From assembly GCA_015228935.1 (NCBI GenBank), contig JADGCO010000032.1, positions 1 through 42,982 on the forward strand: a stretch of 42,982 nucleotides of DNA, read 5' to 3'. Under the pieces are notes generated by a model. The model was not told where the DNA came from. It saw only the letters and a program-made list of their open reading frames with translations, and did no database searches. Numbering within the stretch: the stretch's first letter is position 1; each line of letters starts with the position of its first letter. The position numbers were made by a program, and so were the translations under genes. Below are positions 1-42,982 of the stretch, one piece after another. The DNA comes from Magnetococcales bacterium. GTDB taxonomy: Bacteria; Pseudomonadota; Magnetococcia; Magnetococcales; DC0425bin3.

Positions 1-1
1 C

Positions 2-1684
2 ACGGCCTTCCTGTTGTTTGCCCTATCGGCCTATGGAATATGGCTCTATCGGGATCCCCTGGTAGCCGGTCCCTCGGCCAACCCGACCCACCTGACCCAA
101 ATCCCCATCGATTTACTGCCCAGGGCACAGCACCTGCTGCGACGCGCTAGGCGCTATCAGACGGTCCTGCTCAAGGCAGGGGTCCCTGAAGAACGCATGA
201 AAGGAGCCGTAGATTATCAGCGCCAGAAAGAGGCCAAACACCGCATGGCCCTGCTGGCTCAACGCCTGGCCACGGGTATGCAAGAAAACAATCCGCCGCG
301 CCCCGTGGGATCCGAGGATTTCCCTGTTTACGAAATCAATTTGCCAGAATCGTTTCCCCTCAACCTGAACGCCTGCCGGTTTGCCTTTCCTCCCCCAACC
401 CTGGGCAGCGAAGAGATCGTCAAACGCATGGGGCGCGATACCCTCTGCGTCATCCTGGGCAGTACACCCACCCAGCGCCAGGAACTGGTCAAGATCTGCA
501 AAGATCCCACGACTTTGCTGGTCGCCGCCGATGGCGCAACCATCACCCAACTCCTGCTCGGCCAGGATCCCCAAGGAATTCTCGCCCGCCTGATCGCCCA
601 ACAGGTCAGCGTCACCCGGGTCTCTCCCTACCAGACCAAAGGGGGTGTCAACCGCGAAGCCATCTTCTATGGTCGCACCCGCATCCTGGCCGATATCATG
701 CACCGGGCACCGGCCAATTATCTACTCGCCGGTGGCCGCCAGGTCGGTAAATCCAGCCTCCTTAAAGCTTTGTACCGCCGTTATCAAGAAGACCCCAAAG
801 TTGATTGCCGCTATTTGTCGGCAAGCGGCAACACCATTCTCCCAGATCTGGCCTTGGAAATCGGCCTGGAAACGACCGCATCCCTGGAACAAATTGTCGA
901 GGCCATCCTTGCCCGCCAGGAAGACCGGCGGCTGCTCTTCCTCATCGACGAGGCCGATGAATTTGCCCACCAGGAGTCCACCAATGGCTTTAAAACCCTG
1001 CATGCCCTGCGCAATCTCAGCGAAATGGGCAAGGCGCATTTTATCCTGGCCGGTTTTTGGGGACTCTATCGACTGGTGCGCGGGGAGTATCAATCCCCGA
1101 TCAAAAATTTCGGCGATGTCCTGGCCATCGCTGCCCTCGAAGAGGAGGCCAGCCGCCGCCTGCTGACCGAACCCATGCAAACCATGAACATCAGCTATAC
1201 ATCGACAGCCTTGATCGATGAAATCCTGGCCAAGACCGGCCAACGCGCCAATCTACTCGCCATCACCTGTAGCGAAGCCCTCAAGCTCATGGACATGGAA
1301 CAACGCCAACTGGGCGCTGAGGAAATCTACAAGGCACTGGACAGCCGGTCCATCCGTGAAGCCCTCGGTGGCTGGGCCGAACTGGCCGGAAAACATGATC
1401 CCACCGGCAACCATCACGACCGCATGATCGTCTACGCCATGGCGGAAAAAGAGGCCTTCTCCTTCGACGATCTGGTGGCCCGCCTGCAACACGCCCACGC
1501 CACCTGGGACCCGCAACACCTGCACGACGCCCTGGAACGGCTGGAACTCGCCACCATCCTGGAACGCCAGGCAACCACGTATACCTTCCGCGTCCCCCTC
1601 TTCCGCGCCATGATCCTGGAACAAAACCCCCAGGAGATGCTCGCACAGGAAATTCGGCGCAACAAAGAACGTGTCAACGGATGA
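2..1684 (+). CDS. Membrane-anchored AAA-type ATPase, 5'-partial
   Basis: The reading frame is open to the left edge, so the true start probably lies outside the window; a TTG at 14 is the first in-window candidate. The first residues (FLLFALSAYGIWLY) look like a membrane segment. Counting from the TTG, a Walker A motif (GGRQVGKS) lies near residue 240 and a Walker B (LLFLIDEADE) near residue 310, typical of AAA_16/STAND-like ATPases. The C-terminal 100 residues resemble a winged helix that ends in a short helix. The first 230 residues match no family I recognise. It ends 130 bases before carA on the same strand. It could be a signalling or nucleic-acid-linked ATPase; the substrate is unknown. 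The ATPase call is firm, the role is not. Confidence 0.75.
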   Translation, partial: TAFLLFALSAYGIWLYRDPLVAGPSANPTHLTQIPIDLLPRAQHLLRRARRYQTVLLKAGVPEERMKGAVDYQRQKEAKHRMALLAQRLATGMQENNPPRPVGSEDFPVYEINLPESFPLNLNACRFAFPPPTLGSEEIVKRMGRDTLCVILGSTPTQRQELVKICKDPTTLLVAADGATITQLLLGQDPQGILARLIAQQVSVTRVSPYQTKGGVNREAIFYGRTRILADIMHRAPANYLLAGGRQVGKSSLLKALYRRYQEDPKVDCRYLSASGNTILPDLALEIGLETTASLEQIVEAILARQEDRRLLFLIDEADEFAHQESTNGFKTLHALRNLSEMGKAHFILAGFWGLYRLVRGEYQSPIKNFGDVLAIAALEEEASRRLLTEPMQTMNISYTSTALIDEILAKTGQRANLLAITCSEALKLMDMEQRQLGAEEIYKALDSRSIREALGGWAELAGKHDPTGNHHDRMIVYAMAEKEAFSFDDLVARLQHAHATWDPQHLHDALERLELATILERQATTYTFRVPLFRAMILEQNPQEMLAQEIRRNKERVNG

Positions 1685-1814
1685 AATGTTTGCCGACCCG
1701 GCATGCCGGCCAGAGTGGTGTCCTGCATTGACTTGGGAGAAGTGGAGGGGTATAACCGCGACCACACTGCACGGCATGGGCCGTTTTGAGCGGATGAGGC
1801 TGGGGAGCGGTAGC

Positions 1815-2960
1815 GTGGATGAATCCTGGACAACACAAAACAAGACAGCACTCCTGGTCCTGGAAGATGGCACGGTGTTTTCAGGTCGCGCCCTGGGAGC
1901 CGCTGCCTGCCAAGTGGGCGAGGTGTGCTTCAACACCTCCATGACCGGTTACCAGGAGATCATGAGCGATCCCTCCTACGCCGGCCAGATCGTCACCATG
2001 ACCGCAACCCAGATCGGCAACGTCGGCATCAACCCGGAAGACATGGAGTCCGCCCGGCCCCATATCCGTGGCTTTGTGGTCAAGGAGTCGTCCCGCATCG
2101 TCTCCAACTGGCGACAACGCGAGGATCTCGGCACCTTCCTGCAACGCTATGGCATTCCCGCCATCGAAGGGATCGATACCCGCCATCTGGTCAACCTGCT
2201 GCGAAGCAAAGGGGCACAACGCGGCGTCCTCTCCACCCTGGGCGACAATCCGGATGACCTCCTGGCCCGGGCACGGGCCTGGCCCGGCTTGGTCGGCATG
2301 GACCTGACCGGAGAGGTGACCTGCCCTGCCCCCCATGCCTGGCACGAAAGCACTTGGCGTCTCGGTCATGGCCATCTCCGGCCAGGTGAAAACGACGGCA
2401 AACACCCTGTGGTGGTCCTCGATTTCGGGGTCAAATACAATATATTGCGCTGTCTGGTCGAGGCCGGTTGCCGGCTGACGGTGGTGCCGGCCACCACCCG
2501 GGCCGCTGACATTCTGGCCCTGAATCCCGATGGCATTTTTCTCTCCAATGGCCCCGGCGACCCGGATGCCGTCAAGGAAGGGATTGCTACCATTCGCACC
2601 CTCCTGGACAGCAAAAAACCTCTGTTCGGCATCTGCCTCGGCCACCAGATGCTCTGCCTCGCCCTGGGCGGCCAAACCGCCAAAATGAAGTTCGGCCACC
2701 GCGGCGGCAATCATCCGGTCCAGAATCTGGCCACCGGGCAGGTGGAAGTCACCTCCCAGAATCACGGCTTCATGGTGGAGGAAAAAACTCTGCCCGCCGG
2801 AGTGGTCGTGACCCACCGCTCCCTGTTCGACGGCACCGTGGAAGGGATGCGGTTGCGGGATCGCCCGGTCTTTTCGGTGCAGTTTCACCCGGAGGCCAGT
2901 CCAGGCCCCCATGATTCGCGCCATCTCTTCCGGCAGTTTACCGACCTGATGCGGGAGTGA
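1815..2960 (+). CDS. carA: Carbamoyl-phosphate synthase small (glutaminase) subunit
   Basis: It hydrolyses glutamine and passes ammonia to CarB for carbamoyl phosphate, feeding arginine and pyrimidine synthesis in the cytoplasm. The N-terminal CPSase small-chain domain ([13 protein letters not shown]) is followed by a class I glutamine amidotransferase domain. The nucleophile is Cys274 (GICLGHQ), with His358 and Glu360 in HPEAS. I chose GTG 1815 because GGGGAG sits 7 bases upstream and the resulting 381 residues match the family length (E. coli 382). The frame stays open upstream to 1671, but those extra residues look non-coding. The stop is 4 bases before carB, which implies one transcript and coupled translation. 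Confidence 0.96.
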
Positions 2961-2964
2961 AGGC

Positions 2965-5900
2965 ATGCCCAAACGCACCGACATTCAGAAAATCTTGTTG
3001 ATCGGCTCCGGCCCCATCGTCATCGGTCAGGCCTGCGAATTCGACTATTCGGGTGCCCAGGCCTGCAAGGCCCTGGGCGAAGAGGGTTACCAGGTGATCC
3101 TGGTCAACTCCAACCCGGCCACCATCATGACCGATCCCAATCTGGCCGCCCGCACCTATGTGGAACCGATCACCGTGGAGATGGTCACGGAAATCATCCG
3201 CACCGAACGCCCCCATGCCCTGCTGCCCACCATGGGCGGCCAGACTGGCCTCAACATGGCCATGCAACTGGCCGAACAAGGCGTCTTGCAAAAATATGGC
3301 GTGGAGATGATCGGTGCCACCCGGGAAGCCATCGACAAGGCCGAAAATCGCGAGTTGTTCAAAAACGCCATGACCCGGATCGGCCTGGACATGCCCCGCT
3401 CCGGCTTTGCCCACACGCTCGACGATGCCCGCCGCATCCTGGAAGAGGTGGGCTTTCCGGTCGTCATTCGGCCCAGCTTTACCATGGGCGGCACCGGCGG
3501 CGGCATCGCCTACAATCAGGAAGAGTTTGAAGAGATCATCCTGAGCGGCCTGGAAGCCTCACCCATCACCGAAGTCCTCGTGGAAGAGTCGGTCCTGGGG
3601 TGGAAAGAGTATGAAATGGAGGTGGTGCGCGACTGCCAGGACAACGCCATCATCGTCTGCTCCATCGAAAATCTCGATCCCATGGGGGTCCATACGGGCG
3701 ACTCCATCACCGTGGCCCCGGCCCTGACCCTGACGGACAAGGAATACCAGATCATGCGTAACGCCTCGATTGCGGTGCTGCGCGAGATCGGGGTGGATAC
3801 CGGCGGCTCCAATGTCCAGTTTGCCGTCCACCCGGAAACCGGGCGTCTGGTGGTCATCGAAATGAATCCAAGGGTCTCCCGCTCCTCGGCGCTCGCATCG
3901 AAAGCCACGGGATTTCCCATCGCCAAGGTGGCCGCCAAGCTGGCCGTCGGCTATACCCTCCCCGAAATCATGAATGATATCACAGGAGTGATCCCGGCCT
4001 CCTTCGAGCCGACCATCGATTATGTCGTCACCAAGATTCCCCGCTTCACCTTTGAAAAATTTCCCCAGGCCGAACCCATCCTGACGACCCAGATGAAATC
4101 GGTCGGCGAGGCCATGGCCATCGGTCGCACCTTCAAGGAGTCCTTCCAGAAAGCCCTGCGCTCCCTGGAAACCGGCCTGAGCGGCCTGGATGAAATCCTC
4201 GACCCGGCCCTCTCCCGGGAAGAACGCCAGGCCCAACTCGAAAAAGAGTTGCACCGGACCGGACCGGATCGGGTGCTGTATGTCGCCGAGGCCTTTCGCT
4301 GCGGTCGCTCCGTGGCCTGGGTCCATGAACTGACACGCATCGATCCCTGGTTTCTCGACCAGATCTGGCAAATCATCACCACGGAAGAACGTGTGCGGGG
4401 CCAGGCATTGGCGGACATTTCTGCGGCGGAGCTGCGGGAAATCAAGATCATGGGATTTTCCGACCAGCGGCTGGCCCGCCTGCTGAACACCACCCCCGCC
4501 GCCGTGCGTCAGACCCGCCTGGCCGCCGGCATCAAACCGGTATTCAAGCGGGTCGATACCTGCGCCGCCGAGTTTGCCACCCAGACCGCCTACATGTATT
4601 CCACCTACGAATCCCACTGCGAAGCCAACCCCTCGGCGCGGAAAAAAATCATGATCCTGGGTGGCGGACCCAATCGGATCGGCCAGGGAATCGAATTTGA
4701 TTATTGCTGTGTCCATGCATCCTTTGCCCTGCGCGAGGCGGGCTATGAGACAATCATGGTCAACTGCAATCCGGAAACGGTCTCGACGGATTATGACACC
4801 TCGGATCGTCTCTATTTCGAGCCGCTGACGCTGGAAGATGTCCTCTCCATCGTCGATGTCGAAAAGCCGCACGGGGTGATCGTCCAGTTTGGCGGCCAAA
4901 CCCCCCTGAAACTGGCCAAACCCCTGGAAGCCGCCGGGGTGCCCATCATCGGCACCTCGCCCGACGCCATCGATGTGGCCGAAGATCGCGAACGGTTTCA
5001 ACATCTCCTGCATCGCCTGCAACTGCGGCAACCCGCCAACGGTCTGGCCCGCTCCGAAGCCGAAGCACTCGCCGTGGCCGAGAGGGTCGGATACCCGGTG
5101 GTGGTGCGTCCCTCCTACGTGCTGGGTGGACGCGCCATGGAAATCGTCTTCGATACCAAAGACCTGGACCGCTACATGCGCACCGCCGTGCAGGCCTCCC
5201 CGGACCATCCGGTGTTGATCGACCATTTTTTGCAGGACGCCATCGAAGTGGACGTGGATTGCGTGGCAGATGGCCACCAGGCCATCGTCGGCGGCATCAT
5301 GGAACACATCGAGGAAGCCGGTGTCCACTCCGGGGATTCCGCCTGTTCGTTGCCGCCCTACTCCATCAGCAGCGACCTGAGTAACGAAATCGAGCGGCAA
5401 ACCCTGGAACTCGCCGCCGCTCTGGGTGTCGTAGGACTCATGAATGTCCAGTTTGCCATCTGTCAGGGGGAAGTCTACATCCTGGAAGTCAACCCGCGGG
5501 CATCGCGAACCGTGCCCTTTGTGTCCAAAGCCACCGGCGTCTCCCTGGCCAAAATTGCCGCCCGACTCATGGCCGGCGAGAGCCTCGCCGCGACCGGCAT
5601 GATCCGCTCCCCCCTGCCCAGACATATTTCGGTCAAGGAGTCGGTTTTTCCCTTTGCCAAATTCCGGGGGGTGGATACCATCCTGGGACCCGAGATGAAA
5701 TCCACCGGCGAGGTCATGGGAATCGCAGACTCCTTTGGGATGGCGTTTGCCAAGGCCCAGTTCGGGGCCGGGGTGTTTCTGCCCCGGGCCAGAGACCTCA
5801 AACCGCAACAGAAAATTTTCATTTCGGTCCGGGATGCCGACAAGGATGGCATTCTTTCCCCTTCCCGCCAGCTCCTGGATCTGGGATACCGGCTGTGCGC

Positions 5901-6207
5901 CACCCGTGGCACGGCGGATTGGCTGCGCCAGAATGGCCTGGAAGTGGAATCCATCAACAAGGCGAACGAAGGCCGGCCCCATGTGGTGGACCACATGAAA
6001 AACAACAACATTGTCCTGGTCTTCAACACCACAGAGGGCAAACAGGCCACGGTGGATTCGTTTGTCGTGCGCCGCACGGCCCTGATGTGCAAGATTCCGT
6101 ATTTTACCACAGTGGCCGGCATGCGGGCCGCTGTCTCGGCCCTGGCGGCTGTCCAGGATACCGGGTTCCATTGCAAGGCATTGCAGGATTATTATCCTGG
6201 CAGGTAG
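2965..6207 (+). CDS. carB: Carbamoyl-phosphate synthase large subunit
   Basis: This 1080-residue enzyme makes carbamoyl phosphate from bicarbonate, ATP and the ammonia delivered by CarA. The two homologous ATP-grasp halves are clear: the first begins with [20 protein letters not shown], the second near residue 557 with [17 protein letters not shown]. The C-terminal 130 residues form the MGS-like allosteric domain. Length equals that of the family (about 1073). A purine-rich stretch (GGAGTGAAGG) covering the carA stop acts as ribosome-binding site. No break or missing motif was noticed. Confidence 0.98.
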
Positions 6208-6334
6208 TCAAGCCAACGCTTGCCATTGCAGTGCCTGATGGGGTTATGATTCCGTCAGGCAGGCGGGCCGACGCTTGCATTTTCTTTTTCTTGATCCTGT
6301 TTCTTTTCATGCAAGGATCACAAGAGGGTGTAAA
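6208..6334 (+). promoter_or_regulatory. carB-greA intergenic leader with weak inverted repeat
   Basis: This 127-base gap holds a 7-bp inverted repeat, TGCCTGA at 6232-6238 and TCAGGCA at 6255-6261. A T-rich stretch follows about 20 bases later. The distance from stem to T-tract is too long for a classic intrinsic terminator. It may be a leader structure for greA. A ribosome-binding stretch (AAGAGGG) lies at 6322-6328. Function is inferred only. Confidence 0.25.
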
Positions 6335-6808
6335 ATGGCACAAAAAATTCCTTTGACCCTGGAAGGCGCCGAAATGTTGAAGGCGGAATTGAAAAGGCGC
6401 AAAACCGTGGACCGCTCCAGGGTAATCGAAGCCATCGCCGAGGCGCGGGCACACGGCGACCTTTCCGAGAATGCCGAATATGCGGCGGCCAAGGAGCAGC
6501 AATCCTTCAATGAAGGACGTATCCAGCATCTGGAATCGGTGCTGGCCAATGCGGATGTCATTGACACGAGCCGTCTGCGGTCCAACAAAGTGGTGTTCGG
6601 GGCCAAGGTGACCGTCACCGACGAACAAACCGATGAAGAGGCCTCCTACCATATCGTCGGTGCCGAAGAAGCCGATATCGATAAAGGCAAGATTTCCATC
6701 ACCAGCCCGTTGGCCCGTGCCATGATCGGCAAACAGGAAGGGGATTCCATCGATGTCCAGGCACCGGGGGGCATCCGGCACTACGAAATCCTGACCATCC
6801 GTTTTTGA
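6335..6808 (+). CDS. greA: Transcription elongation factor GreA
   Basis: GreA stimulates transcript cleavage by backtracked RNA polymerase. The 157-residue protein has the N-terminal coiled coil with the family signature around [16 protein letters not shown], whose acidic tip residues reach the polymerase active site. The C-terminal FKBP-like domain contains [20 protein letters not shown] 6335 is preferred over the upstream in-frame start at 6275 because AAGAGGG precedes it and the protein then has the canonical length. The stop is immediately followed by the rlmE start. Confidence 0.97.
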
Positions 6809-8918
<2,110 letters not shown>

Positions 8919-8924
8919 AAGCCT

Positions 8925-10568
8925 ATGTCAGCCAATTCAGATCATATGGCCCATTCGGGTCATTCCAAACATTCAGACCGTTCAAGCCATTCAGGCCATA
9001 AGGTCGCTCCGGTCAGCTCCCATGGCGAACGCATTTTGATTCTTGATTTTGGCTCGCAATATACGCAACTGATCGCCCGTCGGGTACGCGAGGCCCATGC
9101 CTACTGCGAAATTCACCCCTGGTACATGGATCCCGCCGCCATCCGGGCCTTTGCCCCGGTGGGGATCATTCTCTCGGGTGGCCATCAATCGGTTTATGAA
9201 CTCAAGGCACCAACCCTGCAAGCGGAAGTTCTCGCCCTGGAGGTTCCGATCCTGGGTATTTGCTATGGCATGCAGATTCTGGCCCGGCATCTCGGCGGAA
9301 CCGTCGTGGCCTCGGGCAAACGCGAATACGGCCCGGTCCGGGTCCGGCGTCTTGAGGATCCCGGTGAATTTTTTGCCGAATTTTTTCAGGAAGAGTCCAC
9401 CCCGGTCTGGATGAGTCATGGAGACCATGTGACGGTGCTGCCGGAAGGGTTCCGGGCGTCTGGAACGAGTGACAATGCCCCCATCGCCGCCATGTTCGAT
9501 GCCAAGAGACACATCTATGGCGTTCAATTTCATCCCGAGGTGCATCATACCCCACGCGGACATTTCCTGATCGATCATTTTGTGCGCCAGGTGTGCAAAT
9601 GCCGGGGATTGTGGACCTCCGGCCATTTTATCGACCAGGCCACGGCCCGCATTCAACAGCAGGTGACGACGGATCATGTGCTGCTGGGACTTTCCGGAGG
9701 CGTGGATTCCGCCGTGACCGCTGCCCTGGTCCATCGGGCCATTGGTGACCGTCTCACCTGCGTGTTTGTGGATAACGGTCTGCTGCGGTTGAACGAAGGG
9801 GATGAGGTCATGGCCACCTTCGCCGAGCATATGGGCGTCAAGGTGATCCGCGTCGATGCCGAAACCCTGTTCCTGGATCGTCTGCGTGGCGTGGCCGACC
9901 CCGAACGCAAACGTAAAATCATCGGCCACACCTTCATCGAGGTCTTCGAACAGGAAGCCAAACGTCTGCCCAACGTACAATGGCTGGCCCAGGGGACCAT
10001 CTATCCCGATGTCATCGAGTCCGCCGGCGGCAAAACCGGTGTGGCGGCCAGCATCAAGTCGCATCACAATGTCGGTGGCCTGCCCGCCGACATGGGTCTG
10101 CAACTCCTCGAACCCCTGCGGGAGCTTTTCAAGGACGAGGTGCGACAGGTTGGCGAAGAGTTGGGATTGCCCCGACGGATGCTCTATCGGCATCCGTTTC
10201 CAGGTCCCGGTCTGGGGGTGCGCATTCTGGGCGAGGTCCGCAAGGAGTACGCCGACATTTTGCGCCTGGCCGATGCGATCTACATGGAAGAGTTGTACAG
10301 CTCGGGTCACTACGACCGTACCTCCCAGGCCTTTGCCGTGTTTCTCCCCGTGCGCAGCGTCGGCGTCAAAGGAGACGGTCGCAGCTACGAATATGTCATT
10401 GCCCTGCGCGCTGTCGAAACCCAGGATTTCATGACCGCCTCCTGGTACCCCATGCCCCAGGAACTTCTTTCACGCATCGCCAACCGGATCATCAACGAAG
10501 TCCCCGGTATCAATCGGGTGGTCTATGACGTGACCTCAAAGCCACCCGGAACGATTGAGTGGGAGTGA
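8925..10568 (+). CDS. guaA: GMP synthase (glutamine-hydrolysing), His-rich N-terminus
   Basis: GuaA converts XMP to GMP with ATP and glutamine. The GATase domain has nucleophile Cys113 (GICYGMQ). The ATP-pyrophosphatase domain has the P-loop LSGGVDSA near residue 256, and the dimerisation domain ends in the usual KPPGTIEWE. At 547 residues it is about 22 longer than E. coli GuaA. The extra N-terminus is a low-complexity His/Ser stretch of about 33 residues before the conserved [13 protein letters not shown] 8925 has no strong Shine-Dalgarno sequence; ATG 8946 is an alternative start that keeps most of the His repeat. It follows guaB directly, so the two are probably co-transcribed. Confidence 0.96.
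8950..9004 (+). repeat. 9-bp tandem repeat encoding HSx in guaA
   Basis: About six degenerate 9-base units, most beginning CATTC (CATTCGGGT, CATTCCAAA, CATTCAGAC and variants), encode His-Ser-x triplets in the N-terminal extension of GuaA. The period keeps the reading frame. Confidence 0.75.
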
Positions 10569-10879
10569 AGGGTATATTGCAAGAATATCCCCTGTAAGGT
10601 GTGCCATGAAAATACACCCCGCAGGGTGTATCATGAAAACATCCCCTACGGGGTGTATCATGGATATACCCCCCGCAGGGTGTATCATGAGAAAATACCG
10701 CACAGGGTATATCATGAGAAAATACCGCACAGGGTATACCATGAGAATACCCCCTACAGGGTGTATTGTAGAGATATCCCCCGCAGGGTGTATTGGGCAA
10801 TAATCCCTTGCAGGGGATGCTTTGATGTTATACCCTTTGAGGTATATTTATTGAATAGACCGTAGAGGGGATAGAGGAT
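10556..10879 (+). repeat. 27-bp tandem array of imperfect palindromes before hipBA
   Basis: The whole gap from the guaA stop to the hipB start is one array: a degenerate half unit (10556-10582), then 11 units starting at 10583, 10610, 10637, 10664, 10691, 10718, 10745, 10772, 10799, 10826 and 10853. Each unit is 27 bases. Most have an arm like ATACACC, a 3-6 base centre, then GGTGTAT, followed in the central units by a CATGA spacer. Arms change together in several units (TATACC/GGTATA at 10829-10846, ATCCC/GGGAT at 10803-10818). This supports selection on dyad symmetry, not on the spelling. There are no unique spacers, so this is not a CRISPR array. Unit 11 supplies the AGAGG ribosome-binding site of hipB. 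Confidence 0.95.
10586..10873 (+). promoter_or_regulatory. Candidate multi-copy HipB operator array
   Basis: Positions 4-21 of every 27-bp unit form an 18-bp site with 5-N8-5 geometry, the architecture of the E. coli HipB operator TATCC-N8-GGATA. Left half-sites are exactly TATCC at 10586 and 10775. The right half-site is exactly GGATA at 10869-10873. The unit at 10802 reads AATCC-N8-GGATG, and 10829-10846 is a perfect TATAC-N8-GTATA dyad. Operator number and 27-base spacing would allow cooperative HipB/HipAB binding and autorepression. A possible -10 (TATATT) lies at 10843-10848, inside the array. Operator function is inferred from geometry and position. Confidence 0.65.
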
Positions 10880-11126
10880 GGAAGACATTGTCAGGTTACC
10901 CCGGCAGCTTTCTCAGGTTTTGCGGGCGCACCGCAAGCGGAAACACCTGACACAATATCGTGCGGGTCAAAGTGTCGGTCTGCTGCCCAAGACCATTTCT
11001 GCGCTTGAAACGAGACCGGAAGGCAGTTCCATTGCGAGCCTGTTCCGATTGCTTTCGGCCCTTGATCTGGAACTGGTCGTCCAGGAGAGGCGTCCATCAC
11101 GACAGGACGATGGTCCGGAGTGGTGA
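10878..11126 (+). CDS. hipB: HipB-like antitoxin, XRE-family repressor
   Basis: This 82-residue protein has one helix-turn-helix of the Cro/C1 type at about residues 12-66 (RKHLTQYRAGQSVGL, then PKTISALE as the recognition helix region). That is the usual size and domain of HipB, which binds and inhibits the HipA kinase and represses the operon. ATG 10878 follows GGGGATAGAGG. The upstream 27-bp palindrome array is the likely binding region. The stop TGA shares a base with the hipA start. The low-complexity C-terminal tail (RRPSRQDDGPEW) could be the flexible segment seen in HipB proteins. Confidence 0.9.
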   Translation: MEDIVRLPRQLSQVLRAHRKRKHLTQYRAGQSVGLLPKTISALETRPEGSSIASLFRLLSALDLELVVQERRPSRQDDGPEW

Positions 11127-12454
11127 TGATGGGTGGACGATCCAGGACGCGCACACTTGGGATATGGATGAATGGCGAGCATGTGGGTCGCTGGACGGTC
11201 ACTCCCCAGGGCGAACATGAGTTTGAGTATGCCGAGTCCTGGGTGGCATCGGCTTACGGGCGCTCCATCTCTCTCTCCATGCCGATGAGCCGGGTGGGTC
11301 GTCTTTACAAGGGTGCCATTGTTGAAAATTATTTCGACAATCTGCTGCCTGACAATGACAAAATCCGGGTGCGCATTCAGCAGCGATTTGGTGCCCCTTC
11401 ACAGGCACCCTTTGATCTGCTTGCCGAGATTGGTCGTGATTGTGTTGGGGCCTTGCAATTGCTGCCGGACGATGAAACCCCCGGCAACATCCGGCAAATT
11501 GAAGCCGAGGCGGTGAGTGAGGCAGATATTGAGCAGATTCTTGACAATACGTTCAATGCGTCTGTTTTCGGGCAGCATCAGGATGAGGACGATTTTCGCA
11601 TTTCGATAGCCGGTGTTCAGGAAAAAACGGCCTTGCTGTTTCACGAGGAAAGGTGGTTGAAGCCCCGGGGTGCAACCCCGACCACGCACATTTTGAAATT
11701 TCCCATTGGCCGCCACGGGAACCAGGGGATTGATCTCGCCATGTCGGTCGAGAACGAGTGGCTCTGTGCCCGCATATTGAATGCCTATGGAATCAGGGTA
11801 GCCAAATGTTGGCCGGCGACCTTTGGCCGGCAGAAGGTTCTTGTCGTCGAGCGTTTTGATCGCCGGCTGGCACGCGATGGATCCTGGATCATGCGCCTGC
11901 CACAGGAAGACATGTGCCAGGCCAGAGGCGTTGCCCCGGATTTGAAATACGAGAAAAACGGCGGGCCGGGCGTCAAGACGATCATGGATCTGTTGCTGGG
12001 ATCCGCCAGCGCCGAAGCCGACCGGGCAGATTTTTTCAAGACTCAAATCGTTTATTGGCTGATATGCGCCATCGATGGTCACGCCAAAAATTTCAGTATT
12101 TTTCTTGAACCACATGGCACGTACCGCTTGACGCCACGCTACGATGTGCTGTCGGCCTACCCGGTTCTGGGCAACGGTCCAGGTCTTCTGCAAGAGAAAA
12201 AGGCAAGGATGGCCATGGCGTTGATTGGCAAAAATCGACATGACAAATGGGCTGAACTTCAGAAGCGGCATTTTGAAGCCACGGCCAGGTCCTGTGGTAT
12301 CGAAGCATCCGGAAAAATGATCGTGGAACATGTGCTTGCCGCAACGCCGAAGATCATTGCAGAGGTCGCGGAGGGGCTTCCCGGGGATTTTCCCGAGCGG
12401 ATCGCAAAGCCCATACTGGATGGACTCCAGCGCATGACGCAACGGCTCACATGA
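11126..12454 (+). CDS. hipA: HipA-like serine/threonine kinase toxin
   Basis: HipA-type toxins phosphorylate a translation component (in E. coli, glutamyl-tRNA synthetase GltX), which halts growth and promotes persistence. This copy appears intact at 443 residues. Ser160 in ISIAGVQEK matches the regulatory autophosphorylation loop (E. coli Ser150). The catalytic Asp317 is in DGHAKNFS and the metal-binding Asp340 in YDVLSAYP. The N-terminal region (YFDNLLPDN) is the usual HipA N1 domain. ATG 11126 overlaps the hipB stop as TGATG, indicating translational coupling; GTG 11120 is an in-frame alternative. The target in this organism is not known. Confidence 0.94.
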   Translation: MMGGRSRTRTLGIWMNGEHVGRWTVTPQGEHEFEYAESWVASAYGRSISLSMPMSRVGRLYKGAIVENYFDNLLPDNDKIRVRIQQRFGAPSQAPFDLLAEIGRDCVGALQLLPDDETPGNIRQIEAEAVSEADIEQILDNTFNASVFGQHQDEDDFRISIAGVQEKTALLFHEERWLKPRGATPTTHILKFPIGRHGNQGIDLAMSVENEWLCARILNAYGIRVAKCWPATFGRQKVLVVERFDRRLARDGSWIMRLPQEDMCQARGVAPDLKYEKNGGPGVKTIMDLLLGSASAEADRADFFKTQIVYWLICAIDGHAKNFSIFLEPHGTYRLTPRYDVLSAYPVLGNGPGLLQEKKARMAMALIGKNRHDKWAELQKRHFEATARSCGIEASGKMIVEHVLAATPKIIAEVAEGLPGDFPERIAKPILDGLQRMTQRLT

Positions 12455-12533
12455 GAGCGTATCCATTGCCTGGATTGGCCTTGTTTTTTTATGAGAGAAT
12501 GGTGCCGTGTGGGGTACCATGCCGGGGTAGTCC

Positions 12534-12884
12534 ATGAACAAACGCATCAAACTGCTTGAATCCATGCAAAATAATCCACGCGACTGGCGGATCGAGGATT
12601 TGCTTTCCGTGGCATGGGCAACACCACCGTATCCATTCGAAGCCTATACGCATATCATCAGCCCCTTATCGGAGGAGGAAGGGGGTGGTTTTTTGCTGAC
12701 CTTTCCGGATTTACCTGGCTGCATGGCGGATGGTGAGACCGAGACCGAAGCCGTTTTGCATGGGCGGGATGCCTTCGCATCCTGGGTGTCGGCACGGGTT
12801 GATACAGGCAAGGCAATCCCTGAACCGGCCTGTCGGCCAGGAGCCATACCGACGGTTTCTGGACGTTTTATTGGGAGCCCTTGA
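12534..12884 (+). pseudogene. HicA-HicB chimeric remnant
   Basis: The 116-residue frame joins two unrelated pieces. Residues 1 to about 28 (KLLESMQNNPRDWRIEDLL) resemble the beginning of a HicA-type mRNA interferase of the NPRDWRIEDL group; the catalytic His and the double-stranded-RNA-binding-like fold are missing. Residues about 33-100 resemble a HicB antitoxin N-terminal domain (EEEGGGFLLTFPDLPGC, then DGETETEAVLHGRDAF). The usual C-terminal DNA-binding part stops after SGRF. The simplest reading is an internal deletion that fused hicA to hicB, plus loss of the hicB 3' end. It could still be expressed as a small HicB-like protein. It overlaps the first possible start (TTG 12881) of the next gene. 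Confidence 0.7.
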
Positions 12885-12889
12885 TCAAG

Positions 12890-15109
12890 ATGGAGATTAT
12901 TCAGAAAAACGACCAGTCAGGTGATTCATTGACGGAAACAACCGTCTTGCACATCACAAAAATGTGTTGCCCGGTAGAGGCGGATCTGGTCCGCAAGGCG
13001 CTGGCCGGTCTTGACGGTGTTGTGCAATTGGACTTTGACTTCATGCAGCGGGATGTGGTGGTGGTGCATCGGGGCGTGCAACGCGCAGCCATGGTCGCCG
13101 CCTTGCGCACCGTAGAGATGGAACCGGATCCCCAGAAAACAGGCGCGAATGCCAATCTGGCAGACACCGGTTTGGCAGATGCCGATCCGGCTTGTGCCTG
13201 CTCTGCACCGGTCCAGTCGCACTCTTTCCTGCGTGCGTGGGGGCTGACCATTCTGGCCGGGGTGAGTGCGGTTGGGGGAGAAATTCTGGCCTGGAGCGGT
13301 ATTGATGAAAACTCCCCGTGGCTCATTGCCCTGGCTCTGGTATCCATTGCCTCGGGTGGTCTGGGGACGCTGAGGCGCGGCTGGATTGCCTTGCGCCATC
13401 TCTCCCTCAATATTAATTTTTTGATGTCGCTGGCCGTACTGGGTGCCATGGCCATCGGGCAGTGGCCCGAGGCAGCGATGGTGATTTTTTTGTTTGGGGT
13501 GGCCGAACGGATCGAGGCCCTCTCCCTGGATCGGGCACGCAATGCCGTGCGGGAACTCATGACTCTGGCACCAGAAATTGCCACGGTCCAGATGGCAAGC
13601 GGAGCCTGGGAAAGCCTGCCTGCCAAAAGCGTCACCATTGGGCAAATGGTCCGGGTCAAACCGGGTGAGCGGATTGCCCTGGATGGTGTCGTGGTCACCG
13701 GACGATCCGGAGTCAATCAGGCCCCCATCACCGGCGAAAGTGTACCAGTCCTGAAAGAGACCGGTCACATTCTTTATGCCGGATCGATCAACGGTTCCGG
13801 GATGTTGGAATATCGGGTCACGGCAGACTGGCAACATTCCACCCTGGCACGCATCATCGACACCATCCAGGCGGCCCAGGCCAAACGGGCTCCCATGCAA
13901 CGAATTGTGGATCGGTTCGCCCAGTACTATACCCCGGCGGTGGTCGGGATCGCGGTGTTGATTGCCACGGTACCGCCATACCTGTTCGGCGGGGCATTTT
14001 CTGAATGGTTTTACAAGGCATTGGTGATGCTGGTGGTGGCCTGTCCCTGTGCCCTGGTCATTTCCACACCGGTGACGGTGGTCAGTGGTCTGGCCGCCGG
14101 GGCGCGGCGCGGTATTTTGATCAAGGGCGGTCTCTATCTGGAGCAGGCTCATGCCATCAAGGCCATTGCCCTCGACAAAACCGGTACCTTGACGCAAGGT
14201 CAACTCACCATGACCGATTTCATCCCTCTGGGCAATCGGGATCGGGAACGGACCTTGCGCCTGGCAGCCAGTCTGGAGGTGCATTCCGAACACCCGGTGG
14301 CCGCAGCCATCGTTTCCGCCTACGGGAAAAACCGTATCCTGATGCATGTGCGTGGTTTCGAGGCAATCCCGGGGCGTGGTGTGCGGGGAACACTCCAGGG
14401 TGAACTTCATCATCTCGGCAGTCGCCGCCTGTTGGAAGAACTCGGATTCAGCCATCCAGACGTGGAAAAAAGGGTTCCTGTCCTTGAACAGGAAGAAAAA
14501 ACCGTTGTAATCCTGACCTCGGCCACGGAACCGTTGGCCATCATTGCCGTTGCCGATCAGATGCGGACCCATGCCCCGGAAGCAATCCACTCCCTGCACA
14601 AGCTGGGAATTGCCGTGACCATGCTGACCGGTGACAATGCTGCCACCGCCCGGGCCATTGCCCGACACGCCGGGATCACCGACGTTCAGGCCGGTCTGCT
14701 CCCCGATGAAAAATTGCTCGCCATCGAAGCATTGATGCAACGCTTTGGTATCGTGGCCATGGTGGGGGATGGGATCAACGATGCCCCGGCCCTGGCCCGT
14801 GCCTCCATCGGTATCGCCATGGGCAATTCCGGAACCGATACAGCCCTGGAAACCGCCGATGTGGCCATCATGAACGACGATCTGCGCAAGGTTGGAGAGT
14901 TTGTGCGTCTTGGGCAGGCAACCCGCCAGATTTTATGGGAAAATATTATTCTGGCCATCGGTATCAAGGGCACCTTTCTCGTGCTGTCGGCCTTGGGAAT
15001 CGCCACCCTCTGGATGGCCGTTCTGGCCGACATGGGCACCAGCCTTATGGTGATTCTCAACGGGCGTCGTCTGTTGAATTTTTTCAGGCCGGCCCGGGAG
15101 ACGGATTGA
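12890..15109 (+). CDS. Heavy-metal P-type ATPase (Zn/Cd/Pb exporter, P1B-2)
   Basis: An inner-membrane pump that exports divalent soft metals. In order: an N-terminal HMA-like domain with MCCPVE at residues 25-30 instead of CxxC; paired transmembrane helices; an actuator domain containing TGES; the CPC metal site at Cys385-Pro-Cys387; the phosphorylated Asp429 in DKTGTLT; the HP motif; the hinge GDGINDAPALA. Helix 8 carries the DMGTSLMVILN pattern typical of ZntA/CadA. Together these favour Zn, Cd or Pb over Cu. ATG 12890 gives 739 residues; TTG 12881 is also possible. No metal-responsive regulator was seen next to it. It ends one base from the oppositely oriented glycosyltransferase gene. 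Confidence 0.95.
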   Translation: MEIIQKNDQSGDSLTETTVLHITKMCCPVEADLVRKALAGLDGVVQLDFDFMQRDVVVVHRGVQRAAMVAALRTVEMEPDPQKTGANANLADTGLADADPACACSAPVQSHSFLRAWGLTILAGVSAVGGEILAWSGIDENSPWLIALALVSIASGGLGTLRRGWIALRHLSLNINFLMSLAVLGAMAIGQWPEAAMVIFLFGVAERIEALSLDRARNAVRELMTLAPEIATVQMASGAWESLPAKSVTIGQMVRVKPGERIALDGVVVTGRSGVNQAPITGESVPVLKETGHILYAGSINGSGMLEYRVTADWQHSTLARIIDTIQAAQAKRAPMQRIVDRFAQYYTPAVVGIAVLIATVPPYLFGGAFSEWFYKALVMLVVACPCALVISTPVTVVSGLAAGARRGILIKGGLYLEQAHAIKAIALDKTGTLTQGQLTMTDFIPLGNRDRERTLRLAASLEVHSEHPVAAAIVSAYGKNRILMHVRGFEAIPGRGVRGTLQGELHHLGSRRLLEELGFSHPDVEKRVPVLEQEEKTVVILTSATEPLAIIAVADQMRTHAPEAIHSLHKLGIAVTMLTGDNAATARAIARHAGITDVQAGLLPDEKLLAIEALMQRFGIVAMVGDGINDAPALARASIGIAMGNSGTDTALETADVAIMNDDLRKVGEFVRLGQATRQILWENIILAIGIKGTFLVLSALGIATLWMAVLADMGTSLMVILNGRRLLNFFRPARETD

Positions 15110-15110
15110 T

Positions 15111-16628
15111 TCAAACCCCCTGATCCCGGTTGGCCTCCTCCTGGCGTCGGGAACTGGCCTGGAATGCCTTATCCAGCAGATGTTGCAATCCTGGCATGGG
15201 TTGCAGCTCGAAAAAGATTTGATAACTGAAGAGTCCCTTGGAAAGGCGGATCAGCCACCTGTTCAGGTTCAGCAGAAATTTCGAGAGCGCGTTATGCCCG
15301 ATTGCCAGGGGAAACGGGGCGGGGATACCCTGGACCCGAATCACCTTGAAGCCACGCTCCTCGAACAATTGCCGAAAGGAGGCAAAAGTGAACAGGCGCA
15401 AATGGGTAAAATCAAGAATGCCGCGTTTGCCGTAACGAAAGGCCCCGAGAAACAACATGAGACGCACAAAGACAAACGCCACATTTCCTGTTGTTGCCAG
15501 GATGCGGGCCTTGGGATTGCCGCCGCAGGCCTGATGCAGATTGACGACGAAGGCTTCCGGATCTGCAAGATGTTCCACAATATCCAGCAGGATGACATGA
15601 GAAAAACGGGAATAATCCCTGGGCGGGAAATTTTTGCTCAGGTCGTCATGCACAACATAGTCGTCGAATACATCCTTGCTGGAGCGTTCCAGCATGTCAA
15701 TTCCCGTGATGCGGCACCCTTTCTCCTGGAGTTTGCGATTCATCGTGCCATCGCTGCAACTGACATCCAACACCTCGGACCCCTGGGGAATGGCTTCAAA
15801 AACCGCTGAATGCGAAGAGGAAAAACTCAATTTCGATTCATATCGGGGCTTGGGCTTTTTGTGTCCATCCAGGTCGAATTTGCGCTGATAAAAAATTCCC
15901 AGGGGTTGCATGCGCACGATGGTCGTCACTTTGACCACATCCCAGGCATACTTCAGGCCGTTGACATGGCAGACTTCATCGCCATAAAAGGTGGGGATGG
16001 GGTGTTCCCGGATGCGCAGTCCCGCATTGACAAACTGGATGATGATTTCTGTATCAAAGTGAAAGTCGTTGGTATTCAGTTGAAAGGGGACCTGTTTCAA
16101 GGCCGATGTCCGGTACAGCCGATAGCCGGAATGGAATTCGGAAAGCTCGGAGCGCAAAAGACGGTTTTGATACGTGGTCAGAATTTTGTTGCCGGCATAT
16201 TTATAGAGCGGCATGCCTCCCTGAATGGCGGCAAAACGGCTCATCATGCGTGAGCCGAACAATGCCATGGCATCCTGATCGAGCATGGATTGCAGGAGAT
16301 CGGGGAGCTTTTCCGGGGCATATTGGCCATCGCCATGCAGCAGGGCCACAACATCGAAACCGTTTTGCATGGCGTAGTGAAAGCCAATCTTCTGGTTGCC
16401 ACCGTAGCCCTGGTTGACCGGGTTGAACAGGACGGTCAACGGGAACGGAAAAACGCCAGAATTTTGATATTCAATGGCTTTTTCAAATGTTTTGTCACGG
16501 GACGCATCATCGATGATGAGGACCTCGGTGTGATGTTTTTCCAATTCCCGGGGAATGCGGGACAGAACACTGACGATGGTCTTTTCCGCATTATAGGCGA
16601 CAATGAATATCAGAAACCGGCAAGGCAT
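15111..16628 (-). CDS. Bifunctional GT2 glycosyltransferase / SAM methyltransferase
   Basis: Two enzymes in one chain of about 505 residues. Residues 1 to about 250 are a family 2 glycosyltransferase similar to dolichyl-phosphate mannose synthases (IVAYNAEKTI start, IDDASRDKT, LHGDGQYAPE as the metal/nucleotide-sugar site). Residues about 285-480 are a class I methyltransferase with SAM motif VLDVSCSDGTMNRKL and the HLRLFTFASF pattern near the end. ATG 16628 has GGACGG 6 bases upstream; ATG 16679 is an in-frame alternative. It is transcribed toward the P-type ATPase and shares its strand with the GT4 genes. Sugar and methyl acceptor cannot be read from sequence. Confidence 0.88.
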   Translation of the reverse strand: MPCRFLIFIVAYNAEKTIVSVLSRIPRELEKHHTEVLIIDDASRDKTFEKAIEYQNSGVFPFPLTVLFNPVNQGYGGNQKIGFHYAMQNGFDVVALLHGDGQYAPEKLPDLLQSMLDQDAMALFGSRMMSRFAAIQGGMPLYKYAGNKILTTYQNRLLRSELSEFHSGYRLYRTSALKQVPFQLNTNDFHFDTEIIIQFVNAGLRIREHPIPTFYGDEVCHVNGLKYAWDVVKVTTIVRMQPLGIFYQRKFDLDGHKKPKPRYESKLSFSSSHSAVFEAIPQGSEVLDVSCSDGTMNRKLQEKGCRITGIDMLERSSKDVFDDYVVHDDLSKNFPPRDYSRFSHVILLDIVEHLADPEAFVVNLHQACGGNPKARILATTGNVAFVFVRLMLFLGAFRYGKRGILDFTHLRLFTFASFRQLFEERGFKVIRVQGIPAPFPLAIGHNALSKFLLNLNRWLIRLSKGLFSYQIFFELQPMPGLQHLLDKAFQASSRRQEEANRDQGV

Positions 16629-16795
16629 GATGAACCGTCCGTTTTGAGGGTCAGAACCAGGATCGCTCGTTTGAATCATGCCTGATTTTTTTCCCCAAGC
16701 CAATGGTGTCTCCTCGATTCAGGGCGGATCTTTTTTCAATATGGGTCTGTGGAAGAAAATGGCCTGCTTCATGGTGAATCTTGCAGGGCACAGCC

Positions 16796-16867
16796 CTTCC
16801 TCCTGGACCTCCATCCCAGTTTTTCATTCGTTTTTTTTCGAAATTAATAAGTTATTAGACAGCCTCT
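16796..16867 (+). repeat. Truncated copy of the 165-bp inverted-end repeat
   Basis: These 72 bases match the right half of the element at 23083-23247. They share a long stretch starting CTTCCTCCTGGACCTCC and the identical 17-base end GTTATTAGACAGCCTCT at 16851-16867. The left half and left end are absent. On the minus strand the copy encodes the last 15 or so residues and the stop codon of the adjacent GT4 gene. Confidence 0.85.
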
Positions 16868-18068
16868 GAGAGAGGGCATGGATGGGGATGGCCTGGATGG
16901 CCTGGATGATGCCATCTCTGGCCTGGAGCAGATTCCAGGATTGAATTTTTTGTTGGGCAGCCGCGCCCATTTTTTTCAAATCGACCTGGGGCTGCATGGC
17001 CAACCGCAGGCGTTCCACCAGGGCTGTCTTGTTCCGGGCCGGAAAAATCCAGCCGGTGACATCGGGTTCCACGAGATCGGGTCCACACCCCACCTGGTCA
17101 CTGAGCAGCACCGGCACACCGCAACACATGGCTTCATTGACCCCCAATCCCCAGGTTTCATCGTGGGAGGATGGCAAAACGAACAAATCACCCAGGCGAT
17201 AGACCAGCGGCATGCCGGACTGGTTTTGGAATGGCAGGAAATAAACTCTGTTGCGAACGGATTGCGCCCGGATCGACAAGGCGTCACGCAACTCTCCGTC
17301 ACCCACGAACAGCAAAACGGTGTTGGCAATATCGGCTGCGAGGAACGCATCCAGGAGGAGCATGGGTTGTTTTTTTTCTTGCAATTTTCCGGCAAAGAGC
17401 AGCACCCGGCAATCGGGAGGAATGCCCAGGCTGAGTCGCCAGGCAGAGGCTTCCTGGTTCCGGACTATGGAATCCGCCGCAAAGCGGGTGTTGTCCACGA
17501 CATGCGGACAAAAATGGAGCCTCTCCGGGGGTACGCCAAAACTGCGAAAATAGTCCCGATTCAGGGTGCCACAATACAGAAACCCCTGACAGCGGCGAAA
17601 GAGGATGCGCAAGACCCAGGCCCGCAACAGCTTTTTGATGCCACCCCGGGGCGAGAGCAGGTGGGAATCGCCGCGAAACAAAAGCGGCATCTTGCAGGCT
17701 GCGAGGGACCACATGGCCAACAGATGGCTTTGATGCATATAGCCATTGACCATCACCACATCCGGCTGCCAGGCCAGGACCCGTTGGACCAGATCCGGAT
17801 TGATCAAACCGCGAAAATGGTGTGTGCCAGGGTGACGGGCCACATTGGGCACAAACTCCCAGGGATACCCTTCCAGCAGGGGAACATCCCAGCGAATCTG
17901 TTTTTGAAAGCCATGATCATGGAAACCTGTGATATCTCGATTGTCCCAGGTATAGAAGACCCGGATGGCCAATTCCGGATGTTCGTTCAGGACCACCCAG
18001 AGCGGGGCATGGTATTGAATGGGATGTGACACGATGATCGCAAGACGGGCGGGTTTGGAGGAGATCAT
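16824..18068 (-). CDS. GT4-family glycosyltransferase
   Basis: A GT-B fold retaining glycosyltransferase of 414 residues. The N-terminal acceptor domain begins IIVSHPIQYHAPLW, a start typical of surface-polysaccharide GT4 enzymes. The C-terminal nucleotide-sugar domain shows the family motif around SHDETWGLGVNEAMCCG (E-x7-E type). Its ATG overlaps the stop of the upstream GT4 gene by 4 bases (ATGA), so translation is coupled. The C-terminal LSQRLSNNLLISKKNE is encoded by the truncated repeat at 16796-16867, so the original end was probably replaced. A run IIQAIQAI just before it comes from a 9-base GGCCTGGAT-type duplication. Sugar specificity is unknown. Confidence 0.9.
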   Translation of the reverse strand: MISSKPARLAIIVSHPIQYHAPLWVVLNEHPELAIRVFYTWDNRDITGFHDHGFQKQIRWDVPLLEGYPWEFVPNVARHPGTHHFRGLINPDLVQRVLAWQPDVVMVNGYMHQSHLLAMWSLAACKMPLLFRGDSHLLSPRGGIKKLLRAWVLRILFRRCQGFLYCGTLNRDYFRSFGVPPERLHFCPHVVDNTRFAADSIVRNQEASAWRLSLGIPPDCRVLLFAGKLQEKKQPMLLLDAFLAADIANTVLLFVGDGELRDALSIRAQSVRNRVYFLPFQNQSGMPLVYRLGDLFVLPSSHDETWGLGVNEAMCCGVPVLLSDQVGCGPDLVEPDVTGWIFPARNKTALVERLRLAMQPQVDLKKMGAAAQQKIQSWNLLQARDGIIQAIQAIPIHALSQRLSNNLLISKKNE

Positions 18069-19438
18069 GACTGTCCATTCACCCTGGAATCCGTGGACAC
18101 CCTGGAATCCGTGGACACCCTGGAATCCGTGGACACCTTGGAATCCGTGGACACCTTGGAACCCTTGGACTCTCTGGTGTCCGTCAACACTTCTGAATCC
18201 GTTAGATCTGACTTATTCAGCAAGGAATCCACGGCTTTTTGGAGATTGCGGCGATATGTTTCCCAACTGTTGAGTTCTGCCTGTTGCCGGGCCATTCGAC
18301 TCATTTCCGGAATTTTTTCCCGATGGCGGGAAAACCAGATCAGGTGTTCGACCAGGCCGTCCAGGTCACCACTCGGAAAGACCCTGCCGCAAGTATCGTC
18401 GAGAATATCCGGACCGCAGGTGGCATCACTGCACAGGGCGGGCAGACCACAAGCCATGGCCTCGGTGACCACCAGGCCATATCCTTCAAAAAAAGATGGA
18501 AAGACAAATACATCAGAGTCCTGGAACGCAGCCCGCAATCCATCAGCCGCCAGATGACCGAGAAAACGTACTCCATGGGGCAACTCTTTTTTCCATCTGT
18601 CTGCCACAGCCCAACTCCCTGCCAGCACGAGTTCGGCATCCGGCAGGGCCGCTTTTTTCCAGGCGTTGAGCAGGAGCGGGATTCCTTTGCGGATGGAAAT
18701 ATGCCCCGCATAGATGAAGCGCAGGGGACGCTTGAGAGTTGCATGGGTGGTTTTGGGGAGCCATTGGTTGGTATCCACGCCATAGGGAACCACGATCACT
18801 TTTTTGTCGGCGTGCTGGAGGATGGTTTGTTTGGCAAAGGAGGATGCGGTCAGCACCAGATCGGCCAACTCCATTTCCTGGCGTTTCTGGTCTGGGCGCA
18901 CGAAGCGATTTTGCACGATGCCACCCGAGGGGATCCACTCCGCATAATCGGCATGGAGTTGTCGGGAGATCACTTCCCAGGCCGGATAGTAGCCGATGGG
19001 CATGTCATACAGGCAGGGTTTGCCCTGGGCACGGGCTGCCTGAAAGCCTCCCAGGGCGCAATCTTCGAAGCTGTGAACCGCATCGGCTTGTGAACAATGG
19101 CGGGCCAGGGTCGCCATCAACCAATCGTTGGCCTGATAGGCCATGGCCTCATCGACATCCGACAAACCAAAACGGCTGGCCAGCAGGCGCCGGGCCATGC
19201 GTTGCCACTCTCCTGCCGGATTCTGGATGATGCGTGCCTGATCCAGGGGAGGAAACCGGCGGCGGCGCACACGCCGGGTCAGTTCATGCAGGCCGGGAAG
19301 TCGTTCCAGCCAAGCCATTTCCCGGGCCGTAGGCAGCCAGGCAACACAGAAAGCCAACAAACGGCCCCGTTCAAAATGGGCCAGTGCGGCATGGTGGGAA
19401 TTGGGATTGCCGCTTGGATGACCGAAAAGAATTTTCAC
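18065..19438 (-). CDS. GT4-family glycosyltransferase with repeat tail
   Basis: A 457-residue GT-B glycosyltransferase. The N-terminus (MKILFGHPSGNPNSHHAA) forms the acceptor domain. The donor domain carries YAGHISIRKGIPLLLNAW and the family signature PSFFEGYGLVVTEAMACG. The catalytic part ends near residue 400. The rest is a hydrophilic tail with about five copies of a six-residue VSTDSR/K unit, made by an 18-bp tandem repeat. The gene lies upstream of and overlaps the next GT4. The two enzymes probably act in sequence on one glycan, which is inferred from the coupling. Confidence 0.9.
   Translation of the reverse strand: MKILFGHPSGNPNSHHAALAHFERGRLLAFCVAWLPTAREMAWLERLPGLHELTRRVRRRRFPPLDQARIIQNPAGEWQRMARRLLASRFGLSDVDEAMAYQANDWLMATLARHCSQADAVHSFEDCALGGFQAARAQGKPCLYDMPIGYYPAWEVISRQLHADYAEWIPSGGIVQNRFVRPDQKRQEMELADLVLTASSFAKQTILQHADKKVIVVPYGVDTNQWLPKTTHATLKRPLRFIYAGHISIRKGIPLLLNAWKKAALPDAELVLAGSWAVADRWKKELPHGVRFLGHLAADGLRAAFQDSDVFVFPSFFEGYGLVVTEAMACGLPALCSDATCGPDILDDTCGRVFPSGDLDGLVEHLIWFSRHREKIPEMSRMARQQAELNSWETYRRNLQKAVDSLLNKSDLTDSEVLTDTRESKGSKVSTDSKVSTDSRVSTDSRVSTDSRVNGQS
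18081..18170 (+). repeat. 18-bp minisatellite in GT4 C-terminus
   Basis: Five 18-base units (ACCCTGGAATCCGTGGAC at 18081, 18099 and 18117; ACCTTGG variants at 18135 and 18153) lie in tandem, with more degenerate copies continuing to about 18210. The unit is six codons, so copy-number change does not shift the frame. Confidence 0.95.
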
Positions 19439-19459
19439 GTCCCGTCCCCACCTGATGTT

Positions 19460-20281
19460 TCAGATGTCACTCTGCCTGGAACCCGTTGCGGGGAAAAAAT
19501 TTTCCCCTGAAAAACGCGGTTTGCAGGCCACAAGGCAGATGGAGTACGCCGGCCATCCGGTCAGGTAATCCAGAACCGGATCCAGCAAGGGTGGTAAAAT
19601 CCGCAGAGGCAGCGTCACGCCCCAGGCCAGCAGGGGATGGATGCGTATCAACTTCCGTATGGCCCAGGTCAATTTTTGACTCAGGAAACCGCTGCAATAG
19701 GAGATTTCCTCCAGGAGCAATCCGGCATCCTGGCACAATTCGGTCAACATGGCCGGCGAATATCCCCGGCGGACATGCCACCCATCTTCGACGACACTGA
19801 ACGGGCCATCATCACTGGGCGTGATGGCGCGATAATACAGATACGGTGTGGTCAGGAGCAGACGACCGCCGGGTTTGAGACAAGCCACGATGGCATGCAG
19901 GAGGCGGCGATCATCCAGGACGTGTTCGATGGCCTCCAGGCAGATGGCCGTATCGAATTGCTGGTGCAAATCGCTTCTCTCGGCAAGATTGCGAATATCC
20001 TGGATTTCAAAACTGGCCCCTGAAATCTGGCAGAGGGCGGCCCGTTCGCTGGCCAGATCCCGATTGCGTTGATCCCAACTCAGTCCCAGGGCCAGGTAGC
20101 CACGGCGGGCAGCCCCCATGCTGAACACCCCGTTGCCACACCCCACATCGATGAGACGCGACCTTTCGGTACTCCTGGGCAGATGCCGCCGTACCCACCG
20201 CCAGCGATCCAAAACCAGGGTGTCGCCATGAACCAGGAGGGCCGGAAATCCGAAAACGCGGACCAAAAGGGATTTATCCAC
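19460..20281 (-). CDS. Class I SAM-dependent methyltransferase
   Basis: A 273-residue methyltransferase. Motif I (LIDVGCGNGVFSMGAARRG) is near residue 43, an acidic EIQD follows, and motif IV/post-I contains CLEAIEHVLDD, then LKPGGRLLLTTPYLYY. The C-terminal 70 residues are hydrophobic and may sit at the membrane. It lies 21 bases upstream of the first GT4 gene in transcription order, so a role in glycan or lipid-carrier methylation is plausible. The 3' end (after VACKPRF) is variable low-complexity sequence. The substrate cannot be inferred. Confidence 0.85.
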   Translation of the reverse strand: MDKSLLVRVFGFPALLVHGDTLVLDRWRWVRRHLPRSTERSRLIDVGCGNGVFSMGAARRGYLALGLSWDQRNRDLASERAALCQISGASFEIQDIRNLAERSDLHQQFDTAICLEAIEHVLDDRRLLHAIVACLKPGGRLLLTTPYLYYRAITPSDDGPFSVVEDGWHVRRGYSPAMLTELCQDAGLLLEEISYCSGFLSQKLTWAIRKLIRIHPLLAWGVTLPLRILPPLLDPVLDYLTGWPAYSICLVACKPRFSGENFFPATGSRQSDI

Positions 20282-20356
20282 AATCCATCAGCCTTGTTCC
20301 ATGGAGGGCCAGCACCCGCTTTCCATCATTTTGTCTACATCACCTGAAACAGAAAT

Positions 20357-20830
20357 TCATTTCTGCTTGCTGGACACAAATGACTTCAACCCATACCCGC
20401 TTCCCAATCCGCCGAGAAACGTCACGACATATCTCAGGGTTTCTTTATAGAGTTCTGCATCATGATTAACCAAAAAATATGTGGTCCATAAAAATACGAC
20501 ACCCACAATCAATACATGAAACGAAAAATATCTCCTTATGGACAGAGATTCCTTATGGGCCAGATTTAATTCCGAGTGGGAAATATCAAGAATTTTGTTG
20601 ATATGTTCCGGATTGATTTGTTCATAAATCGGATTTGAAATATCTCCCGAAAAATTTGCCGAAGACGCCTGAATAATCAACTGAGTGATTGCCTCTTTTG
20701 CTTCTGGAGGGAGATCAACGGTACTGAGAACAGAATCGCCCAATACGCCAGGAGACCTGGAAATGGCAGCACTCCCCTTTTCATCCTCGTTTTTCGACGA
20801 ATCCGTCAGGATATTTTTCTCTTCCGTCAT
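20357..20830 (-). CDS. Unrecognised small protein with two membrane helices
   Basis: A 157-residue protein. The first 50 residues are charged and disordered-looking. A middle segment contains IYEQINPEHINKILDISH. Then come two hydrophobic helices (FHVLIVGVVFLWTTYFLV and YVVTFLGGLGSGYGL), which suggest a hairpin in the inner membrane with both ends in the cytoplasm. The layout loosely recalls DUF2335-type membrane proteins, but I do not claim membership. Its ATG overlaps the stop of the upstream gene by 4 bases. Codon use is more A/T-rich than in the flanking glycan genes, which fits horizontal transfer. Confidence 0.6.
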   Translation of the reverse strand: MTEEKNILTDSSKNEDEKGSAAISRSPGVLGDSVLSTVDLPPEAKEAITQLIIQASSANFSGDISNPIYEQINPEHINKILDISHSELNLAHKESLSIRRYFSFHVLIVGVVFLWTTYFLVNHDAELYKETLRYVVTFLGGLGSGYGLKSFVSSKQK

Positions 20831-21099
20831 AACATTCGGTTCACAATGGCATCGGCACTCAAATTTTTCCTGATAAAATCATTCACCCTCGATTCAATGT
20901 TTCCAGCAACATAGAAGGAACTGACGTACACGACAATTTTCGAAAAATCGCGTTCGGATATACCGTATTTCTCTTTGATCACGAGTAAACTCCTGATAAG
21001 CTCGGAGAGCTTTGCAGGTTCAGCCTTACCATTCGGAAAGCCACCCCCCCTCCATCCATGAGTATCAGAACCCATTTTTCTGTAAAAATTTTGACGCAT
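20827..21099 (-). CDS. Unrecognised 90-residue protein
   Basis: No family recognised. ATG 21099 is chosen because CAGGTG lies 6 bases upstream; the longer frame to 21183 needs a TTG start without a ribosome-binding site. After a Gly-rich segment the protein is helical and moderately charged (LIRSLLVIKEKYGISERDFSKI), ending in NDFIRKNLSADAIVNRML. It is coupled to the membrane protein downstream by an ATGA overlap, so the two may form a complex. Confidence 0.5.
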   Translation of the reverse strand: MRQNFYRKMGSDTHGWRGGGFPNGKAEPAKLSELIRSLLVIKEKYGISERDFSKIVVYVSSFYVAGNIESRVNDFIRKNLSADAIVNRML

Positions 21100-21203
21100 G
21101 TTCGACACCTGCCAACAGAAAAAGAGTACTCCAAACCACAACCTCACGGAGTTGATGCTACTGGAGACATGGCACCCTGTCAATCAAATAAACCCGAACG
21201 CTA

Positions 21204-21401
21204 TCACCCAAAAACGGACTCTTGCCTGGTTGACCACTCCTGACCCTTTTTCTCGGAACGTCGCACGAGCGCAAGCCATTGTCGGACAGTATCGGCTTGC
21301 ATGCCCAGATCCCGGGCCATGGTTTCGATATGGTATTCTGTGGTCAGGAAGCGACCGCCACGCAGGGCGATGCGCAAAAAGGCTGCCTGATCGACTGCCA
21401 T
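21204..21401 (-). CDS. Small helix-turn-helix-like protein
   Basis: A 65-residue frame with an excellent ribosome-binding site (AAGGAGG, 6 bases before ATG 21401; ATG 21404 is too close). The middle, YHIETMARDLGMQADTVRQW, has the spacing of a helix-turn-helix, followed by a basic segment RRSEKKG. This suggests a small DNA-binding protein, possibly the regulator of the two genes downstream on the same strand. It is too short for a confident family call. Confidence 0.5.
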   Translation of the reverse strand: MAVDQAAFLRIALRGGRFLTTEYHIETMARDLGMQADTVRQWLALVRRSEKKGQEWSTRQESVFG

Positions 21402-21521
21402 CATTCACCTCCTTGTGAATGTGCGTGTTGAGGACAATCGATATTCAAGCAATATTTATACCATTATAAGCTTTTATCTCCGTTTCTGTCCATATCGACC
21501 AATCCCGAATCTACAGGCGTT

Positions 21522-22112
21522 TCATACGGAAAATTGTCGTTCCAGATGGAGCATGACGAGGCGGGAACCCTGCGGGGCAAGGCGAACCTCCATGCCCTGC
21601 GGACGAAAGCCAAGCTCATGATACAGGAGAAGAGCGGGCGTATTGTCGCTGAAACAGGAGAGGCGGATCAGGGGAACCTGATGGCGTTCCCGGGCGATAC
21701 GAATCATCCCCTCTACCAGAAAACGACCCGCCCCCCGACCACGACAGGTACGATCCACAATGACGTGACCGATGAAACACTCTTTTCCGGGTTGCAGATC
21801 GTAAATATCCGCATATCCGGTAGGCTGGTCATCCCATAAAAGCAGGGTCTGGTCTGAACGGTGTCGAAAAGGACCCTCGACCATTTGTTCAGGGGTCAAC
21901 GGATGGTGTGCCTGGGGAAAAAAACGAAACAATTCCATCGGATCCGGTGAAAAATCACAGATGGCTGGAATATCATCCCGGGTCGCATGTCTGAGGGTAA
22001 ACACCGCTGCATGATCCTGTTGGGTGAAGGGAAAGACCAAGGGAGAGGATAATTCAAACTTTCCAGGTCGCAAGGCCTTTTTCCCCCATGTCAAATCCTT
22101 GGCCAGGTCCAT
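21522..22112 (-). CDS. GNAT-family N-acetyltransferase
   Basis: A 196-residue protein with a GCN5-related acetyltransferase fold from about residue 38 (FTLRHATRDDIPAI). The acetyl-CoA-binding motif A is HVIVDRTCRGRGAGRFLVEG. A second conserved part, FSDNTPALLLYHELGFRP, is typical of GNATs acting on small molecules or N-termini. ATG 22112 has no clear ribosome-binding site, and the first 35 residues look unconserved, so the true start may be downstream. The gene is divergent from the outer-membrane protein gene at 22379. Substrate unknown. Confidence 0.88.
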   Translation of the reverse strand: MDLAKDLTWGKKALRPGKFELSSPLVFPFTQQDHAAVFTLRHATRDDIPAICDFSPDPMELFRFFPQAHHPLTPEQMVEGPFRHRSDQTLLLWDDQPTGYADIYDLQPGKECFIGHVIVDRTCRGRGAGRFLVEGMIRIARERHQVPLIRLSCFSDNTPALLLYHELGFRPQGMEVRLAPQGSRLVMLHLERQFSV

Positions 22113-22378
22113 TTTTTGTTTGATTATTTTTCATCAATGTTATCATTATGTTGCATACACACACCGCATGGTGACGCCAAAAAAATGGCAAAAAAGGCGT
22201 GACAAGGAGTCCAGATTGCCATATACTCGCTTTCTGAGGGGGTCAATTATTTTGCAGGGTGCGATACCCGCCATCTCCCCCCTCCTCCTCCTTTCAGGAT
22301 GAATGGAAAGCAGTCACGTCCGCTCCTGGTGGAAAGTCGAATACGGTCAAGAGTTGCAAGCCATCCATGAGGCACACC
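22113..22378. other. Divergent intergenic region, GNAT / outer-membrane protein
   Basis: This 266-base gap separates two diverging genes. Its left half is A/T-rich and probably holds promoters for both directions, but I see no convincing -35/-10 pair. GAGG at 22369-22372 serves the gene at 22379. Confidence 0.3.
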
Positions 22379-23083
22379 ATGAAACACAATCGAAATTCAT
22401 TTCTGGCCGCCTGCGCCCTGGTAACCGGGGTCATGTTCGCCATTTCTGGACCTTTGGCTGCCCAGGACGGTGTCAATCAGGGAAGCCCTGCATTCCAGGC
22501 TGGCGTTGATCCAGGCCCCCCTGCGCTCCTGAACCCGGATTACACTCACAGCTCTTTGGCAATCACGGCAGGTTCCGATGCCAACAAGGAAAATTGGATT
22601 CTCAACCCCTATTTTGCCCACAAGGTTGCCGACCCCCTCCTCCCCAATGCCGACGGAACCTTTTCTCTGGCCCATCCGGAACGAGGGCCTCTGTCGGAGT
22701 ATGCCTTCGGCCTCAATCTGACGACCTTGTCGAACCAGAATCCGTGGAACATCAACGGCAAAATTTCCTATCAGACCAGTTCTGACCGGAGTATTGGCAA
22801 CGACCGGGTGGCCGAAAATGTTTTCCGGCATGTTTCCAGTACATTGGCAGCGGGGTATGCCTTCCATGACTGGGAACCTTACCTGGCTTTGACCCTCGAT
22901 AAAAAAATGGCCACCGAAGAGTCTGTGCCATTCAGTCTCGCGCCCAGCAGTGGCAACCTGGCGCTGGGTGCCCGCTTCGACATTTCACACGCTCTGACCG
23001 GTGAAGTGACGACGCGCTCCTTTTTGATGCAAAATCAGATTGAGGAGCGCAATATTCTGGGCAATATCCGCATGTCGTTCTGA
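22379..23083 (+). CDS. Predicted outer-membrane beta-barrel protein
   Basis: A 234-residue exported protein. The signal peptide is clear: MKHNRN, then hydrophobic SFLAACALVTGVMFAISG, with a cut after PLAAQ or nearby. The mature part has alternating hydrophobic/polar strands (GLNLTTLSNQNPWNINGKI, AAGYAFHDWEPYLALTLD, LALGARFDI) and ends with Phe (NIRMSF), the usual signal for BAM-dependent insertion. ATG 22379 is preceded by GAGG with 6 bases spacing. The stop codon shares its last base with the left end of the 165-bp repeat element. The specific role (porin-like or structural) cannot be told. Confidence 0.72.
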   Translation: MKHNRNSFLAACALVTGVMFAISGPLAAQDGVNQGSPAFQAGVDPGPPALLNPDYTHSSLAITAGSDANKENWILNPYFAHKVADPLLPNADGTFSLAHPERGPLSEYAFGLNLTTLSNQNPWNINGKISYQTSSDRSIGNDRVAENVFRHVSSTLAAGYAFHDWEPYLALTLDKKMATEESVPFSLAPSSGNLALGARFDISHALTGEVTTRSFLMQNQIEERNILGNIRMSF

Positions 23084-23247
23084 GAGGCTGTCTATTAACT
23101 TTCGGATAAAAAAAATTGGAAAGAAAGATTTTATTGGGGCTACGCCCCAAACCCCGCCAAGAGGAAGGGCAGAGCCGCTTCCTCCTGGACCTCCATCCCA
23201 GTTTTTCATTCGTTTTGTTGAAATCAACATGTTATTAGACAGCCTCT
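23083..23247 (+). mobile_element. 165-bp MITE-like element with 17-bp inverted ends
   Basis: The left end AGAGGCTGTCTATTAAC (23083-23099) and the right end GTTATTAGACAGCCTCT (23231-23247) are inverted repeats matching at 16 of 17 bases. Inside are an A-rich stretch, the hairpin GGGGCTACGCCCC (23136-23148) and a Gly/Pro-codon-rich tract. It encodes no transposase, so any movement would need a transposase in trans. No clear target-site duplication was found. A truncated copy lies at 16796-16867. Confidence 0.75.
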
Positions 23248-23283
23248 GATGGGAATGGAACATGAAAGGCAGATCATCTGTCT

Positions 23284-24324
23284 TTATGGAAGCTTCATGT
23301 TTTCTGCCAGAACACGGGCCATAAGCCTGTATCCTTCCTGACTGAGATGGGTGTCGTTTGGACGATACAGATCCATGATTTCCGGCAATAAACCCCGAAA
23401 ATAAGTCAACAGATTGACCGCTGACAAACCCGCCGTGAACGTTTCCTGGAATACATCGAATACTTCCGGCAAGGGAGCGCCATTTTCCATATACTGTTTA
23501 TAGACATTTGATTTGTCTGGCACCACGACCAAAACAAACTCAATATTTTTGGCACGAAACTGCGCCTGCAACTGGCGCAGATTGGTAATTGACTGTTGCA
23601 TATCCGAAACACTCCACCTGGATTTGGCGTCGTGTTCATCGAGATGCAACATCCGGTCAGATCGACGATTGGAAAACAAGTCACTTCTCTTGAGTGGAAC
23701 GTTGACAACGATCCCCGACACCAACAGGCTATTGGTCCGGGTCATCCGAATGGTATTTCTGAGCGTATGGTAAAGGTACTGCGGGGAAAGTGAATATACG
23801 CGCCTGTTTTCTGGCAAATCCATCTTTGTCAACAAGGATGTTCTGGAATGGGCCGAATGAACCGGTTGAGGTATAAAAGTCCGACAGGGAATGATCCTGG
23901 AAAAAGTCATGAACTGTCGTTCGATGACCTCCATAATCACTAATTTGACTGTTGCATGCTTTATATTTAACAACCATTGTACCCAATTATCAACACATCC
24001 AGACCTGGTATATTCGTAGGTCTGAATGCTTTTATTCAATATGGCTGACAATTCTGATTGCCAGTATGTATCGATACTGAAAGAATCTCCCAGGACCATA
24101 ATGTCAGATTGCGCTGGTGGATTATAATCATTTATAATAGAAACAGGACGTTGCGATTTATTCAAGCCGAAATCTCTTTCCGCCCAATACCCCATACGGG
24201 TCAAATCTCCTTCAACGGGACCCAGATATAAAGAGACAGGAAAAAATATAAATAACAAACCTGCCACGGTTGAAAAATACCATAACAAGTAGCTCTTGTG
24301 ACTCATTCTGTGCATTATATTCAT
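23284..24324 (-). CDS. SGNH-type acyltransferase partner (AlgJ/AlgX-like)
   Basis: A 346-residue protein with one N-terminal membrane helix (LLWYFSTVAGLLFIFFPVSL) and a periplasmic SGNH-hydrolase-like domain. The nucleophile motif is GDSFS and the Asp/His pair is in NDTHLSQEG near the C-terminus. This is the pattern of AlgJ, AlgX and similar proteins that complete O-acetylation of secreted polysaccharides with an MBOAT partner. The MBOAT gene lies directly upstream on the same strand. The frame extends to 24363 with a TTG, but ATG 24324 looks more likely. A/T-rich codons set this gene and the MBOAT gene apart from the rest of the locus. Confidence 0.78.
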   Translation of the reverse strand: MNIMHRMSHKSYLLWYFSTVAGLLFIFFPVSLYLGPVEGDLTRMGYWAERDFGLNKSQRPVSIINDYNPPAQSDIMVLGDSFSIDTYWQSELSAILNKSIQTYEYTRSGCVDNWVQWLLNIKHATVKLVIMEVIERQFMTFSRIIPCRTFIPQPVHSAHSRTSLLTKMDLPENRRVYSLSPQYLYHTLRNTIRMTRTNSLLVSGIVVNVPLKRSDLFSNRRSDRMLHLDEHDAKSRWSVSDMQQSITNLRQLQAQFRAKNIEFVLVVVPDKSNVYKQYMENGAPLPEVFDVFQETFTAGLSAVNLLTYFRGLLPEIMDLYRPNDTHLSQEGYRLMARVLAENMKLP

Positions 24325-24459
24325 AATTTTATCGGAATCCACTCCAGATATTTCAAAAAGCAAGGAAATTGAGAAAAACAGGTTACAGATATATATTTCT
24401 AAAAAAGCAAATCCATGAAAGAAGAGATTGACAATAAAATATTTTAAAACCGCCGTGAT

Positions 24460-26031
24460 TTAAAATTGATAATACAAAAATTGACTTATTTTATTCAAAC
24501 CGATCAACACATAAAAAAACACAACACCCATGAGAACAGCGTAAAACACATTCGGCGACCATGAAGACCCTGATGTCAAGTTCATTCTGGAACAACGACG
24601 TTCGACCAGGGACATCCATTCCTGGGTGTTGGGCAAGGCGAAGGTAACAAGGCATGCAGCACCTGACAAGAGCAGAAATCCAGAAAAATCACGCAACCCC
24701 GGCACACCGGCAAAGGCACCATCGTATTGAATGGTTGGATGGTGAGAAGACAACATGGACAGCAGGGGATTTAGAACGACGGCCACACCGGGAGGCAGAG
24801 TGATGCCATGAATGCCCACCATGCCTTGCAAGATCACGCTGGCTGAAGTGAGATTGTCAGCCCGAAACAACACCCACGCACAAACCACCGCCAGGAAGGT
24901 CAAACCCGTGGCAACGACACGAGAAAATCCTGAAGGGTCAACGACCGGAAGAATGCCCAGACGTTCCCTGACCCCATGCCAGGCATGATTGATGACCAGA
25001 TAGAGGCCATGCAATCCCCCCCAGGCAACAAAATTCCAACTGGCACCATGCCAAAGTCCCCCCAAGAGCATGGTCAGCATGAGATTGATGTGGCGACGCA
25101 TCCTGCCCTGCCGGTTGCCACCCAGGGGAATATACAGGTAATCCCGCAAAAAATTGGACAGGGTGATGTGCCAGCGTCGCCAGAATTCAATGATATTGAC
25201 CGCCTTGTAAGGCGAGGCAAAATTGATGGGAAGATCCACCCCGAACAGACGGGAAATACCGATGGCCATGTCGGAATATCCTGAAAAATCAAAATAAAGT
25301 TGCAGGGTGAAAGAGATGGCCGCACACCAGGAGGCAATCAACATCGGCTCAAAGCCCCGGTCTGCCGCCTGAAAAACCGGCGTGACATAGCTTCCCAGAG
25401 GATCGGCCAGAAAGACCTTCTTCGCCAGACCGATGGTAAAAATCGTCATGCCTGTTGAAATGTTTTCCAATTGCAAACGATAAGTCTTTCTGTCTGCAAA
25501 TTGCGGCATCACCTGTTTGTGATGCAGGACCGGTCCGGCGATCAGGTGTGGAAAATAGACCACAAAAAGGAGATAGTAAATAAAATTGTACTCCCTGGCA
25601 ATGCCACGATACACATCAACCAGAAAGGCTGTCTGTGTAAAAGTGAAAAAAGAGATCCCAAGTGGCAGGATGACATGTGCAAAGGGTATCTGCCATCCCG
25701 TGACACTGTTCAGGGTATCGATAAAAAAATTGACATATTTAAAATAACACAGAATGACAATATTGAAACTGATTGACCCTGCCAGAAATGTTTTTTTCCA
25801 TTTGCTTTTATTTTCGACGGCAGATGACAGAATTTTTGCAAAATAAAAATTGGCTATGATTGAAAAAAGCAGAAGAATAACAAAGGAGGCATTCCACCAC
25901 CCATAAAAAAACAGCGAAACCAACCCAAGCCAAAGTACCGCCATCGATTGGGAATATTTTCCTGCCAAATAGAATCCAAAGAACGCAACGGGGAGAAAAA
26001 GAAAAATGAAACCGAACGAGTTGAAAAGCAC
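24460..26031 (-). CDS. MBOAT-family O-acyltransferase (AlgI-like)
   Basis: A polytopic inner-membrane enzyme of 523 residues that would move an acyl (usually acetyl) group across the membrane for polysaccharide modification. GTG 26031 is chosen because the protein then begins LFNSFGFIFLFLPV, the standard AlgI/DltB start, with GGGAG upstream. The invariant MBOAT histidine is in LLGGLWHGASWNFVAWGGLHG. Other AlgI marks are FFDFSGYSDMAIG-like (here LYFDFSGYSDMAIGISRLFG) and WRRWHITLSNFLRDYLYIPL. About 10-12 membrane helices. Its SGNH partner is the next gene. Confidence 0.93.
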   Translation of the reverse strand: MLFNSFGFIFLFLPVAFFGFYLAGKYSQSMAVLWLGLVSLFFYGWWNASFVILLLFSIIANFYFAKILSSAVENKSKWKKTFLAGSISFNIVILCYFKYVNFFIDTLNSVTGWQIPFAHVILPLGISFFTFTQTAFLVDVYRGIAREYNFIYYLLFVVYFPHLIAGPVLHHKQVMPQFADRKTYRLQLENISTGMTIFTIGLAKKVFLADPLGSYVTPVFQAADRGFEPMLIASWCAAISFTLQLYFDFSGYSDMAIGISRLFGVDLPINFASPYKAVNIIEFWRRWHITLSNFLRDYLYIPLGGNRQGRMRRHINLMLTMLLGGLWHGASWNFVAWGGLHGLYLVINHAWHGVRERLGILPVVDPSGFSRVVATGLTFLAVVCAWVLFRADNLTSASVILQGMVGIHGITLPPGVAVVLNPLLSMLSSHHPTIQYDGAFAGVPGLRDFSGFLLLSGAACLVTFALPNTQEWMSLVERRCSRMNLTSGSSWSPNVFYAVLMGVVFFYVLIGLNKISQFLYYQF

Positions 26032-26149
26032 CGAGTCATACTCCCAGGAACCCGTCAATCCACCCCAATGGTCTTTGCCTTCATCTATTTGTTGACCGGT
26101 CGATGCTACGTCAACCTGGCATGGAAATCAAGGCAACAAGGCAAACAAG

Positions 26150-26199
26150 AGAGTCAGGGTGACTGATCTGCCGAAGAGTCAGGGTGGCTGATCTGCCGA
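26150..26199 (+). repeat. 25-bp direct duplication at a gene end
   Basis: Two 25-base copies (26150-26174 and 26175-26199), each starting AGAGTCAGGGTG and ending CTGATCTGCCGA, differ at one base. The second copy contains the stop codon of the membrane-protein gene that ends at 26179. Confidence 0.85.
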
Positions 26200-28002
26200 G
26201 ATCTTCTGCACCGATGTCTGCAAACCTGACCCATGGAGAGTCCACAAGGACGATTCATCTATTTTTTTGAAATGAGAAGCGATTTTCGCCGCATATCTCT
26301 CCCGGATACCGGCAGAGAAACCGTCATGCCATTTTGGAATCATCAAGAGATCCACATCGTCGAGAGACTTGTGCAAATTTGGCCGGGTGGTCTGTCGCAA
26401 CTGGCCATCGTCCCACAGCAGAATCATATAGAAGAATGTTCCCCAACGGGGAGGCGGCAGACGCAAGGCAAACGGAAACGAATTGTGAAAGTCCAACGCC
26501 AAAATACGGCTGGTTGGCGTGATGTGTTTTTTCAGCAACGCCAAACCATCACGGACGGTGGCAGCATAATCATATTCGTTCGATGCCTGTGTGTAGGATT
26601 TTTTGGGGAGCAGCAGCGTTGCAAAGGATTCTGTCTGTATTCTGGCCATTGCCGGTTGCTTTGCGGCCTCATGAGTATGCCAGTTGAAGGCGTAGACAAT
26701 ACCCAGAATGTTGGGCAACAAAAATATTCTTGCAATAAAATACGTCCCGAAGCCAATGGCCAACAGGTGGGGAAATACTTTTATCTGCTGTTGATCCCGG
26801 GTCAAGGATAAGCAATCCCGCCGCAAGAGTTCCCATGTCATGAGCGTGGCCACGCCAACAAGAGGCAGTGTCCTTGCTTTGATGGACAGCTCACCGGTGA
26901 TGAAACTGTACATGTCAACCATGGAAGCCACAAAACAATCCACGCCAGCCACCAGAAAAATTGCCAGGGCAAGCCGGATTTTTTCTTTGCCCAACTGATG
27001 CAAGACAAATTTCCGTGGAGTACCAGATTGACCCATGAGAAGCATGAACAGTAAAACAACAAACCAGTCGAAATTATGCACAAAAATCTTGATTGTTGTA
27101 CCCAACACGAGACCGGTTGACTGGCTGCTGCCCATGACAGCCTTCAGGTCCAGGAGGTATTGATCCAGGCGCATCCCCAACAGCAGCCAAGCCAAAGCCC
27201 AGAAGATGAGAAACGCTGCCAACAGCGTCAAAGGGGCCATATGGCGGAATCCGAAGAGAATCATGCCTCCCAGCACCAGAACGAAACCACCCAACATGAA
27301 ATTGAGTTTGATGGACATGAGGATCGCCAACAGCGTCCCGACTGAGATGGCCATCAGATGCCTGCCGGCGGGCGTGACGGGAGTGGTCAGAGGGACCATG
27401 ACCTGAATGGCCAGCAGGCACAAAAACGACCAGCCGAACCAGTTGTATTGCCCAACATAGGAAGTATGTTTGAACGAGGGTTCCCCAGGCACCAATACGG
27501 CCAGGGCTGCCATCAGCACGAGCCATACAAAAACCAGGGTCGCCAGGGCAGAAAAACGCCGACTGGCAAGGATCCAGCCCCAAAGGCCAGAAACTCCCGC
27601 CACGATCACAGCCGCAACCGGAAGAGCTGACACCGAGTCATGGGTCAGCCACATGCCCAGGGCCAACAAACCGCCATAGAGGCCACCTTGATAAGAAAAA
27701 TAATCACCGTGTGGTATTTGTCCATTGCGGATGCGCCAGCCTTCATCGAGAAAGACAGCGACCTCGTGAAATGAACGCCATTGGACGGCGGGTCCCATAC
27801 TCAAGACGATGTATCCCAGAATACCCCCGGAGAGGAGCAACAAAAACAGCCCAAGCAGGTGTGCCCCACGGCCATCTGCATGGCAGACCCGCAAAGCGTG
27901 CGCACACCAGCCAGGAGCAACACCGGAGGTGTCGCTGCCAGGAACCAGACAATCCCCCTCCACGGTTGCGGATTCATGAGGTGTCACGAATAATCCCCTC
28001 AT
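26179..28002 (-). CDS. Polytopic membrane protein, GT-C-like
   Basis: A 607-residue protein with roughly ten membrane helices between residues 45 and 440 and a soluble C-terminal part. Early in the chain, AVFLDEGWRIRNGQIPHGDY follows the first helix. An acidic, aromatic loop after helix 1 is where lipid-carrier-dependent GT-C glycosyltransferases keep their catalytic Asp/Glu. No named family is certain. The role could be sugar transfer from a polyprenyl-phosphate donor in the periplasm. The ATG overlaps the stop of the upstream gene by 4 bases, so it belongs to the same operon. The last residues come from a 25-bp duplication. Confidence 0.65.
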   Translation of the reverse strand: MRGLFVTPHESATVEGDCLVPGSDTSGVAPGWCAHALRVCHADGRGAHLLGLFLLLLSGGILGYIVLSMGPAVQWRSFHEVAVFLDEGWRIRNGQIPHGDYFSYQGGLYGGLLALGMWLTHDSVSALPVAAVIVAGVSGLWGWILASRRFSALATLVFVWLVLMAALAVLVPGEPSFKHTSYVGQYNWFGWSFLCLLAIQVMVPLTTPVTPAGRHLMAISVGTLLAILMSIKLNFMLGGFVLVLGGMILFGFRHMAPLTLLAAFLIFWALAWLLLGMRLDQYLLDLKAVMGSSQSTGLVLGTTIKIFVHNFDWFVVLLFMLLMGQSGTPRKFVLHQLGKEKIRLALAIFLVAGVDCFVASMVDMYSFITGELSIKARTLPLVGVATLMTWELLRRDCLSLTRDQQQIKVFPHLLAIGFGTYFIARIFLLPNILGIVYAFNWHTHEAAKQPAMARIQTESFATLLLPKKSYTQASNEYDYAATVRDGLALLKKHITPTSRILALDFHNSFPFALRLPPPRWGTFFYMILLWDDGQLRQTTRPNLHKSLDDVDLLMIPKWHDGFSAGIRERYAAKIASHFKKIDESSLWTLHGSGLQTSVQKISADQPP

Positions 28003-29414
28003 TCGTCTTTCAAAGTCGGCCTCGGTCGGCTGACCAGATGGGTGCTACCCTGCCCCTGGGAAACAGGGAGCGTGACTTGTTGACCGGGCCAAAGCTCAAG
28101 GGAATGCGGGCCGGCAGCACCACCGTGGTCGTAAAGGCGCACGACAGCCCGCTCGCCAAGACGCAGACCGGACCAGATCAAACCGGACTCCTGTGGACCT
28201 GGATAGGCGTAGTTCAACACTTCACCCCGATCGAGAAACTCCTTGTGGGCCAGCATTTCATCGTAGATGCGGGTGGCATCGACCACCTCGGCAATGGCCA
28301 TGTCACGAAAACCGGCATGCACGGGGTTGAATACCTGCATGGCATCCACTCCCCGCAACCACAAGTGCCGCAGGGCTTCTCGATAGGCTTCCCGGCTCAT
28401 GACCGGAATTTTTTGTTTGGGATGATCCGGAACCCAGCGCGCCACCCAGGGAATGACTTGCAGATACGGGGCTTGCCGCTGCACATTCCAGCCATTGTCG
28501 GACACCTGCCGCAACAGGACATTCATGAACAAACGGTCCACATGTTCCTGATCCCAGGGATTGTCTTTGCGCCAACCACTGAGAAAAGCGGTATCGATGG
28601 CATAGGCCACCGGAGTGGTCGCCGTAAAGAGCGTGGGTCCCAGGGGGGGGTGAGGTTGATCATACCAGTCGAGAACGGGCCGCTCCGGCGAGGAGAGGGT
28701 GATCACCCAATTGGTGATGGAAGCCTGGGGATAGTACTCCCGCAACGGGGCCGCAACGTAAGCCGACATCAGTTGCACCCAGAACTGGCGACGAAAACGC
28801 AAAAAAGCCTCCCGGGTGGCCCAGGCATCCGGAGGCAACAGGCGACGAAACTCGGGGGTGTTTTTGACCATATCATAGGCAGCCATGCTCGGCTGTCCTT
28901 CAAAATCAAGCCAAAACCCGTCGATTTTCACTCCCGCCTGACGGAAAGCCTCCAGGGTGGTACGAAATTCCTTGGCGGCACGCGCCCACCCACTCAGGTC
29001 ACCTGGTGAAAATCGGTCTTTTTGACCCTCTGTTGCCTCATACGGCCAGATTCCGCCCCGGGCTTCCAGAACAATGACCGGGGACCCGGCCTGTTGCAAG
29101 GCACGAGCGGCAGGAATTTGCCGGGTATTCAAACGGATGGTCCTGGTCACTCCCCGTTCGAGCAGCATGCGGACGGCCTCTTCCGGCAGCGGCTCATGGC
29201 CACCGGACTCCCAGAGAATCATGGGCAACCGATCCCCCCGAGGATGGGTCAGAGGCGGAATCTCTTCCCGGATGATCCGAATCCAATCCACAGGCACGGC
29301 AGACCCGGATGTCGGCTCAGGAATGAACGGCTTTTCCCCGGCTATGCCCTCCACCGGAGACAAGGCAAGACTCAGCAGAAAATAAACCAACCGCCACCCG
29401 GCACGCGCAATCAC
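27999..29414 (-). CDS. Exported protein, possible polysaccharide-active (beta/alpha)8 enzyme
   Basis: A 471-residue protein with an N-terminal signal-like helix (LVYFLLSLALSPVEGIAG). The fold cannot be fixed by eye. Alternating short hydrophobic strands and helices, and an acidic strand end KIDGFWLDFEGQP near residue 165, look like a TIM-barrel glycoside hydrolase with Asp/Glu at strand ends. The last 60 residues (ERAVVRLYDHGG, then QQVTLPVSQGQ) resemble a small beta-sandwich found at the end of such enzymes. Position among export and polymerisation genes fits a periplasmic polymer-trimming hydrolase or lyase. Function is inferred, and I recognise no named family. Confidence 0.55.
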   Translation of the reverse strand: MIARAGWRLVYFLLSLALSPVEGIAGEKPFIPEPTSGSAVPVDWIRIIREEIPPLTHPRGDRLPMILWESGGHEPLPEEAVRMLLERGVTRTIRLNTRQIPAARALQQAGSPVIVLEARGGIWPYEATEGQKDRFSPGDLSGWARAAKEFRTTLEAFRQAGVKIDGFWLDFEGQPSMAAYDMVKNTPEFRRLLPPDAWATREAFLRFRRQFWVQLMSAYVAAPLREYYPQASITNWVITLSSPERPVLDWYDQPHPPLGPTLFTATTPVAYAIDTAFLSGWRKDNPWDQEHVDRLFMNVLLRQVSDNGWNVQRQAPYLQVIPWVARWVPDHPKQKIPVMSREAYREALRHLWLRGVDAMQVFNPVHAGFRDMAIAEVVDATRIYDEMLAHKEFLDRGEVLNYAYPGPQESGLIWSGLRLGERAVVRLYDHGGAAGPHSLELWPGQQVTLPVSQGQGSTHLVSRPRPTLKDE

Positions 29415-29435
29415 CTGGAAAAGATCCTTTTGATA

Positions 29436-31880
29436 TCAACTGGGACTGGCTGTTTCCTTGTCATCCGGTTTCGTTTTCGGCTTCTCCTCCTCTTTTTGCT
29501 CTTTCTGCTCTTGTTTCTCCTCTTTGGCTTCCTCTTTTATTTTTTCTTCCTCTTTGTTACCCAGCTTTTCTTCAGCAGGTTCTTTTTTGGCATCGTCTTT
29601 TTTGGCATCGTCTTTCTTGGCATCGTCTTTCTTGGCGTCGTCTTTCTTGGCGTCCTGTTTCTGGTCGGTCTTCGTCTTGTCATCCGTTCTTTGCTGTTCG
29701 GCCTTGGGAATGACATCCTGAACCTGTTTGGTCGCCTTCTGGGATTCTGCTGCATCCCGGGTGGCTTGCTGCGCCGTGGTCACGGCAGCTTCTTTCGCCA
29801 CGGAAGCCTGCTGCAATACCGTATTCACCTGCTGCTGGGAAACGTTTTTCATGCCCGTTTCAATACTGGCCACGGTCGTCTTGGCACCCGCTGCTGTCGA
29901 GGCTTTGACCATTTCACGTTCAGAGACAGGAACCAACTGCATGAGAACAGATGCCACCTCGGCTGCTTTTGTATTGGCAACACTGCCAACAGCCTGTCCC
30001 ACCTCTTTGGCACTGTTGGCTCCGGCGACCTGGACAACCCCGGCCGCCACTGCCGATGCGGATTGACTCCCCACCTTTTGGGTGACAGCGGCGGCCACTG
30101 CCGCCGACACCGACGTGTCATTCTTTCCGATCACCTGGGCCACTGCGGCAGCCACGGCAACGGCCTGGGCATTTGTTGACGTGTTGTTCACAACCGCAGC
30201 GGCAACCTTGGATGCCTCACTTTTATTCACGACCTGAACAATGGCGGCAGCGACCTGGGGTGCGGCATTGGCGGGCAAGACAGCCGCCATGGCGGACGCT
30301 ATCTGGGAAGCCTGTTGGGGAGATGCCGATGCGGCAGCCGCAGCAACACTTCCGGTTGCCTTGGCCGCTTCCGTGGCTGGCAAACCCTTCACAGCCGCCG
30401 ATGCCGCCTCAGCCGCAACCGTCGGGTCGCTCTTGGCCGCTGCCGCTGTAATCACAGTGGCTGCCTCGGCATTGTTTGTAATTCCCTGTGCCGAAAGTGA
30501 ACTCGTCACGATGACGGAAACGATGCTGGTTCCTGCCGTGGCTTTGTCAACCGCAGCCACGGCTGCGGCAACGACTTTCGCCACTTCTGCGGGATTGACG
30601 GCCACCTGGGCCGAACCGCTGATCACCTGTTGCGTGCCTGCGGTGGATGTGGTCTGGTTGTTCGCCTGTTGCTGGGTATTGCTCTGTTGCAAGGCAGCGG
30701 CAGCCCCTGGATTGGTCGCATTGACCTTGGCAATGAAATCCTTTTGAGCCGGGGTCATGTTGGCCGGACTGACCCCCAGAACGCCCATCTTTTGCGCCTC
30801 GACCAGGATTGTCACGGCTGCGGCCACTTCGTCCAGATTGGCCGCAGCCGCTTCCCGGATGAAGGACACGCTGTTGGCAATGGCCCTCTGCCAGAGACCT
30901 ACCTTTTCCTCAAGATCACGCAACCACTGGGAGAGGTCTCCCGGCTTGGGGGCACCGAGAATTTCATCGACGGCTTCATGACCTTTGCCTGCCCCCGATT
31001 TTTGTCCTTTTTTATCCAGACCCGTTTTGGCTGGACCTGATTTTGGGATTTCCCTGGTTCCGGTTGCCGGTTTTGCTGCAACCGGCGTCCCACCCTGTTC
31101 GACAAAACCCAGCCTGTTGACCTGGGCATCGGCCAGAATTTGTTCCTTGGTCAGCGGCCTCGCCTTGGGAAGACCGACTCCGACCTCTTTCTGGATGTGC
31201 TTGACGGCCTGGAGAGCCATGGCCGGAGTGATGATTTTCGGGTCGGCTGGAGGTTTGGCCACATCGAACGCCGCACTGGACTGGCCCTGCTGCACCTTGA
31301 CCTCCCCTTTTTGGGTTTTCAGGGCAACCTCGCCATTGGCCACATTGATGAAATCCGGAACGCCTTGCGCGACCACCCCCTCCACCGCCGAACCACGCAC
31401 CCCCATGGTCGCGGTCGTGGTATCGATACGCACATTGGAATCCTTGACGGCAAATCCCGAGAGATACCGAAAGGCCCCGCTGACCACCTGCACAGATTTT
31501 TCTGCCCGGCTCTCTGCCGGGTTGAAGGCAAATTGATTCAGGACGATCTGACTGTCCGGACCTATGGAAAAAGTCGAGCCATCCCGGAACTGGATCACGG
31601 CCCGGGAGCCGGGACCAGTGATGATTTTTTGGCGGGGATAAACCGCATCATTGACAGCGATGGGTACCGGCTGGGCTTTCCCGTCCTGGCCCTTGACATC
31701 TTTTTCCACCTCGATGACCCGCCCCAGGTGCAACCTTTTGCCCGGTCCCGTTCCACCCGGACCGGGTTGCCCGGTCGCGCCTGTCCCCGGAGAGGTCTGG
31801 TCGGCGGCCAAAACATCCCCGCCGGCAAAGAGATGCACGGCAACCAACCCCGGCAACACGATCAATCCACACTTTTTCAT
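29436..31880 (-). CDS. FecR-domain protein with Ala-rich repeats and charged tail
   Basis: An 814-residue exported protein. ATG 31880 gives a signal peptide (MKKCGLIVLPGLVAVHLFAG, cut near LAAD); the frame to 31940 is longer but not leader-like. Residues about 50-200 form a FecR/DUF domain (VIQFRDGSTFSIGPDSQIVL, then TATMGVRGSAVEG). From about 400 to 690 it is Ala/Val-rich, in imperfect units of roughly 30-35 residues (AAAIVQVVNKSEASKVAAA). These look like amphipathic helices of a rod or solenoid. The end is four KKDDA repeats and a long Lys/Glu/Asp tail. No transmembrane anchor follows the signal peptide. Lying inside the polysaccharide operon, it could be a surface or periplasmic scaffold. 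This is not a FecR sigma regulator in the classical sense. Confidence 0.75.
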   Translation of the reverse strand: MKKCGLIVLPGLVAVHLFAGGDVLAADQTSPGTGATGQPGPGGTGPGKRLHLGRVIEVEKDVKGQDGKAQPVPIAVNDAVYPRQKIITGPGSRAVIQFRDGSTFSIGPDSQIVLNQFAFNPAESRAEKSVQVVSGAFRYLSGFAVKDSNVRIDTTTATMGVRGSAVEGVVAQGVPDFINVANGEVALKTQKGEVKVQQGQSSAAFDVAKPPADPKIITPAMALQAVKHIQKEVGVGLPKARPLTKEQILADAQVNRLGFVEQGGTPVAAKPATGTREIPKSGPAKTGLDKKGQKSGAGKGHEAVDEILGAPKPGDLSQWLRDLEEKVGLWQRAIANSVSFIREAAAANLDEVAAAVTILVEAQKMGVLGVSPANMTPAQKDFIAKVNATNPGAAAALQQSNTQQQANNQTTSTAGTQQVISGSAQVAVNPAEVAKVVAAAVAAVDKATAGTSIVSVIVTSSLSAQGITNNAEAATVITAAAAKSDPTVAAEAASAAVKGLPATEAAKATGSVAAAAASASPQQASQIASAMAAVLPANAAPQVAAAIVQVVNKSEASKVAAAVVNNTSTNAQAVAVAAAVAQVIGKNDTSVSAAVAAAVTQKVGSQSASAVAAGVVQVAGANSAKEVGQAVGSVANTKAAEVASVLMQLVPVSEREMVKASTAAGAKTTVASIETGMKNVSQQQVNTVLQQASVAKEAAVTTAQQATRDAAESQKATKQVQDVIPKAEQQRTDDKTKTDQKQDAKKDDAKKDDAKKDDAKKDDAKKEPAEEKLGNKEEEKIKEEAKEEKQEQKEQKEEEKPKTKPDDKETASPS
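29584..29653 (+). repeat. 15-bp tandem repeat encoding KKDDA
   Basis: About four to five 15-base units (TTGGCATCGTCTTTC and one-base variants, plus-strand spelling) encode KKDDA repeats in the tail of the FecR-domain protein. Units differ mainly at silent positions. Confidence 0.9.
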
Positions 31881-31965
31881 GACTGTCACCTGCGTCCCTC
31901 CCCAAAATTCAGAGACCCGCCGTTGTCTACACGCAACCATGCCAAGCCAGGATACAGAAACAGCT

Positions 31966-31991
31966 CGATAATGTTAAGAAGTTTCTTATCG
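31966..31991 (-). promoter_or_regulatory. Dyad element before the FecR-domain gene
   Basis: TAAGAA (31975-31980) and TTCTTA (31983-31988) form a 6-bp dyad with a two-base centre. An outer pair CGATAA/TTATCG (31966-31971, 31986-31991) offers an alternative pairing. It covers the stop codon of the O-antigen ligase-like gene and could be a weak processing or attenuation site. No T-tract follows on the coding strand. Confidence 0.25.
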
Positions 31992-33458
31992 TGACAGTTC
32001 ACTGGGGAACGAAACCGCTTTGTCAGACCGGTTTTTACGGTGATGACCTCCGGGAAAGGCGGCATGGGGTATGATCGATGCCTGCAACCCCATGGCCAAA
32101 AGAATCCAAAAAAAGTAGGCATTGGCTGGAATTTGAAAATTGAAATCCACCAAACCGTGCAGGGAAAGGGAGAGCGTGCCGGCCAGTGAGGCAAACAGGA
32201 TTCCCCGGGCAAAGGGATCCCGGCGACGCAGATAGCGGCGAACCATGGTCCACCAGCAGGAAATAAAAGCAGCACCCAACAAACCAAAACCCAGCAACCC
32301 CTGGGCAGCCAGGATTTCAAGATAATCATTGTGGGCATGGTCGTTGAATTTTTGGATTTTTTCTGTTCGATAAATGGGAAAAATGTATTTGAAGGTGCCG
32401 CTGCCCGCGCCAAATATGGGATAATGCCCAATCATTTCAACAGTCCCGGCATGAACTTCCAAGCGTCCCGACTGCTCCATGAACGAACCCTTGAACCGTT
32501 CTGTCAAAATTCCAATGCCCATTCCCCCTCCGGCAATCAAAGACAATATCAGGATGGGAATAATGAGGCGTTTTTCCCGATTGGATTTTCGGCGCCGAAA
32601 TTGTGCCAGAATGACCACCAACAGGAGAGAAACCAGCAGTGCCATGTTTCCCCCCCGGGACGTGCTTAAAAACAAGGCCAAAAACATGAGAACCAGTAAT
32701 GAAGAGACCACGCCATTGCGGCTGCTGATCTTCTGAAGTGCCCATATCAGGGATTCCCTGAAGCTCCTTTGACTTTCACTGCTGCGCATCCAGCCAAGCA
32801 ACAAGCCAAATCCAAGCGGAATGGCCATCTCCAACAATCCGGCAAAATGATTCCTGTTGACATACGTTCCATGGACGCTCCCCTTGCTTTCAGGAACCCA
32901 CCAGGAAATATCAAAGCCGGTAAAGTACACGAACAACCCGAAAACAGCCTGAAAAATTCCACAAAAAAGAATGGTCCAGGCCAATATGCGCAAACGTTCC
33001 CGGGTTCGCGCCACCACCAACACCAGAAAAGCCGCCAAAAAATAGGTTAAATATTTCAGCCACTCCACCAGGGTGGCCGTTCTGTCAAGGGACACCACAA
33101 ACGATTTGCCTTCAACACCAGTAAAATGGTTTATCTCCACTGTTGCCGGAGAAAATATTGAAAGAATGGACACATGAATGGGAACAACCTGGAGCAACGG
33201 AATCATGACCCAAACAAATAAAAGAAATACCTGGGTGAAATGTTCATGAAAAACTCTCCCGAATGACTTCTTCTCTCCAAGATGAGAAAAAAAGTACAAC
33301 CCGGTTAATAAAAATGTACCCGCCTCCAGAACACTCCAGGCCCAGGGGCGATTGCTGCCCAGGGGCAGAGGTGCCCAAAAAATCAGCAGCAAGAACAGAT
33401 AGAAAATCCATGATTCGAGAGAATCTTTTTTTTCAGACACAACCGAACCAACCTTCAT
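31986..33458 (-). CDS. O-antigen ligase/polymerase family protein (WaaL/Wzy-like)
   Basis: A 490-residue inner-membrane protein with about 11-12 helices and a large periplasmic loop near residues 190-300. The Wzy_C-type signature GTYVNRNHFAGLLEMAIPLG is present, and the loop has Arg/His residues as in Wzy and WaaL. The segment AGSGTFKYIFPIYRTEKIQ followed by NDHAHNDYLEILAAQGLLG is a hallmark of this family. In this locus it is the likely polymerase of the exopolysaccharide repeat unit; transfer to lipid A is less likely given the Wzc/Wza context. The start overlaps the stop of the TPR gene by 4 bases. Confidence 0.9.
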   Translation of the reverse strand: MKVGSVVSEKKDSLESWIFYLFLLLIFWAPLPLGSNRPWAWSVLEAGTFLLTGLYFFSHLGEKKSFGRVFHEHFTQVFLLFVWVMIPLLQVVPIHVSILSIFSPATVEINHFTGVEGKSFVVSLDRTATLVEWLKYLTYFLAAFLVLVVARTRERLRILAWTILFCGIFQAVFGLFVYFTGFDISWWVPESKGSVHGTYVNRNHFAGLLEMAIPLGFGLLLGWMRSSESQRSFRESLIWALQKISSRNGVVSSLLVLMFLALFLSTSRGGNMALLVSLLLVVILAQFRRRKSNREKRLIIPILILSLIAGGGMGIGILTERFKGSFMEQSGRLEVHAGTVEMIGHYPIFGAGSGTFKYIFPIYRTEKIQKFNDHAHNDYLEILAAQGLLGFGLLGAAFISCWWTMVRRYLRRRDPFARGILFASLAGTLSLSLHGLVDFNFQIPANAYFFWILLAMGLQASIIPHAAFPGGHHRKNRSDKAVSFPSELSR

Positions 33459-34201
33459 GGACGTTCTTTCACGATTTCTTTTTCGCCAGAAGACACAATG
33501 CCAAAATATTTATCGAACTCTGCACGAAGCGTGGGCTGAAAGCGCACAAGGGGCAGAATATTGTCTTTTTTTCCATGGCGTTTCACCAATTCGAGAACCT
33601 GATGCGGAGAGTGTCCCATGACACGCAGCGCAACGTTGAGAATGTCGTTTTGCAAACGCTCTTCCAGGGAAGACCACAAGGTGAACCCCAAGCGCACCAC
33701 ATTCAGTTGGACACTGGGTTCCCAGGGTGCAAAAACCATGGCCCGCTCCAGGTGCAAAACCGATTCCGGCCAATGATCCCGCCCCTGGACCATGCGCACC
33801 TGGGCCAGATTGATCCAGGTATATCCCCAGGTGGGCCGCAATCTGGCGGCTGTTTCATAGCTGACCACTGCCTCCTGCAACAAGGCCGATGCCCTGACGG
33901 TGTCTTCCTTGATCTGGCGTGACCATATATATTGCAACTGTCCAAAATGCAACCAGTATTCAGCATTGCCCGGATGCAGTTCCAATGCATGTTTGCCATA
34001 GACAACGGCTTGTTTCCAGACCTTTTCCTTTTCTTCGAGGGATAATTTCGGATCCTGGATCCTGACCAACAATTTTTCCAGGGGTAAAACATAAAATTCT
34101 GCCAACCCCCAACTCCCGGCCCAGTAGGAAAGGAACAGGCACAGACCAAACAAAGCCAGAGGCAACAGGGAGACCCGCCAGACGGACAGATTCGGTTTCA
34201 C
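33455..34201 (-). CDS. TPR-containing membrane-anchored EPS protein
   Basis: A 248-residue protein. An N-terminal helix (SLLPLALFGLCLFLSYWAG) anchors it. The periplasmic part has tetratricopeptide-like helix pairs (GNAEYWLHFGQLQYIW, TWGYTWINLAQVRMVQG). It resembles VpsP-type proteins encoded beside O-antigen polymerase genes in exopolysaccharide clusters. The start is GTG 34201, overlapping the upstream stop (GTGA), and the end overlaps the polymerase gene; the three genes are translationally coupled. Likely role: scaffolding of polymerase and export machinery, inferred from context. Confidence 0.75.
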   Translation of the reverse strand: MKPNLSVWRVSLLPLALFGLCLFLSYWAGSWGLAEFYVLPLEKLLVRIQDPKLSLEEKEKVWKQAVVYGKHALELHPGNAEYWLHFGQLQYIWSRQIKEDTVRASALLQEAVVSYETAARLRPTWGYTWINLAQVRMVQGRDHWPESVLHLERAMVFAPWEPSVQLNVVRLGFTLWSSLEERLQNDILNVALRVMGHSPHQVLELVKRHGKKDNILPLVRFQPTLRAEFDKYFGIVSSGEKEIVKERP

Positions 34202-34947
34202 AGCAAGGCTCCGGGAACGGAGGTCACCATGGCCAGAGCGCGAGAGTGGCCGACAATCCGGATCGCTTCACGGACGCCTTCCTGGAGATTGGGAGAACGC
34301 CTCTGAACGTCGTGTGCATCACTGGCGATGACATGCGCCCACTCTTTTTCCAGTAAAATTCTGGCGCAGCGCCGAACTACCGGTCCAAACTCGCCGGTAA
34401 GCGAACCAGCCGTCAATTGACTGAGACACCCCATCTCCACAAAGGGAGCCATTTTTCCCGGATTGGCCAGGACCGACCCGTTCCGCTCTGGATGGGTCAA
34501 AACGGGAACGTAATTCCGATCCAGCAACCTGCGGATGACCTTGTCACTGCCTGGCGGAATCATATCATGCGGAAATTCCAACAGGAAATAATAGCGCGGC
34601 CCAGTTTTATTCAGGGAAGGCAAGCTGCCATTTTCCGCCAAGGCCAGAAGATTCGGAGAGATGCGGACATCCGCCGCCCAGCGCACATCCAGATCAATCT
34701 GCTGTTGGCGCAAATAACCCTGGAACCAGACGGTTGCCTGTTGAATACGGGCTGGCGCGTTGTCATGGACTCCTGGGTTCATATGGGGCGTGGCCACCAG
34801 GATTTTGGTTCCCGATGCCACCGCGCACTCAGCCATGGCCAGCGATTGCCGGGGACTTTCCGGACCATCGTCCAATGACGGCAGAATATGGCAGTGGATA
34901 TCGATCAATCCTGTCAAAAAATCAGCCTTTGGAGCCGTCTTTGTCAT
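34198..34947 (-). CDS. CpsB/CapC-type PHP tyrosine-protein phosphatase
   Basis: A 249-residue metal-dependent phosphatase of the PHP family, which removes phosphate from the tyrosine tail of Wzc-type kinases. Metal ligands are seen in DIHCHILPSLDDGPE at the start, ATPHMNPG, LTHPERN, and the C-terminal ASDAHD. The open frame extends to 35049 through the wzc tail repeat, but that part is an Ala-Thr-Met frame of the repeat; I take ATG 34947. That start has GGAG almost next to it, so a TTG about 30 bases downstream is an alternative. It overlaps the kinase gene by 26 bases, so kinase and phosphatase are made together. Confidence 0.85.
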   Translation of the reverse strand: MTKTAPKADFLTGLIDIHCHILPSLDDGPESPRQSLAMAECAVASGTKILVATPHMNPGVHDNAPARIQQATVWFQGYLRQQQIDLDVRWAADVRISPNLLALAENGSLPSLNKTGPRYYFLLEFPHDMIPPGSDKVIRRLLDRNYVPVLTHPERNGSVLANPGKMAPFVEMGCLSQLTAGSLTGEFGPVVRRCARILLEKEWAHVIASDAHDVQRRSPNLQEGVREAIRIVGHSRALAMVTSVPGALL

Positions 34948-37483
34948 CTCCGTAGTAACCGTAACCCGTTCCGTAGCCTGTTCCATAGCCATAGCCGTAG
35001 CCATAGCCGTAGCCATAGCCGTAGCCATAGCCGTAGCGGTAGCCGCCACTGTAATACATCAACTGGCGCATATCGACACTGTTGAAGACGCACCCGACGA
35101 CAGAAATCTGTGAATGGTGCAAGCGACGCAGCGCACCCATGACCACGTCACGACCGGCTTTATGGGCCTTCACCACAAAGACGACACCATCGGCCTGTTC
35201 ACCCAGGATTTGTGCATCGGTGACCACCAGGGTGGGCGGCGCATCAATGATGATTCGATCATACTCCTTGCGCAATTCGGTCAACATGTCCCGCCAGCGC
35301 TTGGAAGCCAGGATTTCACTGGGAAATGGGGGTGTCGGTCCGCTGGGCAGGATATGCAAACCGAAGGTCGTTTCCACGACCTCCTTGCGTAAAATTTCCA
35401 TGGAGGTCCGACGGGGATCCACAGCCTGACGCCGGTCAACACCTTGCCGCTGGTCCAATCCATCGCGGCGTTCCACGCCACGCCACTCGGATTCCGAGCC
35501 TTTCTGGCGGCGTTCCACCCCGGAGCGCTGATCCAAACCCGACCGACGCTCCTTATGGGTGCGATGTTCCTGCTGGAGATAACCAGACAGATAGCCAGTC
35601 ACGCCTGCGGAACCGGTGACCGGAAAAATTTCCTTGAGGCGAGGACGCCGCAGATCGGCTTCCAGCAGCAAGACCCGGTCACCAGCCTGATTGAAGGCTT
35701 GGGCCAGGTTGATGGCCACGGTGGTCTTCCCCTCTTCGGGCAACGCGGAAGTCACCATGATGATCTGCATGGGACGATCGATATCCGCAAACAGCAGGCC
35801 GGTGCGCAGACTGCGTACCGCCTCCGAATAGTTGGACTTGGGATGCCTGGACTGCATCTCTTCCGGAGGTGTGGGATCGCGCCGCCGCAAGTGCAACAGG
35901 GGAAGGGTTGCAAACAGGGGCAGGCCGCTCATCATTTCCAGCTCTTCGGGCGTTTTCAAGGTACTGTCGGAAAATTCCAGGAGGAACGCCAGGCCCAGAC
36001 CCGTTACCAATCCCACAAATGTCCACAGCATCAGGGTACGGTTTTTATTGGGCCAGAAGATTCCCCCGGGAGGTCTGGATGACTCCAGAAGACGGGCATT
36101 GGCCGTTTGCATCCCTTCACTGAGACCGGTCTCCTTGAAACGTTTCAAAAACATGTCATAAAGCTGGCGATTGGCGGCCACTTCCCGCTCCAGCTTGTTC
36201 ATCTGGTAGGTTTTTTTCTGGATTTGCTGAACCTGTCCCCGCTGGGATTCCAGTTCTCTTGCCAGACGACTCGCCTGGGCGTCGGCCACGGTGTATTCAT
36301 GTTTGACGATGGCCACCAGACGCTCGACTTCCTGCCTGACCTTGCGATCAATCTCCTCCAGTTCCTTCTGTGTCCGAATGATGCGGGGATGTTTGGGACC
36401 ATAGCGGTCGGAGAGTTCGGTCAGGCTCTGCTCGATTTTGCCTTTTTCTTTTTTCAGCTCAAGAAGCTGTAGACTGTCTGAAAAAGGAAGCTGGGAAATA
36501 TCCCCCTTGTATCCCTTCAACATGCCCGCCAGTCGCTCATATTTGGTCTGGGCCGCCCCGGCCTCTGCACGTACCTGGGCCAACTGGGTATTGATCCCAT
36601 CCATTTGCTGACGGTCCATGCTCTGTGCTGCCTGGGAATCCAGCAAACCCGTTGTTTCCCGGTAGACCTGCAAATCTTTTTCGGATTTTTCCAGGGACTT
36701 GCGCAAATTTTCCAGTCGGCTCATCAACCAATTGGCAGCATGCTGCGTCACCTGGAGTTTGGCTTCCATTTCCTGGTCGATGAAGACCTGGATGATCGTA
36801 TTGGCGACTCGTGCTGCAAGTTTCGGATCTTCAGCCACAAAGTAGACTTTAATGATTTCACTGCGACCAACGGTTCCGACGCTGATCCGTCCCTGGACCA
36901 TATCCACGACCTGTTGCACGCGCTGGGGATCGGGTTTTCCATCGTCCACGACCGGTTCGTCAGAATCTTGACGAACCGGATCTCCTCCCAACAACTGGGA
37001 CAGGGATTCGGGCAACAACGAGCTGAAGGACCAGCCACGCCGTTTGGAAAGCACTCTGGGATCAAACTCGGGCACCAGATCCAGCCGCTCGCGGCGCACC
37101 ACTTCTTCGGCCAATTTTCGATTCTTGATCAGCTCCATCTGGGTCTGCATATACCCGGACTGACCGGCATTGGACTGATAGACATCGTCGAAGGCGATCA
37201 ATTTGACCGTTTTTTGTTCGATGACCATGCTGGCTTCAGCCTGGTACAGGGGTACCAGGGACCACAGGTAGACCTGGGTCGGCATGACGAAGAGAAAAAC
37301 GACGCTGATGATCTGCCACTTTCGTCGCAACATCAGCAGCAGAAAGAAGCGCAACGAATAGCTGGGACCCTCGATCTCGGACGGCCCATGTTCGGCATAG
37401 GGGGCACGCACCTGAGCGGAGGCATGACGCACCCTGCCGGAGTCCAACCCCTCTTCAGCCTTGACAATCGTGGCATCAGCCAT
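34922..37483 (-). CDS. Wzc-like polysaccharide co-polymerase and tyrosine kinase
   Basis: An 853-residue inner-membrane protein that sets chain length and drives export with the Wza-like protein. It has a Wzz domain after the first helix (QIISVVFLFVMPTQVYLWSL), long periplasmic coiled coils, a second helix near residue 490 (LMLWTFVGLVTGLGLAFLL), then the BY-kinase. Walker A is ALPEEGKTTVAINL, A' is VLLLEADLRRP and Walker B is DRIIIDAPP. The C-terminus is a (GY)n tail with about ten tyrosines from a 12-bp repeat. Unusual is an Arg-rich insertion of about 50 residues between A' and B (GVERR, GLDQRQGVDRRQ). It follows the Wza-like gene by 9 bases. Confidence 0.93.
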   Translation of the reverse strand: MADATIVKAEEGLDSGRVRHASAQVRAPYAEHGPSEIEGPSYSLRFFLLLMLRRKWQIISVVFLFVMPTQVYLWSLVPLYQAEASMVIEQKTVKLIAFDDVYQSNAGQSGYMQTQMELIKNRKLAEEVVRRERLDLVPEFDPRVLSKRRGWSFSSLLPESLSQLLGGDPVRQDSDEPVVDDGKPDPQRVQQVVDMVQGRISVGTVGRSEIIKVYFVAEDPKLAARVANTIIQVFIDQEMEAKLQVTQHAANWLMSRLENLRKSLEKSEKDLQVYRETTGLLDSQAAQSMDRQQMDGINTQLAQVRAEAGAAQTKYERLAGMLKGYKGDISQLPFSDSLQLLELKKEKGKIEQSLTELSDRYGPKHPRIIRTQKELEEIDRKVRQEVERLVAIVKHEYTVADAQASRLARELESQRGQVQQIQKKTYQMNKLEREVAANRQLYDMFLKRFKETGLSEGMQTANARLLESSRPPGGIFWPNKNRTLMLWTFVGLVTGLGLAFLLEFSDSTLKTPEELEMMSGLPLFATLPLLHLRRRDPTPPEEMQSRHPKSNYSEAVRSLRTGLLFADIDRPMQIIMVTSALPEEGKTTVAINLAQAFNQAGDRVLLLEADLRRPRLKEIFPVTGSAGVTGYLSGYLQQEHRTHKERRSGLDQRSGVERRQKGSESEWRGVERRDGLDQRQGVDRRQAVDPRRTSMEILRKEVVETTFGLHILPSGPTPPFPSEILASKRWRDMLTELRKEYDRIIIDAPPTLVVTDAQILGEQADGVVFVVKAHKAGRDVVMGALRRLHHSQISVVGCVFNSVDMRQLMYYSGGYRYGYGYGYGYGYGYGYGYGTGYGTGYGYYGDDKDGSKG
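34985..35046 (+). repeat. 12-bp tandem repeat encoding the GYGY tail of the kinase
   Basis: About five 12-base units (AGCCATAGCCGT in plus-strand spelling) encode alternating Gly-Tyr, the phosphorylatable tail of the Wzc-like kinase. Copy-number change would add or remove tyrosines in pairs without shifting the frame. Confidence 0.92.
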
Positions 37484-37492
37484 GCGGAAACC

Positions 37493-38074
37493 TCACCAGA
37501 AACCTTCCGGAACTGTCAATATGTCATCCGGATAGACTGGATCATCCAGGCGTATGCTGAATTCCTTATGGCTGGGATCGTTGCCACGAATGACGGTAAT
37601 TTTCTTGTCGGCGGCCCGCTCGGAAAACCCGCCAGCCAGGGTCACGGCCTTGCGAACCGTCAAGCCGGGCTGGAAGGGAAAGCCACCGGGACTTTTCACT
37701 TCGCCATTGATAAAATACATTCGAAAATCAGTGATGGAAACGTTTACCACGGGATTGCGCAGGTATCCGTCTGCCAGCCGGCTGCGCAACAATTTCTCTA
37801 CGTCCTTGACCGTCAAACCCGATACGGTAACATCTCCCAGAAAGGAGAAGGAGATCTTGCCATTCGGTCCGACCTTGTGCATGCCGGACAGGTCCGGTTC
37901 CTCGTTGACGGAAATCTGGATTTTGTCGCCCGGTCCCAGTCTGTACTGGGATCGCAGATGCGACTCCTCGGCCGCAGACGCAACACCATGAAACAGAAAC
38001 AGGAGCAGTGCCACCATCAGCCAGGAAAAAACCCCCGACCGCCAGCGACACCAGGATCTGCTTTGTTGTCTCAT
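37493..38074 (-). CDS. Wza-like polysaccharide export protein
   Basis: A 193-residue exported protein with a signal peptide (VFSWLMVALLLFLFHGVASA). A poly_export domain starts at about residue 43 (YRLGPGDKIQISVNEEPDLS) and is followed by an SLBB domain (FYINGEV-like FINGEVKSPGGFPFQPGLTV). There is no obvious lipobox Cys and no C-terminal outer-membrane helix. It is therefore a short form that may rely on the beta-barrel gene immediately upstream (38120-39343) for outer-membrane passage. Its partner is the Wzc-like kinase, encoded 9 bases downstream. Confidence 0.92.
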   Translation of the reverse strand: MRQQSRSWCRWRSGVFSWLMVALLLFLFHGVASAAEESHLRSQYRLGPGDKIQISVNEEPDLSGMHKVGPNGKISFSFLGDVTVSGLTVKDVEKLLRSRLADGYLRNPVVNVSITDFRMYFINGEVKSPGGFPFQPGLTVRKAVTLAGGFSERAADKKITVIRGNDPSHKEFSIRLDDPVYPDDILTVPEGFW

Positions 38075-38119
38075 CTATCGGTTCTCCACATCCGTGAGCT
38101 TGAGACCCTCGGTGTCCGA

Positions 38120-39343
38120 TTACAGACCACCGGTCAAGGAGATCATCACTTCATTGCTGTCATATTCCGAATTCGGTTGGTTTGATTTTTGGCTGGTCCG
38201 ACCAAAATTTGAACTCATCGTCAACCAACGGGGGAAAGCATACTCCAACCCAACCCCACCTTTCCAGATTTCATTTTCCAGACCGGAGCTGTAATCATTC
38301 GTGGTATGGTCCAGATTGGATTTGAAGGTCAGGAAGGATCGCAATTTATGGGACAAGCCCACCCCGGCCATGGTTGTCACGTAATAGTCGGCAACCAACC
38401 CACCCTCGGCAAAGGCACGGTTGGCGTTCAGGTTCAATGAGGTTCTGGCAAGCGGCTTCCAGGAAACAGACCCTCCAAAGGTCATCGCACTGCTGTTTTC
38501 CGCTGCTGAATTCTCGGGTTCCTTCAAAGCGTAACCAACTCTCAAGTCACCTTGAGTCTTGGCTGTACCGGTCCAGTTCACGCCAACATTGACGGTCTTC
38601 TCCTGACTGTCTCTTCGCAAGGCAGGATTGTCGTAAACAATGCCCTTCCAACCCAGGCCTGTCGCAAGAGATGTCCGAGGAGCCATGGCAAACATGAGCG
38701 TCAGAGCCGCCTTGTTCCAATAATTGCCAACTTCCTGCTTCTCGTCAATCTGATGTGATAATTCCAGTTGGGTACGGAAACGGTTCTGCGTGTATTGGGC
38801 AGAACCATCGATGCCGTAATGTTTCCAGCGACGCGGCTTATCCTGGGCACCAATCTGACCCACATCGGGCGCACCACGACTCTCGTGATTGAAGGAAACC
38901 TCGGATTTCAAGCCCAGATCCAGATGCCGATTGGCCGAATATTTGACATCCATGGACACATTATGATCTTCAAAATCCTCGGTGGAGCGACTCTCGTAAC
39001 GAACGATGCTGCTGGAGACACCGGCCTGGAAGGCAAGCTTCTTCCAATGCGTGGAAAACTGAACAACTGGTTGGATATTCAGAATTTTCTCACCAACCTT
39101 CTGCCTGCTTTTGAAGACGTTGTCATCATACTGGGAGGAGATGGTCAGCGAGGGTTTCACCCGAAAAATTCCCACCGGAATCCCACGCGCCCCATCCGCC
39201 GCACCCAGGTAGCCAAGCGATCCACACATGGTCAACAAAATGGCAATCACCCCGGCAGCCCACAGCCGAGTTGCAATCGGCAGGCTCTCGGATTGACGGA
39301 ACTCCTCCCCCGTCTCGGGTATGATTGTCCCTGTTCTTGACAT
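38120..39343 (-). CDS. EPS-locus outer-membrane beta-barrel protein
   Basis: A 407-residue protein, first gene of the minus-strand exopolysaccharide locus. A hydrophobic export segment (AAGVIAILLTMCGSLGYLG) follows a hydrophilic start. The mature chain is made of amphipathic strands (LTISSQYDDNVFKSRQ, LDLGLKSEVSFNHESRG) and resembles the BBP2_2/EpsL-VpsM barrels of Wzx/Wzy-type clusters. It may form or support the export channel with the short Wza-like protein. ATG 39343 is preferred; the frame also runs from TTG 39358. Like many OMPs the end is hydrophobic (ISLTGGL), though without a terminal Phe. Confidence 0.8.
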   Translation of the reverse strand: MSRTGTIIPETGEEFRQSESLPIATRLWAAGVIAILLTMCGSLGYLGAADGARGIPVGIFRVKPSLTISSQYDDNVFKSRQKVGEKILNIQPVVQFSTHWKKLAFQAGVSSSIVRYESRSTEDFEDHNVSMDVKYSANRHLDLGLKSEVSFNHESRGAPDVGQIGAQDKPRRWKHYGIDGSAQYTQNRFRTQLELSHQIDEKQEVGNYWNKAALTLMFAMAPRTSLATGLGWKGIVYDNPALRRDSQEKTVNVGVNWTGTAKTQGDLRVGYALKEPENSAAENSSAMTFGGSVSWKPLARTSLNLNANRAFAEGGLVADYYVTTMAGVGLSHKLRSFLTFKSNLDHTTNDYSSGLENEIWKGGVGLEYAFPRWLTMSSNFGRTSQKSNQPNSEYDSNEVMISLTGGL

Positions 39344-39382
39344 GGCTACTTTCGCCAAACCATTGACGAACTTCTGATGAAG

Positions 39383-39411
39383 TTTATATTCACCAATAAG
39401 TTCATTGTCTT
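39383..39411 (-). promoter_or_regulatory. Candidate sigma-70 promoter of the EPS locus
   Basis: Read on the minus strand, a -35-like AAGACA (39411-39406) and a -10-like TATAAA (39388-39383) are 17 bases apart, about 40 bases before the ATG at 39343. The rest of the 265-base gap to the divergent dehydrogenase holds no other clear feature. Assigned by consensus only. Confidence 0.35.
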
Positions 39412-39623
39412 ACCGAACATTTTCCGTCTCACGATCCGCCAATACTCCGCACTGCATGGCGCTGAACATCAAGACGGTATGAAGGAGATGCAAGCTCTGG
39501 ACCATAAAAAAACATCGACTTTCGCTCCAAACCCCACTCCCAACGCTCTCGAACGCCAAATCAGCCGTACAAAACCTTCTCCTCACATTGACAGCCAACC
39601 GGGTCTCATGCATAATGCCGGCC

Positions 39624-40610
39624 ATGAAAGCCATGCTGCTCGATTCATATGGTGGATCTGCCACTTTCCGTCAGGCAGAGGTCGCCAAACCCCGGCTCCA
39701 ACCAGGACATCTGCTCCTGCGTGTCGTCGCCACCAGTGTCAATCCCATTGACGTAAAAATTCGTACCCTGGGACTTCCTCTCTCCCCGGATCTGCCGGCC
39801 ATCCTCCATGGCGATGTGGCTGGAATCGTCGAGGAAGTGGGCGTGGGTGTCAGCGGTTTCAGGTCCGGAGACGAGGTGTTCGGCTGCGTGGGAGGCGTTA
39901 AAGGCAGCGGCGGTGCCCTGGCCGAATATATCCTCGCCGATGCCCGCCTGGTGGCACATCGCCCGGCTTCCCTCTCCCTGGTGGAGTGTGCGGCCCTGCC
40001 GTTGGTGACCCTGACCGCCTGGGAAGGCATCATGGATCGGGCCACCATCCGCCCCGGCGATCCGGTCCTGATCCATGCCGGAACCGGCGGTGTCGGTCAC
40101 ATTGCCTTGCAGTTGGCCCGTCTGCGCGGGGCTGTCGTCACCACCACCGTCTCCTCCCCGGAAAAAGCCCGCATTGCCAAAGATCTGGGGGCCGATCACA
40201 CCATCGACTACCGCTCAATCCCCGCCGCAGAGCTTGGACAGCACGCTCCGCAGGGGCAGGGTTTCGCTCTGATCTTCGATACCGTGGGTACGCAAACCCT
40301 GGATGCCTCGTTTCAGGCAGTACGCCTCGGCGGAACGGTTGTCACCTGCGTGGCCCGTTCCACCCATGATCTCTCCCCCCTGCATGCCAAAGGCATCACC
40401 CTGCACGTCGTTTTCATGCTCCTGCCCCTGCTCACCGGTCACGGACGTTCCCATCATGGCCATATTCTGCGCCGCACAGCCGCCTTGGTTGATGCCGGTC
40501 GTTTGCGCCCTCTGCTTCACCCCCGACAATTCTCCCTGGCTGAAGCCCAACAGGCGCATGCCGTGGTCGCCGATGGCAAAGCTCTCGGAAAGGTTCTCAT
40601 CCGGGTTTAA
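39624..40610 (+). CDS. NAD(P)-dependent quinone oxidoreductase-like dehydrogenase (MDR family)
   Basis: A 328-residue medium-chain dehydrogenase/reductase without the zinc ligands, as in NADPH:quinone oxidoreductases. The N-terminal GroES-like domain includes TSVNPIDVKIR and HGDVAGIVEEVG. The nucleotide-binding motif is HAGTGGVGHIALQLARLRG. ATG 39624 (MKAMLLDSYGG) matches the family start; ATG 39588 adds twelve unlikely residues. It is divergent from the exopolysaccharide locus and looks monocistronic. The substrate cannot be read from the sequence. Confidence 0.9.
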   Translation: MKAMLLDSYGGSATFRQAEVAKPRLQPGHLLLRVVATSVNPIDVKIRTLGLPLSPDLPAILHGDVAGIVEEVGVGVSGFRSGDEVFGCVGGVKGSGGALAEYILADARLVAHRPASLSLVECAALPLVTLTAWEGIMDRATIRPGDPVLIHAGTGGVGHIALQLARLRGAVVTTTVSSPEKARIAKDLGADHTIDYRSIPAAELGQHAPQGQGFALIFDTVGTQTLDASFQAVRLGGTVVTCVARSTHDLSPLHAKGITLHVVFMLLPLLTGHGRSHHGHILRRTAALVDAGRLRPLLHPRQFSLAEAQQAHAVVADGKALGKVLIRV

Positions 40611-40703
40611 GCTCCTCTGATCTGCCTTCCTGCTCCAGGCCTCTTGCAGATTTCCTCCAGAAAGATGTTCTTCCGAGTTTGGCCTCTTCCGAATCTGCCC
40701 CCT

Positions 40704-40791
40704 TGCTTCAGGTACCTTGCAGATTCCGGTTCGCTTCCGTCTGTCTCCCTGCTTCAGGTGCCTTGCAGATTCCGGTTCGATTCCTGTTGCC
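40704..40791 (+). repeat. 46-bp direct repeat, two copies plus a degenerate third
   Basis: TGCTTCAGGTACCTTGCAGA (40704) recurs 46 bases later with one change (TGCTTCAGGTGCC at 40750). Both continue into ATTCCGGTTCG. A degenerate copy starts at 40631 (TGCTCCAGGCCTCTTGCAGA). No dyad symmetry or coding value was seen. Confidence 0.85.
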
Positions 40792-40802
40792 ATAAGATAT
40801 TA

Positions 40803-40831
40803 TTGGCATCTTTTTTGCTTAAAATTTTATT
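40803..40831 (+). promoter_or_regulatory. Candidate promoter of the small gene at 40927
   Basis: TTGGCA (40803-40808) and TTTATT (40826-40831) are separated by 17 bases in an A/T-rich stretch. The -35 matches consensus at five of six bases, the -10 at four of six. Predicted only from consensus. Confidence 0.3.
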
Positions 40832-40926
40832 CGATATTTTTGTGCAGGATTCTCCGGGCATTGTTGATTCCAAGCCAATAAACACATAAAACGATGGCCA
40901 ATCGCCATCTTCAGGGAGATCATCTC

Positions 40927-41205
40927 ATGGGTAGACAAGACTCGAAAATTGCCGATGCGATCCTGTTGCTGGCCAAGGATCTGTCCGATCCGCAAATCCT
41001 GCTGGCCAACCTTTCTCCTCGGGAACGTCTGCAACTGAGTCAGGGACTCGGCGATGCCTTCAACACCCTGGATCGGATTGACCAGGCATTTGCCGATTTT
41101 GAAGAACAGGGACACGGGCGCATGCTCCAGGACGGTTTCCACCTGCCGCTCTTTGACGGACAAAAAAGTCGCCATGGCGTGGAAGAAAATTCGGACTGGG
41201 CGTAG
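40927..41205 (+). CDS. Unrecognised 92-residue helical protein
   Basis: ATG 40927 has GGGAGA 7 bases upstream, so it is preferred over ATG 40894. The protein begins MGRQDSKIADAILLLAKDLS and is mostly helical and acidic, with a segment RERLQLSQGLGDAF. A His-containing C-terminal end follows. No signal peptide or membrane segment. No family recognised. It lies 139 bases upstream of tpx on the same strand and could share its transcript. Confidence 0.55.
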   Translation: MGRQDSKIADAILLLAKDLSDPQILLANLSPRERLQLSQGLGDAFNTLDRIDQAFADFEEQGHGRMLQDGFHLPLFDGQKSRHGVEENSDWA

Positions 41206-41344
41206 TTCCCTCTTTTATTTTGCCTGACAAGTCTCTATCCTTGGTGAGGCTCCATTTGTCGCTCGGGGGGGTCATACCTGGGCTTGGCGCGTACAACACA
41301 TGGTTGTCATAACCTGGCCTGGCATCAACCAAGGAGAGACTGGC

Positions 41345-41842
41345 ATGGCAAAAATCACCCTCAAGGGCAACCCCATCAACACCTGCGGTACCCTTCCCGC
41401 CGTAGGTACCAAGGCACCGGATTTCGTTTTGACCAAAACCGATCTGTCGGATGTATCCCTGAAAGATTTCAGCGGAAAAACTTTAGTGCTAAATATTTTC
41501 CCCAGCATCGATACCGCAGTCTGCGCCACTTCGGTTCGCCGCTTCAATGCCGAAGCCGATAAAATGCCCAATACGGTGGTCTTGTGCGTCTCTTTGGATC
41601 TGCCATTCGCACATGGCCGTTTTTGTGGTGCTGAGGGTTTACAAAAGGTCATTCCCGCCACGGAACTGCGGCAACGGGGTTTTGGTGAGGCGTATGGTGT
41701 TCGTATTGTCGATGGACCTTTGGCGGGTCTTCTGGCACGGGCGGTTGTGGTGATCGATCCCCAGGGTAAGGTCAAATACGCCGAGCAGGTTCCTGAAATT
41801 GTCCAGGAACCCAATTACGAAAAGGCCACGAAGGCTCTTTGA
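41345..41842 (+). CDS. tpx: Thiol peroxidase
   Basis: An atypical two-cysteine peroxiredoxin that reduces hydrogen and alkyl peroxides with thioredoxin. The peroxidatic Cys60 is in SIDTAVCATSVRRFN and the resolving Cys94 in LPFAHGRFCGAEG, matching Cys61 and Cys95 of E. coli Tpx. Length is 165 residues, close to the usual 168. AAGGAGAG just upstream makes ATG 41345 the start; the longer frame from 41300 is unlikely. Confidence 0.95.
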   Translation: MAKITLKGNPINTCGTLPAVGTKAPDFVLTKTDLSDVSLKDFSGKTLVLNIFPSIDTAVCATSVRRFNAEADKMPNTVVLCVSLDLPFAHGRFCGAEGLQKVIPATELRQRGFGEAYGVRIVDGPLAGLLARAVVVIDPQGKVKYAEQVPEIVQEPNYEKATKAL

Positions 41843-41966
41843 TCCAGTAACCTGGTCCTGTTTCCAATCACTCTCCGGCATGCCTCTCCACGGATCGGCC
41901 AAAGTACCGTGATTTGCATCTGCTTTGCCGAAAGTGGAGAGGCGACTTTCTTCCTGCCACGAAGTT

Positions 41967-42982
41967 TCAGAAAATTCCCTGCCTGGTCATGATTTCTCTT
42001 TGGACTGCCGAGAGATTCTGGAACAGGGAGCGGTATTTTTGCAACACTGTCCGTCTCAACCCAAAAACCTTTTCCTTGTTTTCCAACTGTTTTTGAACAC
42101 GTTCCAGGTAAGAGTTCAGAGATTCCTGGGAAGCATCGTTAAACAACCGACTACGGGTGGAAAACAGATCAGAGACGGCATCGGCATAGGCCTGCCAATC
42201 TTTTTCCTGGACGGATGTAATTTCCAGGCTTTGTTTCAGGGCATCCAGTTTAGGTCCCATGGCTTCGGGTGCCATGTTCTGGATCGCACCACCTGAGCAT
42301 CCCTGTTTACAGCACCCCTGGTGCATCATCCCGCCAGAATGGGAAGATCCGGTCATCATCCCGGATTCACCTTCCTGCATTTCGGAACCCTGGGAAGTGG
42401 CAGTCATGCCGGACTCATCTTCCTGAGTCTCAGAACCTTGGGAACCACCCATCATACCAAAACAGCCGCGATTTCCTCCTCCCGGGCCATGCATCATTCC
42501 AGGCCCACCAGGACCACCGGAGCCACCCATCACCCCGGGGCCACCGGGGCCACCCATCATGCCGGGTCCACCGTTCATCATGCCGGGTCCACCGGGGCCA
42601 CCCATCATCCCGGGTCCACCGGGGCCACCCATCATCCCGGGTCCACCGTTCATCATGCCGGGTCCACCAGGGCCACCCATCATCCCGGGTCCACCATATC
42701 CATTCATGACACCATATCTGCCAGGTCCACCCATCATTCTGGAACCAGTGGCACCCGGTCTTCCCATCATCCCCAAGTTTCCAAACCTACCCATTCCTCC
42801 AGGTCCACCAGGACCATTCATCATCCCGGCTCCACCAGGACCATTCATCATCCCAGGTCCGCCAGGACCGTTCATCATCCCGGGGCCGCCGCCAGGACCG
42901 TTCATCATCCCAGGTCCGCCAGGACCGTTCATCATCCCAGGTCCGCCAGGACCGTTCATCATCCCGGGGCCGCCGCCAGGAC
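41967..42982 (-). CDS. LTXXQ/Spy-like protein with Met-Gly-Pro repeats, 5'-partial
   Basis: The frame runs off the right edge, so the N-terminus and any signal peptide are missing. The visible 335 or so residues begin with about 20 units of the type MMNGPGGPG or MMGGPGGPG. A segment rich in Met, Ser, Glu and Gly follows (TATSQGSEMQEGESGM), then a Cys/His cluster (HQGCCKQGCSGG). The C-terminal 105 residues are helical (LDALKQSLEITSVQEKDWQA, then QNLSAVQREIMTRQ) and match the CpxP/Spy LTXXQ pattern of periplasmic chaperone-like proteins. Met-rich repeats and the Cys/His cluster suggest metal binding, copper being most plausible; this is inference. Confidence 0.75.
   Translation of the reverse strand, partial: PGGGPGMMNGPGGPGMMNGPGGPGMMNGPGGGPGMMNGPGGPGMMNGPGGAGMMNGPGGPGGMGRFGNLGMMGRPGATGSRMMGGPGRYGVMNGYGGPGMMGGPGGPGMMNGGPGMMGGPGGPGMMGGPGGPGMMNGGPGMMGGPGGPGVMGGSGGPGGPGMMHGPGGGNRGCFGMMGGSQGSETQEDESGMTATSQGSEMQEGESGMMTGSSHSGGMMHQGCCKQGCSGGAIQNMAPEAMGPKLDALKQSLEITSVQEKDWQAYADAVSDLFSTRSRLFNDASQESLNSYLERVQKQLENKEKVFGLRRTVLQKYRSLFQNLSAVQREIMTRQGIF
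42480..42982 (+). repeat. Gly/Pro/Met-coding tandem repeat
   Basis: Many tandem units of about 18-30 bases built on ATCCCGGGTCCACC and CCATTCATCAT (plus-strand spelling) encode GPGMMN/GPGGP on the minus strand. Units are of mixed length but multiples of three, and the array continues past the window edge. Confidence 0.92.

Follow-up and report, generated by a model that had tools for sequence, protein, structure and literature searches.

FecR-solenoid proteins of the Magnetococcales: an order-restricted family linked to exopolysaccharide loci

Why would an exopolysaccharide (EPS) operon encode an exported protein that carries the domain of FecR-type regulators? We met this question in a Magnetococcales genome, in a stretch of 42,982 nucleotides (contig JADGCO010000032.1, assembly GCA_015228935.1; hereafter the window). 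The locus matters because it ties an unannotated protein family and a partner gene to the EPS locus of probable magnetotactic cocci. We call the product the FecR-solenoid protein and consider in turn its architecture, its relatives, its neighbors and the role it may play at the cell surface.

Architecture of the FecR-solenoid protein

The original prediction placed an open reading frame at 29436..31880, and it is present there on the minus strand, which also carries every other feature of the window described below. Coding sequence spans 29439-31880 with the stop codon at 29436-29438, and the ATG at 31880 yields a product of 814 residues. An in-frame GTG at 31889, 9 bases upstream of this ATG, has better ribosome-binding-site spacing to GGGGAGGG. 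In a start-codon comparison, the relative L025 retains the GTG and lacks the ATG. On these two grounds, the GTG may be the true start of the gene.

The N-terminus reads as a Sec signal (MKK...VLA-AD). Sequence reading and hydropathy place a Sec-type signal peptide at residues 1-25 (MKKCGLIVLPGLVAVHLFAGGDVLA; 31806..31880), in keeping with the predicted export of the chain. By the same reading the signal peptide has no lipobox, because Cys4 lies before the hydrophobic stretch, and there is no cysteine within residues 61-814. Membrane spans were sought as 19-residue hydropathy windows above a cut-off of 1.6. Beyond the signal peptide only one marginal window exceeded this value (residues 426-444, 1.65, within the Ala/Val-rich repeats), so the protein has no convincing membrane anchor, as had been claimed.

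The FecR domain was correctly foreseen: Pfam matches PF04773 at residues 85-185 (31326..31628) with E=2.7e-10 and 41 bits against a cut-off of 24. Residues 216-429 (30594..31235) form a family-specific linker and helical region which alignment A1 shows to be conserved, along with FecR, across 27 relatives. An Ala/Val-rich alpha-solenoid follows at residues 430-655 (29916..30593), as delimited by a periodicity test and AlphaFold2 models, and then long helices at residues 656-735 (29676..29915) in a low-confidence single-sequence model. Sequence and composition define a low-complexity K/D/E/Q tail at residues 736-810 (29451..29675). This tail contains the expected KKDDA repeats, as four units at residues 745-764 (29589-29648). 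The chain ends in the tetrapeptide ASPS (residues 811-814; 29439..29450), which comparison with relatives identified as conserved.

The original prediction described about 290 residues of Ala-rich repeats with a unit of 30-35 residues. The periodicity holds, although the clear array is shorter (about 225 residues, 430-655) and the unit is 15-16 residues, equivalent to one helix, so that 30-35 residues correspond to a pair. Within residues 430-655 the periodic signal has z=4.7 at a lag of 16 and z=4.0 at a lag of 35, and none of 1000 shuffles attained the maximum. Nine relatives, tested over residues 471-720, have significant periods as well, mostly of 15-16 and 30-35 residues and with z up to 18. 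Structure prediction, which had been proposed as a check on the repeats, gave for residues 410-660 a predicted row of short helices of about 11-18 residues, with pLDDT of about 70-86 over most repeats and pTM 0.63. A longer model agrees over the repeats and is poor in the FecR part (pLDDT <50); both AlphaFold2 folds are single-sequence and used no alignment. Disorder without periodicity had been named as the finding that would count against the prediction; the region is instead periodic and predicted to be folded.

Compared with PDB folds, the solenoid model had no match with E<0.001 (best E=0.047). The search returned generic repeat proteins (designed, TPR and PUF), and we did not read the TPR and PUF matches as a sign of kinship. 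PDB sequence matches involved lysine/aspartate-rich linkers only and were set aside as meaningless.

A family with variable tails and a constant end

How widespread is this architecture? We searched with profile A1, which has 21 rows and 411 positions and covers FecR, the linker and the first helices. The profile recovered 27 full-length relatives in 24 of the 48 genomes of the order, with E from 1e-98 to 1e-162, most of these 27 matches being rows of A1 themselves. The window protein, also a row of A1, matches over the full length of the profile with E=4.6e-154. No full-length relative turned up in a sample of about 350 genomes from the rest of the phylum. Across all 398 phylum genomes, the order included, the next matches after the family score 1e-28 or weaker and align the FecR part alone. 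Likewise, plasmids in PLSDB gave FecR-part matches alone, in rhizobia, and a scan of genome contigs gave a single FecR-only match, in a Gallionellaceae MAG. No paper on such proteins was found in the open-access literature. By these sequence comparisons, the FecR-solenoid proteins are an undescribed family, restricted to the order among the genomes sampled. Since its full-length members recur in half of the order's sampled genomes, the family is not a one-genome oddity, and the combination of parts that had been called unusual is, within the order, a conserved one.

The relatives range from 760 to 2605 residues, and their C-terminal half varies strongly in length and composition. The FecR domain and its flanking region keep 75% identity within the genus and 60% within the family. 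A tree of the conserved region separates three types, distinguished by tree, architecture and neighborhood, and these labels cluster on it (0 of 500 shuffles scored as low). The EPS type (a) has 12 tree rows, including the window protein, and the GGDA-repeat type (b) has 9; the secretin-neighbor type (c), marked by a cadherin-like or other C-terminal module, has 6 rows that are not with certainty one clade. In five loci of type (c) (L029, L033, L034, L038 and L042) a secretin-cluster gene adjoins; most of these loci also encode a TPR protein and three of them an AAA ATPase, a neighborhood that recalls an MSHA-like pilus or secretion set. The sixth, L077, was assigned from its C-terminus alone. 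Among the three type (c) members scanned, Pfam detected cadherin domains in L029 and L034 and FecR alone in L033.

Two further observations concern individual loci. The EPS-clade gene of L076 (8889-11019) is split into two frames of 622 and 284 residues, the second of which ends in ASPS; the split is either a MAG frameshift or a pseudogene. Large TPR-CHAT proteins lie near GGDA-type genes and one EPS-type gene, recognized by Pfam in L036 (1294 aa) and L031 (1451 aa) and by similarity in L035.

The tail is the least conserved segment besides the signal peptide: between the window protein and L026, a member of the same genus, FecR is 75% identical, the repeat part 59% and the tail 28%. The window protein's tail is lysine-rich with a net charge of -4. 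In its place L026 has a poly-Q stretch some 48 residues long, L030 of the same family has a tail with net charge -37, and the tail of L031 is Q-rich. In L025 a poly-Q stretch runs into masked N at the end of the FecR gene, where L026 has its consecutive Q. Thus, across the sequences compared, tail charge is not conserved among relatives. The suggestion that the tail binds an acidic polymer is therefore unsupported, and we reject a polycationic mode of binding in view of the net charge here and the poly-Q and polyacidic substitutes in close relatives.

The last residues behave differently from the rest of the tail. Fifteen of 18 intact members of the EPS and GGDA types have SPS as their last three residues, with A, P or G before it; the remaining three, all from family f11, end in ASGN, ASAS and ASGS. 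The codons used at the SPS end are mixed (AGT, AGC, TCC, TCT, TCG, TCA), which argues that selection acts on the protein. None of 244 neighboring ORFs has such an SPS end. Secretin-type members end in LTP in four of six cases, and in LAP and VTK in the other two. A genome-wide pattern search for ASPS-ending genes gave 131/159 against 129/132 for the control, a result close to the control. As judged from sequence, the [A/P/G]SPS end is kept across otherwise unrelated tails of the EPS and GGDA types. Speculatively, and at rather long odds, the C-terminal [A/P]SPS could be an undescribed sorting or recognition tag, read by an order-specific factor so that FecR-solenoid proteins are released, exported or attached where the EPS leaves the cell. 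A conserved tetrapeptide on divergent tails is a concrete lead to a possible new type of C-terminal signal.

The polysaccharide locus and a partner gene

The EPS operon lies at higher coordinates than the FecR gene. It comprises an O-antigen ligase/polymerase-like gene (Wzy_C, Pfam; 31986..33458), a VpsP-like polysaccharide gene (33455..34201; NF038257, score 73 against a curated cut-off of 125), a CpsB/CapC phosphatase (Pfam; 34198..35049), a Wzc-type chain-length tyrosine kinase (34922..37483), an EpsE/Wza-type polysaccharide export protein (37493..38074) and an EpsL-like outer-membrane barrel (BBP2_2; 38120..39358), the last three recognized by both Pfam and NCBIfam. In the other direction, beyond the partner gene described below, lie a 607-residue multi-span membrane protein with no family matched (26179..28002; ORF and Pfam), an MBOAT O-acyltransferase (24460..26058; Pfam) and an AlgX-like SGNH acetyltransferase (23284..24363; domain search). 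The MBOAT and AlgX-like pair (23284-26058) adjoins the EPS operon. Because the cluster includes these two genes, its content suggests that the polymer is O-acetylated.

The EPS context noted in the original prediction is borne out in relatives of the same architecture. EPS-type members adjoin epsL/epsE at 11 of 12 loci, in families f1, f2, f8 and f11; the sequence retrieved around the twelfth (L076) contains no eps genes. epsL is present in 25 of the 48 genomes of the order. It occurs in every one of the 20 genomes that encode an EPS- or GGDA-type protein versus 5 of 28 others (Fisher p=3e-9, uncorrected for shared ancestry). For the whole family the figures are 21 of 24 positive versus 4 of 24 negative genomes (p=1.4e-6, again uncorrected for shared ancestry), and the three positive genomes that lack epsL have the secretin type only. 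Some GGDA-type genes share a contig with epsL, at distances of about 11 kb (G026), 15 kb (G034), 24 kb (G015) and 45 kb (G040).

The gene next downstream of the FecR gene encodes an exported protein of 471 residues with no family matched (27999..29414). Relatives of this partner, with 44-70% identity, adjoin the FecR gene or lie within 3 kb of it in nine aligned loci, and in three genomes (G015, G025, G028) the partner is 6-7 kb from epsL. In a 200-genome sample of the phylum, partner relatives are confined to the order, where they occur in 15 of 23 family-positive versus 1 of 13 family-negative genomes (p=0.001). The partner has no significant match in Pfam or the PDB. From a sub-threshold match to the GH31 TIM barrel, our guess is that it may be a TIM-barrel enzyme.

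Possible roles and comparison with known systems

What does the FecR-solenoid protein do? We favor the reading that the family consists of exported scaffold proteins, restricted to the order, that work with the EPS layer or its export, and we give this reading a probability of about 0.55. Sec would carry the protein out of the cytoplasm. The N-terminal FecR domain could then dock on a partner in the envelope, perhaps the EpsL/EpsE exit pore, while the solenoid would provide a spacer or a scaffold, and the tail would be a flexible linker presenting the C-terminal tetrapeptide to a partner. In this way the protein might organize or tether the polymer, probably O-acetylated, at the surface. The original prediction saw the rod as a matrix scaffold; a scaffold of the matrix or envelope is reasonable because of the Sec signal, the predicted folded repeat rod and the link to the EPS locus. 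The protein yielded no match to a carbohydrate-binding domain.

Where would such a scaffold end up? The annotated neighbors include no dedicated exporter for the outer membrane, whether type 1, two-partner or autotransporter, and for this reason the end point may be periplasmic. We nevertheless lean slightly toward a place in the matrix, outside the cell or at its surface, rather than one confined to the periplasm. On Magnetofaba australis IT-1, a magnetotactic coccus, a fibrillar coat resembling a capsule or S-layer has been observed (PMC5088516). That organism belongs to a different genus and no protein was named for its coat, which offers the surface reading a possible physical counterpart, unlinked to the FecR-solenoid protein. 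No protein assigned to the fibrillar coat of magnetotactic cocci was found in the literature searched.

The strongest competitor to a scaffold of the EPS layer is a periplasmic accessory of the EPS export machine, in which FecR would contact EpsE/EpsL or the Wzc complex, with a solenoid that spans the assembly or guides it, and the protein would not be a matrix component. The protein has a Sec signal only and its gene has no exporter for the outer membrane close by, two of the three clades adjoin periplasmic or outer-membrane export genes (EpsE/EpsL or a secretin), and the secretin-type L029 starts with an apparent N-terminal membrane anchor, all of which would suit such an accessory. However, the cadherin domains in two secretin-type relatives are typical of extracellular adhesion, and a C-terminal half that varies so greatly in proteins of 760-2605 residues is unlike that of a machine subunit. 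Moreover, the host genome encodes seven secretins, and type II-like export is therefore possible. On balance we regard the accessory role as a serious but clearly less probable alternative.

It is far less probable that the protein is a low-complexity repeat chain that has no specific function and hitch-hikes in the operon. The repeats and tail drift fast, and the poly-Q and KKDDA runs resemble slippage, but a hitch-hiker would not explain the conservation of FecR and its flank within the genus and the family, the EPS linkage retained in four families or a C-terminus conserved to its final residues. Least probable is a regulatory FecR protein, an anti-sigma factor or signaling relay controlling EPS synthesis: although PF04773 is the domain of FecR-type regulators and the Sinorhizobium meliloti FecR-domain protein SMc02177 belongs to the Clr regulon alongside polysaccharide genes, the S. 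meliloti mutant still produced succinoglycan (PMC5498481), and here the architecture and the neighbors lead us to reject canonical FecR regulation.

With the FecR family the window protein shares the PF04773 domain, above the curated cut-off. Unlike FecIRA-type regulators, it lacks an N-terminal anti-sigma domain (FecR being its only Pfam match) and a convincing transmembrane helix after the signal, and has instead an exported chain with a solenoid and tail. Its annotated neighbors are EPS genes rather than an ECF sigma factor or TonB receptor.

The neighboring EpsL, EpsE and chain-length proteins match models from EpsL/EpsE loci (XrtB, PEP-CTERM-associated), although their scores are well below the curated cut-offs (66 versus 275 for EpsL). 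The window protein differs from PEP-CTERM/exosortase substrates in that it has no PEP-CTERM end, no C-terminal transmembrane helix and no NCBIfam match. VPS-type loci with VpsP offer a further likeness, through the VpsP-like gene of the window operon.

The same genome encodes a giant of 4137 residues (G000:C39; L078 3074-15484) with RTX, FG-GAP and cadherin-like features and an internal FecR-like segment. In this segment lies its likeness to the FecR-solenoid protein. The giant is a probable surface adhesin, whereas the window protein lacks RTX, Ig and FG-GAP repeats as well as a type 1 secretion signature, and its profile describes a separate family set off by a sharp score gap. The absence of an RTX match, and of an ABC/HlyD-type gene among the annotated neighbors, also distinguishes it from RTX/LapA-type adhesins.

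Finally, Vibrio RbmA and Bap1 and Pseudomonas CdrA resemble the FecR-solenoid protein in being exported and EPS-linked, a comparison of how they work only, since Pfam finds no domain in common. The window protein is an alpha-solenoid with a FecR head; RbmA, in contrast, contains fibronectin domains, and CdrA is a beta-helix secreted by a two-partner route. Neither a TPS domain nor a TpsB partner, as in CdrA-type adhesins, was matched by Pfam in the protein or its neighbors. EPS-linked exported proteins are thus known as a kind; what is new here is the combination of folds and the conserved tetrapeptide.
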